Assembly (NCBI RefSeq): GCF_003096815.1
Contig: NZ_QENY01000011.1
Span: 36,220-100,219 of the forward strand
Length of the DNA: 64,000 nt
Direction of reading: 5' to 3'
DNA from: Hallella colorans
GTDB taxonomy: Bacteria > Bacteroidota > Bacteroidia > Bacteroidales > Bacteroidaceae
Made by a program: the position numbers and the translations under genes. Below are positions 1 through 64,000 of this stretch, piece by piece. The notes under the pieces were generated by a model. The model searched no databases. It saw only the letters and a list, made by a program, of their open reading frames with translations, and had not been told where the DNA came from. The first letter of the stretch is position 1, and each line of letters opens with the position of its first letter.

Positions 1-1
1 C

Positions 2-2458
2 ATAGAGAGCATATCCATTCTCAAGGACGCGGCAGCGGCCGCCGTCTATGGAGCGCGCGCGGCCAACGGCGTGATATTGGTCAAGACCAAGGGAGCCAAT
101 GGGGACAGAAAAAACCGTGTGAACTATCGCGGACAATACAACATGGTGATGGCCACCCAAATGCCACAATTCTTGGACGCATACCAGTTCGCGTTGCTCA
201 GGAACAGGGCCGTGGAGAACTCACCCGCCACCACCATCAAACCGTTTACCAACGAGCAACTCGAACAAATAAGGAACCACTCCAACCCCAACGTTTATGG
301 CAACGAGGACTACATGAGCTATCTCAACAACACGGGATGGAGCACCTCGCACAGCGTATCGGCCAACGGCGGGGGCAAGACCATGAGCTATTATCTCTCA
401 TTTGGTTATGCTGACAGCAAGGGGTTGTATAGCGGCGTAGGTCGCAAACGCCTCAACTACATGGCCAAGATAGATGTAAACGTGGCGCGCGGGTTGGCTC
501 TGTCGGTTTCGTTTGACGGTTCAAAAACACGCGCCAAGAACAGCAGTTATTTCACCATAGACAACGCTTACGCCTTCTCGCCGCTGCAAGTGGCGCGTTT
601 CGACAATGGCATGTTGGCGAGTATCGACGGCACCAATCCCCTGATTAGCGTCCAAGGATTGGGTGGATATATCAAGGACAATGGCAGCATGAGTTCCATT
701 GCCGTGAACCTCAACTACACGGCATCATGGCTTAAAGGGCTCACGGCTTACGTCAGAGGCGTGTTTGACGATAACAAGCGTGTCAAATCCACCGTCGACA
801 ACCCCGTGACGCTCTACACCTACGACGCTGACAAAGGGAGTTACGATGTTGATTCCAAGACCGTTTACCCCACGGCCAAAGCCACACAGGGGCAGGACGA
901 CTTTTTCTTTGACAGCCAACTGTACGAGGCGGGCGTCAACTTCAACCGCACATTCGTCGAGAAACACGACGTGGAAGGAATGTTAGTGGCCAACTACCAG
1001 CGCACGCACACACATTATATGAATGGTATAAACCTCGACAAAAGCGTCTACCCGGAGGTTATCGGCACAGCACAAAAAGCCAGACTGAACGGCAATGAGA
1101 TTTACAACCAGCGCGCCTCGCTCATTGGCCGCGCCAAATATGGCTTCGCGAACAAGTATTTTTACGAGTTCAGCTTCCGTCTTGACGGCAGCAACAACTT
1201 TCACCCTGACCGCCGATGGGGTTTCTTCCCGTCAATGTCAGCGGCTTGGGTCATCTCCAATGAAGAGTTTTTCCGCAATTGGAAACAAGGCATCCTATCC
1301 AACGCCAAGCTCAGAGCCTCTACAGGATGGCTCGGCAACGACGGTCTTGTGGGCGCTTACTCATACCTGCGCACGTACACAGAGACCGTCAACAGCGGCT
1401 ACAACGTCGGCGGAAACTTCACGCCCGGACTGATGATGTCAAGCAATCCAAATATCTTCCTCACTTGGGGCAAGAGTCACGACTACAACGTGGCGGCCGA
1501 CTTGGGTTTTTGGGGTGGACGATTTGGGCTGTCGTTCGAGTACTACCTGCGCTACGAGACTGACAAAATCACAGCCGTGCCAGACTATCTATACCCACCA
1601 TCGACTGGCGTGGACGGCATGGTGCCCAACAAGAACTTCAGCAAATTGAAAGCGTGGGGATGGGACTTGACGCTCAACCACCGCAACACCATCGGCAAAC
1701 TGAAATACAGCTTGGCGATCACCTTGGCCAAAAACAACGACAAATACATTGATTTCGGCGACGAGTCGACACAGCTCCCCAACCTCAGACGTAAGGGACG
1801 GAGCAGCATGGTATGGACCATGTACCAAGCAGACGGACTTTTCAAGAGCCAAGAGGAAATAGAATCGTATGGCGTAGACCAAGATGGCATGGGCAACGCG
1901 ACGCTCGCACCCGGCGACATCAAATACGTGGACCAAAACGGCGACCACAAAATCGATGCCAACGACCGTGTTTATGTAAGAAACTCCTCACGTCCGGACC
2001 TCGACATGGGGCTTCGCGTCAACCTGCAATACAAGGGATTTTTCATCAACGCCATGTTCCAAGGCGAATGGGGATACAAGCAGAACATCAGCGAGCTGTA
2101 CACGCTCGACAACGGAACGTTACAGAAATTTCAAAAATACCACCTCACCGACACGTGGACACCCGACAACCCCAACGCACGCTATCCACGAATCAAGTTC
2201 GCCACCAAGAACGACAACAATCGACGTCAATCCACGTTCTGGATTAGCGATTGCAATTTCATGCGCCTCAAACTGCTCAGCTTGGGCTATCAATTGCCGT
2301 CCACTTTGGTTCGCAAGCTAAAGATAAGCTCGGCCAGCGTGGCATTGCAGGGCAGCAATATCTTCACGATTACCAATCTGAAGAACATGGACCCAGAGTC
2401 TTTGCGAGGCTATCCCGTACAAAAAACCTATGGCATAACGCTGAGCCTTGGCTTCTAA
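2..2458 (+). CDS. SusC/RagA-family TonB-dependent outer-membrane transporter, 5' end outside the window
   Basis: This is the C-terminal part of a SusC-type porin, which with its SusD lipoprotein imports oligosaccharides or peptides across the outer membrane using TonB energy. The reading frame is open from the first bases of the window: the first codons encode the end of the plug domain (ISILKDAAAAAVYGARAANG, typical of SusC plugs), so the signal peptide, carboxypeptidase-like domain and most of the plug lie upstream. The remaining roughly 790 residues are a 22-strand-type barrel rich in aromatic and Asn/Gly positions, ending in a short beta-strand with terminal Phe (TYGITLSLGF) that fits a BAM recognition signal. 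The SusD gene follows 43 bases downstream, so the two are surely co-transcribed. The substrate cannot be told from the sequence. Confidence 0.95.
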   Translation: MESISILKDAAAAAVYGARAANGVILVKTKGANGDRKNRVNYRGQYNMVMATQMPQFLDAYQFALLRNRAVENSPATTIKPFTNEQLEQIRNHSNPNVYGNEDYMSYLNNTGWSTSHSVSANGGGKTMSYYLSFGYADSKGLYSGVGRKRLNYMAKIDVNVARGLALSVSFDGSKTRAKNSSYFTIDNAYAFSPLQVARFDNGMLASIDGTNPLISVQGLGGYIKDNGSMSSIAVNLNYTASWLKGLTAYVRGVFDDNKRVKSTVDNPVTLYTYDADKGSYDVDSKTVYPTAKATQGQDDFFFDSQLYEAGVNFNRTFVEKHDVEGMLVANYQRTHTHYMNGINLDKSVYPEVIGTAQKARLNGNEIYNQRASLIGRAKYGFANKYFYEFSFRLDGSNNFHPDRRWGFFPSMSAAWVISNEEFFRNWKQGILSNAKLRASTGWLGNDGLVGAYSYLRTYTETVNSGYNVGGNFTPGLMMSSNPNIFLTWGKSHDYNVAADLGFWGGRFGLSFEYYLRYETDKITAVPDYLYPPSTGVDGMVPNKNFSKLKAWGWDLTLNHRNTIGKLKYSLAITLAKNNDKYIDFGDESTQLPNLRRKGRSSMVWTMYQADGLFKSQEEIESYGVDQDGMGNATLAPGDIKYVDQNGDHKIDANDRVYVRNSSRPDLDMGLRVNLQYKGFFINAMFQGEWGYKQNISELYTLDNGTLQKFQKYHLTDTWTPDNPNARYPRIKFATKNDNNRRQSTFWISDCNFMRLKLLSLGYQLPSTLVRKLKISSASVALQGSNIFTITNLKNMDPESLRGYPVQKTYGITLSLGF

Positions 2459-2501
2459 AAAAGCCATACTTAATTTTCACACAATCACAATAGCATATCA
2501 A

Positions 2502-4247
2502 ATGTTTAGCTTCAAATATAAGTTTTACACCGCACTCGCCACCATCGCAATCTCTTTGACAGCCTGCGACAATCTCTTTGACGACGCGCCAAACGACAAA
2601 ATATCAGACAACAAGGTGTGGCAAAACAACCAACTGTTAGACGAATACGTCAACGGCTGGTATCGCAACATGAGCGACGGCTTCAAGACATTGGTTCCCT
2701 CCAATGCCTTGCTAAAGGGCATGTCGCGCTATTACATGCCATGGTTCACCGATCAGCTCTCCGTGGGCAAAGCCGATTGGCTCAACGCGGGCTATGGCGA
2801 CATTCTCCAAGGCAACCAAGAGACCATCACAAACTGGGCCAAAAGCCTATGGACCAAGGACTACAGCCAACTGCAATACATCAATTCATTCCTTGCCAAC
2901 GCAGACAAGGTGACCAACGCGGAGCGGCGCAAGCGCATAGAGGGCGAGGCCCATTTCTTTCGTGGCTATTATTATTACATGCTCTGGCGGCAGTTTGGCG
3001 GCGTGTTGCTCATAGACCATCCTTTCGATCCGCTCAACCACCCGGAACAATTCCCACGCGCAAGCTACCGGCAGATGGTGGATTTTATCGTGGCAGAGGC
3101 TGACAAGGCTGCCGAATCGCTCCCCGAGAAACACGAAAAGACGCAAGCGGGGCGCGTGACCAAGGTGGCCGCGCTCATGCTCAAGGCCAAAACCTACCTG
3201 TGGGCGTCAAGCCCCGTGTACCAAAACAAGACGCAAGAATATCTCGGGTTCAAGGACGACCAAAGCAAGGCAATGCTCCAAAAGGCCAAACAGGTCTACG
3301 AGCAACTGCTGGCTCTCAACGCCGTGTCGCTCGTGCCCATCGACGCCAACACCGAGGAGGACATCGCGAAAGCCTACCGCAAGATTTTCTTGACCAAGAA
3401 CTCGCAGGAGTCTATCCTTGAGTTGCAACACGCCGATGACGGCAACTACGCCACCAACTTCGGGCACAAGCTCGACCGCGACGCCGCCCCACCATCGGCG
3501 ACAGGCACCGTAGCCGCCTACACGCCCACCCAAAACCACGTGGACGAATACGGCATGCGAGCGGGAGCCACCTATGATCGCGCCAACCCCTACGCCAACC
3601 GGGATTACCGTTTCTACGCCAACATCGTGTACAATGGCGCCATGTTCCGCGGCAAAAAGATTGACGTGGCCACCACCGACGGCAAAAAGGGCGTGGACCT
3701 CAAGCCCTACGGCACCTCAGAGTCGGCCGCGGCAACCCGCACGGGCTACTATTTGGGCAAGTTCGTGGACGAGGACCAAACCATAGATTATAACGACACC
3801 TATGCCAGCAAACAAAATTACATCATCTGGCGATTGGCCGAGGCCATGCTCGACTATGCCGAGGTGTGTTACCGACTTGGCGACGAGGGCACGGCGTTGA
3901 AGATGGTCAACGCCATCAGGCAGCGCGCGCACATGGACCAACACAGCCACATCACATGGCAACGCATCGTGAACGAGCGGCGCGTGGAATTGGCTTTCGA
4001 GGAAACCACCTATTGGGACCTGTTCAGGTGGGGCATCGCCGAAGAGCGTCTTAACGGCAAGCAGACACCGCTCAAGAAAATGGTTATCACCGTAAAAGGT
4101 GGCAAAACAAAATACAAAGTGGAAAACTGCAACCGTTTCCCGGGTCGCGTGCGCAAATTTCAAAGCATGCAATATTACCTGCCCATCCCATGGAGTGAAA
4201 TCAAATACCACCACATAGCACAAAATCCTGAATGGAGCGAGGTGTAA
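2502..4247 (+). CDS. SusD/RagB-family outer-membrane lipoprotein
   Basis: This is the substrate-binding lipoprotein that caps the SusC pore just upstream. The ATG at 2502 is chosen because it is followed directly by a lipoprotein signal peptide with lipobox LTAC and lipidated Cys22; an in-frame start at 2448 would overlap susC and add 18 residues without signal character. The protein has 581 residues, usual for the family. The helical SusD/TPR core is visible in segments such as EAHFFRGYYYYMLWRQFGG and the C-terminal SusD signature (RRVELAFEETTYWDLFRWG; LPIPWSEI). No glycoside hydrolase is next to the pair within the window, so the ligand is unknown. Confidence 0.95.
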   Translation: MFSFKYKFYTALATIAISLTACDNLFDDAPNDKISDNKVWQNNQLLDEYVNGWYRNMSDGFKTLVPSNALLKGMSRYYMPWFTDQLSVGKADWLNAGYGDILQGNQETITNWAKSLWTKDYSQLQYINSFLANADKVTNAERRKRIEGEAHFFRGYYYYMLWRQFGGVLLIDHPFDPLNHPEQFPRASYRQMVDFIVAEADKAAESLPEKHEKTQAGRVTKVAALMLKAKTYLWASSPVYQNKTQEYLGFKDDQSKAMLQKAKQVYEQLLALNAVSLVPIDANTEEDIAKAYRKIFLTKNSQESILELQHADDGNYATNFGHKLDRDAAPPSATGTVAAYTPTQNHVDEYGMRAGATYDRANPYANRDYRFYANIVYNGAMFRGKKIDVATTDGKKGVDLKPYGTSESAAATRTGYYLGKFVDEDQTIDYNDTYASKQNYIIWRLAEAMLDYAEVCYRLGDEGTALKMVNAIRQRAHMDQHSHITWQRIVNERRVELAFEETTYWDLFRWGIAEERLNGKQTPLKKMVITVKGGKTKYKVENCNRFPGRVRKFQSMQYYLPIPWSEIKYHHIAQNPEWSEV

Positions 4248-4304
4248 ACGATGCCATCAACAAGTTTTAAACAATTATTCATAACATACAAAAAACAATA
4301 GATT

Positions 4305-5180
4305 ATGAAGAAAAAAATAACGCTATGCTTAGCACTCTTGGCCTTGCTGCCCATCGGCGCATCGGCTCAAACCACCTACAACCTGTTCCCCAAGTCGGAC
4401 GTGGACGCTGATGGATGGCTATGGCTCGACTCAGAAGAGAAGATAGAAAAATATGTAGGCCTTATCAACGAGGATGACTACCGGGTGGACCCCAAAGGTA
4501 AAGTGATACAAATGGTGTACGCCAATCAGCAGCCCGACTATCCACCTACCGAGGCAGATGCCAACATTCAGGGAGCGGGCACTGACGGCGAGACTGGCTC
4601 AGCGGGCTGCCGCACAGGAGCTTTGGTACTGCAACCAGCCAAGGGTTTTGCGTTAGTCAATGGTGGCGGTTTCGTGGTGTGCTTGCCATCATGCGCCACT
4701 TACGCCATCTGCTATTCGTCCAACAGCAAGATGACTGCCCGTATTGTGGCCACGAACAACGCTAACGCGGACATGACAAAAACGAGTAACAACGAGACAC
4801 CGATGGATACCGATGAGGGATGGCACGTGATTTCCGCCAAATATGTCTCGGTTTTCAATACCATGCCCAAGGGTATCAACAATTGGGATGGTATCGAAAA
4901 ACTCAACAATAACGACAATATAACCATTGCCGGTGACAAACCGGTGTACGTTTGGTTTCAAAGTTCCACGCGCGACACCGTGTACATACACGGCATCAAG
5001 GTGACGACCCCGAAAGAGCAAACATTGGGAATAGATCGCCACGCATGGCTGCCAAACGGCCATGCTCCACAAGCCGTCTATAAAATTGACGGCCGTCGTA
5101 TGGACAACAAAGCCGCGCTCCAACCGGGTCTCTATATCGTGACCACGAACAAAGGCAACCGTAAGGTGGTCGTGAGGTAA
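4305..5180 (+). CDS. Secreted protein of unknown function with C-terminal sorting-like tail
   Basis: I do not recognise a named family. The 291-residue protein has a clear signal peptide (MKKKITLCLALLALLPIGASA, cleavage before Gln22), then a domain of alternating beta segments and many Asn/Thr/Gly residues suggestive of a beta-sandwich. The tail resembles the compact C-terminal domains of many Bacteroidales secreted proteins (AVYKIDGRRM...LQPGLYIV...NRKVVVR) and may direct type IX secretion or surface attachment; this is inference. It lies 57 bases after susD on the same strand and probably belongs to the same operon, possibly as a surface glycan- or polymer-binding protein. Confidence 0.75.
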   Translation: MKKKITLCLALLALLPIGASAQTTYNLFPKSDVDADGWLWLDSEEKIEKYVGLINEDDYRVDPKGKVIQMVYANQQPDYPPTEADANIQGAGTDGETGSAGCRTGALVLQPAKGFALVNGGGFVVCLPSCATYAICYSSNSKMTARIVATNNANADMTKTSNNETPMDTDEGWHVISAKYVSVFNTMPKGINNWDGIEKLNNNDNITIAGDKPVYVWFQSSTRDTVYIHGIKVTTPKEQTLGIDRHAWLPNGHAPQAVYKIDGRRMDNKAALQPGLYIVTTNKGNRKVVVR

Positions 5181-5201
5181 TCCACCATCAAACGCCATCG
5201 A

Positions 5202-5245
5202 ACAATCCCCGACACACACCGCATAAGGCGTGGGCCGGGGATTGT
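5202..5245. terminator. Hairpin between convergent genes
   Basis: A perfect 10-bp inverted repeat (ACAATCCCCG at 5202-5211 with CGGGGATTGT at 5236-5245) encloses 24 bases between the convergent ends of the genes at 4305-5180 and 5298-6257. It lacks a strong T-run on either side, so it may be a weak bidirectional terminator or an mRNA 3'-end stabiliser. Confidence 0.45.
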
Positions 5246-5297
5246 CATTAACGCTGGGTGACACATACGACATGCACCGCGAAAAAATCTTCAGTAA

Positions 5298-6257
5298 TTA
5301 TCGCACCACTACCTTTCGCGTGGTGCCATCCATGTACTTCACAATATTTACACCCTTTCGCATTCGGGGCAAAACGCGCCCATCCAATCCATAAATGGCT
5401 TTGACACGTCGTGGAGACGTTGTAGTGTTCAAGCCCATACTGTTTTTGGGCGGCATGATACCTATCACCATCGACTGCTGTTGCGAGTAGTTATTCTCGC
5501 CCATGGACAAGTCTATGTCGAAATAGTCATCGCTTTTTCCGCGCCATCCCCAGTTGATGTGCACTTCGCCCATGGCGTTGTAGCCATCCACCACCCAAGC
5601 GTGGCCACCCTGCGCGGGACTGTTGCCCGAATAGAAGACAGGACGTCCCTCGGACAGCTCGGTGAAAATGAGATCCATCCATTGCTCCTTGGTGTAGTCC
5701 GCACGTTTCAGATAGCGTATCTTCTCACCGTCATAACGGAAATTCTCCACCATATCACGAGGGATATTGCCATAGGCAAAGGCCGAGCTGCCTGACAATT
5801 GGTACATCATGCCCACCGACACGCCAACGTGAAAACAGAGCGTCGACACCGCATCGGCCTCATCGTCGGAGTAGTTTCGGTAACTTGCCAAAGAAAAATA
5901 ATTGTCGCGCATCTTATCCCAAAGATACTTTGTCTCACCAAAATTGGCCGAAAGCTCGCCGCCACCAAACAGTGGCTTGTAAGTCTTGGAGCCCTGCCCC
6001 ATCTCAGGATAGTTGTAATACTTCATGATTTGGGCCAAAGCCAAGGCGACGCAGCCCACCGGACAATGACGCTCCACGCCGTCTTTGTCTTTCTTTGTGG
6101 GGCATTGCTCATTGAAAGGCTTGCCTTGCGCCCATGTCGTTTTTAGCAGCGGCGCCACCGAAGGCTTATGCCGCGAAGGGTTGGGAGCCACCAGTTGCGC
6201 TGCCGCCGTCAAGGCGGCGAGCAACAGCGTGGCCACGCACAGAGCGTATCTTCTCAT
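5298..6257 (-). CDS. C10-family cysteine peptidase (streptopain/interpain type) without the usual prodomain
   Basis: Secreted thiol protease of the streptopain family. The 319-residue product has a signal peptide (cleavage near residues 20-21) and then almost at once the mature-enzyme signature. The nucleophile is Cys69 in CPVGCVALALAQIMKYY, the catalytic His is in GGHAWVVDGY (about residue 217), and HINWGWRG contains the conserved Asn/Trp. Streptopain and interpain carry a long inhibitory propeptide; here only about 15 residues separate the signal peptide from the catalytic domain. The C-terminus (VKAIYGLDGRVL...TRKVVVR) resembles a type IX sorting tail. The gene starts 26 bases after the leucine-rich-repeat gene on the same strand, so the two probably form an operon. 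Confidence 0.88.
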   Translation of the reverse strand: MRRYALCVATLLLAALTAAAQLVAPNPSRHKPSVAPLLKTTWAQGKPFNEQCPTKKDKDGVERHCPVGCVALALAQIMKYYNYPEMGQGSKTYKPLFGGGELSANFGETKYLWDKMRDNYFSLASYRNYSDDEADAVSTLCFHVGVSVGMMYQLSGSSAFAYGNIPRDMVENFRYDGEKIRYLKRADYTKEQWMDLIFTELSEGRPVFYSGNSPAQGGHAWVVDGYNAMGEVHINWGWRGKSDDYFDIDLSMGENNYSQQQSMVIGIMPPKNSMGLNTTTSPRRVKAIYGLDGRVLPRMRKGVNIVKYMDGTTRKVVVR

Positions 6258-6283
6258 CTGTCGTAGTTTAAAATACTTTTAGC

Positions 6284-7588
6284 TTACTTGACCACCTTCA
6301 TTGTTTTGCCACCTTGGCGCACCACGTACACACCCGGTGTCAGGGTTTGCCATTCGGCGGCCACACGCTTGCCATCAAGCGTAAAGATATCAACCTTGCC
6401 TTCGCTTACAACGCTCGCGGCATTGATGCCTACTGTCCCGGTCACTTTGGTCAGCGTGGTGGTAAACGCATTCTTGCCACTGAATTTAGGCAACTTGGCG
6501 TTAGTCATCTCGCAGTAAACGCCCTCGGGATGGTCAGCGACGAACGTAAACACGCCGTTGGCCTCCGTATAGTCGGTACCCGCCACAAGCGCGGTGCCAT
6601 CTTTCTTGTGCCAAGTGAACTTGGTGGCCTCGCCATCAACGCTGCTCTGGGCTGAGAGGTCTACAGTTTTCTTGCTGGTCTCGTCTATTTGCAACTTTTC
6701 TTGCGGCGCGTAAAAAAGCGTCTTGATATTCTTCGTGGGCAGCGTGGCAAGCGTGAAATAGTTGTTTGAGATGTTGGCCGTTTTTATCTCGGTGTATTTC
6801 AACTCCGTCAAACGGTTGTTCATGGCAAACAGTCGGCCGGTCTTCAAGCCTGTGTTGGCAGTCAAATCCAATGTCTTGAGGTTGTTGTTGTTGACGCTAA
6901 CATAGAGGCCAGCCGTGGTATTGTTGCCCAAATTGAGTGTTTCCATCTCACAATTCAATGCGTAAATATCTCTCAGTTTGGTGTTATGGCTCAGATCAAG
7001 GTTCACAATCTTGTTTTGGGTAAGCATGAGCTTGGTCAGATTTGTGAGCGCGGAAGCGTCAAAACCATTCAACTTGTTGTTTTGCAAATTAAGTTTTGTC
7101 ACCGATGATGGCAACTTAACAGATGTGAGCAAGTTGTTGCTCAGGTCCACATCGTTGAGTTTGGTGTTCTGGCTCAAATCCAGCTCCGTCAGTTTGTTGC
7201 CGTTGGCGTATAGCCATACCAACTCGGTGGCCTTGCTCACGTCGAGCGCCGTGACGCCAGTTCCTTTCACGTTGGAGGTGCACTCAAAATCGTTGAGTGG
7301 CTTGGTGGCGTATATTTTCACCTTGCCCTCGCCTTTGGGAGTGCCTGTTACGGCCTTGGCCTTAACGTCATAATTGTCATACACACCTACGAGCTTGGCA
7401 GCCTCCACAATAGTTCCGTCGCCCCAATCGATGGAGACGATATTTTCCTCGGCTACGGCACTGCCAAAATCGAGCTCGTGCTCTGTACCATCCGCGGTGT
7501 AAGTCAACGTGATGACCGGTTCTTGCTGTTGTGCGTTCGCAGACACTACCAACGCAAAAAGAATGAATAATGAGTAAAATTTCTTCAT
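6284..7588 (-). CDS. Secreted leucine-rich-repeat protein with C-terminal sorting-like tail
   Basis: The 434-residue protein starts at the ATG at 7588, which leads straight into a signal peptide (MKKFYSLFILFALVVSANA). A longer in-frame extension upstream is AT-rich and overlaps the promoter. Residues of about 100-320 hold irregular LRRs of roughly 21 residues (for example LDLSQNTKLNDVDLSNNLLT), which build a curved protein-binding surface. An Ig-like segment follows, and the tail (VDIFTLDGKRV...GVYVVRQGGKTMKVVK) fits a type IX secretion signal. The C10 peptidase gene follows directly, so the LRR protein may be an adhesin or a partner of the protease; that link is inference. Confidence 0.82.
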   Translation of the reverse strand: MKKFYSLFILFALVVSANAQQQEPVITLTYTADGTEHELDFGSAVAEENIVSIDWGDGTIVEAAKLVGVYDNYDVKAKAVTGTPKGEGKVKIYATKPLNDFECTSNVKGTGVTALDVSKATELVWLYANGNKLTELDLSQNTKLNDVDLSNNLLTSVKLPSSVTKLNLQNNKLNGFDASALTNLTKLMLTQNKIVNLDLSHNTKLRDIYALNCEMETLNLGNNTTAGLYVSVNNNNLKTLDLTANTGLKTGRLFAMNNRLTELKYTEIKTANISNNYFTLATLPTKNIKTLFYAPQEKLQIDETSKKTVDLSAQSSVDGEATKFTWHKKDGTALVAGTDYTEANGVFTFVADHPEGVYCEMTNAKLPKFSGKNAFTTTLTKVTGTVGINAASVVSEGKVDIFTLDGKRVAAEWQTLTPGVYVVRQGGKTMKVVK

Positions 7589-7659
7589 AAAAATAATGTT
7601 AATGGTGTTTGTAAAAAAAGTTATTAAGCGTTCTTTCAAGCATAATGCTTTGATAGTTG

Positions 7660-7690
7660 CAAATATATATATTTTTATTGACAATACAAA
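7660..7690 (-). promoter_or_regulatory. Bacteroidetes-type promoter of the LRR-C10 peptidase operon
   Basis: On the minus strand, TATATTTG (7667-7660) matches the -7 consensus TAnnTTTG and TTTG (7690-7687) matches the -33 element with a 19-base gap. The predicted start lies about 65 bases upstream of the LRR start codon. Confidence 0.65.
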
Positions 7691-7775
7691 CAATAAAAAA
7701 AACATTTTCAAACATAAACTCCCGTTTATCACCTTTAATTTCAGTTTTAACCAACATAAACGTTCTCAAAACAGG

Positions 7776-7810
7776 AGGAGGGAATTTCTGCGCATCAGAA
7801 ATTCCCTCCT
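7776..7810 (-). terminator. Terminator of the bamD-rpoZ-DUF4293 operon
   Basis: A perfect 15-bp stem (AGGAGGGAATTTCTG with its complement at 7796-7810) and 5-base loop lie 70 bases past the DUF4293 stop codon. On the minus strand the hairpin is followed by a short T-run (GTTTTGAG). Confidence 0.75.
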
Positions 7811-7878
7811 TATATTATTAGGACCATCTAAAAGCAGCGTCCAAAGACGCAAGCCGATCGTCCCATCCAAATGTTTTC

Positions 7879-8328
7879 TTATCTTATTCTGTCCATCGAC
7901 CGCACCAATTTCTCGTCTGCCAAGATGCCACGACGAGCCAAGGCGAGCAACACCACCGTCACAAATGGCAAGCAAGCAGCAAACGACACGTGAAAAGTGC
8001 CGCCCGTTTGAAACTCGTTGAGCGCACAAAATGCGTAATACACATACCATGCGAAGCACAACACCATACTCACGGCGCAGAGCTTTGCTTGCGTCTTACG
8101 CCGCTTATACAGAAAAATAGTGACAAATGCCAACACACCCGTCACCACCAAATCAACGAATGGTAAAGGGTAGGCGCGAAACGTGCCGTCCGTATAGAGA
8201 CCAAGGTTATACCATACCATCGACAGACCCATGCCTTTAGGCTCTATCTCGCCGATAGGCAAACATAGGCAAGCGATAAGTGCCATCAAGGCCAAAAGCA
8301 GGTATATGGTTTGCTTACGCTGTATCAT
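7879..8328 (-). CDS. DUF4293 family membrane protein
   Basis: This 149-residue protein shows four hydrophobic segments (about 7-24, 57-76, 82-103 and 116-133), a short loop with conserved Trp/Tyr after the first helix, and a basic KRRKTQAK loop between helices two and three. That pattern fits DUF4293, a small inner-membrane family of unknown function almost confined to Bacteroidetes. It is the last gene of the bamD-rpoZ-DUF4293 set, an order known from other Bacteroidales, and is followed by a strong terminator. Confidence 0.8.
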   Translation of the reverse strand: MIQRKQTIYLLLALMALIACLCLPIGEIEPKGMGLSMVWYNLGLYTDGTFRAYPLPFVDLVVTGVLAFVTIFLYKRRKTQAKLCAVSMVLCFAWYVYYAFCALNEFQTGGTFHVSFAACLPFVTVVLLALARRGILADEKLVRSMDRIR

Positions 8329-8348
8329 TTACATGGCCTCCTATAGCA

Positions 8349-8669
8349 TTATCCTTTCGAGGTGTCTCTGTAATAGATATTTCCCTCTATAAACTCTTGA
8401 GTGGCCAACATCGTGGGCTTAGGCAATTTTTCGTAGTAGCGGCTAATCTCTATCTGCTCGCGATTCTCAAACACCTCCTCGAGCGAATCGTTGTACGAAG
8501 CAAACTCCGCCAACTTCTTGCTCAAGTCTTGCTTGATTTCCACAGCTATCTGATTGGCGCGCTTGCCAATGATGGCCACACTCTCATAAATGTTTCCAGT
8601 CTCTTCACAAAGATCCATGACATTACGGGTCACGGTGTTAACTGGAGCGTTTGATTTTTTGTAATCCAT
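8349..8669 (-). CDS. rpoZ: RNA polymerase omega subunit, Rpb6/RpoZ family (Bacteroidetes type)
   Basis: The 106-residue protein matches the divergent Bacteroidetes omega/Rpb6 family: MDYKKSNAPVNTVTRNVMDL at the start, then IYESVAIIGKRANQIAVEIK (the conserved helix contacting beta-prime) and a C-terminal tail with FIEGNIYYRDTSKG. It helps assemble and stabilise RNA polymerase in the cytoplasm. It sits between bamD (62 bases upstream) and the DUF4293 gene (20 bases downstream), all on the minus strand. Confidence 0.88.
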   Translation of the reverse strand: MDYKKSNAPVNTVTRNVMDLCEETGNIYESVAIIGKRANQIAVEIKQDLSKKLAEFASYNDSLEEVFENREQIEISRYYEKLPKPTMLATQEFIEGNIYYRDTSKG

Positions 8670-8730
8670 TATATAATAATTGATATTTAGTTTTTATCTG
8701 TTGTTATCCACATCGCACACAGGCCAATCG

Positions 8731-9564
8731 TCAATCTTTGACAGTAGCCGTCACTTTCTTGCATTTTTGAATATACCGCTCAGCTTCATTGCGCAACTTA
8801 GAGTCAGGATATTCGTTGATAAACCCATAGCATTCGTCTTCTGCGTCTTGGTAACGCTCCAACTTCTTGGCCTCAACACTTTGCTCGGCCAACTCAAACT
8901 TGCTCTTCATCACCAACGAGGCAAAATCTTCCCGACGCGAGGAGTAAGGGTAATCTTTGAGTGCGTTTTGCGCCGTTACAATGCAAGCCTCGTAGTTGTT
9001 GCCGCCAAAACTGCAATTGCCAAAATAGGATCCAAGGTCGTAGTACAATCGGGCAGAGTACAATTCTTTCTCCACCAACTTGTCTTGCAACTTAAACAGT
9101 CTATGCTGCGCTTTATCTTTAAGTCGCGCTTCGGGATAAATATCAAGGTATTCTTGAAACGCTGTAATAGCCCTGATGGTCTGACTTTGATCCAAACGCG
9201 ACTCGGGCGTGCACATGTAAAGACTCTCACCAACATAAAACTTGGCCATCTCCGCATACACCCCACGTGGGTACGACTTGACATAGCGACCAAACACCTC
9301 TGCGGCCGTCTCATAACTTTTGTCCATATATTGGGCCAAACCCAACAAATACAAGCTCTCCTGCGCATCAGAGGTGCCCTTTTCTTGCACGATCAACTCC
9401 TGCAACAACAATGCGGCACGGTTATACTTGCCCTTGGCAAAGCACTCCTTGGCATACTCATACTTGTAACGGTAGTCTTGCGACTTATATACTTGATTGA
9501 ACTCTTTGGCACAACCGCTCAAGAGCAGAGTTGCGGCTACCAGCATCCAAACGATTTTTTTCAT
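8731..9564 (-). CDS. bamD: Outer-membrane protein assembly factor BamD
   Basis: BamD is the TPR lipoprotein of the BAM complex that folds outer-membrane barrels. Starting at the ATG at 9564 gives 277 residues with a lipoprotein signal (MKKIVWMLVAATLLLSGC). About five TPR units follow, including YEYAKECFAKGKYNRAALLLQ and LGLAQYMDKSYETAAEVFGR, then the family feature RLDQSQTIRAITAFQEYLDI. Length and repeat order fit BamD. A good promoter lies directly upstream, divergent from uvrB. Confidence 0.92.
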   Translation of the reverse strand: MKKIVWMLVAATLLLSGCAKEFNQVYKSQDYRYKYEYAKECFAKGKYNRAALLLQELIVQEKGTSDAQESLYLLGLAQYMDKSYETAAEVFGRYVKSYPRGVYAEMAKFYVGESLYMCTPESRLDQSQTIRAITAFQEYLDIYPEARLKDKAQHRLFKLQDKLVEKELYSARLYYDLGSYFGNCSFGGNNYEACIVTAQNALKDYPYSSRREDFASLVMKSKFELAEQSVEAKKLERYQDAEDECYGFINEYPDSKLRNEAERYIQKCKKVTATVKD

Positions 9565-9582
9565 ATCAAATCTTTTGACTTG

Positions 9583-9613
9583 CAAAAATACACATAATTA
9601 ATTGATTCACAAA
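9583..9613 (-). promoter_or_regulatory. Promoter of the bamD operon
   Basis: On the minus strand, TATTTTTG (9590-9583) fits the -7 element and TTTG (9613-9610) the -33 element, with a 19-base gap. The predicted transcript starts about 15 bases before the bamD ATG. Confidence 0.65.
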
Positions 9614-9664
9614 GAAGCGATTGTTATTTTTCGCAAAAAAAACGTTTATACAAAGTAAAATGAC

Positions 9665-9672
9665 TAATTTTG
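9665..9672 (+). promoter_or_regulatory. -7 promoter element of uvrB
   Basis: TAATTTTG is a perfect TAnnTTTG match, but its last base is only six bases before the uvrB ATG at 9679. Transcription from it would give a leaderless or nearly leaderless mRNA. No convincing -33 element is seen. Confidence 0.45.
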
Positions 9673-9678
9673 TATCAC

Positions 9679-11730
9679 ATGGATTTCAAACTCACATCAA
9701 AATACAAGCCCACTGGCGACCAGCCACAAGCCATCGAGCAGCTCACCAACGGCGTGCTGCGCGGCGATCTGGCGCAAGTGCTGCTGGGCGTGACCGGCTC
9801 GGGCAAGACTTTCACCGTGGCCAACGTCATCGCCAACGTGAACAAACCCACCCTCGTGCTTAGCCACAACAAGACATTGGCGGCCCAACTCTACGAGGAG
9901 ATGAAAGGATTTTTTCCCGATAACGCCGTGGACTATTATGTCTCTTATTACGATTATTACCAGCCCGAGGCCTACTTGCCTACCACAGACGTATATATCG
10001 AGAAAGACCTCGCTATCAACGACGAGATAGACAAACTGCGATTGGGCGCCGTGAGCGACCTGCTCTCGGGGCGAAACGACGTGGTGGTGGTGTCATCGGT
10101 GTCGTGCATATATGGCATGGGCGGACCCGTGGCCATGAAAGAGAGCGTCATCAGCATCAAGCGAGGGCAGCGATTGCGCCGCGACGAGTTTTTGCGCCGG
10201 TTGGTGGCAGCCCTCTACACGCGCAACGACATCGACCTGCAGCGCGGTTTTTTCTCCGTCAAGGGCGACACCGTGAGCGTTGCCATGGCCTATAGCGACC
10301 ACATATTGCGCGTCACATGGTGGGATGACGAGATTGACACCATCGAGGAGGCCGACCCCGAGACCATGCGACGCATACAGAGTTTTGAGGAATACCACAT
10401 CTATCCGGCCAATCTCTTCGTCACCACGCAAGCCCAAACCGACAGGGCCATACGCCAAATACAGGACGACTTGGTGGACCAAGTGGCTTATTTCAACGAG
10501 ATGGGAGATGGCATTAAGGCGCAACGTATCAAGGAACGAGTGGAATATGACATGGAGATGATCAAGGAGCTGGGCCACTGCTCGGGCATAGAGAACTACT
10601 CGCGCTATTTCGACGGCCGGCAACCGGGCCAGCGCCCCTACTGCCTTTTAGACTTTTTCCCAAAGGATTATCTCATCGTCATAGACGAGAGCCACGTCAG
10701 CGTGCCACAAATCAACGCCATGTACGGCGGCGACCGCGCCCGCAAGCAGAACTTGGTGGAATATGGTTTTCGCCTGCCGGCTGCCTTCGACAACCGCCCG
10801 CTACGCTTCGAGGAGTTCCGGGAGATGGCCAAGCAGGTCATCTACGTGTCGGCCACACCCGCCAACTACGAGTTGCAAGAGGCCGAGGGCGTGGTGGTGG
10901 AGCAACTCATCAGGCCCACTGGGCTGCTGGACCCAGAGATAGACGTGCGCCCTTCTGAGAACCAGATAGACGACTTGCTCAACGAGATAGTGGACCGCAC
11001 AGCCCGAAACGAGCGCGTGCTGGTAACCACGCTGACCAAGCGTATGGCCGAGGAGCTCACCGAGTATCTGCTAAACCACGACGTTCGGGCCAACTACATA
11101 CACAGCGACGTGGCCACCTTGGACCGCGTGCAAATCATGAACGACCTGCGAGCCGGACTCTTCGACGTGCTCGTGGGCGTGAACTTGTTACGCGAGGGGC
11201 TGGATCTCCCCGAGGTGTCGTTGGTGGCCATACTCGACGCGGACAAGGAGGGCTTCTTGCGCAGCCACCGAAGTCTCACGCAGACGGCTGGCCGCGCCGC
11301 CCGAAACGTGAGTGGGAAAGTCATCATGTACGCCGACAACATAACCGAGAGCATGCGGCGCACCATCGAGGAGACGGCCCGTCGGCGAAGCGTGCAGATG
11401 AAATATAACGCCGACCACGGCATCACGCCGAAACAAATCGTGAAGGATATTAAGGGTATCCTACCCACAGCCAACGGAGAGGAGCGCGCCAAGCCAACTG
11501 CCGCCGGATACCAGCAGCCTTACTTCGAGCCCGACGGAGCCGCCTTTGCGGCAGACCCAATCGTGCTGAAGATGACAAGGCCCGAGATAGAGAGAAGCAT
11601 AGCCAACACCAAGCGACTGATGGAGCAGGCGGCCAAGGACTTGGACTTCATCCAAGCGGCCCAATATCGCGACGAGATAGTGCGCTTGGAGGCACAGTTG
11701 GAATTGAGAGACTCGGCCAACAAAGAATGA
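9679..11730 (+). CDS. uvrB: Excinuclease ABC subunit UvrB
   Basis: UvrB is the damage-verifying helicase-like subunit of nucleotide excision repair; it receives DNA from UvrA and recruits UvrC. The 683-residue product (start MDFKLTSKYKPTGDQPQAI) has Walker A GVTGSGKT at 37-44, the DNA-clamping beta-hairpin region (SYYDYYQPEAYLPTTDVYIE), a DESH box, helicase motif VI region (SLTQTAGRAARN) and a C-terminal UVR domain (KDLDFIQAAQYRDEIVRLE). An upstream in-frame TTG at 9670 is rejected because homologues begin at the chosen Met. It is transcribed divergently from bamD. Confidence 0.97.
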   Translation: MDFKLTSKYKPTGDQPQAIEQLTNGVLRGDLAQVLLGVTGSGKTFTVANVIANVNKPTLVLSHNKTLAAQLYEEMKGFFPDNAVDYYVSYYDYYQPEAYLPTTDVYIEKDLAINDEIDKLRLGAVSDLLSGRNDVVVVSSVSCIYGMGGPVAMKESVISIKRGQRLRRDEFLRRLVAALYTRNDIDLQRGFFSVKGDTVSVAMAYSDHILRVTWWDDEIDTIEEADPETMRRIQSFEEYHIYPANLFVTTQAQTDRAIRQIQDDLVDQVAYFNEMGDGIKAQRIKERVEYDMEMIKELGHCSGIENYSRYFDGRQPGQRPYCLLDFFPKDYLIVIDESHVSVPQINAMYGGDRARKQNLVEYGFRLPAAFDNRPLRFEEFREMAKQVIYVSATPANYELQEAEGVVVEQLIRPTGLLDPEIDVRPSENQIDDLLNEIVDRTARNERVLVTTLTKRMAEELTEYLLNHDVRANYIHSDVATLDRVQIMNDLRAGLFDVLVGVNLLREGLDLPEVSLVAILDADKEGFLRSHRSLTQTAGRAARNVSGKVIMYADNITESMRRTIEETARRRSVQMKYNADHGITPKQIVKDIKGILPTANGEERAKPTAAGYQQPYFEPDGAAFAADPIVLKMTRPEIERSIANTKRLMEQAAKDLDFIQAAQYRDEIVRLEAQLELRDSANKE

Positions 11731-12208
11731 GTTGGAAGCCTTACAAGCAATTTCAGGGAAAGGAGAACCGGCCACGAAGGCAATGCGCTTAGGCTCTAAC
11801 AGCACTGTGTTTTAAGCCTAATCCTCATGCGAACAGGTGTTAATGGCAAGTCGTAAAAATGAAGGGCAGGCGGCAACAACGGCTTTGTCGTCAAAGAACG
11901 CCACATGACAGAAAGTTATAATCACCACTCAAATTCCGCATATTTGCGAGCGAAAGAGCCCCCATCTCTAAATATGCGAGGTTTGACTGGTGATTTGTTT
12001 GATATTTTCATAAGCTCGAACACATATCGTCCAATGTGGAGCCACAATAGACCAATATCACCAAAAGAGCACGAGCCAAGGGTGGAGATTTGTTATTTTT
12101 TAAGACTACATGCCATAAATTATGTATAAACGACATCAGCATTGCTAAAAAATTAGTAACTTTGCAGCACTTAAGTTGCAACTTATATTTATTAACGCAC
12201 GTTATTTT
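11731..12208. other. Intergenic stretch between uvrB and the IMP cyclohydrolase gene
   Basis: About 480 bases without a credible gene. A 74-codon open frame at 11905-12129 has no domain-like character. The only clear signal is TAACTTTG at 12157-12164, a -7 element for the downstream gene about 45 bases before its ATG. Confidence 0.5.
12157..12164 (+). promoter_or_regulatory. -7 promoter element upstream of the IMP cyclohydrolase gene
   Basis: TAACTTTG matches TAnnTTTG exactly and lies 44 bases before the ATG. No good -33 partner is visible at the expected spacing. Confidence 0.5.
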
Positions 12209-12805
12209 ATGGCTGAGACAAAAAAAATCAAGACAGCATTGGTGTCAGTATTCCACAAAGACGGATTGGAAGAACTGTTAGCCAAGCTAAACGAAGAAGG
12301 CGTTAAATTTCTGAGCACGGGCGGCACACAGGCTTTCATAGAGGGTTTAGGATACGATTGCCAAAAGGTGGAGGAAGTGACAACCTATCCGTCCATATTA
12401 GGCGGAAGAGTGAAAACGCTGCACCCCAAGATTTTTGGAGGCATTCTCGCGCGCCGCGACAACGACAGCGACAAGGAGCAGATGGCATCGTATGACATTC
12501 CCGCCATAGACCTTGTCATCGTCGATCTCTATCCCTTCGAGCAGACAGTAGCCGAAGGTGCGGTCGAGCAGGACATTATAGAGAAAATTGATATCGGCGG
12601 CATTTCGCTCATACGCGCCGGCGCTAAAAACTTCAACGACGTGGTCATCGTGCCAAGCAAGGCAGAGTATGGCATACTGTTAGACATACTTAAGAAAAAC
12701 GGCGCCAAGACAACAAGGGATGAGCGCAAGATGTTCGCGGAGCGAGCCTTTGGTGTGAGCAGCCATTACGACACCGCCATACACCAATGGTTTGAGGGCA
12801 AGTAA
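12209..12805 (+). CDS. purH: Stand-alone IMP cyclohydrolase (PurH N-terminal, MGS-like domain)
   Basis: IMP cyclohydrolase closes FAICAR to IMP, the last step of de novo purine synthesis. The 198-residue protein matches only the N-terminal half of bifunctional PurH: KTALVSVFHKDGLEEL, LSTGGTQAFIEGLG, the YPSILGGRVKTLHPKIFGGI signature, DLVIVDLYPFEQTV and IDIGGISLIRAGAKNF. The protein stops after a family-like end (HYDTAIHQWFEGK) with no AICAR transformylase domain downstream, so that activity must be encoded elsewhere. The gene precedes mreB on the same strand with a 144-base gap. The symbol is used here for the domain only. Confidence 0.88.
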   Translation: MAETKKIKTALVSVFHKDGLEELLAKLNEEGVKFLSTGGTQAFIEGLGYDCQKVEEVTTYPSILGGRVKTLHPKIFGGILARRDNDSDKEQMASYDIPAIDLVIVDLYPFEQTVAEGAVEQDIIEKIDIGGISLIRAGAKNFNDVVIVPSKAEYGILLDILKKNGAKTTRDERKMFAERAFGVSSHYDTAIHQWFEGK

Positions 12806-12949
12806 TGCTTGCAAAAGCGACAAAATTTGGTACAAGCATTTACACAAAAGTTTAAAATTCAACAAGTTTTATCCATATCCTGCGCCAGCTGACAGCCGAG
12901 ACGCAATCGCGGCGAGGCACGGCGACAGGCAGATTGATTATTTGAGACA

Positions 12950-13972
12950 ATGGGATTTTTTTCGTTTATACAAGAGATAGCCATGGACTTGGGCACCGCC
13001 AACACCATCATCATTAGTGGTGATAAGATTGTTGTTGACGAGCCTTCTGTTGTGGCGCTGGACCGTCGCACCGACAAGATGATCGCGGTGGGCGAGGCAG
13101 CCAAAATGATGTATGAGAAAACACACGACAACATCCGAACCATCAGGCCGTTGCGAGATGGTGTGATAGCCGACTTCACCGCTTGTGAGCAGATGATGCG
13201 CGGACTTATCAAGATGGTGCACACGGGCTCACGCCTGTTCTCGCCATCGTTACGCATGGTCATTGGCGTTCCATCTGGCTCCACAGAGGTGGAGCTTCGG
13301 GCCGTAAGAGACTCGGCCGAGCACGCCGACGGGCGCGACGTGTACCTCATATTCGAGCCTATGGCCGCAGCTATAGGAATTGGAATAGACGTAGAGGCGC
13401 CCGAGGGCAACATGATTGTTGACATCGGCGGCGGCTCCACAGAGATAGCAGTAATATCGCTTGGTGGCATCGTGAGCAACAATTCCATACGCGTGGCCGG
13501 CGACGACCTTACCGCAGACATTCAAGAATACATGAGCCGGCAGCACAATGTGAAAATTTCAGAGCGCATGGCCGAGCGCATCAAGATACACGTGGGGTCT
13601 GCCCTCACCGACCTTGGAGACGAGGCCCCTGAAGACTACGTGGTGCATGGACCAAACCGCATCACCGCATTGCCAATGGAAGTGCCCGTTTGCTATCAGG
13701 AGATAGCACACTGCCTTGACAAGACAGTCGCCAAGATCGAGAACGCTGTGCTCTCTGCCTTAGAGGCCACCCCACCCGAGCTCTATGCCGACATCGTGAA
13801 GAACGGCATCTACCTATCAGGCGGCGGCGCCTTGCTCAGGGGGCTTGACAAACGCTTGCAAGACAAAATCAACATTCCGTTTCACATCGCCGAAGACCCA
13901 TTGCACAGCGTGGCCAAAGGCGCTGGCATCGCATTGAAAAACGTAAACCGCTTCTCTTTCTTGATGAGATAA
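12950..13972 (+). CDS. mreB: Rod-shape-determining actin homologue MreB
   Basis: MreB polymerises under the inner membrane and guides the elongation machinery. The 340-residue product has all actin-fold motifs: phosphate 1 region MDLGTANTIII, EPSVVALD, connect 1 and phosphate 2 region MIVDIGGGSTEIAVISLGG, and the adenosine motif YLSGGGALLRGLDKRL. The N-terminal MGFFSFIQE is an amphipathic membrane-binding helix. It opens a five-gene cluster mreB-mreC-mreD-mrdA-rodA in the usual Bacteroidales order. Confidence 0.97.
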   Translation: MGFFSFIQEIAMDLGTANTIIISGDKIVVDEPSVVALDRRTDKMIAVGEAAKMMYEKTHDNIRTIRPLRDGVIADFTACEQMMRGLIKMVHTGSRLFSPSLRMVIGVPSGSTEVELRAVRDSAEHADGRDVYLIFEPMAAAIGIGIDVEAPEGNMIVDIGGGSTEIAVISLGGIVSNNSIRVAGDDLTADIQEYMSRQHNVKISERMAERIKIHVGSALTDLGDEAPEDYVVHGPNRITALPMEVPVCYQEIAHCLDKTVAKIENAVLSALEATPPELYADIVKNGIYLSGGGALLRGLDKRLQDKINIPFHIAEDPLHSVAKGAGIALKNVNRFSFLMR

Positions 13973-14118
13973 CACCAAGAAAGAGACAATATAAATGGAC
14001 AGTATGTGCCCATACAACGCAATGGGCGCATGAGTGTTTTTTCCATGCACGATGTACAGACTATTTTTTAATTGAAAATCGTACATTGTGAATTGAAAAT
14101 TGTGAATTGTGAATTGCC

Positions 14119-14985
14119 ATGCGCAACCTTTTAGCGTTTCTTGCCAAATACAACCACTGGATGGTCTTCATACTTTTGGAGACCATCAGTGCGATATTGC
14201 TGTTCCAATACAACAGTTACCAAGGTAGCGTATGGTTCACATCGGCCAACGCCGTGGCAGGCAAGGCGCTTGGAGCAAAAGCCAAAATAGAGTCGTTCTT
14301 CTCATTGTCCAAAGTGAATGAGGAGCTTACGCTGCGAAACCTGTACTTGGAACAACAAGCCAAAACACTCGCTGAAAAGCTGACGGAGGCAACCAAAGAC
14401 AGCGATTGGATGCGAAGCGGACAATTTGAGATACTCAAAGCCTACCAGCTTATACCCGCAAAGGTGGTAAGCAACTCCCTGAACAGCCCCGACAACCTTA
14501 TCACTATCAACAAAGGCACGAGCGATGGCGTGGAGCAAGACATGGGCGTAGCCTGCGGAAGTGGCGTGGTAGGCGTTGTCTACATGGCCTCCGCGCACTA
14601 CGCCGTGGTCATACCGGTACTGAATTTACAATCCAAAATCAGCTGTCGCATACGTGGACGGGAATACTTTGGCTATCTGAGCTGGGAAGGTGGCGACACC
14701 CAAACGGCGTTTGTGGACGACGTGCCACGCCACGCTCACTTCAAACTCAACGAATGGGTGGAGACCAACGGCTTCTCGTCGGTGTTTCCACCGGGTATCT
14801 CCGTGGGCAAGATTATGCACGTGTACAACTCACCAGACGGCTTGTCATACCGGTTGCAAGTGAGGCTTTCGACCGATTTCTCGCGTCTGCGCGACGTTTG
14901 TGTCATTGACAACAGACAGATAAAGGAACGATTGGAAGTTTTACGCGCTGCACAAGACTCATTGAAACTTAGGGAGGAACAATAG
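14119..14985 (+). CDS. mreC: Rod-shape-determining protein MreC
   Basis: MreC is an inner-membrane-anchored periplasmic scaffold that links MreB to the cell-wall synthases. The 288-residue protein has one N-terminal membrane segment (about 14-31), a coiled-coil (about 60-95, LSKVNEELTLRNLYLEQQAK) and the two beta-barrel core with NKGTSDGVEQDMGVACGSGV and VDDVPRHAHFKLNEWVETNG. The 146-base spacer before it holds repeated ATTGTGAATTG words. mreD starts two bases after its stop. Confidence 0.93.
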   Translation: MRNLLAFLAKYNHWMVFILLETISAILLFQYNSYQGSVWFTSANAVAGKALGAKAKIESFFSLSKVNEELTLRNLYLEQQAKTLAEKLTEATKDSDWMRSGQFEILKAYQLIPAKVVSNSLNSPDNLITINKGTSDGVEQDMGVACGSGVVGVVYMASAHYAVVIPVLNLQSKISCRIRGREYFGYLSWEGGDTQTAFVDDVPRHAHFKLNEWVETNGFSSVFPPGISVGKIMHVYNSPDGLSYRLQVRLSTDFSRLRDVCVIDNRQIKERLEVLRAAQDSLKLREEQ

Positions 14986-14987
14986 AT

Positions 14988-15491
14988 ATGAACATAGATT
15001 TCTCGCGTCGACTCTTGCTCTTTGTCATCTTGTTGCTGACCCAAGCGTTAGTGCTTAGCCACATACACTTGTTTGGCGTGGCCACGCCCATGCCCTATAT
15101 CTATTTTGCCACCAGCTTCAAACGCAACTATCCCAAGTGGGCTATGTTGGTGTGGAGTTTCGCCTTGGGCCTCGGCGTGGACGTGTTTTCCAACACACCG
15201 GGCGTAGCTGCCGCCTCGATGACGCTCATAGCTCTGCTGCAACCATACGCGCTGAAACTTTTTATCCAACGCGACAGCGACGAGAACCTGCGGCCAAGCA
15301 TCACCGAAATCACTCCCTCGGGTTACATTACTTATGTCACACTGCTCACCCTCACGTATTGCCTCGTGTTCTTCTCATTGGAGATGTTCACCTTTTTCAA
15401 CTGGACGCAGTGGGCTCTCAACATCCTTGGCAGCACCGCACTTTCTGCCATTATCATCGTCGTGGTGGATAATTTGAGAGGCAAGGTATGA
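14988..15491 (+). CDS. mreD: Rod-shape-determining membrane protein MreD
   Basis: The 167-residue product is very hydrophobic, with about five membrane segments and short polar loops, as expected for MreD, the inner-membrane partner of MreC. It starts two bases after mreC, and its stop codon overlaps the mrdA start in an ATGA, implying translational coupling. Sequence conservation in this family is low, so position in the cluster carries much of the call. Confidence 0.9.
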   Translation: MNIDFSRRLLLFVILLLTQALVLSHIHLFGVATPMPYIYFATSFKRNYPKWAMLVWSFALGLGVDVFSNTPGVAAASMTLIALLQPYALKLFIQRDSDENLRPSITEITPSGYITYVTLLTLTYCLVFFSLEMFTFFNWTQWALNILGSTALSAIIIVVVDNLRGKV

Positions 15492-17338
15492 AAGATTTTG
15501 GACTTGAGAACAGAAAATACGTCATCGGAGGCACGGCTGTCGTTATCGTGGCCATCTATATCATACGCCTTTTCACACTCCAACTGCTCAGCGACGACTA
15601 TCGGAAGAGCGCAGACTCCAACGCATTCCTGAAAAAAGTGGAGTTTCCCTCGCGTGGCGTCATACGTGACCGAAACGGCAAGCTACTCGTCTTCAACCAG
15701 CCATCGTACGACATCATGGTGGTGATGAACGAGGAAAAAGGCCGTATAGACACCGCCGACTTCTGCCAAACGTTAGGCATCTCAAAGGAGTTTTTTGCCC
15801 AACGCATGAACGACATCAAGGACAGAAACAAAAATCCAGGTTACTCACGGTTCACCCAACAACTGTTTTTGACACAAATAGACGATAAAAACTTCGGAGT
15901 TTTCAGGGAAAAAATGTACAGGTTCCCAGGTTTTTACACTCAAAAGAGAAGCGTGCGGCAATACCAATACCCATACGCCGCGCATGTGTTGGGAGACGTG
16001 GCAGAGGTGTCGCAAGGCGATATCGACAAAGACGACTATTACCAACCCGGCGACTATATCGGCAAATTGGGCGTCGAACGCACCTACGAAAAACAACTAA
16101 GAGGCGAGAAAGGCGTGCAAATATTGCTGCGAGACGCGCACGGCCGAATACAAGGCAAGTACCAAAACGGCAAATACGACCATCGGCCCAAAGCCGGCAA
16201 AGACCTTACGCTAAGCTTGGACATAGACCTGCAAGCATTGGGCGAACGACTCTTGGAGGGCAAAATCGGCGCCATCGTAGCCATAGACCCGCAAACCGGA
16301 GAGGTGCTCAGCTTGGTGTCGTCGCCCACTTACGACCCCCGGACACTCGAGGGGAAACAGCGTGGCAAGGTACTGCGCACGCTCTCGCGCAACCCATGGA
16401 AGCCGTTGCTTAATCGAGCCATCATGGGACAATACCCTCCCGGCTCCACCTTCAAGACCTCACAGGGCCTTACTTTCCTCAGTGAGGGCATCATAAACAG
16501 TCACACCCAATACCCCTGTCATCATGGTTTTTACTATCGCGGACTGCACGTGGGCTGTCATGGACACGCTTCACCAGTCTCCATCGTGCCCGCCATCAGC
16601 ACCTCATGCAACGCCTTTTTCTGCTGGGGCCTGTACCACATGATGGGCAACAGACGCAAATACAAAAACGTGCAGGATGCCATGAACACGTGGCGAGACT
16701 ACATGGTGAGCATGGGTTTTGGCTATAAGCTCGGCATTGATCTTTATGGCGAGAAACGTGGACTTATTCCTAACGCCACCTTTTATGACAAAGCCTACCG
16801 TGGCTCATGGAATGGACTCACCGTCATTAGTATCTCGATCGGGCAAGGAGAGGTAAACCTCACACCTTTGCAAATTGCCAATCTTGGTGCCACCATCGCC
16901 AATCGAGGGTACTACTATGTGCCACACGTAGTGAAAAAAGTGGAAGGCCAACGTTTGGACACCACCTTCACGCATCGCCATTACACACGGGCCAACCGTC
17001 GTGCCTATAACCTGACGGTGGCTGGCATGCGGTCGTCGGTATTAGGCGGAACGTGCCGTCATCTTGGCAGTTTGCCCTTTGAGATCTGCGGCAAGACCGG
17101 AACGGCGCAAAACCGGGGGCACGACCACTCGGTCTTCATGGGCTTCGCACCTATGAACAATCCCAAGATCGCCATTGCCGTTTATGTGGAAAATGGTGGC
17201 TTTGGCGCAGATTTCGCGGTGCCGATAGCTGGGGTGATGTTTGAGCAATACCTCAACGGAAAACTTTCGCCAGCCCGGGCGCGAGAGGCAGACATGTTAC
17301 AGAAAAGGAGAATAGGATATGGTTCGAGCAACAGATAA
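15488..17338 (+). CDS. mrdA: Penicillin-binding protein 2 (elongasome transpeptidase)
   Basis: PBP2 cross-links peptidoglycan during cell elongation. The 616-residue protein has a short cytoplasmic tail, one membrane segment (about 15-35), the pedestal/dimerisation domain with RGVIRDRNGKLLVFNQPSYD, and the transpeptidase domain. Catalytic motifs are visible: SxxK as STFK (Ser about 320), SxN as SCN (about residue 372) and KTG in CGKTGTAQN (about 536). It overlaps mreD by 4 bases and rodA by 20 bases, so production of the three proteins is tightly linked. Confidence 0.96.
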   Translation: MKDFGLENRKYVIGGTAVVIVAIYIIRLFTLQLLSDDYRKSADSNAFLKKVEFPSRGVIRDRNGKLLVFNQPSYDIMVVMNEEKGRIDTADFCQTLGISKEFFAQRMNDIKDRNKNPGYSRFTQQLFLTQIDDKNFGVFREKMYRFPGFYTQKRSVRQYQYPYAAHVLGDVAEVSQGDIDKDDYYQPGDYIGKLGVERTYEKQLRGEKGVQILLRDAHGRIQGKYQNGKYDHRPKAGKDLTLSLDIDLQALGERLLEGKIGAIVAIDPQTGEVLSLVSSPTYDPRTLEGKQRGKVLRTLSRNPWKPLLNRAIMGQYPPGSTFKTSQGLTFLSEGIINSHTQYPCHHGFYYRGLHVGCHGHASPVSIVPAISTSCNAFFCWGLYHMMGNRRKYKNVQDAMNTWRDYMVSMGFGYKLGIDLYGEKRGLIPNATFYDKAYRGSWNGLTVISISIGQGEVNLTPLQIANLGATIANRGYYYVPHVVKKVEGQRLDTTFTHRHYTRANRRAYNLTVAGMRSSVLGGTCRHLGSLPFEICGKTGTAQNRGHDHSVFMGFAPMNNPKIAIAVYVENGGFGADFAVPIAGVMFEQYLNGKLSPARAREADMLQKRRIGYGSSNR

Positions 17339-18788
17339 ACAACCAAGCATCATCGGCAGCATCGATTGGTGGACCATTGGCATTTATCTCACCCTGTTAA
17401 TCTTCGGTTGGATTAGCGTGTGCGGGGCGAGTTACACCTACGGCGAGACCGATATTTTCAGTTTGAGCAGTCGTTCAGGCATGCAAATAGTGTGGATAGC
17501 GACATCTTTGATATTGGCTTTCGTGCTGCTGATGCTCGACGACAGGTACTACGACACCTTCGCCTACGTGTTCTATGGACTGATGCTTGTGCTGCTCTTC
17601 GCCACCATATTCAATCCACACGAGATCAAGGGCTCGCGCTCGTGGTTAGTCTTGGGGCCACTCAGGTTGCAACCAGCAGAATTTGCCAAGTTCGCCACGG
17701 CATTGGCTGTGGCCAAGCTGATGAGCACCTATGGATTTAACATTCACCAATGGAAACATTTCGCCGCCGCGCTTGGCGTGGTACTTTTGCCCATGCTACT
17801 TATCGTCGGGCAAAAAGAGACAGGCTCGGCCTTGGTGTATTTGGCGTTTTTCCTGATGCTCTACAGGGAGGGCATGCCCGGCAGCATCCTTTTCACGGGC
17901 GTGGCAATGATCGTCTATTTCGTGGTTGGCATCAAATATGAGGATACGCTTTTTTGGGCAACGCCCACGTCGTTGGGCAAGTTTGTGGTGCTCTTGTTGG
18001 TGCAATTATTCACCGTAGGCATGATGCTCTCCTATTGCGACGACAAGGGCAGAACCCTGCGCGTGGGCTTATGCTGCGTTGGCTGCACGCTGTTGGCGCT
18101 GCTATTCTCCAAGTTTGTTATCCCATTCGACATCGTCTGGGTGCAATTTCTCATTTGCTCCATCCTCATAGGCTACCTTGTTTTCCAAGGGTTGGCCACT
18201 CGCCTGCACAGCTATATGCTCATCGCATTCTTCGCTATGGGGTCTATCTTGTTTTTTTATAGCGCCGATTATGTGCTCAACGACGTGATGGAACCACACC
18301 AAAGGGTGCGTATCAACGTGCTGTTAGGGTTAGACGAGGACTTGGCTGGCGCTGGCTACAATGTGCACCAGAGCGAGATAGCCATTGGCTCCGGTGGCTT
18401 GCAAGGCAAAGGTTTCCTCAATGGCACGCAGACAAAACTGAAGTTCGTGCCTGAGCAAGACACCGATTTCATCTTTTGCACCGTGGGTGAGGAAGAGGGA
18501 TTTGTAGGTTCGGCAGGCGTGTTGCTGCTATTCTTGGCGCTAATTTTGCGACTAATCCACTTGGCCGAGCGCCAGCCTTTCAAGTTTGGTAGGATTTATG
18601 GCTATTGCGTGCTGAGCATTTTCTTATTCCACCTATTTATCAACGTTGGCATGGTTTTGGGTCTGACACCCGTCATAGGCATTCCGCTACCATTTTTTAG
18701 CTATGGCGGATCGTCACTGTGGGGGTTCACCATATTGCTGTTTATCTTCATGCGCATAGACGCCGGAAGAAACTTTGTAAGGACGTGA
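17319..18788 (+). CDS. rodA: Rod-shape-determining SEDS glycosyltransferase RodA
   Basis: RodA polymerises glycan strands from lipid II together with PBP2. The 489-residue protein has about ten membrane segments and SEDS hallmarks: GSRSWLVLGPLRLQPAEFAK, the loop EQDTDFIFCTVGEEEGFVGS, and the C-terminal VIGIPLPFFSYGGSSLWGF. It is longer than E. coli RodA (370 residues), with extra central hydrophobic sequence (about 190-300) as in other Bacteroidetes. It closes the mre cluster. Confidence 0.95.
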   Translation: MVRATDKQPSIIGSIDWWTIGIYLTLLIFGWISVCGASYTYGETDIFSLSSRSGMQIVWIATSLILAFVLLMLDDRYYDTFAYVFYGLMLVLLFATIFNPHEIKGSRSWLVLGPLRLQPAEFAKFATALAVAKLMSTYGFNIHQWKHFAAALGVVLLPMLLIVGQKETGSALVYLAFFLMLYREGMPGSILFTGVAMIVYFVVGIKYEDTLFWATPTSLGKFVVLLLVQLFTVGMMLSYCDDKGRTLRVGLCCVGCTLLALLFSKFVIPFDIVWVQFLICSILIGYLVFQGLATRLHSYMLIAFFAMGSILFFYSADYVLNDVMEPHQRVRINVLLGLDEDLAGAGYNVHQSEIAIGSGGLQGKGFLNGTQTKLKFVPEQDTDFIFCTVGEEEGFVGSAGVLLLFLALILRLIHLAERQPFKFGRIYGYCVLSIFLFHLFINVGMVLGLTPVIGIPLPFFSYGGSSLWGFTILLFIFMRIDAGRNFVRT

Positions 18789-18900
18789 AAAACAGTTTGG
18801 AGTGAAAAGTTTGGAGTGGCAAATGGGTAAAAGAATAGGTTTGGAATGACGAGTTTGCCATTAACATGTCGCGACAAACTCCACGTTTAATCCCAACAAC

Positions 18901-19365
18901 CTACTTGTCAACTTTGTCCACTGCGATGCCGACATCAGCGATGCCAGGCAATATGTCTCGCTGCATGTTATGACGCACGACGATATGCAACGAGTCGGCC
19001 TTGTGCAGCTGTGTTTGAGAGACTGTGAAACGGTATTGGCAATAGCTCACACCGTTGCCCTTGGCATTGCCACGGCTGTCCACCAATGGGCACATCAGCG
19101 TATCCACACGCTGTTTCATGGACGGATACACCGTTTGTTCAACGATTAGAGCCAAGCTCATGTATGGGTAAGAATTGTTGGCGCGCAACTCCAAATTGGT
19201 GGCATACCGTCCCGCTTGCGCCAATGGAGGCACCTCAAAACTTAGTGCCTCCACTTTTTCCCATCCCTCAATTGGCGTGTGGCAATAATGGTGATAAACC
19301 CTATTCTCCTCGCAAGCCACGCAGAGAATGAGGGTTGTTAGTGTTACAACAATCTTGTGTTTCAT
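18901..19365 (-). CDS. gldH: Gliding-motility/type IX secretion-associated lipoprotein GldH
   Basis: The 154-residue protein has a lipoprotein signal with lipobox CVAC (Cys18) and a beta-rich domain typical of GldH: NRVYHHYCHTPIEGWEKVE, then a central YATNLELRANNSYPYMSLAL strand region. GldH is needed for gliding in Flavobacterium and is kept in non-gliding Bacteroidales. Its start overlaps the ricT stop by four bases, placing it at the end of the holB-ricT-gldH operon, an arrangement common in this order. Confidence 0.88.
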   Translation of the reverse strand: MKHKIVVTLTTLILCVACEENRVYHHYCHTPIEGWEKVEALSFEVPPLAQAGRYATNLELRANNSYPYMSLALIVEQTVYPSMKQRVDTLMCPLVDSRGNAKGNGVSYCQYRFTVSQTQLHKADSLHIVVRHNMQRDILPGIADVGIAVDKVDK

Positions 19366-20663
19366 TCTTTAGGCACAGGCGTTTCTGTCTGAGGGCGATT
19401 GTTGTATGTTTTGTTTCTGTCATTTTTATAGCCGTTCTGCCGATACTTACGGTGTTGACCGTCATTAGGGCGAGCAGGCACACCCACTGTGTCGGAACGA
19501 TTAGCTGGGTCAGCGACAAGTTGCTCGCGTCCCTGAGCTGCCACCTTCTTGGGCATATCCTTTTTGTTACGGTTATGTCTCGTGTTGTTTTTTCTCTTTT
19601 TGGCCTTATCAAATCGGCTTAGATCCTCGTCGGCCAACAAGTCTTTAGACTTCTTTTTGGTTTGCGCCATGTCGTCTCGCATCAGTGATAGCGGTTTCTC
19701 ACCCTGCTTGTTCATCGCCATTATTTCATGTGCTCGATCGGTATCTATGGTCTCCAAATTGGCGGCGAGGTTCTTATCCGTGGAATAAGTACACATACCG
19801 GTGAGAATATCCGTCTTGAACAAGTGGTACTCTGCTTCTTGTGTTTGCAGCGTCACATCCTTGGCCGGCAGTTTTCTCGAGGCCTCCACATATTGGTCCA
19901 CCTCGTAGTTAAGACAACATTTGAGCTTGGCGCACATACCAGCCAGTTTCTGCGGGTTGAGAGATAGGTCTTGTATGCGTGCGGCGTTAGTGGAAACACT
20001 TGAGAACGATTTTACCCACGTGGCGCAACACAGCTCCCTGCCGCAAGGGCCAGTGCCGCCAATGCGCCCCGCCTCTTGTCGCGCCCCTATCTGTTTCATC
20101 TCTATACGCACGTGAAAAGTTTCGGCCAGCACCCTGATGAGCTGTCTGAAGTCCACCCGCTCGTCGGCTATGTAATAAAATATAGCCTTGTTGCCGTCGC
20201 CTTGATACTCCACGTCTCCTATTTTCATTTTCAGCTCCAGCTGCTTGGCTATCTGCCTACTCTGTATCATCGTGTCGTGCTCCAGAGCCTTGGCCTCATG
20301 ATACTTGTCCATATCCACAGGTTTGGCCAAGCGATATACGCGCCTGATCTCATCTGGCGACTTAAGATTAGCCTTCTTAATCTGATGACAAACAAGCCGT
20401 CCCGTCAGTGTGACCACGCCGATGTCATGCCCCGGGTTGGCCTCAACGGCCACCACGTCACCTTTTTTCAGGTTCAAACCGTTTGTGTTGTGGAAATAGC
20501 CTTTGCGTGTATTTTTAAATTGCACCTCCACCAAGTCTGTCGATTTGGCGTTACCGGGCACGTCGGCCAACCAGTCGTACGTGTTGAGTTGTCGGTCTTG
20601 TCTGCCCACGCCTTTCGCGCTCAGCCCACGCCCACAACCAGTGCATATATCACATTCTCTCAT
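19362..20663 (-). CDS. ricT: PSP1-domain protein RicT (YaaT)
   Basis: This belongs to the RicT/YaaT family, which in Bacillus forms an Fe-S complex affecting RNA processing and phosphorelay. The 433-residue protein has an N-terminal CDICTGCGRG cysteine cluster, the PSP1 core (FYYIADERVDFRQLIRVLAE; GGTGPCGRELCCATWV; LNPQKLAGMCAKLKCCLNYE) and a Lys/Arg/Asn-rich, probably disordered tail from about residue 345 on. The many cysteines fit Fe-S binding. It starts one base after holB stops and overlaps gldH by four bases. In Bacteroidales the molecular role is untested. Confidence 0.9.
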   Translation of the reverse strand: MRECDICTGCGRGLSAKGVGRQDRQLNTYDWLADVPGNAKSTDLVEVQFKNTRKGYFHNTNGLNLKKGDVVAVEANPGHDIGVVTLTGRLVCHQIKKANLKSPDEIRRVYRLAKPVDMDKYHEAKALEHDTMIQSRQIAKQLELKMKIGDVEYQGDGNKAIFYYIADERVDFRQLIRVLAETFHVRIEMKQIGARQEAGRIGGTGPCGRELCCATWVKSFSSVSTNAARIQDLSLNPQKLAGMCAKLKCCLNYEVDQYVEASRKLPAKDVTLQTQEAEYHLFKTDILTGMCTYSTDKNLAANLETIDTDRAHEIMAMNKQGEKPLSLMRDDMAQTKKKSKDLLADEDLSRFDKAKKRKNNTRHNRNKKDMPKKVAAQGREQLVADPANRSDTVGVPARPNDGQHRKYRQNGYKNDRNKTYNNRPQTETPVPKE

Positions 20664-20664
20664 A

Positions 20665-21810
20665 TTATCGCTTTAAAAGTATTATCATGTCAGTGGCCAA
20701 ATTGAAGAATTGTATCTTCGCGTTGGCGTTTTGCCCGATGTCTCGGATGGTGCGTTGAATCTTCTCCGCCATCTCAACCACATTGCGTTCGTTGACAAAA
20801 CGGGCAAAGTTTTGGGCAAAGTTCTCCTCGCTATGGGTCATATAGTTCAAATCTGGCTGCCCGAAATTGTACACGAAGCTCTCACGTACCATGCGCAAAA
20901 AATAGGTGAGCATGCGTCGCTGTTGCTCCCGGCCATACCCTGCCACGGTCTCACTCCATTTCTTCAGCTCTTTCAAGTCACGCATATAAGCCTTGCGCAT
21001 GAGCGTGACAAACAAGTCAAAAAACTGCTTGTTCTCGTTATTGGCATCAAATTCCTCTATGGCCTTAAGCCAATTGCCACCCGCGGCGCGAGCCATGCGG
21101 CCAGCCATTTCGGCATCTATTCCACGCCGCTCCACCAACGCGCGAGCTATGTCGGCACTGTCTATGCCACGCACCTCGAACCGCTGCACACGACTACGGA
21201 TAGTCTCCAACAATCGAGACGGCTCCTCGCTAACCAACAAAAAGACTGTGTTCAAAGGCGGTTCTTCCAACAGCTTGAGCATTTTGTTGGCGCTCGAGAG
21301 ATTCATACGCTCGGGCAGCCACACCACACAAACCTTGTATCCGCCTTGACTCGATTTGATACTAAGCTTGCGATTGAGCGCGTCGCTCTCGGCCTCATAG
21401 ATCATGGCCTGCTGGTTCTCAGCCTCCATACGTCTCATCCATTGGTCCATGGTGAAATAAACGCTTTCTGAAAGCATTTGCCGCCACTCTTGCAAAAAAT
21501 CGTCGCTGGTGACCTGACGGTCGCTCGACGTGCCCTTGGGCCTTATCACAGGAAACGTGAAATATAGGTCTGGATGCTGCCATTTGGCCAACATGGCCTC
21601 AGCATTGGCCACCGACGCAAGAGGCACGGTAGAGGGCAACTCGCCCATACGCTCACCCAACAGATAACATGCGAACGCCAATGCCAGCGCCATCTTGCCG
21701 CTACCCTTGGGACCGGTAAACATCATGGCGTGAGGCACACGCCCGTCTGCCGCCAACTGCAAAAGTCGGTCGCAAGCTTCTTGCTGTCCTATCACTTCAC
21801 TGAATTGCAT
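20665..21810 (-). CDS. holB: DNA polymerase III delta-prime subunit (clamp loader)
   Basis: Delta-prime is a stator subunit of the clamp loader that places the sliding clamp on DNA. The 381-residue protein begins MQFSEVIGQQEACDRLLQLA, with Walker A GPKGSGK at 33-39 and the clamp-loader core NKMLKLLEEPPLNTVFLLVS followed by TIRSRVQRFEV. The zinc-binding cysteines of many bacterial homologues are not seen. It heads the holB-ricT-gldH operon and has a -7 promoter element 45-52 bases upstream. Confidence 0.93.
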   Translation of the reverse strand: MQFSEVIGQQEACDRLLQLAADGRVPHAMMFTGPKGSGKMALALAFACYLLGERMGELPSTVPLASVANAEAMLAKWQHPDLYFTFPVIRPKGTSSDRQVTSDDFLQEWRQMLSESVYFTMDQWMRRMEAENQQAMIYEAESDALNRKLSIKSSQGGYKVCVVWLPERMNLSSANKMLKLLEEPPLNTVFLLVSEEPSRLLETIRSRVQRFEVRGIDSADIARALVERRGIDAEMAGRMARAAGGNWLKAIEEFDANNENKQFFDLFVTLMRKAYMRDLKELKKWSETVAGYGREQQRRMLTYFLRMVRESFVYNFGQPDLNYMTHSEENFAQNFARFVNERNVVEMAEKIQRTIRDIGQNANAKIQFFNLATDMIILLKR

Positions 21811-21854
21811 CTCCTGCGCTTATTTTTATGTTTCTACGTCGGTGCTTCGGGCTA

Positions 21855-21862
21855 CAAAGTTA
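21855..21862 (-). promoter_or_regulatory. -7 promoter element of the holB-ricT-gldH operon
   Basis: On the minus strand the element reads TAACTTTG, an exact TAnnTTTG match, 45 bases upstream of the holB start. A TTG at 21887-21885 could serve as -33, with a slightly long 22-base gap. Confidence 0.5.
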
Positions 21863-22592
21863 CTAAAAAACTACCTCAATCCACCAAGAAACTCATCTTT
21901 TATAGGTAGTGTAACCGCATTGCGACCAGAAAGTTTGGCATGGTAGCTCCAAACGTTCTTGCTATAAACGTCAATGAGCCGCATACCAATGCAGCCACCT
22001 TATACGTCAATATACGACACTCTCGCACACATGTCGCATATCGCTATAGGGCAGCCACTTACAGTTTCACTTGGCGGTTCTAATGGGTGCGCTGACCAAC
22101 TTACAAATTGGGACGGAACACAAAAAGTGGGATTGGGGAATTCTGTGAAAAGAAAAGAGCCAAGAGGCTTCTCACTATAAGTTAAAATAATGAGTATAAG
22201 AACTTGCTTTGTTTGAAATTAGACAAAGCAAGTTCTTATGATTGTTAATCAAGGAGGCATAAACGCATTAATCTCCTCCGAACAACACAAGATTGTGTTT
22301 AAGTACTTGAAAATCAATACATGATTGGTATAAAGACAAGTTTATGAACGAATGACGGTGAACGCATTTTAATAGTGGGCAACTCAAAAATGCAAGATAT
22401 TACGGATGTTGTTCGTATTCTCCGCAACTTTTCACAGCCATATTTTTCTTCCCTATTTTTGAATTTCAAATTTAGGGAAATAAAAGAGTGAATAAATTGC
22501 GTATCTGATACTATCAAGTCGTGAGAGTGTTAAAAATGATGTCTGATTTGATGAAAAACCGAATTTTGTATCGTTATTTGGAAACAAAGCAT
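21863..22592. other. Gene-free stretch at the left edge of the AT-rich segment
   Basis: About 730 bases without a credible gene. Base composition shifts towards AT near 22150. The notable element is the 17-bp perfect inverted repeat at 22196-22239. No tRNA or clear attachment-site duplication is seen, so how the neighbouring accessory genes entered is not shown. Confidence 0.5.
22196..22239. repeat. 17-bp perfect inverted repeat (hairpin)
   Basis: ATAAGAACTTGCTTTGT (22196-22212) is repeated in inverted orientation at 22223-22239 around a 10-base loop. Neither flank has a terminator-like T-run, and no gene ends nearby. It could be a stable RNA hairpin, a protein-binding site or a remnant of a mobile element end. 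Confidence 0.6.
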
Positions 22593-22600
22593 TATCTTTG
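22593..22600 (+). promoter_or_regulatory. -7 promoter element of the toxin-antitoxin pair
   Basis: TATCTTTG matches TAnnTTTG exactly, 19 bases before the toxin ATG at 22620. A TTTG at 22565-22568 is somewhat far for a -33 element. Confidence 0.5.
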
Positions 22601-22619
22601 TACCATAATTCAAAACAAA

Positions 22620-22964
22620 ATGGGCATCAACAAGCTAAAAGTGGTGTTGACAGAAGAAGCACAAGCCTTTTTGGATGCGCAGCCATTCAAAGCTCAGCAG
22701 AAGATATACTACAACATCTTCAAGGTTGAGGAAGGAGTGATGAAAGTTGACATCTTCAAGAAACTGGAGAATGCCGAGATATGGGAGTTTCGCACTCTCT
22801 ACAACGGTATCTGTTACAGGCTTTTCTCCTTTTGGGACACTGAGCAAGAAACTTTGGTTATTGCCACGCATGGCATAGTCAAGAAAACACAAAAGACACC
22901 ATTAAAGGAGATTGCCAAAGCAGAAGAGATAAGAAAAGAGTACTTTAACAATAAAAAGAAATAG
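22620..22964 (+). CDS. RelE/HigB-family toxin (Gp49-like)
   Basis: The 114-residue protein fits the phage-derived Gp49-like/HigB group of RelE-type toxins, mRNA interferases that usually act at the ribosome. Visible features are LTEEAQAFLDAQPFKAQQKI, FKKLENAEIWEFRTLYNGICYRLF (the conserved Glu-x-Arg core strand region) and IATHGIVKKTQKTPLKEIAKA. The ATG at 22620 is preferred because upstream in-frame codons overlap the promoter. An XRE-type antitoxin gene begins four bases after its stop, giving the toxin-first order of higBA systems. Confidence 0.88.
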   Translation: MGINKLKVVLTEEAQAFLDAQPFKAQQKIYYNIFKVEEGVMKVDIFKKLENAEIWEFRTLYNGICYRLFSFWDTEQETLVIATHGIVKKTQKTPLKEIAKAEEIRKEYFNNKKK

Positions 22965-22968
22965 CATT

Positions 22969-23301
22969 ATGGCACAGATGAAATTGATACCAGCAGACAA
23001 TATGAAAGACAAACTTTGGGGCAAAATAGGAACTCCAGAGCGTGACGCAATGGAAGCCAAGCTCAAAGAAGATGTGAACGCCTATATTGTAGGCAAAGCC
23101 ATACGCAAGGCTCGATTGGCACAAAACCTCACACAAGAGCAACTTGGTGAGCGTATCGGCGTGCAGCGTGCTCAAATTTCAAAGTTGGAGAAAGGGACAA
23201 GTGTTATCACATTGCCAACAATGAGCCGTGTATTTCAAGCATTGGGCATTGCAACAGCTACCCTTGATTTGGGTATTGCAGGGAAAATTGCGCTGTGGTA
23301 A
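22969..23301 (+). CDS. XRE-family antitoxin (HigA type)
   Basis: The 110-residue protein has a variable N-terminal half with several acidic residues, likely toxin-binding, and a C-terminal helix-turn-helix of the Cro/CI type: IRKARLAQNLTQEQLGERIG then VQRAQISKLEKG. It probably neutralises the adjacent toxin and represses the shared promoter at 22593-22600. The four-base spacing to the toxin gene indicates co-translation. Confidence 0.9.
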   Translation: MAQMKLIPADNMKDKLWGKIGTPERDAMEAKLKEDVNAYIVGKAIRKARLAQNLTQEQLGERIGVQRAQISKLEKGTSVITLPTMSRVFQALGIATATLDLGIAGKIALW

Positions 23302-23312
23302 TATTCTTGAAT

Positions 23313-23936
23313 ATGAACGATAATAAGACTTTGAATATGCCAGAATGGCAAAAGTTGCAAGCTGGTGAGATTTATAATGATTTCGATCAGGATTTGTTTA
23401 ATTGAAGGATTGAGGCGAAACAACTGTTTCGTGCTTATAACCGCACAGAAGATAATTGGGTAGAAAAGCGTAAAGAAATTATGCAGAAACTCTTCAAATC
23501 TGTCGGTAAAAATGTATGGATAGAACCAGATTTTCGTTGTGAGTTCGGCAAGAATATCACGATTGGCAGTGATGTATATATCAATTTGGGCTGTGTTATA
23601 CTCGACTGTGGTCAAGTCACGATTGGCAACAACACTCTTATTGGTCCGAATGTCGGTATCTACGATGCCAACCATGCACTCGATGCCGAGGAACGCATTG
23701 CTGGTGGACTAAAACCTGGCAATGTACATATCGGCAACCGTGTTTGGATTGGCGGAAATACCATCTTGCTACCAAATATTACTATCGGTGACGACACGGT
23801 AATTGGAGCTGGTAGCATCGTGACCCACGACATCCCTTCTGGAGTGGTGGCTGTGGGAAATCCTTGCCATGTGTTGCGTAAGATTACAGAAAAGGACAAA
23901 GTTGGTTACAAAAGAGAATCAAGGGGTAGAAAATAA
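23313..23936 (+). pseudogene. Maltose/galactoside O-acetyltransferase-like gene interrupted by an in-frame TGA
   Basis: Translation from ATG 23313 gives MPEWQKLQAGEIYNDFDQDL and then meets a TGA at 23403-23405. The same frame then continues without break (RIEAKQLFRAYNRTEDNW) into a complete left-handed beta-helix acetyltransferase domain with hexapeptide repeats, the catalytic-region motif IYDANHALDAEER and the loop GNRVWIGGNTILLPNITIGD. The part before the stop matches the family's N-terminal domain, so the stop looks like a recent nonsense mutation; CGA to TGA would suffice. A shorter product could start at ATG 23481 (151 residues) but would lack the N-terminal domain. A sequencing error is also possible. 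Confidence 0.8.
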
Positions 23937-24155
23937 TCATGTGCAATCTTGGTAGGATTGTATAAGAGTGATGTTATTGCATTGGTACCCAATACTTGTT
24001 GCTTGGTGGTCACTTGAAATGTTCCCAAAATGAGAATGCAAGTATAACATTGCCTAAAAATAATACATATATTCATATTCTTTAACTAAACCTTGTGCAG
24101 TCATCAAGCCTTTGGCGAATCTATATCAAGATAGATAGTACGAAACAATTCGCTC

Positions 24156-25847
24156 ATGGCTTCAAATATAACAACATTAGTAGAAAAAGCAAAACAAGGT
24201 GACGCTGACGCTTTCAGCGCATTATATCAAATGTATTATCCTAAGATGAAAGGGATATGCATCAATATTCTTGGAGAGGACAAGGCTGTCGTTGACGACC
24301 TTGTCCAAGATGCTTTTATACTTGCGTTTGTTTCGTTGAAAGACTTGAAGAATACTCATAGGTTTAGTCAATGGCTTACAAGTATCACTACTAACCTTGT
24401 ATTGAAATATCAGGAGAAAGGGAAGAGATACGATTTCATTTCCTTGTCTGATATAGAGGATGAATTTAGTTCCGTATTGGAAGATGGCAACACTTCCAAG
24501 CAATCAATTCCGTATGAGGAAATCATGTCAGCAATAGACAGTTTGCCAAAAGGGTATAAGAAAATATTCAAGAAGTCTGTATTGGAAGGCTTGTCCCATC
24601 AAGAAATCAGCAAATTACTTGATATCGCTCCACATAGTTCTTCCTCGCAATTGGCAAGGGCAAAAGCATTGTTACGAAAAATATTGTCTTCAAGAGCAAT
24701 GCTTCTCATCGCATTGGCGTTGATAGTTATCCCGATATATAGATATTTTACAGCAAAGAAGAAACTCGTTTCAGAAAATGATGTGAAAATTGTTCGAACT
24801 CGAAAGCCTAATAAAGACATTACGCCTATACAAAAGCGGCCTAACGTTTCTGTTAGCAGTGCGCAAAAAGCTGTTTTGGGCTATAGTCATCAAAGCGTTC
24901 AACAGGGAAAGAACATTGTAATAACTGTTGGTGATTCGATTAAGACAGGTCAAAATGTAATACTCGAAATATCCGATTCTTTGCAGGAGAACCAACATGT
25001 TTTGGCTGATAACAAGCGAGATAGTATCATCACAAAAGATTCTGTCTATACACCTATTCCTAACGAGGAAAGATGGATTGCGGATGATACAAGGCCGCAC
25101 AAGAAAAGTAAATGGCAATTGCTCGCTGCAGGTTCTCTGGGTACTACCCTTGCGCAAAATGTTTGTAAGATTATAACAAGTAGCGCTGATGATATTACGA
25201 GTGATCAACCTTCGGAAAAGAGTTTTACTACATGGGAAGAGTATGCTAAATATCTACATCGCTTAACTCCAACTGACCCAACGGCGGAAAATGTTGCAAT
25301 GATGGATATTGCCGATAACAACAATGGCAAAATAGAAGAGGCAGAACATCATGACAAACCAATAATATTAGGATTGGCTGTGAACATGAGCATAGGAAAG
25401 CATTGGAGTTTAGAAACAGGACTCCAATACTCTTACTTGAAGTCATATTTTACTTTGGGTACTGGCAATTACCGTGTTGACAAGGAACAAAAGTTGCATT
25501 ACATTGGTTTCCCTGTCAAACTCTCGTACCAGTTCATGAAGTACAAGAGACTGTCTGCCTACGGTTCTGCAGGAGCAAGCATTCAGATACCATTGTCTGG
25601 AAAGACATATGCAGACTATGTAGTAGGAGGAAAGTCTGGCTATACAACGGATTGGAAGACAATACCTTCTATACAGTGGACTGTAAACACTAACATCGGA
25701 ATACAATATCAATTTGCACCAAAGTTGACATTGTTTGTTGAGCCAACGCTGAATTGGTACATTCCGAATGGAAGCGAAGTCAAGAATGCTTGGACAGAAC
25801 GCCCATTTACATTGACTTTGCCTTTCGGTATTAGGTTCTCTTGGTAA
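24156..25847 (+). CDS. ECF sigma factor fused to a membrane segment, periplasmic linker and outer-membrane beta-barrel
   Basis: One uninterrupted 563-codon frame. Residues 1-80 are sigma region 2 (DADAFSALYQMYYPKMKGIC; DDLVQDAFILAFVSL; RFSQWLTSITTN). Residues 120-175 are region 4 (DSLPKGYKKIFKKSVLEGLS followed by the HTH HQEISKLLDIAPHSSSSQLA). Directly after comes one hydrophobic segment (181-198, AMLLIALALIVIPIYRYF) flanked by basic residues, giving a cytoplasmic N-terminus. Residues 200-400 are polar and low in complexity, as expected for a periplasmic linker. Residues 402-563 form alternating amphipathic strands (GLAVNMSIGKHWSLETGLQY; LSAYGSAGASIQIPL) ending FGIRFSW, a BAM-type terminal strand. 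This joins a sigma factor to the architecture of dual-membrane-spanning anti-sigma proteins of Bacteroides. No separate anti-sigma domain is seen. Function is inferred. Confidence 0.85.
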   Translation: MASNITTLVEKAKQGDADAFSALYQMYYPKMKGICINILGEDKAVVDDLVQDAFILAFVSLKDLKNTHRFSQWLTSITTNLVLKYQEKGKRYDFISLSDIEDEFSSVLEDGNTSKQSIPYEEIMSAIDSLPKGYKKIFKKSVLEGLSHQEISKLLDIAPHSSSSQLARAKALLRKILSSRAMLLIALALIVIPIYRYFTAKKKLVSENDVKIVRTRKPNKDITPIQKRPNVSVSSAQKAVLGYSHQSVQQGKNIVITVGDSIKTGQNVILEISDSLQENQHVLADNKRDSIITKDSVYTPIPNEERWIADDTRPHKKSKWQLLAAGSLGTTLAQNVCKIITSSADDITSDQPSEKSFTTWEEYAKYLHRLTPTDPTAENVAMMDIADNNNGKIEEAEHHDKPIILGLAVNMSIGKHWSLETGLQYSYLKSYFTLGTGNYRVDKEQKLHYIGFPVKLSYQFMKYKRLSAYGSAGASIQIPLSGKTYADYVVGGKSGYTTDWKTIPSIQWTVNTNIGIQYQFAPKLTLFVEPTLNWYIPNGSEVKNAWTERPFTLTLPFGIRFSW

Positions 25848-25874
25848 AAAAGTCTCATTTTGCGTGCAGTCTTT

Positions 25875-26717
25875 ATGAATGATCTGTATCTATATATACA
25901 GAAAAGTCAAAAAATAAGATACATGCAAAAAAGACATACAGACAGGAAGGTTTATTTCCGTGAGTTGGAGATAACATCTAAGGAGTTTTACATCGGCTAC
26001 TTGTCAGATTTTACAGAACTGACACCAAAGAGTAGAATCTTGGAGGTAGGCTGTGGTGAAGGAGGAAACTTAGTTCCCTTTGCACAGTTGGGCTGCAGAG
26101 TGACAGGTATAGATATTGCCGAATGCAGAATTAAAGATGCCAAAGCATACTTTTCTGAAATCAGCAATCATGCTACATTTGTATGTTGTGATTTCATGCA
26201 ATATCCTGTTCCATGTAATGAAGAAGATAAATATGACGTAATACTATTACATGATGTGATAGAACACATTCCGATAAAAGAGCCATTTCTTGCACACCTA
26301 AGAAAGTTTATGAAACCAAAAGGCGTTCTGTTTGTCGGATTCCCCGCATGGCAAATGCCTTTTGGAGGACATCAACAGATTTGCAGAAGCAAACTTTGCT
26401 CACATCTGCCATTCATTCACTTGCTGCCAAACCCTTTATACAAGTTGTTGCTAAAAACATGCAATGAAGAGAAAGGAACAATAAATGAACTTATGAGCAT
26501 AAAAGATTGTCGAACAAGTATAGAGCTGTTTGAAAGGCTCATACACCAATGTGGCTTCTCGGTAGCTGACCAAAAACTTTGGTTCATCAATCCTCATTAC
26601 AAGCAGAAGTTCCACCTTACCCCACGACTCTTGCCACATTGGGTCTGGAAGATGAAATATATCAGAAATTTCTTCACCACTTCATGTTGGTATATATTGA
26701 ACATAAGCCATAAATAG
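25875..26717 (+). CDS. Class I SAM-dependent methyltransferase
   Basis: The roughly 280-residue protein has a Rossmann-fold methyltransferase core: motif I SRILEVGCGEGGNL, motif II region GCRVTGIDIAECRI, and motif IV YDVILLHDVIEHIP, followed by PKGVLFVGFPAWQMPFGGHQ. The C-terminal third is Cys/His/Trp-rich and hydrophobic (FTTSCWYIL). Related Bacteroidetes proteins often sit in surface-glycan clusters, but none is present here, so the substrate is unknown. The start is ambiguous: TTG 25860, ATG 25875 or ATG 25923. It begins 27 bases after the sigma-barrel gene and may be co-transcribed with it. Confidence 0.8.
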   Translation: MNDLYLYIQKSQKIRYMQKRHTDRKVYFRELEITSKEFYIGYLSDFTELTPKSRILEVGCGEGGNLVPFAQLGCRVTGIDIAECRIKDAKAYFSEISNHATFVCCDFMQYPVPCNEEDKYDVILLHDVIEHIPIKEPFLAHLRKFMKPKGVLFVGFPAWQMPFGGHQQICRSKLCSHLPFIHLLPNPLYKLLLKTCNEEKGTINELMSIKDCRTSIELFERLIHQCGFSVADQKLWFINPHYKQKFHLTPRLLPHWVWKMKYIRNFFTTSCWYILNISHK

Positions 26718-27623
26718 AACTTACGTTCTTTAGGCAACCATAAAATCTATGAAACAATAAATATACTTAACCATTTCGGAAAAGCAGACTCCAAAAATCA
26801 GTATTGGAATATGCTTTTCTACTTATATAAAAATGTAGGAAAACAGTATGATAGGCTACATTTCTATTGGTTCTTATAGAATAAAAGGGGATGATTGGCA
26901 ATCACATCCTTTAAGGGAAGTCGTTTCACCCCTACCTCTCTAAAATATCATTTGATAACTTTTGTTTGTCACATTTTGAGTTCGGTTGAAACATTCCTAT
27001 TCAAACACTATTTGGTAGTTTTTAATGTAATCGAAAGTTAAATACGTTAAATTATCACCCTTTCGTATCTAAACAGAATCCATATTGCCACTTTTCTATC
27101 GTTTAGAGCTTATAGTATTGATAATCAACTGATAATAAATACTTTGTGTGTTTTTAGCCCCAACCCTATTTTGAGGGGCTGGCATTAGTATCTATTCATG
27201 TTGTCATTAGGCCTTAATCGCAGGCCGAATAATACCTAATCGCAAGCTGAATAATACCTAATCGCAAGCTGAATAATGCCTAATCGCGACGCCAATAATG
27301 CCTAATCGCAAGATGGTGTCAAAACATGTGTGCCCCAACCGAAAAAGAAGCCGCTTTTATAGGCTTTTTTCTTTGTAAGACATTTGTTTGGCGATGGCCT
27401 TTTTTTAATGATTTTTTTGGCGCAACGGCATTGAGCCGGAAAAAGGGATTGGTCTATACGAACTGTCTGCTACACAAACGCGTAGCACTGTTTAAACACC
27501 GGGCCACAACACAAATTGGCGTGGCTACGCGGCCCAGAATGTCGAGAGGTGGCAAGATAGCGACACAACAACATTACCAGCAATGGCGCATGGCACACCC
27601 TCAAGAAGGCAAAAACATTAAAA
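26718..27623. other. Gene-free AT-rich stretch with a 22-bp tandem repeat
   Basis: About 900 bases without a supported gene. It contains a small hairpin (AGCCCC at 27156-27161 with GGGGCT at 27175-27180) and the tandem array at 27212-27312. A 113-codon open frame at 27326-27667 has low-complexity, basic composition and runs across the terminator of the convergent peroxidase gene, so it is not called. Confidence 0.55.
27212..27312. repeat. 22-bp tandem repeat, about 4.5 units
   Basis: Units begin at 27212 (23 bp, diverged), 27235, 27257, 27279 and 27301 (partial). Each starts CCTAATCGC (the first has an extra T), followed by a more variable half ending in AATAAT(A/G). There are no unique spacers, so it is not a CRISPR array. 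The unit length and the CCTAATC core recur in the array at 60880-61011. Confidence 0.85.
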
Positions 27624-27657
27624 AAGCCTACCCGAATTACTGTTCTCGGGTAGGCTT
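27624..27657 (-). terminator. Terminator of the glutathione peroxidase gene
   Basis: A 12-bp stem (AAGCCTACCCGA with TCGGGTAGGCTT) and a 10-base loop lie 13 bases past the stop codon. On the minus strand it is followed by a T-rich run (TTTTAATGTTTTTGCC). Confidence 0.85.
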
Positions 27658-27669
27658 GATGGGATGAGC

Positions 27670-28218
27670 TTAGAGCAGTTCCTTGATGGAACGCTCAACC
27701 TCGGCCAAATCTTTGGTTGGCTCGAAACGAGCCACTACCTCGCCCTCGCGATTGATGAGGAACTTGGTGAAATTCCATTTGATATCACTGTTCTCGCGCC
27801 ACTTGGGGTCTTGTTTGTCGTGCAAATCCTCGAGAATAGGGGTGAGCTTGTGGCCTTTGTCAAAACCCTTAAATGTCTTCTCGCCCTTGAGCCATGTGTA
27901 GAGTGGCAACTCGTTATCACCATTCACATCAGATTTCTTGAATTGTGGGAAATCGGTGCCAAATTTCATCTGGCAGAACTGTGTGATCTCCTCGTCGGTA
28001 CCAGGAGCTTGGCCGCCAAATTGGTTGCAAGGGATATCCAATATCTCAAAACCTTGACCCTTAAGCCTGCCATACATGGCTTCCAATTCTTCATATTGTG
28101 GGGTGAAACCGCAAGCGGTGGCACTATTGACAATAAGCAATACCTTGCCCTTATATTCTGATAGTTTCACTTCGTTACCTTTCTTGTCGCTCAAACTGAA
28201 ATCATAAACTGTTTTCAT
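27670..28218 (-). CDS. Glutathione peroxidase-family (thiol) peroxidase
   Basis: The 182-residue enzyme reduces hydroperoxides; bacterial members of this family mostly use thioredoxin as reductant. Starting at ATG 28218 gives MKTVYDFSLSDKKGNEVKLS. The peroxidatic Cys36 lies in NSATACGFTPQYEELEAMY, followed by DIPCNQFGGQAPG (catalytic Gln and second Cys region) and KWNFTKFLINREGEVVARF (catalytic Trp-Asn). No signal peptide is seen, so it is cytoplasmic. A -7-like element (TATTTTTG, 28321-28314 on the minus strand) lies about 100 bases upstream. Confidence 0.93.
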   Translation of the reverse strand: MKTVYDFSLSDKKGNEVKLSEYKGKVLLIVNSATACGFTPQYEELEAMYGRLKGQGFEILDIPCNQFGGQAPGTDEEITQFCQMKFGTDFPQFKKSDVNGDNELPLYTWLKGEKTFKGFDKGHKLTPILEDLHDKQDPKWRENSDIKWNFTKFLINREGEVVARFEPTKDLAEVERSIKELL

Positions 28219-28658
28219 CTGTTTCTTAAATTTTGGGTTAATATTTGTGGCGCCATGCCCACGACAACTCGCTCGGTGGCTTGACGTGCCGCACTCGCGC
28301 CTTTTTTGATATAACAAAAATAGTGGAAAAAAAGCTAATCGGAAAATTTAAGAAGAAGTATTAACCATACTTAACCGTGCGGTTTGTAATTATTACATTA
28401 TTTAATAGTGGCCTCTCACGCCACCATTCTTTCGGGCGAAAGCTATTGCCAAATGGCCATGTATGGGAGACAGCAGCACCTATGACACATTTTGCCGACA
28501 TGGATGGATCTTTCTGAGACGGTTCAAACGACACATCGACACAAAGATGATAACAAAATTGAGAGCGATAAACACATTTTATGGTTCAAGGTAGATATGT
28601 TTTGGCTAATTTTAGTACCTTTGCCGGCACAAAATTGAAATAAAAAATTATCTACGTT
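28219..28658. other. Intergenic region between divergent peroxidase and purF-like genes
   Basis: About 440 bases with no gene. It holds a possible minus-strand promoter for the peroxidase gene (TATTTTTG at 28321-28314) and a plus-strand -7 element (TACCTTTG at 28616-28623) 35 bases before the purF-like ATG. No structured RNA is recognised. Confidence 0.5.
28616..28623 (+). promoter_or_regulatory. -7 promoter element of the purF-like gene
   Basis: TACCTTTG is an exact TAnnTTTG match 35 bases upstream of the start codon at 28659. Confidence 0.5.
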
Positions 28659-30083
28659 ATGGGCGGCATTTTCGGAACAATTTCCAAAAAAAGTTGTGTC
28701 AACGATTTATTCTACGGTACAGATTACAACTCTCATTTAGGCACCAAACGTGCCGGTATGGTAACCTTTGACAAAGAGCGCGGTTTCAACCGGTCCATCC
28801 ACAGTTTGGAAAGAAGCTATTTCAGGTCGAAATTTGAGGACGAGCTTAACAATTTTTGCGGTAACCTTGGCATTGGTGTCATCAGCGATACCGATCCACA
28901 ACCTATCATCGTAAACTCGCACCTTGGCCGATACGCAGTGGTAACGGTGGCCAAAATAAACAATTTGGACACCATCGCGGACGAGCTGCTCAAGCAACGC
29001 ATGCACCTAAGTGAGCTTTCGGCCAATACGCTCAACCAGACCGAGTTGGTGGCATTGCTCATCAACATGGGAAACTCGTTCGTGGAAGGCATTAACAATG
29101 TGTTCAACCACATAGAGGGATCGTGCTCCATGTTGGTGCTCACAGAGCACAGTATCATCGCGGCACGCGACTTTCTTGGGCGCACGCCGCTCATCATCGG
29201 GCACAAAGAGGGTGCCTATGCCGTTTCGAGCGAGTCGGCGAGCTTCCCCAACTTGGACTACGAGATGATGCGCGACATTGGGCCCGGCGAAATCGTCGAG
29301 GTGCAAGCCGATGGCATAAAAGTGTTGCAACAACCGAGGAAACGTTCACAGGTGTGCTCTTTCTTATGGATTTATTATGGATTTCCAACCAGCACATATG
29401 AGGGTGTCAACGTCGAGGAGATGCGCGAGCGAAATGGGCGCATGCTCGGCAAGGCTGATGACACAGAGGCCGACTTCGTTTGTGGCATACCCGACTCGGG
29501 CGTTGGCATGGCCGTGGGGTACGCCCAAGGGCATGGCATACCCTACCGCCGCGCCGTATTGAAATACACGCCCACGTGGCCTCGTAGTTTCACACCCAGC
29601 GATCAAGCTCGACGCAACTTGGTGGCGAAGATGAAGCTCATACCCAACAAGGCGTTTCTGCTCAACCACCGCGTGGTGTTCTGCGATGACTCCATCGTAC
29701 GCGGCACACAGCTTCGCGACAATGTGCGCATGTTCTACGAGGCGGGCGCCAAAGAGGTGCACGTCAGAATATCATGCCCACCACTGGTTTACGGCTGCCC
29801 TTTCATCGGCTTCACATCGTCTAAAAGCGACATGGAGCTTATCACGAGGCGCATCATACAGGACTTTGAGGGCGACGACAAGAAAAACCTTGACAAGTAT
29901 GCCACGACGGGAACGCCTGAATATAAACGCATGGTAAACGAGATAGCCAACAGGCTGGGGCTTTCCTCATTACAGTTCTCAAGCGTGGAATCGCTCGTTG
30001 AGAGCATCGGGATGCCTAAATGCAAGCTCTGTACCCACTGCTTTGACGGCAGCAGCTACTGCCATGAGCACGACAAGGATTGA
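28659..30083 (+). CDS. Amidophosphoribosyltransferase homologue lacking the N-terminal nucleophile cysteine
   Basis: The 474-residue protein has the two-domain layout of PurF: an N-terminal Ntn glutaminase domain (residues 1 to about 230, with RAARDFLGRTPLIIG-like sequence at IIAARDFLGRTPLIIG) and a C-terminal phosphoribosyltransferase domain with PRPP loop VVFCDDSIVRGTQL (about 339-352) and CGIPDSGVGMAVGYAQ. PurF proteins begin M-C-G-I, Cys2 being the glutaminase nucleophile; here the start is MGGIFGTI, so the nucleophile is Gly. The C-terminus carries CKLCTHCFDGSSYCHEH, a possible metal site. It may use free ammonia, serve a different reaction or be regulatory. I believe such MGG-starting paralogues occur in other Bacteroidetes. 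Confidence 0.88.
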   Translation: MGGIFGTISKKSCVNDLFYGTDYNSHLGTKRAGMVTFDKERGFNRSIHSLERSYFRSKFEDELNNFCGNLGIGVISDTDPQPIIVNSHLGRYAVVTVAKINNLDTIADELLKQRMHLSELSANTLNQTELVALLINMGNSFVEGINNVFNHIEGSCSMLVLTEHSIIAARDFLGRTPLIIGHKEGAYAVSSESASFPNLDYEMMRDIGPGEIVEVQADGIKVLQQPRKRSQVCSFLWIYYGFPTSTYEGVNVEEMRERNGRMLGKADDTEADFVCGIPDSGVGMAVGYAQGHGIPYRRAVLKYTPTWPRSFTPSDQARRNLVAKMKLIPNKAFLLNHRVVFCDDSIVRGTQLRDNVRMFYEAGAKEVHVRISCPPLVYGCPFIGFTSSKSDMELITRRIIQDFEGDDKKNLDKYATTGTPEYKRMVNEIANRLGLSSLQFSSVESLVESIGMPKCKLCTHCFDGSSYCHEHDKD

Positions 30084-30178
30084 TGCAAGAAAAGGAAACA
30101 AGGGATAATCACCAATTCAAAATTTAAAATACAAAATACAAAATCAAGGGTTGGCGATATTTTCAATTCAAAAATTTA

Positions 30179-30218
30179 GGCCTGCGGCATGTTATAACAC
30201 ATGCCGCAGGCCTTTTTT
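30179..30218 (+). terminator. Rho-independent terminator of the purF-like gene
   Basis: A 14-bp GC-rich stem (GGCCTGCGGCATGT with its complement at 30199-30212) and a 6-base loop are followed by TTTTTT at 30213-30218, about 95 bases after the stop codon. Confidence 0.92.
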
Positions 30219-30330
30219 ACAGATTAAACTCTACTTGTCAAATAGGGATTAACCTTTAGGACAGTTGTGCTTATCAGGGGTTTTTATCCATTTTGCCAGA
30301 GACCTGTCACTGTCTCGGCTTACTCCATAC

Positions 30331-31422
30331 TCAACTTTCAAGCAATATCTTCACGATGCGCTCGGCCGACCTGCCGTCCCAACGCTCAGGCAATGCGCTT
30401 TCTTTCCATGTGCCGGCCACCATCTTGGCAAGTAGCATCCCAAGTTTGGACGGGTCCTCGTCCACGAGTTCGTTAGTTCCAACTTTCACCGTTTCCACGT
30501 GCTCCGTGTAGCTGTTCAGCGTGATGCACGGCACTTGGTTGAAAGTGGCTTCCTCGGCCACGTTGCCCGAGTCGGTAATCACGCCGGCGGCATGCGCGGC
30601 AAGATAGGAGAAGTCAAGGTACGCCAGCGGTTCCACGAAGATGAAATTCCGCTCGGCCTTGTCGCCCAAAACGTCCATGACGGCCTGCTTGGCAAGCCTG
30701 CGCAGCGGTGCCACCACAGGCATGCCGCCCCGCTCCCTGACGATGGTGTCAAGCATCTTGCCGAGGTTGTCGCGGTGCCCAATGAGAGCCTTGCGATTGA
30801 GCGTAAACAGCAGATAGCCCCTATCCGCAAGTGCCAGCTCATCGAAAATAGCCGGTTTATGTAGCGAGTTCCTGATGTATCGCATGTTGTCCATGAGCAC
30901 ATTGCCCACCATGTACACCTTGGACAGCTCCGCCCCTTCTCGGTTGGCTATGGAGTTGTTGCTCATGCCAGCGGTAAAAAGTATGTCCGACAAGCCGTCT
31001 ATCACCAATCGATTAATCTCCTTGGGCATAGCTATGTCGAACGAGCGTGTGCCGGCGGCTATGTGCGCCAACCTGACTCCTTGTTTCTTGGCCACGATAG
31101 CCACGGCCAGGGTGGAGGCGAGGTCATCTACCACGACCACCGTGTCGGTGGCGTGTTTTTGCAGGTAGCGCTCAAAGGCTGCCATAACCCTACCCGTAAG
31201 CTCGTTGAGATTTTCGCACGTCACACCAAGATATACGTCTGGGCGGCGTATGCCCAAGTCGTCAAAGAGCGATCTCTCGAGCGTTGGGTCAGTCTCGTCT
31301 CCAGAGAATACCAAGTGGTAGTCTACCATCTCGCCACGCTCTTTTGCCGACTCCAATGCGCGGATCACCGGTGCCACCTTGATAAAATTGGGGCGGGCTC
31401 CGCATACTATGCAAACATTCAT
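30331..31422 (-). CDS. Divergent UDP-N-acetylglucosamine 2-epimerase (WecB) homologue
   Basis: The 363-residue protein has the GT-B-like fold of WecB: CGARPNFIKVAPVIRALE at the start, VVVVDDLASTLAVAIVAKKQ, PKEINRLVIDGLSD, and DSGNVAEEATFNQVPCITLN then TEHVETVKVGTNELV. Family residues are changed, though: the usual HVEAGLR is HIAAGTR (catalytic Glu lost), the usual VHR-E-N is LNRKA (His lost), and DH in the PEExNR...DH stretch is DG. It may therefore not be an active epimerase, or may act on another nucleotide sugar. It stands alone, convergent with the purF-like gene. Confidence 0.78.
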   Translation of the reverse strand: MNVCIVCGARPNFIKVAPVIRALESAKERGEMVDYHLVFSGDETDPTLERSLFDDLGIRRPDVYLGVTCENLNELTGRVMAAFERYLQKHATDTVVVVDDLASTLAVAIVAKKQGVRLAHIAAGTRSFDIAMPKEINRLVIDGLSDILFTAGMSNNSIANREGAELSKVYMVGNVLMDNMRYIRNSLHKPAIFDELALADRGYLLFTLNRKALIGHRDNLGKMLDTIVRERGGMPVVAPLRRLAKQAVMDVLGDKAERNFIFVEPLAYLDFSYLAAHAAGVITDSGNVAEEATFNQVPCITLNSYTEHVETVKVGTNELVDEDPSKLGMLLAKMVAGTWKESALPERWDGRSAERIVKILLES

Positions 31423-31532
31423 AATTCTTCTTTTATACGTTTATGGTGTCAAAAAATGATGGCGCGCCTCAAGCCCACCATCATCATGCCACGCCTTGCG
31501 GCACGTCGGGCATGCCGCGAGGCGAGGCGGAG

Positions 31533-32489
31533 TTATGAGTTCTTGAACAATTCTTTAATACCACCAAGGCTTCCCATCACGTTGGTGGCCTCGTAGGGCA
31601 AGAACACGGTCTTGTTCTGGTCGCCAGTGGCGAGCTCTTGCATCATCTGAATGTACTTTTGCGCTAACAGGTAGTTGGCCGGATTGGTAGAATTTCCCAC
31701 GGCCTCCGTGATCTTGTCTATGGCAACGGCCTCGGCCTCGGCCTTGCGAATGCGCGCTTGCGCCTCGCCCTCGGCTCGCAGTATGGCTTGCTGCTTGTCG
31801 GCTTCGGCCCGGTTGATGATGGCGGCCTTCTCTCCCTCCGACTTCAGTATCTGCGACTGCTTGGTGCCCTCGGACGTCAGGATGATAGCACGTTTGTCGC
31901 GCTCGGCCTGCATCTGCTTCTCCATGGCCTGCAACACGCTCTGTGGCGGAATGATATCTTGCAGCTCCACGCGGTTCACCTTGATGCCCCACTTGTTGGT
32001 GGCGTCATCGAGCACGCCACGCAAGCGCGTGTTGATAATGTCGCGCGAGGTGAGCGTCTGGTCCAGCTCCATCTCGCCGATGATGTTACGCAGCGTGGTT
32101 TGCGTGAGCTTCTCAATGGCGTTGGGCAGGTTGTTGATTTCATAGACAGCCTTGAACGGGTCCACGATTTGGAAATAGAGCAGTGCGTTAATTTGCATCT
32201 GGATGTTATCCTTGGTGATAACATTCTGCTTGTCAAAGTCGTACACTTGCTCGCGCAGGTCTATGGAGTTACTGTACACATACCGTCCTCGGTTCATTGT
32301 GACAACAGTCTTGGCTCTGTCCACAAACGGGATGATAACATTGATACCCGGTTTTAATGTGGCGTAATACTTACCGAGACGCTCTATGATTTTGGTCTCA
32401 CTCTGTGGAATGATGACAATGGCAGCCTTGGCAAAAATCAATACCAACACGACCAGTCCGATTAAAACATACGTTCCTATTGTTAACAT
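31533..32489 (-). CDS. SPFH/Band 7 (stomatin-like) membrane protein
   Basis: The 318-residue protein has one N-terminal membrane segment (about 5-27), the SPFH domain (SETKIIERLGKYYATLKPGI to about residue 190, including VNRVELQDIIPP) and a Lys/Glu/Ala-rich coiled-coil (about 190-265) built from heptad-like EAEA/RAE repeats. Stomatin-like proteins form large membrane cages that organise microdomains and hold proteases. It follows the nfeD gene by 10 bases, a classic pairing. It is closest to the QmcA/slipin group by eye. Confidence 0.93.
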   Translation of the reverse strand: MLTIGTYVLIGLVVLVLIFAKAAIVIIPQSETKIIERLGKYYATLKPGINVIIPFVDRAKTVVTMNRGRYVYSNSIDLREQVYDFDKQNVITKDNIQMQINALLYFQIVDPFKAVYEINNLPNAIEKLTQTTLRNIIGEMELDQTLTSRDIINTRLRGVLDDATNKWGIKVNRVELQDIIPPQSVLQAMEKQMQAERDKRAIILTSEGTKQSQILKSEGEKAAIINRAEADKQQAILRAEGEAQARIRKAEAEAVAIDKITEAVGNSTNPANYLLAQKYIQMMQELATGDQNKTVFLPYEATNVMGSLGGIKELFKNS

Positions 32490-32499
32490 AATATAATTA

Positions 32500-32952
32500 T
32501 TAGTTTATACGTTCCACTGTAACAATGATACTCTCTCTGCCCACCACTCTTACCATCGCTCCTTTCTCGATGTCAGAGCCATCCGCGCTCACGGCTTTCC
32601 ACTCGTCGCCATCCACTCGCACGTACCCGGCCGACTGCTCGGTGATGGGTTCAATCAGCAGGCCCTCCCTTCCTATCAGTGCGTCGGCGTTGCTCAGCCG
32701 GCCATCCTCATGGCTATGCAAGTATCTCAAGACAAATGGGCGCACCGCAAAAATGCTCAGTGTGGAGAAAACGATAAACACAACAACCTGCATCCAAAAT
32801 GGAATGCACAAGGGCGAAGCGATGATGGCGCAGGCAGCGCCAATGGCAAAACACATCAAATAGAAAGTTCCGGTCGAGACCTCTAATATCAAAGCCAGCA
32901 CGGTGATCAGCGTCCATACCAACCAAAAATGACTATTAAGGTAATCTATCAT
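32500..32952 (-). CDS. NfeD-family membrane protein
   Basis: The 150-residue short-form NfeD has two or three hydrophobic segments (about 8-62) and a C-terminal OB-fold domain (LIGREGLLIEPITEQSAGYV then VRVDGDEWKAVSADG). NfeD proteins partner with stomatin-like proteins, and this gene lies just upstream of one. TAACTTTA, a near match to the -7 consensus, lies on the minus strand at 32994-32987. Confidence 0.93.
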   Translation of the reverse strand: MIDYLNSHFWLVWTLITVLALILEVSTGTFYLMCFAIGAACAIIASPLCIPFWMQVVVFIVFSTLSIFAVRPFVLRYLHSHEDGRLSNADALIGREGLLIEPITEQSAGYVRVDGDEWKAVSADGSDIEKGAMVRVVGRESIIVTVERIN

Positions 32953-33198
32953 TGTTAATGTTGTTCGGATTAAAGTTTTACAGTTGTAAAGTTAAATAAA
33001 ATATTTAATTTCGCCAACGATTTAACATGAAATAATCAACTAAATGTCATACGCCACGTTTATGGGCAGCCCCGGTGGGTTCGTGACATGTCATGACGTC
33101 ACGACGTATTGAATGGCATTGCGTTAGACCTTAGTCAAAGTGCCTGCTCCAACACTTGGGTTCACTTCCTGCCCTAAAGATTGAGCGAGCAAGCGAGC

Positions 33199-34773
33199 CT
33201 ATCGCCTGCGCGGGCGCAACGTGACAAGCGGTATGAGCATTTCCTCCATAGATATACCGCCGTGCTGGAAAGTGTCTTTGTAGTATGACACATAGTAGTT
33301 GTAGTTGTTGGGATAGGCGAAAAAGTTGTGTCCCGTGGCGAAAACATAGCTTGTGCTTACGTTGGGCGAGGGCAACCGTGCCATGCGCGGGTCATTGATG
33401 ACAAAAACATCCTTGGCCGAGTAGCTCAGGTTTTTTCCGAGCTTGTATCGTAAGTTGGTGTTGGTGTTCCGGTCGCCTACAATCTTCGTGGGGGTGAAAC
33501 AGCGTATGGAGCCGTGGTCTGTGGTGACGATGATTTTGTAATCACTCTCCGCCAAGCGCTGGAAGAGGTCCGCGATGACGGAGTGTCGCATCCAGCTCAG
33601 CGTGATGCTGCGGTAGGCACTCTCGTCGTTGGCCAACTCGCGGATCATCCTCGACTCTGTGCGAGAGTGCGATAGCATATCCACGAAATTGATCACCACA
33701 ACGTTAAGGTCGTTCGTGGCAAGCGAGTTGTACTGCTGCAAGAATTTCTCGGCGGCGGCCGAGTCGTTTATTTTGCTGTAGCTGAACTTGTAGTGCCGTC
33801 TATAACGGTCTATCTGTGTCTGTATGAGTGGAGCCTCATTCAGGTTCTTGCCCTCCTCACTGTCCTCGTCTACCCACAAATTCGGAAACATTTTAGCTAT
33901 ATCACTGGGCATAAGTCCACTAAAAATAGCATTGCGCGCGTACTGCGTGGCGGTGGGCAATAAGCTCATGTACATGTCTTCGTCCATGTCAAACTGCCCC
34001 CCAAGGTCCATGGCGAGCAACCGCCATTGGTCCCAGCGGAAATTGTCTATCAGTATGAAAAAGACTTTCTCACCATTGTCAAGGGCCGGGAACACTCGCT
34101 CCCTGAATACGTCTTGGCTCATCAACGGCCTATCCGCTTGCTTGTGGCGCGCCACGGGCAATGATGGTTTCACCCAGTCTATATAGTGTTTTTTTATATA
34201 TTTGGCAAAGCCAACGTCGGCGTCCGCCTTTTGCATTCGCAGCATTTCGGCCATGCCACTCTTGGCAGCGCTTAGCTCTATCTCCCATCGCACTATGCGC
34301 TTATATATGTCCATCCATCCGGCGTGGCTTTCGCACTGGTCTATTTGCATGGCTATTTGTTGGTATTCCTGCTGGTAGCCAGTCTGCGTCACCTCGGTGA
34401 CTATCTCCTTTCGATGTATGTTTTTCTTTAGCGTCAGAAGAATTTGAGCAGGGTTGACAGGCTTGATGAGATAGTCGGCTATTTTCGACCCGATAGCTTG
34501 TTCCATGATATTCTCCTCTTCGCTCTTGGTCACCATTACCACAGGCGTTTGCGGCTGTATGTCCTTGACGCGCTGCAATGTCTCCAAGCCAGTGAGCCCG
34601 GGCATCATCTCGTCGAGTATAATAAGGTCGAACGTCTGCTTTTGACACCTGTCTATGGCGTCGCTGCCATTGCTCACGGTCATCACGGAGTAGCCCTTTT
34701 TCTCAAGGAAAATGGTGTAAGGCTTGAGCATATCCATCTCATCGTCCACCCAAAGTATAGTTCCGTTGTTCAT
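33199..34773 (-). CDS. porX: PorX: response regulator with PglZ (alkaline phosphatase-like) domain
   Basis: PorX controls type IX secretion genes in Porphyromonas together with the PorY kinase and SigP. The 524-residue protein has a receiver domain (1-120) with ILWVDDE, phosphoacceptor Asp54 in LIILDEMMPGL, and the conserved Thr and Lys (VMVTKS; LIKP). A helical linker follows, then a PglZ domain from about 205 with metal-site stretches FFILIDNFRWDQW, INFVDMLSHSRTES and IIVTTDHGSIRC. In place of a DNA-binding domain this type carries a zinc phosphodiesterase-like domain. It starts two bases after porW ends, so the two are co-transcribed. Confidence 0.94.
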   Translation of the reverse strand: MNNGTILWVDDEMDMLKPYTIFLEKKGYSVMTVSNGSDAIDRCQKQTFDLIILDEMMPGLTGLETLQRVKDIQPQTPVVMVTKSEEENIMEQAIGSKIADYLIKPVNPAQILLTLKKNIHRKEIVTEVTQTGYQQEYQQIAMQIDQCESHAGWMDIYKRIVRWEIELSAAKSGMAEMLRMQKADADVGFAKYIKKHYIDWVKPSLPVARHKQADRPLMSQDVFRERVFPALDNGEKVFFILIDNFRWDQWRLLAMDLGGQFDMDEDMYMSLLPTATQYARNAIFSGLMPSDIAKMFPNLWVDEDSEEGKNLNEAPLIQTQIDRYRRHYKFSYSKINDSAAAEKFLQQYNSLATNDLNVVVINFVDMLSHSRTESRMIRELANDESAYRSITLSWMRHSVIADLFQRLAESDYKIIVTTDHGSIRCFTPTKIVGDRNTNTNLRYKLGKNLSYSAKDVFVINDPRMARLPSPNVSTSYVFATGHNFFAYPNNYNYYVSYYKDTFQHGGISMEEMLIPLVTLRPRRR

Positions 34774-34775
34774 CT

Positions 34776-37700
34776 TTAAAATCCTTCTAAATCATAATAC
34801 TCATCTTCCAAGTCGTAATTTTCACGTCTCGGCTCTGTCTTTCTCGGCACATTCGTTTTTTTCTTCACGTCATTGCCCTTGGCATTTTGTTTCTTGTCCT
34901 TGGCGGATATTTTGTCACGAGTGTTCGCGGCACGCTTCCTTGCCGCTTTCGGGCGTGCCTTGCTTGGTGGAATGCTGTCCATATCGTCAAGGATAACGTC
35001 AGCCCCGTGGCTCAACATGGGAACTTTCTGTCGCGCGGTTGGTACCGTCTCAGCCGGTATGGTGGTGGCACGAGGACGGTCTCTTGTTGGTGTTGGCGCT
35101 GGGGTCTCGTTCATGGGAATGGTAGTGCCATTGGTGGGGGTTGATATTTGGGGCATTACAAACGTATCATTGAGAAAATTGTCTATCTCGGTTTCGCTAA
35201 TAGGGGTCTGCGCCTTCTCACTTGGCCGTGTCGACACCTCTGCCGGCTCCGTGAGCAAACGATACGTGGATACCTTCAGCGGAGCGAAGTGTTTGGCATA
35301 AAAGGCGGCATAATCGTCATAGCTGTAGTTTGCGCCCAGCAATGGGAGATTTTCCTCGCTGATGATCACAGGGCGTGCCTTGCCGATAAGTTTGGCCATG
35401 TTTTTTTGCTTTAGTACCTCTCGCGCATATTGCAACGCTTCGTCATAATTGCGGAAACCGTTTACTTGCATGCGCCTCGCACCATTGTCCTCCACGACGC
35501 TGATATTAAAATCGCGAACCAAATAACTTGTAAAATTGTAACGAGCCAAGTCAAATAGCAACTTGTTTTGGTTAACGGAGTCTGGTTGATACACCAACAT
35601 AAACACGAAGTTGGTGTTGCGCTCATTGCTCAATTTCTTGGCATTGATGGAGTCGCTGTCACTCAAGACCACATTGCGCCGAGCCCAAATTTCGCCTATG
35701 TCAAACCTGCCGCCATGCAATTTCCGCCCCTCGCTCACTCCGTTGAGGATCATGCCGGCCATCTCCGCCAATCCGCTTTGTGGATAGTCGGCCACCAATC
35801 GTCTCATGTCAGCCAAGCATCCGCTGGCATCGCCACCATCAAGTTTGGTCAGCGCACCTACAAATATGAATTTGTCACGGTTGGCCCCCATCGGAAATCT
35901 CGTCTCGGACAATTTGGCATTGACGCTCACCTCGCCATACCTGCCGGCCTTAAAAGCAGCGTAGGTAGCAGCGTAGATGGAGTCTTCGAGGTGCGTCCCT
36001 TCCTTGGCGTTTTGCGCAAAGTAAGGGTCTGACAGTATCTTTGTCCACTGACTTTTGGGGTATTCGGTCTTTAGTCGACTCACGTACCCCTCCGCCTGCG
36101 CCATGTGTCCCATGCGCGCGTAAAGCAAAAATAGGTGGTAGTAGGTCTCGTCATTTCGCTCGTAAGTGGGATATTGCGCCACCAATCGTGTCAACGCCCG
36201 CTCACACAATGGCAAATTGTCCAACTTGTCCTTAAAAATCACACCGCTGTTAAAAAGGCCGTCCATGATGATAAGGTCGCTGGCTGCCTTCTGGTCGGCA
36301 TCGAAGGGTATCTGCGCCAAATAATACTCGCGACTGTATGGGTCGTTTTGCACGCTGTCGGGCGCCTCGCCGAGCGAGTCGGCCACAGCCTCAGCGCGAG
36401 CGATGGAGTCGCGGGCGGCATCGGTCATCTCGGGTGTCCCGTCATACGCGCCCATGCCAGCCACCACGGTGGTGTTGGCCCGCTGCCAGTTGTCCACGTT
36501 GTCGCGCTTGCCCCACAACCGCACGAATTGTTTTTTTCCTTGCTGCACAGCCATCGGGTTATAGAAATACCAAGCGCCATCCTGCTGTCGCGGGCTTGGC
36601 ATGGGCCTCGTGAGTTCGTCGTCCACATCGCCCATCAGCTCGTTTTGTCGCATCACTTGCGCCGCCTCCTCTTCCTGTTGGCGCCGTCGCTCCTCTTTCT
36701 CTTTTTCTTTCAACGCCACGATCACCCGGTCTATGGCCATGTTGCGCTCGCGCTCGCCCATCTTGGCGAGCGCCTGCAACGAGTCTTGCAGGTGCACGGC
36801 CTCTGTGTATGGCACCAACTCGTCGAGAGCCTTGGACCGTTGCGCGAGCTGCTCATAGCCAGCCCGCTCCTTGTCGAGCAGTCCGATGGCTTGCCCATAG
36901 CAACGTTGGGCGTCGCTGTATCGTTCTTGCACCCAGTACAAGTCGCCCAATCTTTGCAGCAGCGTCCCTTTCTCAATGCCCTCGCGCTTGGCCTTGGCGG
37001 CTCCCCGCTCGTAGTGGGCTATGGCTTTGGCGGTGTCTCGCTGGGCCAGGTAGATATTGCCAATGGCATAGTAAACCTGATCGAGATAGTCCTTGTTTTT
37101 GTCAGAGGCGGCCATACGCTTGAGTCTCGACACCATCTTTTTGGTGTGGGTTTCTGCCATCACCTCCGTCTGGGCTATACGGGCGTTAAATTCCAATTCG
37201 TATGGCGGGTTTTGACGAATGGTCAGCTGATAGGCTTTGTACGCCTCAGCCTTGCGCCCCAAGGCAGCCTCCAACTGTCCGAGCAAGAAATACTCGCGAG
37301 CTTTTTGTTTCTTGCGCATCTCTCGCTTGATGACCCTTTTGAGACAAGGTATGGCCTTCTCGTATTGCTGCGTGTGGATGTAATAGTTGGTATAGGTGTA
37401 GTCCCATTCCTTGCGCGCCTGCCAGTGTATGGAGTCGCGCTCCATATCTCTTATCACGTCTTCGGCGTCGTAGAGCTGGTTGTTCTCTATGTAGCATTTG
37501 GCCAACCATGCCCTTGCCTTTCCATAGATGGCTGGTTGCGTGCGGTAAAGCCTGCTCATGTAATTGAACGTGGAGGCCGCCGCGTCGAAGTCGCCTTGGT
37601 GGAATTGTGCCCTCCCCATGAGCATCCAGGCCTTCCATAAGAATGGGTTGTACTCCTTCCGGCCCAGCCATTCCCTGTCTCGCTCGGTCTTTCGACGGTT

Positions 37701-38036
37701 TTTGTTCCATGTTGGCCTGCGCTTGATGCTGTGCAACTTGATGGCCTTTTCCGCCTTCACGATGGCTCGGTCAAAGTTTGCCTTGCCCAAATCTCTGCTC
37801 TGCTTGTTGCCCACAGCGTAGAGAGGTATGAGCTCCGTGTAGTTGTCCTTGTTGCCGTTTTCCTTTTCGAGTGAGCCGTCTATATAGGCCAAGTTGCCAT
37901 TGTAGTACACGTTATACCGGGTATTGAACGAGTGCCACCACCGAGATCGGGCGGTGTTGTTCTCGGTGGAACATGCCATGAGGAGCGCCGTGAGGCTTGC
38001 CATGACAAGGATAAGCGTGTGTGGCTTGTTATTCAA
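34776..38036 (-). CDS. porW: PorW/SprE-type TPR lipoprotein of the type IX secretion system
   Basis: The 1086-residue protein has a lipoprotein signal (lipobox LMAC, Cys22) and the family N-terminus ARSRWWHSFNTRYNVYYNGN. A long array of TPR-like helices follows (for example FHQGDFDAAASTFNYMSRLY and AIGNIYLAQRDTAKAIAHYE), with a Glu/Arg-rich coiled-coil near 430-460. A SPOR-like segment (SVVEDNGARRMQVNGFRNYD) lies near 850-890, and the last 150 residues are Lys/Arg/Pro-rich and probably disordered. PorW/SprE links T9SS components in the periplasm. It is longer than Flavobacterium SprE because of the low-complexity tail. porX follows two bases later. Confidence 0.9.
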   Translation of the reverse strand: MNNKPHTLILVMASLTALLMACSTENNTARSRWWHSFNTRYNVYYNGNLAYIDGSLEKENGNKDNYTELIPLYAVGNKQSRDLGKANFDRAIVKAEKAIKLHSIKRRPTWNKNRRKTERDREWLGRKEYNPFLWKAWMLMGRAQFHQGDFDAAASTFNYMSRLYRTQPAIYGKARAWLAKCYIENNQLYDAEDVIRDMERDSIHWQARKEWDYTYTNYYIHTQQYEKAIPCLKRVIKREMRKKQKAREYFLLGQLEAALGRKAEAYKAYQLTIRQNPPYELEFNARIAQTEVMAETHTKKMVSRLKRMAASDKNKDYLDQVYYAIGNIYLAQRDTAKAIAHYERGAAKAKREGIEKGTLLQRLGDLYWVQERYSDAQRCYGQAIGLLDKERAGYEQLAQRSKALDELVPYTEAVHLQDSLQALAKMGERERNMAIDRVIVALKEKEKEERRRQQEEEAAQVMRQNELMGDVDDELTRPMPSPRQQDGAWYFYNPMAVQQGKKQFVRLWGKRDNVDNWQRANTTVVAGMGAYDGTPEMTDAARDSIARAEAVADSLGEAPDSVQNDPYSREYYLAQIPFDADQKAASDLIIMDGLFNSGVIFKDKLDNLPLCERALTRLVAQYPTYERNDETYYHLFLLYARMGHMAQAEGYVSRLKTEYPKSQWTKILSDPYFAQNAKEGTHLEDSIYAATYAAFKAGRYGEVSVNAKLSETRFPMGANRDKFIFVGALTKLDGGDASGCLADMRRLVADYPQSGLAEMAGMILNGVSEGRKLHGGRFDIGEIWARRNVVLSDSDSINAKKLSNERNTNFVFMLVYQPDSVNQNKLLFDLARYNFTSYLVRDFNISVVEDNGARRMQVNGFRNYDEALQYAREVLKQKNMAKLIGKARPVIISEENLPLLGANYSYDDYAAFYAKHFAPLKVSTYRLLTEPAEVSTRPSEKAQTPISETEIDNFLNDTFVMPQISTPTNGTTIPMNETPAPTPTRDRPRATTIPAETVPTARQKVPMLSHGADVILDDMDSIPPSKARPKAARKRAANTRDKISAKDKKQNAKGNDVKKKTNVPRKTEPRRENYDLEDEYYDLEGF

Positions 38037-38118
38037 CTGATAAATGTTACTTTAATATGATGGTCTTTCCCTTTCTCGCGACGTTGGCGATGTTATCTTG
38101 ATTTACCCCATGGCCTTG

Positions 38119-38505
38119 TCATTCGGCCAGTTGTATGTACTCACTTTTGATGCCGTCTGGCATGTTGATGCCCCGTAATGTGAGGCTTCGGCTCCATGCC
38201 CGCACCTCTTCTGGCCGGAGTGTCTCCAGCACCTCGGCAAACTCGTCGGTCTCCTCTTCCGTGTAGGCGTCAGACGAGCGGCCCTTGTAAGCGTCGAGCT
38301 CCTCGTCGTCAAAATATTCCACGGGTTTCGTGGCAGCTCTCATCAAGCACACCTGCTCGCATTCCGCGGTAGGGTCCGCGCAGGTGGCGCAGTTGCCGGT
38401 CTCCGCCTCGGCGATGGGTTCCTCGCCGTGTCGGTGGTAAGACACATATCCCATGATGGCAGTGACAAAGCCCAAAACGATAAGCGATAGCAAGAGATAT
38501 AGCAT
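38119..38505 (-). CDS. Small membrane-anchored protein with a cysteine motif
   Basis: I do not know a function for this family, which to my knowledge is conserved near aroA in Bacteroidales. From ATG 38505 it has 128 residues; an in-frame TTG at 38565 would add 20 basic N-terminal residues. One hydrophobic helix (MLYLLLSLIVLGFVTAIMGY) is followed by an acidic segment with four cysteines spaced C-x2-C-x6-C-x3-C (NCATCADPTAECEQVCLMRA). Next come KPVEYFDDEELDAYKGR, DEFAEVLETLRPEEVRAWSR and a tail LRGINMPDGIKSEYIQLAE. The basic N-terminus predicts that the cysteines face the periplasm, where they could bind metal or form disulfides. It lies between aroA and porW, all on one strand. Confidence 0.75.
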   Translation of the reverse strand: MLYLLLSLIVLGFVTAIMGYVSYHRHGEEPIAEAETGNCATCADPTAECEQVCLMRAATKPVEYFDDEELDAYKGRSSDAYTEEETDEFAEVLETLRPEEVRAWSRSLTLRGINMPDGIKSEYIQLAE

Positions 38506-38602
38506 GTGGCGCAGTGTTTGGTGATAAAAAGTATTGTGTTGTCGTTGCGATGAGCGCGTTTTCAATAAGCGTGGGCGAATGGGGCAAGCCCCGGCCTGTC
38601 GC

Positions 38603-39850
38603 TCATTCTTCCTCGATGTCGAAGCCGGCGAGCCTCAAGTGGTCCCAAAATCGAGGATATGACTTGGCCACCACGTTAGGGTTGTTCATGCGAAGGGTGT
38701 GATATTTCAACGCCAAGGGGGCGAAAGCCATCGCCATGCGATGGTCGTCATAGGTGTCGATAGGCTCGAACGACGCCTCGCAGCGCCCATGATCCCATAC
38801 CAATTCAGAATCGTTCTCGCAATGAATGAGGAACCCTACCTTACGCAATTCGCGTTTGAGAGCCTCTATGCGGTCTGTTTCTTTAATTCTTAGGCTGCCC
38901 AATCCTTTGAAATGGAACGGTATGTCGAGCGCGCAACAGGTCACCACGGCTGTTTGGGCAAGATCCGGACAGTTCACGAAGTCAAAGTCCAACCGCTGCA
39001 CACGCCTCATTCTCGGCGCGATTCGCGCGGCTGTGGGCCGTCCATTCGCTGCATCGACAAAGGTGGTTTTGATGCCCAATAACGAGTAGATGTATTTAAC
39101 CGCCGAGTCGCCCTGCTTGGAGCCGTCGGCCAATCCGTTGAGAGTCAGCGTGGCGTTGGCATCCTCTGAGAGCGCGAGCATCTCGTACCAATAGCTGGCC
39201 GAGGTCCAGTCGCTCTCTATAACATAAGGTATAGGTTTGTATGGCACGGGCCTCACGGTGATAATGTCTCCCCCGGTCCAGTCGGCGTCGGCTCCAAACG
39301 CCTTCATCATGTACAGCGTCAGGTCTATGTATGGGCGCGACACGATGTCGTCCGTGAGCCGCAGTTCCAACCCGTTTTCCATCGTTGGTCCCACCATCAA
39401 CAGGGCGGAGATGTACTGCGAGCTTACATCGGCCGGCATTTCCACGCGCCCGCCGGGCAGCCTTTTGCCCTTGATGCGCAGGGGTGGGAAACCCTCCTCG
39501 CCCTCATAGGCTATGTCAGCGCCGAGCTTTACCAACGCGTTGACAAGCTGGGCGATGGGGCGTTGCCTCATGCGCGGCGTGCCGGTAAGGACATGCTCGC
39601 CCTCGGTCACGGCGAGATAAGCCGTCATAAACCGCATGGCCGTGCCCGCCGCGTGGATGTCTATGACAGGCGGATTGGTTTTAAGCGCGTTGATCACCAC
39701 CTGCGTGTCGTCACAGTCGGAGAGGTTTTGGGGCAAAACGGGCGCGCCAGCCTGCGCGTTAATGATGAGCGCACGATTGCTCACACTTTTTGAGGCGGGC
39801 AAATTGATAGTGGCTTCGAGCCGCTGTGGAGCTGTTATCTTATAGGTCAT
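38603..39850 (-). CDS. aroA: 3-phosphoshikimate 1-carboxyvinyltransferase (EPSP synthase)
   Basis: AroA makes EPSP from shikimate-3-phosphate and PEP in aromatic amino acid synthesis. The 415-residue product (ATG 39850) has the substrate-binding NLPASKSVSNRALI, GTAMRFMTAYLA, TGTPRMRQRPIAQLVNALVK, LRIKETDRIEALKRELRKVG and the C-terminal DTYDDHRMAMAFAPLAL. The DGSQ-type stretch around QYISALLM is shorter than in E. coli, as in other Bacteroidetes. It lies 47 bases after the M43 protease gene. Confidence 0.95.
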   Translation of the reverse strand: MTYKITAPQRLEATINLPASKSVSNRALIINAQAGAPVLPQNLSDCDDTQVVINALKTNPPVIDIHAAGTAMRFMTAYLAVTEGEHVLTGTPRMRQRPIAQLVNALVKLGADIAYEGEEGFPPLRIKGKRLPGGRVEMPADVSSQYISALLMVGPTMENGLELRLTDDIVSRPYIDLTLYMMKAFGADADWTGGDIITVRPVPYKPIPYVIESDWTSASYWYEMLALSEDANATLTLNGLADGSKQGDSAVKYIYSLLGIKTTFVDAANGRPTAARIAPRMRRVQRLDFDFVNCPDLAQTAVVTCCALDIPFHFKGLGSLRIKETDRIEALKRELRKVGFLIHCENDSELVWDHGRCEASFEPIDTYDDHRMAMAFAPLALKYHTLRMNNPNVVAKSYPRFWDHLRLAGFDIEEE

Positions 39851-39897
39851 GGACAAGAGATAAGTTCAGTGCTGATGGGCCTCATGGCTTCGTGTTG

Positions 39898-41106
39898 TCA
39901 TATTTTGACATGGGGCAACTTCTTGGAAGCTTGGTGCCTGATCATTCTTGGTTTGAGATTGAGTGTGCCCGCGCGCTCCTCGGAGCCTCGTGTGCGCTTG
40001 TTGGCGCCGTTGAGCTTGGGGCCGGGGATGAGCGGACTGTAGTAGAGCACATGGCGAACGCGCGCCTTTTGGTCGGCCGAAAATTTGTAGCCCAAAGTGA
40101 ATGAGTAATCCATCACGTTGGCGCTAAGAAATTTAGACCCGTCGCAAGCGTGTCGCCCTATGAGGTAATTGGCGTCCATCTTTTGGCGAGGCGTAGTCAA
40201 CATGTAATCTCTTAGGAAATTATTGTACTCCTTGCGATTGTACGAGGGCGTGTCCTTGCAGTGATCCGTGTCGGCGCAAGAGTCCACCACGTTGAATATC
40301 TCGCCCTTGGCGTCACGCCCCACATTCTCGGTAAAAATATGGAACAAGCCAAGATAGTGGCCCAGCTCGTGCGCCAAGGTAACCACGATGTCGGTGGGCA
40401 CGAGCGTCATGGTGCGATGCTGGCCGTCAGTATACCTGTTGGATTGAAAATAGCCACCATCCGTTGACCGCCCGGCATATACGCTGTTGATAGACGAGCA
40501 GAGTATGTTGCCCAACTGTCGCTTGCTGATATATTTCCTGTCTACGGTCTGCAGGCCCTCCAACTGATGGTCTGCCTTGATGGTCAGGGGCATGTGCGAC
40601 AGCCCCAGCACCTCACCGTCTCCGCCGGATTTGAAATGGTACATCATCACGTTAATGTACTCGTTGGGGTCCCACATATATTTCGTGTTCGCGCGATCGG
40701 ACATGAACGCCTCCTCGTCAATGGGATACTCGCCCGTATAGCGCACGTACTCCACTCCCGGGGTAGGCAGCGCGCGCCCATTCTCGTCACGCTCAGCCAG
40801 CACAAACCGCAATCCCATGTTGGCGCTCTTGCCATATATGCCACCCCGATAAATCTCGTTGACATATTGCAGCAGGCTTCTCAACCGTGGCGCGGGTATA
40901 TATTGCGTGGCATCGTCCTTGTCTTGGTAGAGCACATGAAATATCACAGGCAACTGGTATTCGTAGTTGTCGTCCACGGGGCTCTTGGTCTCATCCTGGT
41001 CTTGGTCCGCCACGTCGGTCGCCGTCGCCGGGCCCAAGCCGTCGTCGCCTCCACACGATGCCATCAACAAGAGCAATGTCGCCCAGATCGCCACTAAGTG
41101 TTTCAT
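39898..41106 (-). CDS. M43-type zinc metalloprotease lipoprotein
   Basis: The 402-residue protein has a lipoprotein signal (LLLMASC, Cys18), an Asp/Gln-rich linker (about 22-45) that fits surface export, and a metzincin domain. The zinc motif is HELGHYLGLFH, followed by a cysteine-containing loop (VVDSCADTDHCKDTPSY) and the Met-turn VMDYSFTLGYKFS, all typical of the pappalysin/cytophagalysin family. It probably cleaves host or dietary proteins at the cell surface. The gene precedes aroA on the same strand. Confidence 0.9.
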   Translation of the reverse strand: MKHLVAIWATLLLLMASCGGDDGLGPATATDVADQDQDETKSPVDDNYEYQLPVIFHVLYQDKDDATQYIPAPRLRSLLQYVNEIYRGGIYGKSANMGLRFVLAERDENGRALPTPGVEYVRYTGEYPIDEEAFMSDRANTKYMWDPNEYINVMMYHFKSGGDGEVLGLSHMPLTIKADHQLEGLQTVDRKYISKRQLGNILCSSINSVYAGRSTDGGYFQSNRYTDGQHRTMTLVPTDIVVTLAHELGHYLGLFHIFTENVGRDAKGEIFNVVDSCADTDHCKDTPSYNRKEYNNFLRDYMLTTPRQKMDANYLIGRHACDGSKFLSANVMDYSFTLGYKFSADQKARVRHVLYYSPLIPGPKLNGANKRTRGSEERAGTLNLKPRMIRHQASKKLPHVKI

Positions 41107-41187
41107 CCGCTTGTCATTTTATTGTTGTCATAGTTTTCGGGCCGCGCCATCCCCGCGTTGTTGACATTTGTCGCGACAACCGTTTCA

Positions 41188-41195
41188 CAAAGATA
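41188..41195 (-). promoter_or_regulatory. -7 promoter element of the M43 protease gene
   Basis: On the minus strand TATCTTTG matches TAnnTTTG; it lies 82 bases before the start codon. No -33 element is visible at the usual distance. Confidence 0.45.
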
Positions 41196-41317
41196 GGGGC
41201 GCGGCCACACCGCCACACTTTATACCGCAAATTTACAAAATAATATGCCAACCCCACCACAAACCATTGACATAATAACATTAAATATTTAAAACGAATT
41301 AAAAACCTACACTAAAA

Positions 41318-41349
41318 TTTGGCCATATCACGTTTAATGCCTATCTTTG
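41318..41349 (+). promoter_or_regulatory. Promoter of the tRNA-Pro gene
   Basis: TTTG (41318-41321) and TATCTTTG (41342-41349) match the -33 and -7 elements with a 20-base gap. The mature tRNA begins 13 bases later, leaving a short leader for RNase P. Confidence 0.75.
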
Positions 41350-41361
41350 CACCCACAAGTC

Positions 41362-41434
41362 CGGGATTTGGCGCAGTTGGTAGCGCACACGTCTGGGGGG
41401 CGCGAGGTCGCTGGTTCGAGTCCAGTAATCCCGA
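41362..41434 (+). tRNA. tRNA-Pro (anticodon GGG)
   Basis: The 73-base cloverleaf has acceptor arm CGGGATT paired with AATCCCG plus discriminator A434, D-stem GCGC/GCGC, anticodon loop CTGGGGG with GGG at 41395-41397, and T-arm GCTGG-TTCGAGT-CCAGT. The anticodon stem 41388-41392 with 41400-41404 contains one A-C mismatch (41389 with 41403) and a closing T-G pair. The 3' CCA is not encoded. A promoter precedes it and a terminator follows. Confidence 0.93.
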
Positions 41435-41440
41435 CTTAAC

Positions 41441-41478
41441 AAAAAGAGCTGACAATCGATTGATTGCAGCTCTTTTTT
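41441..41478 (+). terminator. Terminator of the tRNA-Pro gene
   Basis: AAAGAGCTG pairs with CAGCTCTTT, extended by CAATC/GATTG above a single bulged A, and is followed by a run of T at 41473-41478. Confidence 0.85.
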
Positions 41479-41589
41479 ATTTTTCCCGCAAATTGCCTCA
41501 TCCCATTCAAGTCGGCCGCTCTTGGCTTCGTCTCACATTGCGAGCGGCGACTATGGCGAATGGGGTATAACGTCAAGGCAAGCTACATG

Positions 41590-42408
41590 TCACCTCGCCT
41601 TGCTCGCGTTGTAGTACTGCATGGCCACGGGCATCTCTTTTTGCAGGGCCGCTATGCGCTTGGAATCTGTGGGGTGCGTGCTCAAGAAATCGCTGCCCCC
41701 ACCCTTGCCACTTGACATACGCTCCCAGAATGGTATAGCTGTACGTGGATCGTAGCCTGCCATAGCCGCGAAAATAAGCCCGATATGGTCGGCCTCCAAC
41801 TCGTTGTTACGGCTGTATTTCAGATTGGCGAAAGAAAAGCCCTGCTTGGCCAACGCCGAGGCGATGTCGCCCACGCCACTGCCCACGGCGTTGTTGAGCA
41901 ACGTGCCCAATATGGCCGTGCCATATTGCTGGCGTATGGCTTTAGACATTTGCTCGGCAGAGTGTTTAGCCACGGCATGGGCTATCTCGTGACCCAAGAC
42001 GATGGCAAGCGCGCTCTCGTTCTGCGTGTAGGGCAACAAGCCCTCGTACACGGCTATCTTGCCGCCCGGCATGCAGAAAGCGTTGGCCTCTTTGCCCTTG
42101 ACAAGGTTAAACTCCCAAGCAAATTTGTTGGCCTCGTTGGCTGCGCCGTTGTTTCTGAGAAAGGTTTCCACAGACCTCGCCAACCGCTGTCCCACACGGC
42201 GCACCATGGCCGAGTTGGCCGCGTTGGAAGACAACACGCTCTTCTTGAGAAACTCGTTGTATTGCTGACTGCTCAGAGACATCAGTTGCTCATCGCTCAC
42301 CAATATATTATGCTTGCGACCGGTGATTGGCACCGTGGAAGTGGTTCCGCACGCCGACACTAGCATGGAGGCCACCACCGTCATAAACCAAAATTTTAAC
42401 TTTTTCAT
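41590..42408 (-). CDS. M48-family zinc metalloprotease lipoprotein
   Basis: The 272-residue protein starts at ATG 42408, which gives a lipoprotein signal with lipobox VSAC (Cys20). The catalytic domain has the active-site HEIAHAVAKHSAEQ (HExxH), the third zinc ligand in NNELEADHIG, and a C-terminal STHPTDSKRIAALQKEM typical of M48 proteins of the LoiP/BepA/Oma1-like group that act in envelope quality control. The HTDPxxxxR stretch confirms the group. The TATATTTG element at 42447-42440 on the minus strand probably serves as its promoter. Confidence 0.93.
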   Translation of the reverse strand: MKKLKFWFMTVVASMLVSACGTTSTVPITGRKHNILVSDEQLMSLSSQQYNEFLKKSVLSSNAANSAMVRRVGQRLARSVETFLRNNGAANEANKFAWEFNLVKGKEANAFCMPGGKIAVYEGLLPYTQNESALAIVLGHEIAHAVAKHSAEQMSKAIRQQYGTAILGTLLNNAVGSGVGDIASALAKQGFSFANLKYSRNNELEADHIGLIFAAMAGYDPRTAIPFWERMSSGKGGGSDFLSTHPTDSKRIAALQKEMPVAMQYYNASKAR

Positions 42409-42431
42409 CTTGACTATATTATATGTTTTCA

Positions 42432-42447
42432 TATATTTGCAAATATA
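42432..42447. promoter_or_regulatory. Palindromic -7 element (two opposed TAnnTTTG boxes)
   Basis: TATATTTGCAAATATA is a perfect 16-bp palindrome consisting of a TAnnTTTG box on each strand. The minus-strand copy (42447-42440) lies 31 bases before the M48 ATG; the plus-strand copy faces the nitrilase gene 240 bases away. Confidence 0.5.
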
Positions 42448-42686
42448 GTGATTATTAACTATACTCGGCGTCAATCCCATCCACTTTTTATCTTTTTTAA
42501 TGCTATGGGCGAGACCGTCAAGTTGGGGTTTCCAAATTTTCGACGCATCGTGGCTATATTCTCAAAATAATTGCATATTTTTGTCCCATCTTCACGCGCG
42601 CAAAGCCAGCCACACGCGCGCCAATGGTCGTTTGGCCCCAAAAGCCAGTGCGCGCGCACCTCATAACATGATGTAAAAACAATGGC

Positions 42687-43448
42687 ATGAAAGTAAGTAT
42701 CGTCCAAACAGACATAGCGTGGGCCAACCCGGAGGCCAACGCGACAGCCATCGGCCGCATGCTCGACACCCACACGGGCGCCGACCTGTATGTGCTGCCC
42801 GAGATGTTCTCGACGGGATTTGCCACCAATCCTGACGACATCGCCGAGAGCGACGGCCTGTCTATCAGATGGATGAGCGAGCAAGCTCGCTCGCGCCAAT
42901 GCGCCATGATGGGCAGCGTGGCCACCAAGGAGGCGGGACGGTTTTTCAACCGCCTATATTTCGTATGGCCAGACGGCAACGTGGAGCACTACGACAAACG
43001 CCACCTCTTCAGCCATGGCGGAGAAGACAAGCGGTTCACGGCCGGGCGCCGACGCGTGGTGGTGGCCTATCGGGGCTTCAGAATATTGTTGCAGGTGTGC
43101 TACGACCTGCGCTTCCCGGTGTTCAGCCGCAACCGGCAAGACTATGACATGGCGGTGTACGTGGCCAATTGGCCCACATCGCGGCTATCCGCCTGGACTG
43201 CGCTGCTGCGCGCCCGCGCCATCGAGAACCAATGCTTCGTGGTGGGCGTCAACCGCGTGGGCCAAGACCCAACTTGCCAATACAGTGGCGGCAGCGAGAT
43301 CATAGATTTCCAAGGGCGCACCATCGCCGGATGCCAGCACGGGATGCCCGGCGTGGCCACGGCCGACCTGAGCCTTGACGAGCTCGCAGAAGCGAGGAGA
43401 CGCTTTGCCGTCCTGCCAGACGCGGACAATTTCACGCTGGCGGATTGA
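42687..43448 (+). CDS. Nitrilase-superfamily amidase (omega-amidase/YafV-like)
   Basis: The 253-residue enzyme has the Glu-Lys-Cys triad of carbon-nitrogen hydrolases: Glu39 in YVLPEMFSTGF, Lys104 in HYDKRHLF and Cys138 in LLQVCYDLRFPVF. The sequence RARAIENQCFVVGVNRVGQD is typical of the YafV branch, which hydrolyses alpha-ketoglutaramate and similar amides in the cytoplasm. It is divergent from the M48 gene. Confidence 0.9.
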   Translation: MKVSIVQTDIAWANPEANATAIGRMLDTHTGADLYVLPEMFSTGFATNPDDIAESDGLSIRWMSEQARSRQCAMMGSVATKEAGRFFNRLYFVWPDGNVEHYDKRHLFSHGGEDKRFTAGRRRVVVAYRGFRILLQVCYDLRFPVFSRNRQDYDMAVYVANWPTSRLSAWTALLRARAIENQCFVVGVNRVGQDPTCQYSGGSEIIDFQGRTIAGCQHGMPGVATADLSLDELAEARRRFAVLPDADNFTLAD

Positions 43449-44008
43449 CCACCAAGGCAACGCGGGCAACGCATATCGCCCACCTCCAAAAGACGTTGAA
43501 AGAAACCGACAAAAAATGTTTTAAAATCGCCGTATTTACCACCACCACGCACATTGGTCGCAAATACGCCACGCACGCGAGTTTTCCTCAAACGGCGACA
43601 AATCAATCACTTATAAAGAAAAACGCACTTCCTTGTCTTAAAAAGTTTTTCCCAGCCCTCGCCATTGGTAACTATTCATGCCGCCATCAAGGCCCAATGG
43701 GGGCGCGATAGCGGCTTATAGGGCACCCCATAGCTACCTTATCGACACATGATGGGATAGCAATGGGCCGAAAAACCTCTCCGAACGCCACCGGAAAGCG
43801 TGGTTTAACATGCAAAATCCGCAAAATTCGCGCTAAAAACAATGGTAGCGCAAGGCCTGTTTTCGTGATTTTTTATCAACATTTTACATGGGCGGCCGAC
43901 CTGTCCATTATAAAATATTAACGGTTGGCATGCGCTCGCCCATTCTTATTTTTTTAAATTTGCGCTATTAAACAGACTTTCAAAAACAAACAAAAACAAA
44001 CACACCAC
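43449..44008. other. Intergenic stretch before the HAD hydrolase gene
   Basis: About 560 bases with no credible gene. The only signal seen is TAAATTTG at 43955-43962, a -7 element 46 bases before the HAD start codon. Confidence 0.5.
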
Positions 44009-44731
44009 ATGAACGAGAACCCTCGCCACACATCACCCACGCGCTCGGTGCGCCTCATCGCTTTTGACGCTGACGACACACTTTGGGACAACCAATCTCA
44101 CTTCGCGCGCGTTGAGCGCGCCTATTGCGACATCCTCGCGCCCTTCGGCGACGCCCACGAGGTGTCGGCAGCCCTCTTCAGCACAGAGAGCGACAACATG
44201 CCCCTGTTGGGCTATGGTTGCAAGGCGTTCACCATATCGTTGGTCGAGACGGCCGTGAGAATTAGCGAGGGGCGCGTGCCCGCAACAGACATCCTGCGCA
44301 TTGTGAACCTTGGCAAGGAGCTGCTCTCGTTGCCAGCCACGCCCCTGCCCCACGTGGCCGACACGCTGCGAGGGCTGCGAGACACAGGCAGGTACCAGTT
44401 GGCGGTCTTCACCAAGGGCGAGCTGTTAGACCAGCGAAACAAGTTGGAGCGGTCGGGCTTGGGCCCGCTGTTTGACGACATTGTGGTGGTGGCCGACAAG
44501 ACGCAGGCCGAGTATCGCCGGTTGTGCCACTTCTTCGAGGTCGACGCCGGAGAGACGCTCATGGTGGGCAACTCATTCAAGTCTGACGTTGAGCCGATGC
44601 TGCGGCTTGGCGGATGGGCCGCGCACATTCCGTTTCACACCACTTGGCAGCATGAGGAGACCGAAGAGTACGACCATCAGCGCCTCTTCAAGCTGCATGA
44701 TATCAAAGACGTGCTGACGTTGATGCGCTGA
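44009..44731 (+). CDS. HAD-family hydrolase
   Basis: The 240-residue protein is a haloacid-dehalogenase-type phosphatase. Motif I is FDADDTLWDN (nucleophile and acid Asp), motif II AVFTKG (Thr), motif III Lys in KTQAEYR and motif IV VGNSFKSDVEPMLRLGGWA. A helical cap lies between motifs I and II. The first dozen residues (MNENPRHTSPTRS) are variable. The physiological substrate cannot be told. Confidence 0.9.
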   Translation: MNENPRHTSPTRSVRLIAFDADDTLWDNQSHFARVERAYCDILAPFGDAHEVSAALFSTESDNMPLLGYGCKAFTISLVETAVRISEGRVPATDILRIVNLGKELLSLPATPLPHVADTLRGLRDTGRYQLAVFTKGELLDQRNKLERSGLGPLFDDIVVVADKTQAEYRRLCHFFEVDAGETLMVGNSFKSDVEPMLRLGGWAAHIPFHTTWQHEETEEYDHQRLFKLHDIKDVLTLMR

Positions 44732-44790
44732 CGTGGGGCGCCGCGCGCTCGCGCGGTCATCGCCCGGACACACTTACGGACGGCCCACGC

Positions 44791-45141
44791 TCACCCTTGC
44801 TTGGCCAACACCTTGGCCAACACCACGGCATTGTTGCGCGTCTCGTCTTTCGCGGCATAGAGCAGGGTTACCACGTCATGCGCTCGCAGTTCGGCCACGA
44901 ATTGAGCGTAAGCCTCGCTCACGGCCAGCTCGGCCTCGTAACGGCGAGAGAACTCGTCAAAACGAGCCGGGTCGTGCCCGAACCATTTGCGCAGTTCCGT
45001 GGAGGGAGCTACCTCCTTGGCCCACCTGTCCAATCGCGCGCACTCTTTCTTGACACCCCGAGGCCAAACGCGATCCACCAAGACGCGAAAGCCATCGCCA
45101 GGCTCGGCGCCCTCGTAAACTCTTTTCAAGCAAATCTTCAT
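44791..45141 (-). CDS. DUF488-family protein
   Basis: The 116-residue protein starts at ATG 45141 (MKICLKRVYEGAEPGDGFRV) and shows the DUF488 signature VLVDRVWPRGVKKECARLDRW, a central KWFGHDPARFDEFSRRYEAE and the C-terminal DVVTLLYAAKDETRNNAVVL. Members are small cytoplasmic proteins of unknown activity, sometimes linked to stress or metal genes. An upstream in-frame extension to 45309 overlaps the promoter and is rejected. Confidence 0.9.
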   Translation of the reverse strand: MKICLKRVYEGAEPGDGFRVLVDRVWPRGVKKECARLDRWAKEVAPSTELRKWFGHDPARFDEFSRRYEAELAVSEAYAQFVAELRAHDVVTLLYAAKDETRNNAVVLAKVLAKQG

Positions 45142-45230
45142 TTTATCAATCGTTTTTGCGCTAAACATTATTTGGCGAAACGTTTGGGCAACGACGCCAA
45201 ACGGTCGACGCTCAAGGCTCGCGCCAAGCG

Positions 45231-45261
45231 CAAAGATAGCCATTAGCCACGAACGAGACAA
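45231..45261 (-). promoter_or_regulatory. Promoter of the DUF488 gene
   Basis: On the minus strand, TATCTTTG (45238-45231) and TTG (45261-45259) match the -7 and -33 elements with a 20-base gap; the leader would be about 85 bases. Confidence 0.6.
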
Positions 45262-45316
45262 GAAACGGGGCCGAAATATTTTCGGCGCATGGCGCGCGAG
45301 GCCCGGCAACGCGTCG

Positions 45317-48300
45317 TCAATGTTTCATCATCTCCTCAACGGCTCGCTTGAGCTGGCGGTCGTTGCCCGAGAGATAGTCCTCAGGGGTGTTGTACACCTC
45401 TATGTCTGGCAGAAGCTCTTTGTTCTCGGCAAAGGTGCCGTCCATGAAGCGGCAGCCCACCTGCGGTATGCCAAAGACGACAGACGAGTCTATCAACCGC
45501 TCCCACCACACGGCCGTCATGGTACCAGCCACTGGTGTGCCCACCAACTTGCCTATACCGAGTGTCTTGTACACAGCCGGGAAGCCGTGTCCATTGCTGT
45601 AGTCGTCCTCGCACATGAGCACGCAAGAAGGTTTGGTCCACTTGTTCCATGGGTCCTTGCCCACCTCTTGTCCGTGGGGCACGAACGTTTGGTACTGCTT
45701 GCCTGAGAGCAGCGTGCACAGGTCGTCGTGCAACCATCCTCCGCCATTGTGGCGAATATCCACCACCACGGCGTCGCGGTTGCGGTTTTTGTCGCTCAGC
45801 AGCTCGCTGAACACCGTGCGGAAGCTCTCGCTGTCCATATCCCTGACGTGCACGTAGGCCACTCGCCCGTTGGAGATGCTGTCCACGAAGTGACGGTTTC
45901 TGTCCACCCATCGCTTGTACAGCAGGTCGTTTTGCGCCCATGGGGTAATGGCCTTGACAGTCACGTCAAAGCGTTTTTTCTTCGCGGGATCGAACACCGA
46001 GACGCGCACGCGCCTGCCAGCCTTGCCATCAAGCAGGTTGGTATAGTCTTGTCCTTTCAGGATGGGTTGGCCATCTATCTTCTCTATAACGCAGCCTTTG
46101 TCCACGCCTGTGTTTTTCACGGCGAATGGTCCGCGCTTGATCACCTCTTCCACCCTTAGTCCGTCGCCATCGTATTTGTTGTCGAAAAATAGTCCGAGGG
46201 CCGCCGTGACCATCGCGTTGCCACGGGCACTGTAGCGGGCGCCAGTGTGCGAGGCGTTCAACTCGCCAAGCATCTCACTGAGCATCTCACTGAAATCGTA
46301 GTTGTTGTTGATATAAGGCAAGAAGCGGCGGTAATTGTCGCGATAGCCAGCCCAATCCACGCCATGCAACTTGGGATCGTAAAATTTGTCTTTCACCTGT
46401 TGCCATACATGGTCGAACATGTAGGCGCGCTCCTGATATGGCTTGTAATTGAAACGCGACTCGAAAGGCACGTTCTTTATTTGGGAGCTGCCAAGGTCTA
46501 CCTTTTTAATCATCCTGTCGGTGCATACGTACAGATTTTTGCAGTCTTTGTCGGGCATCATGTGTCCGCCACCAACGCCTTTCATGAGCAGCTTGGTGCT
46601 GTTGTCTTTGAAATCTTTCTTCCAAAGGTCGAAACCGTCCTCAAAAGCGGCTTGGTAATAGAGCGCGTCGCCGTCGTTGTCAAGCACCATGTCGCCCATG
46701 CGCGACGAGTTTGTGGTGAGGCGTAGCACGCGGTCGCGGCAGTTGTCGATGTCGAGCTTCACGGCCTTCACCTTTTTCACTACCACTTTGTCTTTGTTCT
46801 TGCCCTTGGCCTTGTCGTCAGAGTTATCTTTTTTGTCGTCTTCTTTCTGGGCCTCATCATAGATGGCGCGTTCCTCCTTGGTCATTTTGAATTTCTCGTA
46901 CTCGTCAAGGTCGAAGAACATGATATAGGCGTCGTCTTCCGTTCCCCAACTGCCGTGGCTGCGAAAGCCAGCGCGGTCGCTTTGGAATATCATGGCCTTG
47001 CCGCCCAGTACCCACTTGCCGTTGCCGTCGTTGTAGCCGCTCTGCGTGAGGTTGTGTATCTCTCCGTTACCCTCGGCGTTCACGAGGGCGATGTCTTGGC
47101 TGTTCCATCCGCCATTGCCTATGTAGCTGCAGATGATCCATTTGCTGTCAGGACTCCACTCGAACCATACGTCGCCGTCCGAGTAAGAGTACATGTACTT
47201 GCCATCCATGAGCTTGCGTGGCTTTTTGTTTTTCAAGTCGATGGCGATGAGCGTGCCTCTGTTTTCCAGATAGGCGAGGCTTTTGCCGTCAGGACTGTAC
47301 TGTGGCATCTGCGACGTGCGCTCCGTATTGACCACGCGTTCCTCTTCCAGCTCGGTGGCGTAGGCGAACTGGTTCTCTTTCTTGCTCTTGATGGTGGTCT
47401 GGTATATTTGCCACAAGCCGTCACGCTCGGCGGCGTAGGCTATGGAGCGGCCATCGGGCGCGATGGTGATGTCGCGCTCTTGCTGCGGGGTGTCGGTTAT
47501 TTGCATGGTTGTCTTGTACTCTATGTTGGTCACGTATACGTCGCCGTGCAGCACGTAGGCTATCTCCTTGCCGTTGGGCGAGAGCTGTATCTCTGTGGCG
47601 CCTTGGGTCTTGACCTGTCGCTCCAAGTCCACGTCGTTGCGGTCTGCCGTGACGCTGACGCTGAGTTTTCGAGGTTGCCCACCCGAGGGCTGCACGTATA
47701 TCTCGCCATTGTACCCATAGCACAGCGTGCCGTTGTTGGCCACGGTGAGAAATCGCACAGGATTGGTGTCAAAATGGGTTATCCGCGTGGCTGGGCCGCC
47801 GCTTACGGCTCGCTGGTATACGTTGAAGCTGCCATCGGCCTCGCTGAGATAGTAGAACGATCGGCCGTCGGGCGCCCATCGGGGCGTACGGTCCTCGCCC
47901 TTGAAATCCGTGAGCTTGGTGAAGGTGTCGCCCTTCTTGAGCCATACGTCTCGAGTGATGGCCGACTGGTGGTGCTTGCGAAAAGCATCCTCGTAGCCCT
48001 TGCTGTCGTGGTACAGGATGTCGCCACTCTTGTTCACGCTGATATCCTCCATCGTGACCGCGGAGAACATCTTGGGGCGACCGCCCTTCGTGTCAACTTC
48101 GTAGACCTGCGGAAACTGAGAGCTGGCGAAAAAAATAGACTGCGCCGTAGGCATGACTGCCGCGCTGAACAGCACTCGCTCGTTGTCGAGCCACGCCACG
48201 GGCGTCTCCTTGCCGCTGGCCGTGGTCAGGCGAGTGGGCTCGCCGCCGCGCACGCTCATCACATACACGTCCATGCTGCCCTCACGGTCTGATCCGAAGG

Positions 48301-48541
48301 CTATTCTCGTGCCGTCGGGGCTCCAAGTGGGATATGAGTCGTAAGCGGCGTTGGAGGTGAGCTGGAGGGCTTGTCCGCCAGTGACAGGCACCGAGAAGAT
48401 GTCGCCTTTATAAGAAAAAGCCACGGTTTGTCCATCGGGAGAGATGGCACAGTGACGCATCCACAATGGGGTTTGCTGCGCATGGGCAGACAAAGAGGCT
48501 GACACCAAGGCCAGCGCTAACAATTTTTTTGATTTAAGCAT
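45317..48541 (-). CDS. Tricorn-like S41 protease with beta-propeller and PDZ domains
   Basis: The 1074-residue periplasmic protein has a signal peptide (MLKSKKLLALALVSASLSAHA) and two propeller-type regions built from PD40/TolB-like repeats (ISPDGQTVAFSYKGDIFSVP, WSPDGTRIAFGSDREGSMDV and others, to about residue 700). A Lys/Asp-rich insertion lies near 555-600. A tricorn C1-like helical part follows, then a PDZ domain (about 790-860, VEEVIKRGPFAVKNTGVDKG) and an S41 core with AVVVDIRHNGGGWLHDDLC and the likely nucleophile Ser about 980 in EDDYSNGHGF. Such proteins degrade peptides after initial cleavage. It stands alone. Confidence 0.93.
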   Translation of the reverse strand: MLKSKKLLALALVSASLSAHAQQTPLWMRHCAISPDGQTVAFSYKGDIFSVPVTGGQALQLTSNAAYDSYPTWSPDGTRIAFGSDREGSMDVYVMSVRGGEPTRLTTASGKETPVAWLDNERVLFSAAVMPTAQSIFFASSQFPQVYEVDTKGGRPKMFSAVTMEDISVNKSGDILYHDSKGYEDAFRKHHQSAITRDVWLKKGDTFTKLTDFKGEDRTPRWAPDGRSFYYLSEADGSFNVYQRAVSGGPATRITHFDTNPVRFLTVANNGTLCYGYNGEIYVQPSGGQPRKLSVSVTADRNDVDLERQVKTQGATEIQLSPNGKEIAYVLHGDVYVTNIEYKTTMQITDTPQQERDITIAPDGRSIAYAAERDGLWQIYQTTIKSKKENQFAYATELEEERVVNTERTSQMPQYSPDGKSLAYLENRGTLIAIDLKNKKPRKLMDGKYMYSYSDGDVWFEWSPDSKWIICSYIGNGGWNSQDIALVNAEGNGEIHNLTQSGYNDGNGKWVLGGKAMIFQSDRAGFRSHGSWGTEDDAYIMFFDLDEYEKFKMTKEERAIYDEAQKEDDKKDNSDDKAKGKNKDKVVVKKVKAVKLDIDNCRDRVLRLTTNSSRMGDMVLDNDGDALYYQAAFEDGFDLWKKDFKDNSTKLLMKGVGGGHMMPDKDCKNLYVCTDRMIKKVDLGSSQIKNVPFESRFNYKPYQERAYMFDHVWQQVKDKFYDPKLHGVDWAGYRDNYRRFLPYINNNYDFSEMLSEMLGELNASHTGARYSARGNAMVTAALGLFFDNKYDGDGLRVEEVIKRGPFAVKNTGVDKGCVIEKIDGQPILKGQDYTNLLDGKAGRRVRVSVFDPAKKKRFDVTVKAITPWAQNDLLYKRWVDRNRHFVDSISNGRVAYVHVRDMDSESFRTVFSELLSDKNRNRDAVVVDIRHNGGGWLHDDLCTLLSGKQYQTFVPHGQEVGKDPWNKWTKPSCVLMCEDDYSNGHGFPAVYKTLGIGKLVGTPVAGTMTAVWWERLIDSSVVFGIPQVGCRFMDGTFAENKELLPDIEVYNTPEDYLSGNDRQLKRAVEEMMKH

Positions 48542-48953
48542 GATGATAATACCGTTATGTCCATGACCACCCGTGTCTCAAGCCGAGTGGCGAGAGACTG
48601 CGCCTAAAGGCGCCGAGCGGACCATTCATAATATAGTCTCAAGGCTTTTTGCCCTTTAAGGTGTTTAGGTTAAACGAAAAACGATGTAAAAGTAGTATAG
48701 ATTTTTTATACTTATGAAACCATATGCGTTAAAATATATTAACCACCCTTTCTTTTTACGGCATACAAGCCCATTTTTCGTGAACAAAGAGAAAAGTTGA
48801 ACCTCAAAACAAAACTTTTAATATTCACACGACTCAATATTTACCGCAATAATGATAAAAAAGGTTCTGCTATTCGTTGCGATAAATATATCTCTACGAA
48901 CTGCTCGTCACATCCATCATACTTTCCTTTTCTTTATATAAGCCCTGGCTGCG
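48542..48953. other. Intergenic stretch upstream of the tricorn-like gene
   Basis: About 410 AT-rich bases without a gene. A short GCGCC/GGCGC hairpin lies at 48600-48613. No clear -7 element for the tricorn-like gene was found. Confidence 0.4.
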
Positions 48954-50072
48954 TTATGGCCGTGGCTTGGCCTTGCGGGCGTACTCGAAGAGCTGGGCAG
49001 GCAGGTGGCAGTAGCCGCCGGGGTTTTTGTTAAGATAGTCTTGGTGGTAGGCCTCGGCTTTGTAGAAATTGGCCAAAGGGCGCAACTCCACCACGATGGG
49101 GCACGCAATGTGTCGTTGTTGGTCGGCCATCACCTCACGCGCCACAGACTCGTCAGACTTATCCACATAGTAGATGCCCACGCGATACTGGGTGCCCCGG
49201 TCGTTACCCTGACGGTTGAGGCTCGTAGGGTCGATGGCTCGAAAATACATTTCCAACAGGAAACGCAGGCCCACCTTGTCGGGGTCATAGACCACACGCA
49301 CGGTCTCGGCGGCACCGGTTGTCCCCGAGCACACCTCCTCGTAGGTGGGGTTGGGCACGTTGGCATTGGCATAACCCACCTCGGTGAGCGTCACGCCGTC
49401 TATCTGCCTGAAATAATGCTCCGTGCCCCAAAAGCATCCACCAGCGAGATAGATTTCCTTTCGCCGGGTATCGGCGAGCAACGGCAGGTATTCGCCATAG
49501 CCCTCGGCCTGCATGCGCTCCCGAGGCACGAAACGCAGCGAAGCACTGTTGACACAATAGCGCAGCCCACCCGTCTCGGTAGGTCCGTCCTCGAAGACGT
49601 GCCCCAAGTGGGTGCCACCCACATGGCTACGTACCTCCACACGCTCCATGCCGTGCGAGCGGTCGATGTGCTCGTCGATGAGGTTGTCGTTGATAGGCCG
49701 CGTGAAAGCAGGCCAGCCACATCCTGCATCGTACTTGTCGGTGGAGGAGAAGAGAGGCTGACCCGTGACGACGTCCACATAGATGCCCGGGCGGAACTCT
49801 TGGTCGTAAGCGTTGACATAGGGGCGCTCGGTGGCGGCACGCTGTGTAACCTCGTATTGCTCAGGAGTGAGGCGTTGGCGCAGTTGCTCATCGGTGGGCT
49901 TGGTGTAATGGGTGGTGTCTTGTATTGACATGGTGACAAATGTTAAAGGGGTTCGAGGAGTGCGGGCCGCACAGGCCACGCACAAAAAAACAAACAGTAA
50001 AACGGTCAGGAGGACGAGCGCACCATCGGTGCGGCGACGAGCGTCATGGGCACGACGATAGTCACGGGTCAT
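48954..50072 (-). CDS. Bifunctional methionine sulfoxide reductase MsrB-MsrA, membrane-anchored
   Basis: One protein repairs both R and S methionine sulfoxides. The MsrB domain comes first (about 55-190): [30 protein letters not shown] and catalytic Cys in [13 protein letters not shown]. The MsrA domain follows (about 205-365): catalytic Cys in [13 protein letters not shown], then [20 protein letters not shown]. The N-terminus has a hydrophobic stretch with lipobox-like CVAC, so the enzyme works in the periplasm, probably as a lipoprotein. The ATG at 50072 is chosen because it overlaps the stop of the M16 peptidase gene in an ATGA, suggesting coupling; an ATG at 50081 is the alternative. Confidence 0.92.
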
Positions 50073-52918
50073 TTTTCCCATTTTTGGCGGTTGGGTGGCA
50101 ATGAGCGCACCACGATGTCGCGCTGGCGCGCGCCTTTCGTCACCTTGGCGGCCACGGCCGCTACAAGCTCGGGCGTGAGGCTCTCGTAGACGCTCTCGCC
50201 ATGGTCGTCGGCGAGGTTTGGCACCTTGCCTTGCTCGGCGTACACGTTGAGCGCGCCCATCCAGAGCATGGGGTCGGACGGCATGGAGCCCTTGCCGGAC
50301 GGCGCCATGTCGTCCACGGCCAGCGGCACCATGGCCGCCTTGAACTCATCCCGGCTGAAATCTCCCTTGGCTATGCGCCCAAGCTGTGCCAAGGCCTCCT
50401 CCTTCATAGGCAACGCCTTGTCGCGCGAGGTGGAGAAATGCACGCTTAGCGTCACGCTCGCGGCTGGCCGCTCGGCGTAATCGGCCTTGACACCCACGCT
50501 GTACACGGCGTGGTCGCGCTCGCGAAGCACAGAGAAGAGGCGGTTTTCCAATATGCCGCGCAGTGTCTCAAGGGCCGCTTGCTCCTTCTTGGAGAGACTC
50601 ACGGCGTTGAGCCAAGTGAGTTCCACCTCGCCCGCGTCGCCCTCCATGTCAATGTCAAACACGCGCCTGATGAGCCGTTCGGGCGACGAGAAGTCCAACC
50701 CTCGCAACCGGCGCGGCTGGCTGCCGGGCTGCCCGGGCAGCGCGGCTATGTATCGCTCCACGAGCTTGCGCGCCTCGTCCTCGGGCACGTCGCCCACCAA
50801 GCAGAATTTGAACAAGGCCGCGTTGCCGAAGCTACGGTTGAAAAGCGGCTGCAAATCGGCGTAGCGCATACGGTCGTAGAAGGCCAAGTCGTGTCTGGGA
50901 TTGTCCGCCGACACAGGATAGAGCAACGCTTGTATGGAGTCTTGCGCGGCTGCCATGCCGGTGGTGACACGCGTGTTGTAAATGTATTTGGAGCGCGCCA
51001 CGTACTTGTCAAACACATCTCGGTCGAACCGTTGGTGGGTGAGCACGAGGTACAGGTAGCCGAAAAAGTCGTCGGCATGTGCCACGGCCGTATTGCCACC
51101 GATGCCATCGCTCTCGTCGGCAAGCGATATACTGAGGTCGAAATCCTTGTCCTTGACCCATTGGTAGAGCTGGTTGCGGTTGTACCGGTCCACCCCGCTC
51201 TGCATGACCAAGGCCTTCATGGCCGTGTACGAGGGTATGTCGTTGGTGTCGACAGCGGCTCTCCCTCCTGCGGCGGACCCCGCAAAGAACAGCCGTCCGG
51301 AGCCATCGGGCACTCGCTTGTAGTAAACGGTGGCGCCGTTGCTGAGCCTCCACTCCTCGGCGTCAAGCTCGGCTATCTTCTTGGCGTGCGTTATTTTTCC
51401 GGGGGTGGGGTTGCTCGCCAATATATTGGTTGGCGCCGGCTGGTCCATCGCGTCGCGGAGGCGTGCCGGCGAGGCGTCGGCGATGGCGTCGACCACCTGC
51501 TGGGCCGACACGTTCATCTCGTCTGCCGAGCGCGAGTAGGTCACGAAAGCGAGGTTGCCTCCATCCATCCACGAGCGCATCCATGCGTTCATGTCCTTGG
51601 CCTCAAGCTCCACGAGATGTTCCATGGACGTGGCTATCTGCTCCCTGAAAGGTATGATCGTGTCACCATAAAGAAAGTTTCGCCTGAAGAGGTCCATGAG
51701 ATTGTCCGGCGTGCCAAGGCCTGCGTCGTCGGCAAGCACTTGCTTCATGCCTTTGTACATATCCGTGCAAGCGGCGTCAAACTCCTCGTCCTTGAAACCA
51801 TTGACGCGCAAATCCTCGCGCACGTCGGCCAGCTGGCCCAACGCCGCGAGCTGCTGCCCCTCGTAAGGCACCATGTCCCAAGCCAGCTGCGAGTATCCGC
51901 GCGCCAACGGCGACAGGCTCACCGACGCGGCGATAAACCGTTCCTTGCCGGCATTGCGCAACGCGGCGAAACGGCGCGGGGCCAAACGGTTGAATATTTG
52001 GGTGAACAGATGCTCGTCCACGGCGCCTCCCTTGGCCTTCAGGCGTTGGTCCGACTTGCGCTCGTACAAGCCAAACGACGGCGACACATTGTCGGCGTCT
52101 ATGAAACGAGCGTACCTCATGTCAGCGTTGTCGGCGATAAGGCGAGCGTCGGCGTGCCCCGGAACTTTCTTGGCCGGCAACTTGCCGAACAGTTCCTTCA
52201 CGTCTTTTTCCACGGCGGCGGGGTCTATATCGCCAATGATGGCGATATATTGCAGCGACGGTCGGTACCAAGTGTCGTAAAAACGCCGCACGTCCTTGGC
52301 CTTGAACGAGCGCAACCGCTCCTCCCCACCGATCACGTTGCGACGCGCGTATCCCGCGTTGTTGTAGATGGCGGGCGCTATGAAGTCGCTCATGCGATGG
52401 TTCACGTCGTTGCGCTGTCGCCACTCTTCCATGATGATGGCGCGTTCCTTGTCCACGTCTTGTGGCGTTATGCGCACGCCGTGGCACCAGTCGTATAGCA
52501 GTTGCAGCATGCGTCGGTTGAGCCCCTTGTCATTGGCGGGCACGTCTCGCACGGCGTATCGCGTGTCGTCCAGACCCGTGTAGGCCGAGAACGCGTTCAG
52601 ACCGTTGCCACGAAGAAATGTCATCACGCCCTCCGGGAAATGCTCGGTGGTGTTGAACGCGAGATGTTCCAACACGTGCGCCAATCCATTTTGCGCGTCG
52701 TCCTCAAGGATGGCGCCAACGTTTTGGTACATGTAATAATGCACGGAGCCGGGCGTCCCGCCCCCGTTGGCTATGTAATAGGTAAGCCCATTGGGCAACT
52801 TGCCCTGCTTAAGGTTCATTTCCCGGGCCATGCCGGTTGCCACGTGGGCTATCGCCAAGCCCACCACGAGGATGGCTTTGGCGACAAAAGTGCGATATGT
52901 TGTTGAGTGATAGGTCAT
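50069..52918 (-). CDS. M16-family (pitrilysin/insulinase-type) zinc peptidase
   Basis: The 949-residue protein starts at ATG 52918 ([11 protein letters not shown]), followed by a hydrophobic signal sequence. The inverted zinc motif HVLEHLAFN has His81, Glu84 and His85, with a third ligand expected in the [12 protein letters not shown] stretch. Four M16-type domains fill the rest, the third and fourth being the inactive half ([40 protein letters not shown]). Periplasmic M16 enzymes degrade short peptides. It is flanked by the thioredoxin-like and MsrB-MsrA genes in one run on the minus strand. Confidence 0.93.
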
Positions 52919-52979
52919 AGTATGGTGATGTTTTTTGGAATGATAGCGACCTTGGTTGTCGCCCTTATGTATCGTGGGC

Positions 52980-54290
52980 CTATTTCTCCAACAGCTCAAG
53001 GGCCGACAGCTTGCGCTGGATGGTCATTTGGACAAGAGCCTGCGCGTCTTCCATGTTGGCCATTTGCAACGACTCGGCATAGCCTTGGTTGTAGTATTCG
53101 CGTGCCTTGGCGTACTCCTTGAGCTCTCTGTGCGAGTCGCCGAGCATCACGAGGTAGTTCACGCGGCTCATCACCACCTTCTCATCCTTGAGCGCGCGCT
53201 CCACCCACTCTATGGCTTGTCGGTGCTGCGCTGGCGTGAGCTTGGAGCCCGCGGCGTAGTATAGTTGCTGCGCTGCCTTTCCGTAATCGGCTGGCTGCGC
53301 CTTGTCGCCCAACTTTTGGAACAGCGTGGTCATAGCCGTGACATATCGCGGCACGTCCTTACTTTTGTAAAGGTGGTAGATGGCGTCAGCGTAGAGCTTG
53401 GCCCGGTCGTATGGCGCGATGGCGTCTGTGCCCACCATGTCATAGGCCGCCTTGTAGTCGGTTCGCACTTTCTCCACCCGCTCCGCGTACTTGGCGTCGC
53501 CATCCTTGGCCATTTGCTCCATGATGTCGTCGTTTCCCTCTACCACGTAGTAAGCGGCCGGCTTTCCCACAACCTTGACCCACGCGTCGAGGTTGGCGCT
53601 GATGAAATCGATTATCCGCAGTTTGTCATCGCGCGAGCCGCCACCGAGGTTGTACATAATGAGGTAATCGTCCTTGTTGATGAGCGCCGGTCCCATCTTC
53701 GCGGCTATATACTTGTTGTAAATCTTTGTTATGCGGGTTACCCATTTCTCGGCCTCCATGCCCTCTTGTGCCGCGAGAAAGGTGGGAGCCTTGAGCAATA
53801 GTCGCCGCTGTGTGTCAAGGTTGGTGTCATCGGCCTTGTACTGGTCGTACAATTGCTCGAAGCCCTCGGCCTCGCCGGCCGCTATGCGCGCCGCCTCCAT
53901 GAGCGCCGCGGCGTCCATGGCGCCCACAGTGATGGATATGGCCTTGCCGTCTGGCTTGAGGAAGCCGAGTGTCGGAAAAGCCTGCACGTTGTATTGTTTG
54001 GCCACGTCGTCGGCCTTCTCGGCGTCCACCTGCACCGACACGAACCGCTCGTTGAAATAATCGCCCACGGAGTCGATGGTGAACACCTGCTTGGCCATGC
54101 GCTTGCACGGCACGCACCACACGGCGTAAAAGTCAACGAAGACAGGTTTGTTTTGTTTTTGGGCCAATGCCAAAGCCTCTTTCAAGGTGCCATCGAAGAA
54201 TTTGATACCCTTGCCGGCGGTCTGCGCCCTGCCCGTCTGCGCCACGAGCACCGTGGCAAAAAGGAGCAAATATTTGATAGTTCTGTTCAT
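52980..54290 (-). CDS. Periplasmic thioredoxin-fold protein with helical C-terminal part
   Basis: The 436-residue protein has a signal peptide (to about residue 22) and a thioredoxin domain (about 28-140) with active site WCVPCK (Cys59, Cys62) and the cis-Pro region VQAFPTLGFLKPDG. The remaining 290 residues look alpha-helical and TPR-like (YAKAREYYNQGYAESLQMAN). It probably keeps periplasmic thiols reduced or serves the Msr enzyme further along the same strand; this partnership is inference. Confidence 0.88.
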   Translation of the reverse strand: MNRTIKYLLLFATVLVAQTGRAQTAGKGIKFFDGTLKEALALAQKQNKPVFVDFYAVWCVPCKRMAKQVFTIDSVGDYFNERFVSVQVDAEKADDVAKQYNVQAFPTLGFLKPDGKAISITVGAMDAAALMEAARIAAGEAEGFEQLYDQYKADDTNLDTQRRLLLKAPTFLAAQEGMEAEKWVTRITKIYNKYIAAKMGPALINKDDYLIMYNLGGGSRDDKLRIIDFISANLDAWVKVVGKPAAYYVVEGNDDIMEQMAKDGDAKYAERVEKVRTDYKAAYDMVGTDAIAPYDRAKLYADAIYHLYKSKDVPRYVTAMTTLFQKLGDKAQPADYGKAAQQLYYAAGSKLTPAQHRQAIEWVERALKDEKVVMSRVNYLVMLGDSHRELKEYAKAREYYNQGYAESLQMANMEDAQALVQMTIQRKLSALELLEK

Positions 54291-54395
54291 TGTCTTGTTA
54301 GTCTTAAGTTTACAATTGTGGAAATTCGGATGTTCCCACTGTCACGAAACAACACGAATTTTGGAAATTGTGAATTGTAAGTTGTGATTTGTGAA

Positions 54396-54860
54396 TTAAA
54401 ATTCTTTTTCCGCCACCACGAAAGTGAAGATGTCTTGAAGCGTGGCCTCGTGGTCCTCGTTGCTCACGCGTATGGTGAGCGTGTACTTGCCATCGGGCAA
54501 TTGGGCCGCGCCTTTTTGAAACAGCTGTATCAACCCGCCCTGAATGGTCACCAATCCATCTCTCACGATGGCATTGAACGCCTCGGCGTTGCCGCCGTCT
54601 GAGACCTTGACGCTCACATACGAATAGTTGATGGGGGCCGTACCCGACACGCCCTGAATGCGCGTGGATGTCCATGGAGACCCGTTGAGGGCACGCTCCG
54701 ACGTGGGGTCGATGGAGCGATACACATAGACCGTGTCCGGACTGAACGAGGCGTCGGCCGTCTTGAGATAGCCCACGTCCATGCGGTGGCAGCCCGTCAG
54801 CGTGAGGGCCAAGGTGAGCAGGGCCACAAAAATGGAGATTTTGGTATTCTTGTTGTTCAT
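54396..54860 (-). CDS. Small lipoprotein of unknown function
   Basis: The 154-residue protein has a lipoprotein signal (LTLTGC, Cys24) and a single beta-rich domain (DTVYVYRSIDPTSERALNGS; GKYTLTIRVSNEDHEATLQD) resembling the small Ig-like lipoproteins that accompany SusCD pairs. I do not recognise the exact family. It begins two bases after the fasciclin-domain gene, so it is part of the SusC-SusD operon. Confidence 0.75.
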   Translation of the reverse strand: MNNKNTKISIFVALLTLALTLTGCHRMDVGYLKTADASFSPDTVYVYRSIDPTSERALNGSPWTSTRIQGVSGTAPINYSYVSVKVSDGGNAEAFNAIVRDGLVTIQGGLIQLFQKGAAQLPDGKYTLTIRVSNEDHEATLQDIFTFVVAEKEF

Positions 54861-54862
54861 TT

Positions 54863-55507
54863 TTAAAAGTCTTTAAGCGTGAAGTTGTAATCCAATGAGT
54901 GTACCACACCGGTGAGCGTCTTGATGTTAGACGAGGCCACCTGCGTGGTCTTGGTGGTCAATGGCGACACGATGAAGATGGCCACCGGCCCAGCCTCAGG
55001 CACGCCATTGTAAGAAGTCCTGAAATTGTAAATCCACAATTGCTTGCCCGATGCCATCCGGTACATTTTGCCACCGGTGCCTATCACCTTGTCAGCGTCT
55101 GCCGACGGGCGCCCCGGCACGAAGTCGTCGAGCATGGTGCGTTGTGGCAACACGCAGTCCAACAACATCTCCCGGCACTCGTCAACGGGTATATCGCTCA
55201 CCCTCTTGAGCCCATTGGCCAAGAGATAACGCCTGATGCTGTGGTTGGTGGGACCAAAAAAGGTGATGTTTTTGCCATACTCCGACGTGCCCTCAAACAC
55301 CGCGCGCAGGTTGGCGTGGTCTATCATCACGCGCGTGGAGTCCCAGTTGTAAGAGTCGAGCTTGAGGTAGTCCCACATGGTGGTTTGATGGTCGCCATTG
55401 GCAACACCTGTGTCTACCAGATTATAATCGGTGCAGCCCACTCCCGTGAGGGTGAGCGCGGCCACCGCGATGGCTGTCAATATATTTTTCATACGTTTAC
55501 TTTTCAT
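54863..55507 (-). CDS. Fasciclin (FAS1)-domain lipoprotein
   Basis: The roughly 214-residue protein has a lipoprotein signal ending LTGVGC and a FAS1-like domain with the signature NITFFGPTNHSIRRYLLANG and the later MYRMASGKQLWIYNF. Start could be ATG 55507 or 55492; both give the same mature protein. FAS1 lipoproteins commonly follow SusD in Bacteroidetes and may bind ligand or cell surface partners. It lies 17 bases after susD. Confidence 0.82.
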   Translation of the reverse strand: MKSKRMKNILTAIAVAALTLTGVGCTDYNLVDTGVANGDHQTTMWDYLKLDSYNWDSTRVMIDHANLRAVFEGTSEYGKNITFFGPTNHSIRRYLLANGLKRVSDIPVDECREMLLDCVLPQRTMLDDFVPGRPSADADKVIGTGGKMYRMASGKQLWIYNFRTSYNGVPEAGPVAIFIVSPLTTKTTQVASSNIKTLTGVVHSLDYNFTLKDF

Positions 55508-55524
55508 TTTGTGATTGCCGTTTT

Positions 55525-57072
55525 TTACATGTATTGCACCCAATAGGGCTTTTGCCTGATGACGGTGTTCGTGACCCTTCCGTTAGAATCTTTGTAGGCG
55601 CCATCTGGCACGGGCAGCGTCAGCGCGCCTCCACGGATGTCTTGTGGAGTGAGCGTGGTGAACTTGCCTTGCAGCTCGGACGCTATGTAATTGTTGCGCA
55701 CGATGTCAAAATAGCGCGCGTCGGTCTCGTATAAAAACTCTTTTTCGCGCTCCCGAAACACGGCCTTGCGCAAGCCCTCGGTATCTCTTGCGGCGGGATA
55801 TGGCTCTGCGCCGGCCCTGTGGCGTATGGCGTTCAGGTCGGCTATGGCAGCCGCGTCGCGACCCATCTTGGCGTTGCACTCGGCGCGGAGCAAATAGAAA
55901 TCGGCCAATCGCCAGTAAGTGTAGTTGCAATTTACCGACCGGAAGCTCTTGCCGCTTGGCGCGTACTGGTCGGCAATGTACAGAGCGGCGCGGTATTTGT
56001 GCATCAGCGCGTAGTCCACGCCGTCCACCTCATGCGGCTCGTCTATATTGTAGAAGTAGGCCTCGCGTCGCATGTCGCCCTTGTCGTACATCTGGTCCAC
56101 GGTTGATTTGTGCAGGCGATAGGTGGTATTGAAAGCCATGTCGCCCAAATTCTGCGTCTCGTCCAACGGCCAACTGCGGTAGTTCATGGCCACAAGGTTG
56201 GGCGTGCTGGAGAAATTGGAACGTGTGGCATCGAACGCGCACGAGAATATTTCCTCCGCATTGGGTCGTTCAGGGCTGGAGAGTGCCTCGCACAACTGCT
56301 CTGGCGACGGGCACAGGGCGTAAGCCCCCACCTTGCCATCAATGAGCATGGTGGCGTATTCCACGGCCTTGGCGTAGTCGGCGTTGGCATCTCCCCTCAG
56401 GCCATACAGCTCTATCACGCTGCCGCGCCATGCGTACAGGTGTGCCAGCAAGGCCGCACACGATCCTTTTGAGGCAAACTGCCGGTTGGTGATGGGCTGG
56501 CCGTTGATGTCCGTGAGCTTGTCGTAAGTGGGCAAAAGGTCCAAGCCCTTGCGCGCATGGGCTATGGCTTGGTCGAGCACGTCTATCTGCGGCGTGCATC
56601 CGTATGCCTTGATCGTTTTTGAATCAACGGTCAGCGGCACGTCACCATAGCGTTGCACAAGCGTGAGATAGCATATTCCGAGGGCAAACTCAGCTTGCCC
56701 TTGGTGAAAGGCGCGCCGCCCTTCGGTCAAGCCTTGGGTGCGGCCAATGTTGTCAAGAAGCAAGTTGGCCTCAAAGATGGTGCTGTAAAGGTCGGCCCAG
56801 TCTTGGCCAGTCTTCACGGTGTTGGGGTTCCATTGGCGTGTTTGGTCGCCAAAACTCATCTCGTCAAGCTTGAGCCCGGCAGCGCAAAAGGCGTTGTCAT
56901 CGGATATGGCCTTGTTGAGAAAATAGTGTATGGACGAGGTGGTGGCGTTGAGCTCCCGCTCGGTGTCGAACGAGTTGGCATACGTGAGGCTGTTTTCTGG
57001 CTTCAGGTCCAAGTCGCAAGCCGACAGGGTGAGGGCGAGCGCCACAGGCAATATATATATAAGATGTTTCAT
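55525..57072 (-). CDS. SusD/RagB-family outer-membrane lipoprotein
   Basis: The 515-residue protein has a lipoprotein signal (LTLSAC, Cys19) followed directly by the SusD start DLDLKPENSLTYANSFDTER. Helical core segments include LYSTIFEANLLLDNIGR and FHQGQAEFALGICYLTLVQR with RYGDVPLTVDSKTI, and the C-terminal SusD signature is REREKEFLYETDARYFDIVR. It follows susC by six bases and caps that porin. The neighbours (M16 peptidase, thioredoxin, MsrBA) suggest a peptide ligand, as for RagAB; this is inference. Confidence 0.95.
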   Translation of the reverse strand: MKHLIYILPVALALTLSACDLDLKPENSLTYANSFDTERELNATTSSIHYFLNKAISDDNAFCAAGLKLDEMSFGDQTRQWNPNTVKTGQDWADLYSTIFEANLLLDNIGRTQGLTEGRRAFHQGQAEFALGICYLTLVQRYGDVPLTVDSKTIKAYGCTPQIDVLDQAIAHARKGLDLLPTYDKLTDINGQPITNRQFASKGSCAALLAHLYAWRGSVIELYGLRGDANADYAKAVEYATMLIDGKVGAYALCPSPEQLCEALSSPERPNAEEIFSCAFDATRSNFSSTPNLVAMNYRSWPLDETQNLGDMAFNTTYRLHKSTVDQMYDKGDMRREAYFYNIDEPHEVDGVDYALMHKYRAALYIADQYAPSGKSFRSVNCNYTYWRLADFYLLRAECNAKMGRDAAAIADLNAIRHRAGAEPYPAARDTEGLRKAVFREREKEFLYETDARYFDIVRNNYIASELQGKFTTLTPQDIRGGALTLPVPDGAYKDSNGRVTNTVIRQKPYWVQYM

Positions 57073-57078
57073 GGTTGT

Positions 57079-60000
57079 TTAGAATTTGAGTTTTACGCCG
57101 AATGTTACCTTGCGGTTCAGGGGGTATTGATCGCCGGTGTCCTTGCCCGTATAGGGGTTCACGATCTCAGGGTCCAGCCCCGAGTAGTTGGTCAGCAAGA
57201 ACAGGTTCTCACCCGATACGTAGAGGTTCATGCCCTTGACGAAGAGCTTTTTGAGCCATTTCTCGGGCACGTTGTAGCCCAAAACCACTTGCTTGAGCCG
57301 CAAGAAGCTCACGCGCTCGATGTTTGAGTCTATGTTGCCATCATACTGTCCGAGGTAGCTCTCGTCGGCAAATTCCATGGAAGGATAGTCGGCTTTCTCG
57401 CCGGGTTTCTTCCAGAAGGTGTACTTGCGATAGTCGTTCATGATGACGCCGAAATTCTTGTTCAGGGCGAAGGCGCTACCCTTGACCATGTTCATCATCT
57501 TGCGGTCTATCATGTAGCTGAACAGCACGTCGAGCGTCAAGCCCTTCCATGTCAAGCGGCTGTTCACGCCTCCATAGGCGGCGGGCAGCGTGCTGCCGGC
57601 GTAATACACGTCGTCGTTGTCTATACGGCCGTCCATGTTCTGGTCTTTGATTTTCCGGCCGCCCACCCGCAGGGGATTGTTTTCCGAGATAAAGTAGAGC
57701 GGCGTGCGCTTGCCCTGCTGGTTATAATAATAAGGTATCTGATCCTCGCTCTGCACGATGCCCTCGTCCTTGAAAGTGTAGATGCCGTACACGGGGCGTC
57801 CGAGCACCTTGTCGGAGAGATCCTCGCCGTTGAACGACTTGCGGAAGAGGTTGTGGTTGCGGCTAAGATTGAAACCCAACGTCCAGCGCAGGTCGTCGCG
57901 ACGAATGACATCGGCCGACACCTCAAGCTCTATACCCTCGTTTGAGATGGCCGAGGCGTTGCTCCATATCTTGTTGGCGAAGAAGAAATTGCCCGGCAAC
58001 GAGGTCTGCATGAGCAGCGCGTCAGAGTATTTGTAATAGTAGTCGAGCTTGACGTTCAACCTGTAATCAAACAGTTGCAAATCCAGTCCCAAGTCGTACT
58101 GGTCGCTCTTCTCCCACGTGAGCTTGTTGTTGGCCAGATACTCGGGCACAAGACCGAGGCTTCCCAAGAAGGTGTTGGCCTCTGACATGATACCCAGCGC
58201 GAGGTAGGCTTCTTGGAATTTCTGTCCCGACCGGCCCCACGAGGCGCGCAACTTGCCGAAGCTGAGCCACCAAAGCGGTTTCATGAATGGCTCTTCGCTG
58301 AAGGCCCATCCCAACCCTACGGATGGGAATGTGCCCCACCTGACGTCGCTGCCAAACACCGACGAACCGTCGGCGCGGATGGAGAACTCGCCAAGATAGC
58401 GTTTCTTGTAGTTGTAAGCCACACGCCCGAGAAAGCTGCTCATGGCCTGCTCCTCCTTGTTGGTGAGCAGCCGTTGCAGAGCCTCCACGGTGCCATACTC
58501 GTTGGTGCGCAACTGTGGCCAGCCCTCGCCAGCGTATTTTATACGATTGGTGGGACCGCCCTTGGCCTCGCCGCCCAACGATTGCAGCAGGTCTCGGTTG
58601 TAAGTGAAACCGCCGAGTAGCTCCACGTTGTGCCGCTTGGCTATGTCAAACTTGTAGGTGAGCAGGTTCTCGGTCTGCAGGTTGGTCATCATCACGTTGT
58701 TGGCGTTGATGTTGCTGAGCCGGTCATAGGTGAGGTAGTCGGGGGTGAAAGTGTATGCCCGGGTGGCGTAGTGGTCTATGGAGAACGACGTGGAGAAGCG
58801 CAAGCCCCTCACGATGTCGTAGTTCAGGCCAACGGCGGCGCGGATGTTATAGTTTGAGTTTTGCCTATCCACGTCGCGCAGGTTTCTCACGGCTTGCTCC
58901 TCGGCCACCGACCCCCTGCCCGGCATGAGGGTGTTGGTGTTCTTGGGGTCGAACGTTAGGCCCTGCACTTTGCCCATGTCGGCAGCATTCTGGTTGGCGT
59001 AAGCCATGTTGAGCCTGACATAAGCGTCTACCTTAGGGGTGAGCTTGGCGTCAAGGTTGGACAGCAAGCTCAAGCGTCTGAAACTGGAACTAATCATGAT
59101 GCCGCGCTCGTCGTACACACCGGCGTTTACCATATAGCGCACGTTGTCGGTTCCGCCAGCGATCTGCGCGTCGGCCTTGGTGATACGTCCCACGCGAAAG
59201 GCGTAATCCCACCAGTTGGTGCGGTTGTTGTAAAAGGTGTTGAGCGAGTCTTGCACCACGCCGGGCAGGCGGCTCTCGTTTTCCAGCACTTTGCCGTTGC
59301 GCCAAAAATAGTCGAAAGACCCATCGTTGTTAACGTCCCATCCCCACGTGTCGTTATAACCCTTGGGCATGACGGTGCGACCCTCCATCCAATCATAATG
59401 GCCGGTACGCTGGCTCTTGGCCAAAAGCGTGGCAAAATCGCGCTCGCCCTTGCCCATAATCTGCGTAGGCGTGGCAGGCAGCCACGAGAGCGTCTGCGAG
59501 ACGTTGATATTAAACTCGGCCCGGCCGCTCTTGCCCTTCTTGGTGGTGATGAGTATCACGCCATTGGAGGCTCGAGAGCCATATAGCGACGCCGAGGCCG
59601 CGTCTTTGAGCACCTCCACCGACTCGATGCTCGAGGGGTCGAGGCCCGCCAAGGTGTTGATGCCGCCAGTGTTCGCGCCCGACGTGGCCACCACGGGCAC
59701 GCCGTCTATGACAAACAGTGGCGTGCCGTCGTTCACACCCTGCTGGTTGAGCGAGCTGAAACCACGTATGGTGATTTGCGAGCCACCGCCGCCGGGCGTG
59801 CCCGAGAGGTTGCTCACGCCCACACCAGCCATGCGCCCCTGCAACAATGTCTCAAGCGATGGGTTGGGCACGTTTTGCAATTGCTCAGCCTTCATGGACG
59901 ACACGGCGCCCACCATCTCGCGGGTGTTGCGTTTGCCATAGGCTATGACCTGCACCTCGCCGATGGATTGCACCGACGTGCGCATGACGATAGCGAGGGG

Positions 60001-60591
60001 TTGGCCCACCGCGAAAGGCACAGCCTTGGTCTCGTAGCCCACGCATGTGGCCGTGAGGGTGCCGTTGTCGCGGTCTACCTTTAATGTGAATTTACCATCC
60101 ACATCAGTCACCACGCCAATATTGGTGCCCTTGATTTGCAGCGTGGCAAAGGGCACGGACTCTCCGTTATTGTCCTTGACCGTGCCCGTCAGCTCTCGGC
60201 CATCGTCTTTTTTGACGTTCTCCATGCGGTAAACGCGCAGCACATTGCCCTCAATGCTATAAGCGAAAGGCGTGTGACTGAGCAACTGTTGCGCCGCTTG
60301 CGCGGCCGTCACGTTATCAAACGACACGGTGAGCGTGGTGGGATAGTTTCTCACCTCGTCGGTATAGCTCACCGTGTAGCCGCCCTGCTGACCGATAAAG
60401 TCGAGTATGGCAGGTACGCTCTTGTCTTTGAACGAGACCGAAAAATGATGGTCTGGGGTCTGGGCCAACGCTCCCGGCGAGCCTACACACACCAACGCCA
60501 TCATCGTCAAAACCGTCAAAAACACATTAGTCACGGCACGTCTCACCATGACCAATTTTTGCATAAAAATGCTTGAAAGGTTGTTGTTCAT
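57079..60591 (-). CDS. SusC/RagA-family TonB-dependent transporter with STN domain
   Basis: Complete 1170-residue porin. In order: signal peptide (to about 44, ending GALAQ); an STN domain (about 48-120, FKDKSVPAILDFIGQQGGYT) that normally talks to a FecR-type anti-sigma factor; a CarboxypepD_reg-like domain (about 133-215); the plug, with VIDGVPVV, DPSSIESVEVLKDAASASLY and GVILITTKKG; and a large barrel ending VTFGVKLKF. The STN domain suggests that transport is coupled to ECF-sigma signalling, but no FecR/sigma pair is adjacent. It heads the SusC-SusD-FAS1-lipoprotein series. Confidence 0.96.
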   Translation of the reverse strand: MNNNLSSIFMQKLVMVRRAVTNVFLTVLTMMALVCVGSPGALAQTPDHHFSVSFKDKSVPAILDFIGQQGGYTVSYTDEVRNYPTTLTVSFDNVTAAQAAQQLLSHTPFAYSIEGNVLRVYRMENVKKDDGRELTGTVKDNNGESVPFATLQIKGTNIGVVTDVDGKFTLKVDRDNGTLTATCVGYETKAVPFAVGQPLAIVMRTSVQSIGEVQVIAYGKRNTREMVGAVSSMKAEQLQNVPNPSLETLLQGRMAGVGVSNLSGTPGGGGSQITIRGFSSLNQQGVNDGTPLFVIDGVPVVATSGANTGGINTLAGLDPSSIESVEVLKDAASASLYGSRASNGVILITTKKGKSGRAEFNINVSQTLSWLPATPTQIMGKGERDFATLLAKSQRTGHYDWMEGRTVMPKGYNDTWGWDVNNDGSFDYFWRNGKVLENESRLPGVVQDSLNTFYNNRTNWWDYAFRVGRITKADAQIAGGTDNVRYMVNAGVYDERGIMISSSFRRLSLLSNLDAKLTPKVDAYVRLNMAYANQNAADMGKVQGLTFDPKNTNTLMPGRGSVAEEQAVRNLRDVDRQNSNYNIRAAVGLNYDIVRGLRFSTSFSIDHYATRAYTFTPDYLTYDRLSNINANNVMMTNLQTENLLTYKFDIAKRHNVELLGGFTYNRDLLQSLGGEAKGGPTNRIKYAGEGWPQLRTNEYGTVEALQRLLTNKEEQAMSSFLGRVAYNYKKRYLGEFSIRADGSSVFGSDVRWGTFPSVGLGWAFSEEPFMKPLWWLSFGKLRASWGRSGQKFQEAYLALGIMSEANTFLGSLGLVPEYLANNKLTWEKSDQYDLGLDLQLFDYRLNVKLDYYYKYSDALLMQTSLPGNFFFANKIWSNASAISNEGIELEVSADVIRRDDLRWTLGFNLSRNHNLFRKSFNGEDLSDKVLGRPVYGIYTFKDEGIVQSEDQIPYYYNQQGKRTPLYFISENNPLRVGGRKIKDQNMDGRIDNDDVYYAGSTLPAAYGGVNSRLTWKGLTLDVLFSYMIDRKMMNMVKGSAFALNKNFGVIMNDYRKYTFWKKPGEKADYPSMEFADESYLGQYDGNIDSNIERVSFLRLKQVVLGYNVPEKWLKKLFVKGMNLYVSGENLFLLTNYSGLDPEIVNPYTGKDTGDQYPLNRKVTFGVKLKF

Positions 60592-60630
60592 GCGTTAAAG
60601 TAGATTAATCTAAAGTTTTAAATAATTCTC

Positions 60631-60646
60631 TAATTTTGCAAAATTA
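60631..60646. promoter_or_regulatory. Palindromic -7 element upstream of susC
   Basis: TAATTTTGCAAAATTA is a perfect 16-bp palindrome made of two opposed TAnnTTTG boxes. The minus-strand copy (60646-60639) lies about 48 bases before the susC start codon. No -33 element is obvious at 19-20 bases. Confidence 0.5.
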
Positions 60647-60879
60647 ATATTTTCCGCCAAAAAAGCCACGCGTATGTGTTTTTTTAACATTTATCACGGT
60701 ATACAGGGCGACAGCCCTTCCGCCCGACGAGCGTGGCAAGAGGGTTGGGGCGCGCCGGAAAGAACGCGCGGGGCCATTCAGGGCAAATGGGTTTTGTCAT
60801 GGCCGCCAAATGTGTTTTGCCATGATAATCAAAGCGAAGATCGACAACAAAAACAGGCAAGCAATTTCGGCGAAAGACA

Positions 60880-61011
60880 ATTAAGCCCTAATCACGACAT
60901 GATTAAGCCCTAATCACGACACGATTAAGCCCTAATCACGACACGATTAAGCCCTAATCACGACACGATTGGGCCCTAATCACGACACGATTGGGCCCTA
61001 ATCACGACACG
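60880..61011. repeat. 22-bp tandem repeat, six units
   Basis: Units start at 60880, 60902, 60924, 60946, 60968 and 60990, nearly identical: ATTAAGCC then CTAATCACGACA(T/C)G, with ATTGGG in the last two. The core CCTAATCACGAC closely matches CCTAATCGCGAC in the array at 27212-27312. There are no spacers. Confidence 0.92.
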
Positions 61012-61151
61012 GTGCGCTTTCTCCCACGCGGCCACTTGTTTTTTGGGGCGCGGCTTGCCCCGGGTTGGCCGCCAACACGCGACGCTTGGCATGGCACGGC
61101 GCGTTGGCGGCAAACGGCGCGCGCCCATTCGCCCGCGCTGCCAACGCACCC

Positions 61152-61217
61152 GGGGACATCCTCATAAATGAGGATATGAACGGCCAAAATTATATCCTCA
61201 TTTATGAGGATGTCCCC
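61152..61217. repeat. 26-bp perfect inverted repeat with a palindrome in each arm
   Basis: Positions 61152-61177 are the exact reverse complement of 61192-61217, separated by 14 bases. Each arm contains the shorter palindrome ATCCTCAT-AA-ATGAGGAT or its complement, so ATGAGG/CCTCAT occurs four times. It lies 32 bases upstream of the -33 element of the lipoprotein gene. Confidence 0.9.
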
Positions 61218-61248
61218 ATATGGCGAAATAAATCATAAAAAATAAGTA

Positions 61249-61279
61249 TTGTGACATCCAAACCATTGCCCTAACTTTG
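61249..61279 (+). promoter_or_regulatory. Promoter of the LRR-like lipoprotein gene
   Basis: TTG (61249-61251) and TAACTTTG (61272-61279) fit the -33 and -7 elements with a 20-base gap. The ATG is at 61307, giving a leader of about 22 bases. Confidence 0.7.
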
Positions 61280-61306
61280 CACTCGAAAACATTAATTTTT
61301 TTACAA

Positions 61307-62692
61307 ATGAAAATCGTTAAGAATTTAGCCCTGCCAGTATTGGCATTTTTTGTGATGGGGCTTGCCTCATGCAGCAATGACGACGATGTAGTTAAGTACA
61401 GCGCGAACGCCCTAAAGAACACGGAGTTGATGAACATACTGAAGCAGAAAGGCTATCAGTTTGACAAAGACGGCAAGTTGGAACTCAACGACTTGGCGAA
61501 CAACACCACCTCGCTCGACCTTAGTGGCACCAAGCTAAAAGATTTAAGCGGGCTTGACATCCTGCCCAATCTGAAGGACGTAAAACTCTCCAATAACGGG
61601 TATGGACCAGTATTTGACTTTGCCCTGCTGCCGGCACAAATTACCGGTGTAGATTTGACAGGCAATGACATTTATGACTTTGAAGGACTGGTGAATGTAA
61701 AGACGGAAGAGAATGGTGATGAAACCGTAACACAGCTGCACAAAATCACGAAATTGTACTTGCCACAGACGGCAAAGTTCAACATCAAAGACCTTGTGCG
61801 TTTCTATCGAAAGAAGAAGGCAGAGATTGAGTCTGGCAGTATAGACGTGAAGATGGAAACAGCAAAAGGCGACTTGCAGAAATACAATACCATTCGCGAG
61901 ATACCTGATGAGAATATAAGGGCTAATTTCAAAAAATACTTTTCCAGCATCTTTGATGAAGACGGTATTCATATTGACATCAACAAGCGGTTAAACAACA
62001 ATGATAGGTCGAATGCCTGTGTATTTAATAAGTGGTACGGAGTTGCCACTGCTGAAACACTGGAAGGGGTACAATATATTGTGAACAATCCTTATTGGGA
62101 CGGCAAACTTCTTACTGTAAACCTGACAAACAAAGCGAAACTCCCGTACCTGAGACCCTGTAGCGGTCTCATGACCTTGTCATTGACAGACGTGGATGCC
62201 TCTGAAGGCATCAATCTTGAGGATGCTACAAACATGACAGGTTTCCTATGGGTAAAGGTTAGCGGTATTAGCGAAATAGATTTAAGCCATAGTGCTCTGT
62301 TTGGTCGGAGAGCGATTGAGCAGGAACAGGATGGTCCCGGTGGTTCCTCACTTGTTTTTGTAGAATGCCCGGATTTGAAAAAGATAGCTTTACCAGAAAA
62401 AAGCGGGTTGCGATCTTATATGATAACATTTGCGAATATGAAGAGTATAGAACAGGTAGATTTGTCCAAATTTAAGATGATATCCAATTTGGAACTTGGC
62501 GGTTTATCTGCGAATTGTCGTGTTACCTATCCGGAATTGACGGAATTTCATACCTACGATAAAAAAACTTCGGCGGTTTCAACATGCAAATGCACTAACG
62601 ATTGCAAAGTTAAAAAATATTTTCATAAAAGCATTCAAATGGACAACGAAAATTCAATTTTTCTCTCGGACGACGATTTATTTTGTCTGTGA
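61307..62692 (+). CDS. LRR-like surface lipoprotein, 3' end probably replaced by an IS30-family insertion
   Basis: The frame encodes 461 residues. A lipoprotein signal (FFVMGLASC, Cys22) is followed by short leucine-rich turns (LELNDLANNTTSLDLSGTKL; LPNLKDVKLSNNGYGPVFDF), a charged helix region (about 165-215) and more beta/LRR-like turns (ISEIDLSHSALFG; MKSIEQVDLSKFKMISNLEL). From about residue 430 (CKCTNDCKVKKYFHKS) the composition changes, and from 62609 the frame runs antisense into the transposase gene, so the natural C-terminus has probably been lost. Function unknown; protein binding at the surface is likely. Confidence 0.72.
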   Translation: MKIVKNLALPVLAFFVMGLASCSNDDDVVKYSANALKNTELMNILKQKGYQFDKDGKLELNDLANNTTSLDLSGTKLKDLSGLDILPNLKDVKLSNNGYGPVFDFALLPAQITGVDLTGNDIYDFEGLVNVKTEENGDETVTQLHKITKLYLPQTAKFNIKDLVRFYRKKKAEIESGSIDVKMETAKGDLQKYNTIREIPDENIRANFKKYFSSIFDEDGIHIDINKRLNNNDRSNACVFNKWYGVATAETLEGVQYIVNNPYWDGKLLTVNLTNKAKLPYLRPCSGLMTLSLTDVDASEGINLEDATNMTGFLWVKVSGISEIDLSHSALFGRRAIEQEQDGPGGSSLVFVECPDLKKIALPEKSGLRSYMITFANMKSIEQVDLSKFKMISNLELGGLSANCRVTYPELTEFHTYDKKTSAVSTCKCTNDCKVKKYFHKSIQMDNENSIFLSDDDLFCL

Positions 62693-63620
62693 CCTTAGTT
62701 ACATACTGATGACTTATATCATCAAAAGAAGATGATTTTGGAATATATTGTCTTATAAGACCATTTTGATTTTCTATCAAACCTTTTTGCCATGATGAAT
62801 ACGGATCTGTGAAATAGACAGTAATGCCAAGTTTCTTTGTAATGTATTCATGACAGGCAAATTCTAATCCGTTATCAGTTGTTATAGTCTTGATAAATTT
62901 CTTATATGGCATCAATAACCGAACTACCGTTTTTGCCAGCTCTTTTGCCTCCTTTCCTTTATTAAGTTTCCTCATAAACAACATTCCTGTTTTCTTTTCC
63001 GTAATGGTCAATATGGCACCTCGATTCCCTTTGCCAAGAATAGTGTCCATTTCGAAATCTCCGAAGCGTCTGCCATCTGCTTCTTCTGGTCGATCTGTTA
63101 TTTTTGTCCTGTTACAAATCATTGATCCATCAATACTTACGGGACGTGACCGGTGTTTGAGTTTATGGCGACAATATAGATATAAAGTCCCTCCATTTTT
63201 CTTATCCTTACGAATGATTTTATATATAGTTTCATGAGATATTATCATGCCACGTTCTTTTAGCACAGCAGAGATTTGTTGTGGAGACCATTGTTCTTCT
63301 ATCAACAATCTTATTGCTTCATTTTTCACTTCATCCGAAATGGCACGGTTGCCTGGCTTTCGTTTCTTCCTTTGGTCCGCATTTTTCTGAGCCGTTTCCC
63401 AATTATAATTTCCACGGACACCGCTGTTCCGTTTGATTTCCCGGGAAATGGTAGAAGGATCAACACCTATTGATTGTGCAATTTTTGCCTTACTACATCC
63501 GTTTTTAGTAAGTACAGAAATCGCACATCTTTGCTGTGAGGTTAAATGGTTATACATGTATATAAAATTAGTTTATGAATGAGACAAGTCATCTTTATTG
63601 CGTGATTAAATGTTTTTAAC
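62609..63620. mobile_element. IS30-family insertion sequence (boundaries tentative)
   Basis: The element is defined by its transposase gene. Exact ends are not resolved: GTTAAAAA at 62609-62616 and TTTTTAAC at 63613-63620 are the best inverted match I see, giving about 1.0 kb, a usual size for the family. Target-site duplication could not be confirmed. Confidence 0.45.
62610..63557 (-). CDS. IS30-family transposase
   Basis: The 315-residue protein has two N-terminal helix-turn-helix parts (LTSQQRCAISVLTKNGCSKA with IAQSIGVDPSTISREIKRNS; EQWSPQQISAVLKERG) and a DDE catalytic core: first Asp in DFEMDTILGKGNRGA, second in TTDNGLEFACHEY, and Glu in PYSSWQKGLIENQNGLIRQY. Length and motifs fit the IS30/IS4351-like group common in Bacteroidales. 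No frameshift or stop is seen, so it is potentially active. Confidence 0.93.
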   Translation of the reverse strand: MYNHLTSQQRCAISVLTKNGCSKAKIAQSIGVDPSTISREIKRNSGVRGNYNWETAQKNADQRKKRKPGNRAISDEVKNEAIRLLIEEQWSPQQISAVLKERGMIISHETIYKIIRKDKKNGGTLYLYCRHKLKHRSRPVSIDGSMICNRTKITDRPEEADGRRFGDFEMDTILGKGNRGAILTITEKKTGMLFMRKLNKGKEAKELAKTVVRLLMPYKKFIKTITTDNGLEFACHEYITKKLGITVYFTDPYSSWQKGLIENQNGLIRQYIPKSSSFDDISHQYVTKVTDKINRRPREKLNFRCPFECFYENIF

Positions 63621-64000
63621 ACATACCTTGAAATGCCTATGTTTATGATATTTTAATATTTACATATAGACGTATTTATTATTCAAGAAGCTACTGCAAA
63701 AATACATTCAATCCATTTAATTGATGTATATCTATTCACCCATTCACATGGTCGTTTTCACCTTTAGGCAGGCCTTACAGGAAAAAGCTCCCGAAAAGCG
63801 GTATGACAGAGTCTTGCAGACACTGCCTCCATTGTTAAACAGGAAAGATTACTTCCCTTTCCCTATATAGCGGTATATACTTATTGTTATATGCTCATAT
63901 TGCCTTATAGATGTATATATGTATATACGTCTATACGGCAATATAAATTCACGCTTACACAGATTACTTTGCAGACCTTATACTGATCATACACCTTTTC
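63621..64000. other. AT-rich region downstream of the insertion sequence
   Basis: This stretch has no gene above 60 codons. A 48-codon frame at 63724-63870 has plausible protein-like composition (RQALQEKAPEKRYDRVLQTL) and may be a remnant or a small gene. An imperfect hairpin at 63897-63944 joins ATATTGCC with GGCAATAT and TATAGA with TCTATA around an AT-rich loop. Confidence 0.35.

What the first reader, a model, noticed from the sequence alone, without database searches (positions are those of the whole stretch)
24156..25847. Trans-envelope sigma factor: ECF sigma domain, membrane helix, periplasmic linker and outer-membrane barrel in one polypeptide
Seen: one open frame encodes sigma regions 2 and 4 (residues 1-175), a single hydrophobic helix (181-198), a roughly 200-residue polar linker, and a 160-residue beta-barrel-like domain ending in FSW. 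Established: Bacteroides has dual-membrane-spanning anti-sigma factors with inner-membrane helix, disordered linker and outer-membrane barrel, acting on separate ECF sigma factors. Inference: here the sigma factor itself replaces the anti-sigma domain, so it would be tethered to both membranes and could act at the membrane or be released by proteolysis when the outer membrane changes. No adjacent anti-sigma gene is seen. I cannot say whether homologous fusions are already described.
Basis: partly seen in the sequence, partly recalled or inferred. Interest (0 to 1): 0.93.

Follow-up and report, generated by a model that had tools for sequence, protein, structure and literature searches.

The report
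Membrane-spanning sigma switch with private promoters
One bacterial gene encodes a transcription-starting factor joined to a predicted inner-membrane helix and a predicted outer-membrane barrel, and it would let a change at the cell surface switch on its own gene and the enzyme gene next to it; this type of fusion was already in print for one Bacteroides protein, but its likely target promoter and partner enzymes make it testable.

Summary
Window 24156-25847 is one open frame: ECF sigma regions 2 and 4, one membrane helix, a disordered linker and a predicted OmpA-like barrel. It is not an artefact: 76 of the 80 best named relatives carry it in one frame, both ends are under purifying selection, and 104 non-redundant fusions lie on one side of a fully supported branch from 26 two-gene sigma/anti-sigma (Das/Dma) pairs. 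The anti-sigma segment of Dma proteins was detected in none of the 104; the membrane helix follows sigma region 4 after a median of five residues. The architecture is already in print: Dma3 of Bacteroides thetaiotaomicron is described with its sigma domain at the N-terminus. What my searches did not find in print is the circuit. A bipartite motif, TGCAGTC plus a clade-specific second box, precedes the fusion gene and recurs before the next gene, here a methyltransferase. In 76 of 104 loci the downstream genes include a few recurring modification-enzyme families. In the window's genome the -35-like box lies within 65 nt of only four gene starts: two fusions and the gene after each. Most likely this is an autonomous surface-to-promoter switch for its neighbour. 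Signal, release step and substrate are untested.

The parts
24096..24125 (+). promoter-like element of the fusion gene: TGCAGTC (24096-24102), 15 nt, AATCTATA (24118-24125); 60 nt before the ATG
   Evidence: TGCAGT 35-115 nt upstream in 88 of 104 loci
24156..25847 (+). fusion gene, 563 aa: ECF sigma - membrane helix - linker - predicted outer-membrane barrel
24156..24431 (+). sigma region 2 (about residues 1-92)
24513..24683 (+). sigma region 4 (about residues 120-176), motif PHSSSSQLARAK
   Evidence: Pfam; conservation
24696..24749 (+). hydrophobic stretch (residues 181-198), predicted inner-membrane helix, in one predicted helix (159-205) with the end of region 4
   Evidence: sequence
24750..25103 (+). 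linker (residues 199-316), 206-316 predicted disordered; predicted periplasmic
   Evidence: pLDDT under 50; dN/dS 0.39-0.52 in four pairs
25104..25844 (+). OmpA/OprF/NspA-like barrel (residues 317-563; strand 1 at low confidence)
   Evidence: Pfam
25140..25331 (+). insert between barrel strands 1 and 2 (about residues 329-392) with two predicted helices; outside the cell if strand 1 enters from the periplasm; candidate sensor (inference)
   Evidence: topology inferred
25865..25894 (+). second copy of the promoter-like element: TGCAGTC (25865-25871), 15 nt, TATCTATA (25887-25894); 58 nt before the methyltransferase ATG
25923..26717 (+). class I SAM-dependent methyltransferase, 264 aa, predicted target gene
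   Evidence: Pfam Methyltransf_25 1.3e-15; relatives downstream of 19 of 104 fusions
23936..27145 (.). block of about 3.2 kb, 92-94% identical in other genera, holding both promoter-like elements and both genes

Best explanation
The gene encodes an ECF sigma factor fused in one frame to a predicted inner-membrane helix, a predicted disordered periplasmic linker and a predicted outer-membrane barrel, and it most likely works as a one-protein surface-to-promoter switch: a change sensed at the barrel would free the sigma part, which would then transcribe the fusion gene itself and the methyltransferase gene just downstream from two copies of one likely private promoter. Shown by calls: the single frame, the domain matches, no detectable Dma-type anti-sigma segment, one branch for the fusions against the pairs sampled, the paired motif, and the recurring downstream gene families. 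Predicted: structure and topology. Inferred: that the fusion's own sigma reads the motif; that holding region 4 within about five residues of the membrane helix keeps it inactive; that release is by cleavage in or near that helix, as published for IutY; and that the cargo enzymes alter a surface molecule, most plausibly a glycan.
For: Fusion conserved. Purifying selection at both ends: dN/dS sigma2 0.07-0.24, barrel 393-563 0.07-0.29, linker 0.39-0.52 in four pairs. 104 fusions on one side of a 100/100 branch from 26 pairs. Anti-sigma segment detected in 0 of 104. Motif: TGCAGT within 250 nt upstream in 90 of 104 and downstream in 74 of 104, against 203 of 2850 control windows of the same loci. 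Of 162 sites 136 have one of the second boxes I had listed after seeing the sites, 134 of them 14-17 nt on. The second box differs by clade but its class agrees between the two sites of a locus in 60 of 69 loci; mean similarity 10.38 of 16 against 8.68 for shuffled partners, 0 of 500 shuffles as high. Own genome: 20 TGCAGTCWTY sites (11 for the reversed pattern); the only four within 65 nt of the start of an ORF of at least 80 aa (52-60 nt) are those of the two fusions and of the gene after each. Downstream same-strand modification-enzyme families in 76 of 104 loci; each family upstream in at most 2 loci. Two-gene Das loci have TGCAGTA (30 of 31 sites) and a downstream copy in 1 of 45. Published: both genes of the dma3 locus (bt_2778-2779) are upregulated together in two mutants, and BT_2778 is annotated as a sigma-70 factor.
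Against: No expression, localisation or cleavage data exist here. 14 of 104 loci lack TGCAGT within 250 nt upstream and 30 of 104 downstream. The agreement of second boxes is partly shared descent within a locus, and my class calls are crude (8 discordant, 1 unclassified of 69). Both fusions of this genome share the -35-like box, and Das loci have a similar one. The published induction of dma3 in the dma1 and dma2 mutants, which free Das factors and which the authors read as possible crosstalk, fits a Das factor reading the fusion's promoter at least as well as a private one. 17 of 104 loci have none of the cargo families. The cargo matches all lie under NCBIfam cut-offs, so no substrate is known. 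An S2P-family protease is present but was found in all 14 control genomes too, so it says little. Barrel strand 1 is at low confidence. How a protein with an internal membrane helix delivers a C-terminal barrel to the outer membrane is unexplained.
Confidence: 0.6

Rival explanations
1. Fused sigma/anti-sigma: the C-terminal extension holds a hidden anti-sigma segment that binds the sigma part, as in IutY, and cleavage removes it.
For: IutY (ECF243) works this way, and ECF48, ECF52 and ECF53 are expected to (PMC8999054, section 3.5.3 read). The Dma2 paper files the fused protein under the anti-sigma family.
Against: HMM from 26 Dma anti-sigma segments: 0 of 104 fusions at 1e-3 (18 at E up to 10, best 3.9), while 13 of 13 held-out Dma hit a model of the other half. 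In the 100 fusions with a recognisable end of region 4 the membrane helix starts a median of 5 residues later (range -2 to 54), leaving little room on the cytoplasmic side.
Confidence: 0.12
2. Tethered but active: the sigma part recruits RNA polymerase at the membrane without being released, and the barrel or linker only modulates it.
For: Predicted continuous helix 159-205; no cleavage site can be shown from sequence.
Against: With about five residues between the -35-reading helix and the membrane, DNA, core enzyme and bilayer would have to lie against each other (inference).
Confidence: 0.15
3. The motif is read by another sigma factor, for example a Das factor, and the fusion only senses the envelope or serves as a tether.
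For: Das loci carry a similar box, TGCAGTA, in 31 of 45; both fusions of one genome share the same -35-like box; the dma3 locus is induced in the dma1 and dma2 mutants.
Against: The seventh base separates the groups (C in 81 of 88 upstream and 71 of 74 downstream fusion sites, A in 30 of 31 Das sites). The downstream copy is found in 74 of 104 fusion loci and 1 of 45 Das loci. Sigma2 and sigma4 are under purifying selection.
Confidence: 0.12
4. Assembly or annotation artefact: two genes joined by a sequencing error.
For: Some Das-Dma pairs lie in one frame with a stop between them.
Against: 76 of the 80 best named relatives are one frame; a dozen listed proteins of 98-99% identity lie on other contigs; the anti-sigma segment is missing, which a lost stop would not do.
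Confidence: 0.01

Closest known systems
Dma3 of Bacteroides thetaiotaomicron (dma3 locus bt_2778-2779; PMC13088901, citing Pardue et al. 2024 PNAS, which is not held and was not read)
   Same: Dma-type protein not next to a cognate ECF21 sigma gene, with its own sigma domain at the N-terminus. BT_2778 is annotated as a sigma-70 factor. A second B. faecis fusion is followed by a gene that begins like the window's methyltransferase (not scanned), with both TGCAGTC elements.
   Different: I did not have the Dma3 sequence, so orthology, the absence of the anti-sigma segment and the promoter are untested for it. [quoted passage not shown]
Das/Dma two-gene systems (Das1-Dma1, Das2-Dma2)
   Same: Neighbouring sigma clade in my tree; membrane helix, disordered tether and barrel (published); similar -35-like box; one such pair lies in this genome (L003).
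   Different: Separate anti-sigma protein with 43-57 residues before the membrane helix in 45 pairs; box TGCAGTA; downstream copy of the box in only 1 of 45.
ECF sigma factors with membrane-anchored C-terminal extensions (IutY/ECF243, SCO4117/ECF52)
   Same: A sigma factor carrying its own membrane segment; for IutY activation through Prc and RseP cleavage is published.
   Different: Those extensions are described as resembling anti-sigma factors, and the section read names no outer-membrane barrel.
OmpA/OprF/NspA-type small barrels
   Different: 12-14% identity, and an insert of about 64 residues between strands 1 and 2. A shared fold shows no function.

Membership tests
ECF sigma factor (sigma-70 group IV) | regions 2 and 4 without regions 1.1 and 3 | tested here: met
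   (sigma70-ECF 78.4 bits, cut-off 42.9); no region 1.1 or 3 family among the Pfam hits
[quoted passage not shown]
   (by prediction)
[quoted passage not shown]
   0 of 104 fusions match an HMM from 26 Dma N-termini at 1e-3; 13 of 13 held-out Dma match a half-set model
[quoted passage not shown]
   no other sigma match on the window's contig C11 at 1e-3; Dma3 is described as lacking one too
Dma3-type fused member | sigma domain at the N-terminus of a Dma-type protein | tested here: met
   against the wording of PMC13088901
Dma3-type fused member | sequence orthology with the B. thetaiotaomicron protein | not tested
   no B. thetaiotaomicron record was among the 80 listed loci; B. faecis holds two fusions
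ECF21 sigma group | membership in the published ECF21 phylogenetic group | tested here: inconclusive
   the sigma tree holds only fusions and the sigma factors of Dma pairs; no ECF21 profile was at hand
ECF with anti-sigma-like C-terminal extension (IutY, ECF52) | anti-sigma-like segment in the extension | tested here: not met
   tested with the Dma-derived HMM and by Pfam up to E 1, which shows no anti-sigma family
ECF with anti-sigma-like C-terminal extension (IutY, ECF52) | activation by regulated proteolysis | not testable with these tools
   one Peptidase_M50 protein in the genome; also found in all 14 control genomes

The most novel reading that the evidence does not exclude
A widespread family of mobile surface-remodelling cassettes in Bacteroidales: each pairs a trans-envelope sigma factor, in which sensor, transducer and transcription factor are one chain from the outer membrane to the promoter, with an interchangeable modifying enzyme (methyltransferase; radical SAM plus sugar-type oxidoreductase; acyltransferase; glycosyltransferases) under a promoter whose second box changes in step with the sigma, so that the regulon is only the cassette itself.
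Probability: 0.4. Interest if true: 0.8.

Novelty: new variant of a known kind. Interest (0 to 1): 0.62.

Why it matters
[quoted passage not shown] A predicted two-gene regulon with a defined promoter turns that into one reporter assay. The paired promoters, whose second box varies by clade while the -35-like box stays nearly fixed, give natural sigma-promoter sets for dissecting specificity and for surface-responsive switches in gut Bacteroidales. The cargo points to inducible modification of a small molecule or surface glycan in gut, rumen and oral bacteria.

Tried and rejected
Artefact or chance frame: rejected. Hidden Dma-type anti-sigma segment in the fusion or a free one nearby: not found. 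A second, longer class of fusion (about 610-650 aa) suggested by the open-frame column: the 18 that I fetched for it are all two genes in one frame with a stop between them, as are L036 and L038. Viral relatives: 7 stretches matched a pattern, none encodes a relative. Recent gain in this species alone: not supported, since the Prevotella sp. S7-1-8 genome holds the region at 96% over 9.6 kb. Wider regulon in the window's genome: the looser pattern GCAGTN{15,18}ATCTAT gave 10 hits (4 for the control), of which only the two window sites have TGCAGTC; one other (L190) lies 49 nt before a 129-aa ORF and was not counted. In five other genomes the box alone was too frequent to resolve a regulon. Region 4.2 residue 159 (P in 93 of 104 fusions, E in 24 of 26 Das) against the seventh promoter base: one evolutionary split, so no test. 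In one of four pairs (L001-L077) the barrel insert has dN/dS 1.30 and in others 0.45 and 0.09; too few changes to read.

Rows dropped before counts: L082, L139, L148, L153 (no full fusion frame), L008 (broken frame), L044 (cut by its contig end, never entered), eight near-duplicates at 97% over the last 450 residues (112 to 104), and L053 (wrong pair picked; left out from then on). L019 is cut at its start and was kept.

On re-reading the calls I raised one rival (another sigma factor reads the motif) from 0.10 to 0.12, because the published induction of dma3 in the dma1 and dma2 mutants bears on it.

Full report
What is there. The window gene at 24156-25847 is one frame of 563 codons plus stop. 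Pfam finds sigma-70 regions 2 and 4 and an outer-membrane barrel domain. The own genome (G000, 2.94 Mb) holds a second fusion at 34% identity (C15, L002) and a two-gene sigma/Dma-like pair (C6, L003). A protein search gave 1173 homologues among 7994 scored candidates; the 120 listed all carry both domain sets, one named as a sigma-70 factor of Hallella colorans. Of the 80 kept, with records labelled Prevotella, Segatella, Leyella, Alloprevotella, Bacteroides (faecis, salyersiae, nordii), Muribaculaceae and Porphyromonadaceae among others, 76 hold a single frame of at least 450 aa.

What is missing in the fusion. In 26 two-gene pairs the Dma-like protein has 47-55 residues before its membrane helix (43-57 in an enlarged set of 45). 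An HMM of the 26 finds 0 of 104 fusions at 1e-3; a model of half of them finds 13 of 13 held-out Dma proteins. In the 100 of 104 fusions with a recognisable region 4 end the membrane helix starts a median of 5 residues later. So this is not a mere lost stop codon: the sigma factor takes the place of the anti-sigma segment. In the sigma tree the 104 fusions lie on one side of a 100/100 branch from the 26 pairs; the bootstrap had not fully settled, several long branches are flagged, and the root is unknown. Selection is purifying at both ends.

The promoter pair. Upstream of most fusions, often 52-53 nt before the start, stands TGCAGTC[TA]TT followed 14-17 nt later by a second box; in most loci a copy of both stands before the next gene. 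Counts and controls: 90 of 104 upstream, 74 of 104 downstream, 203 of 2850 control windows; 134 of 136 recognised second boxes at 14-17 nt, with the box list drawn up after seeing the sites. The second box comes in clade types (TATCTATA here; GGACTATA; CTCCT/CTCTT in the C15 type), and the two sites of one locus agree in class in 60 of 69 loci; own-pair similarity exceeded all 500 shuffles. In the window genome 20 sites match TGCAGTCWTY, and the only ones within 65 nt of the start of an ORF of at least 80 aa are those before the two fusions and before the gene after each (for the methyltransferase I take the ATG at 25923, since the longer ORF begins before the motif). I read this as autoregulation plus one local target. 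That the fusion's own sigma reads it is inferred, and the published induction of the dma3 locus in dma1 and dma2 mutants leaves room for Das factors reading it too.

The cargo. By similarity to nine representatives, 76 of 104 loci have at least one candidate modification enzyme on the same strand within 3.6 kb: radical SAM/SPASM in 51, Gfo/Idh/MocA oxidoreductase in 44, the window's methyltransferase family in 19, a fucosyltransferase-like protein in 3 (Pfam FUT8_N_cat, 21.8 bits, under its cut-off), acyltransferase-3 in 2, GT2 in 2, PMT_2 in 1. Two lipoprotein-like families occur in 32 and 6 loci; 17 loci have none of the nine. Upstream, on any strand, each family occurs in at most 2 loci (Pfam; 97 of 104 loci have 1.4 kb downstream and 59 have 3.5 kb, so these are minima). 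Acyltransferase-3 and GT2 plus PMT_2 are typical of surface-glycan decoration (recalled); the radical SAM, oxidoreductase and methyltransferase substrates are unknown (NCBIfam matches under their cut-offs).

Mobility. Four contexts share the right-hand breakpoint within a few bases; on the left, L077 and L048 share their flank, so there is only one independent join. This looks like transfer of the two-gene unit between genera; I saw no transposase belonging to the unit.

What is already in print. PMC13088901 (abstract, Introduction and Discussion read, other parts as passages) describes Dma3 of B. [quoted passage not shown] 2024 (not held, not read); it reports the locus bt_2778-2779 as upregulated in two mutants, suggests crosstalk, and finds dma3 not required for their hypervesiculation. 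PMC10434189 (passages) lists BT_2778 as a sigma-70 factor in an iron-dependent gene table. PMC8999054 (abstract and section 3.5.3) reviews sigma factors released from anti-sigma-like extensions. PMC8103513 and PMC12596196 were seen as passages. My searches listed no paper whose title, shown abstract or read passages describe the paired promoters or the cargo; most subscription papers and all preprints are outside that library, so this is weak evidence of absence.

Verdict. The architecture is real and of a known type; the new part is the compact circuit around it. My own estimates: fusion real 0.99; motif is its own promoter about 0.75-0.8; release by cleavage about 0.5; surface-glycan modification about 0.35.

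Noticed in passing
23936-27145: Block of about 3.2 kb with a right-hand end shared in four contexts (window, L077, L048, L076), 92-94% identical across genera; L076 carries a 327-aa ORF, transposase-like by eye, inside it.
   Followed up: partly
L008 / L048 (G074:C10): A copy of the fusion gene that is 83-93% identical but broken between linker and barrel; described only.
   Followed up: no
L262-L279, L036-L038: Many Das and Dma genes lie in one frame with a stop and a gap of 0-51 nt between them, an arrangement that could favour fusion or read-through.
   Followed up: partly
L117:7778-8335 and relatives: Lipoprotein-like family of about 186 aa without a Pfam or NCBIfam match, downstream of 32 of 104 fusions and directly before the radical SAM gene in 22 of them.
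   Followed up: partly
L084:7737-9850 and relatives: Radical SAM/SPASM plus Gfo/Idh/MocA gene pair recurs after the fusions (44 of 104 loci have the second gene); its product is unknown.
   Followed up: partly
22521-23301: Gp49-like plus HTH_3 gene pair that looks like a toxin-antitoxin system; a similar pair lies beside the broken copy in L048.
   Followed up: partly
23481-23936: Hexapeptide-repeat transferase-like gene directly upstream of the block; L048 has an acyltransferase-3 gene in the same relative place.
   Followed up: partly
27193-27324: 22-nt tandem repeat, about five copies, just right of the transferred block.
   Followed up: no
24630-24635: Region 4 residues 159-160: PH in most fusions against E followed by K, H, S or R in most Das factors, alongside the seventh promoter base C against A; a lead for -35 specificity.
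   Followed up: partly
L280:1764-3416 (B. faecis genome): Second B. faecis fusion, with both TGCAGTC elements and a methyltransferase-like gene after it; possibly the nearest fetched relative of B. thetaiotaomicron Dma3 (untested).
   Followed up: partly
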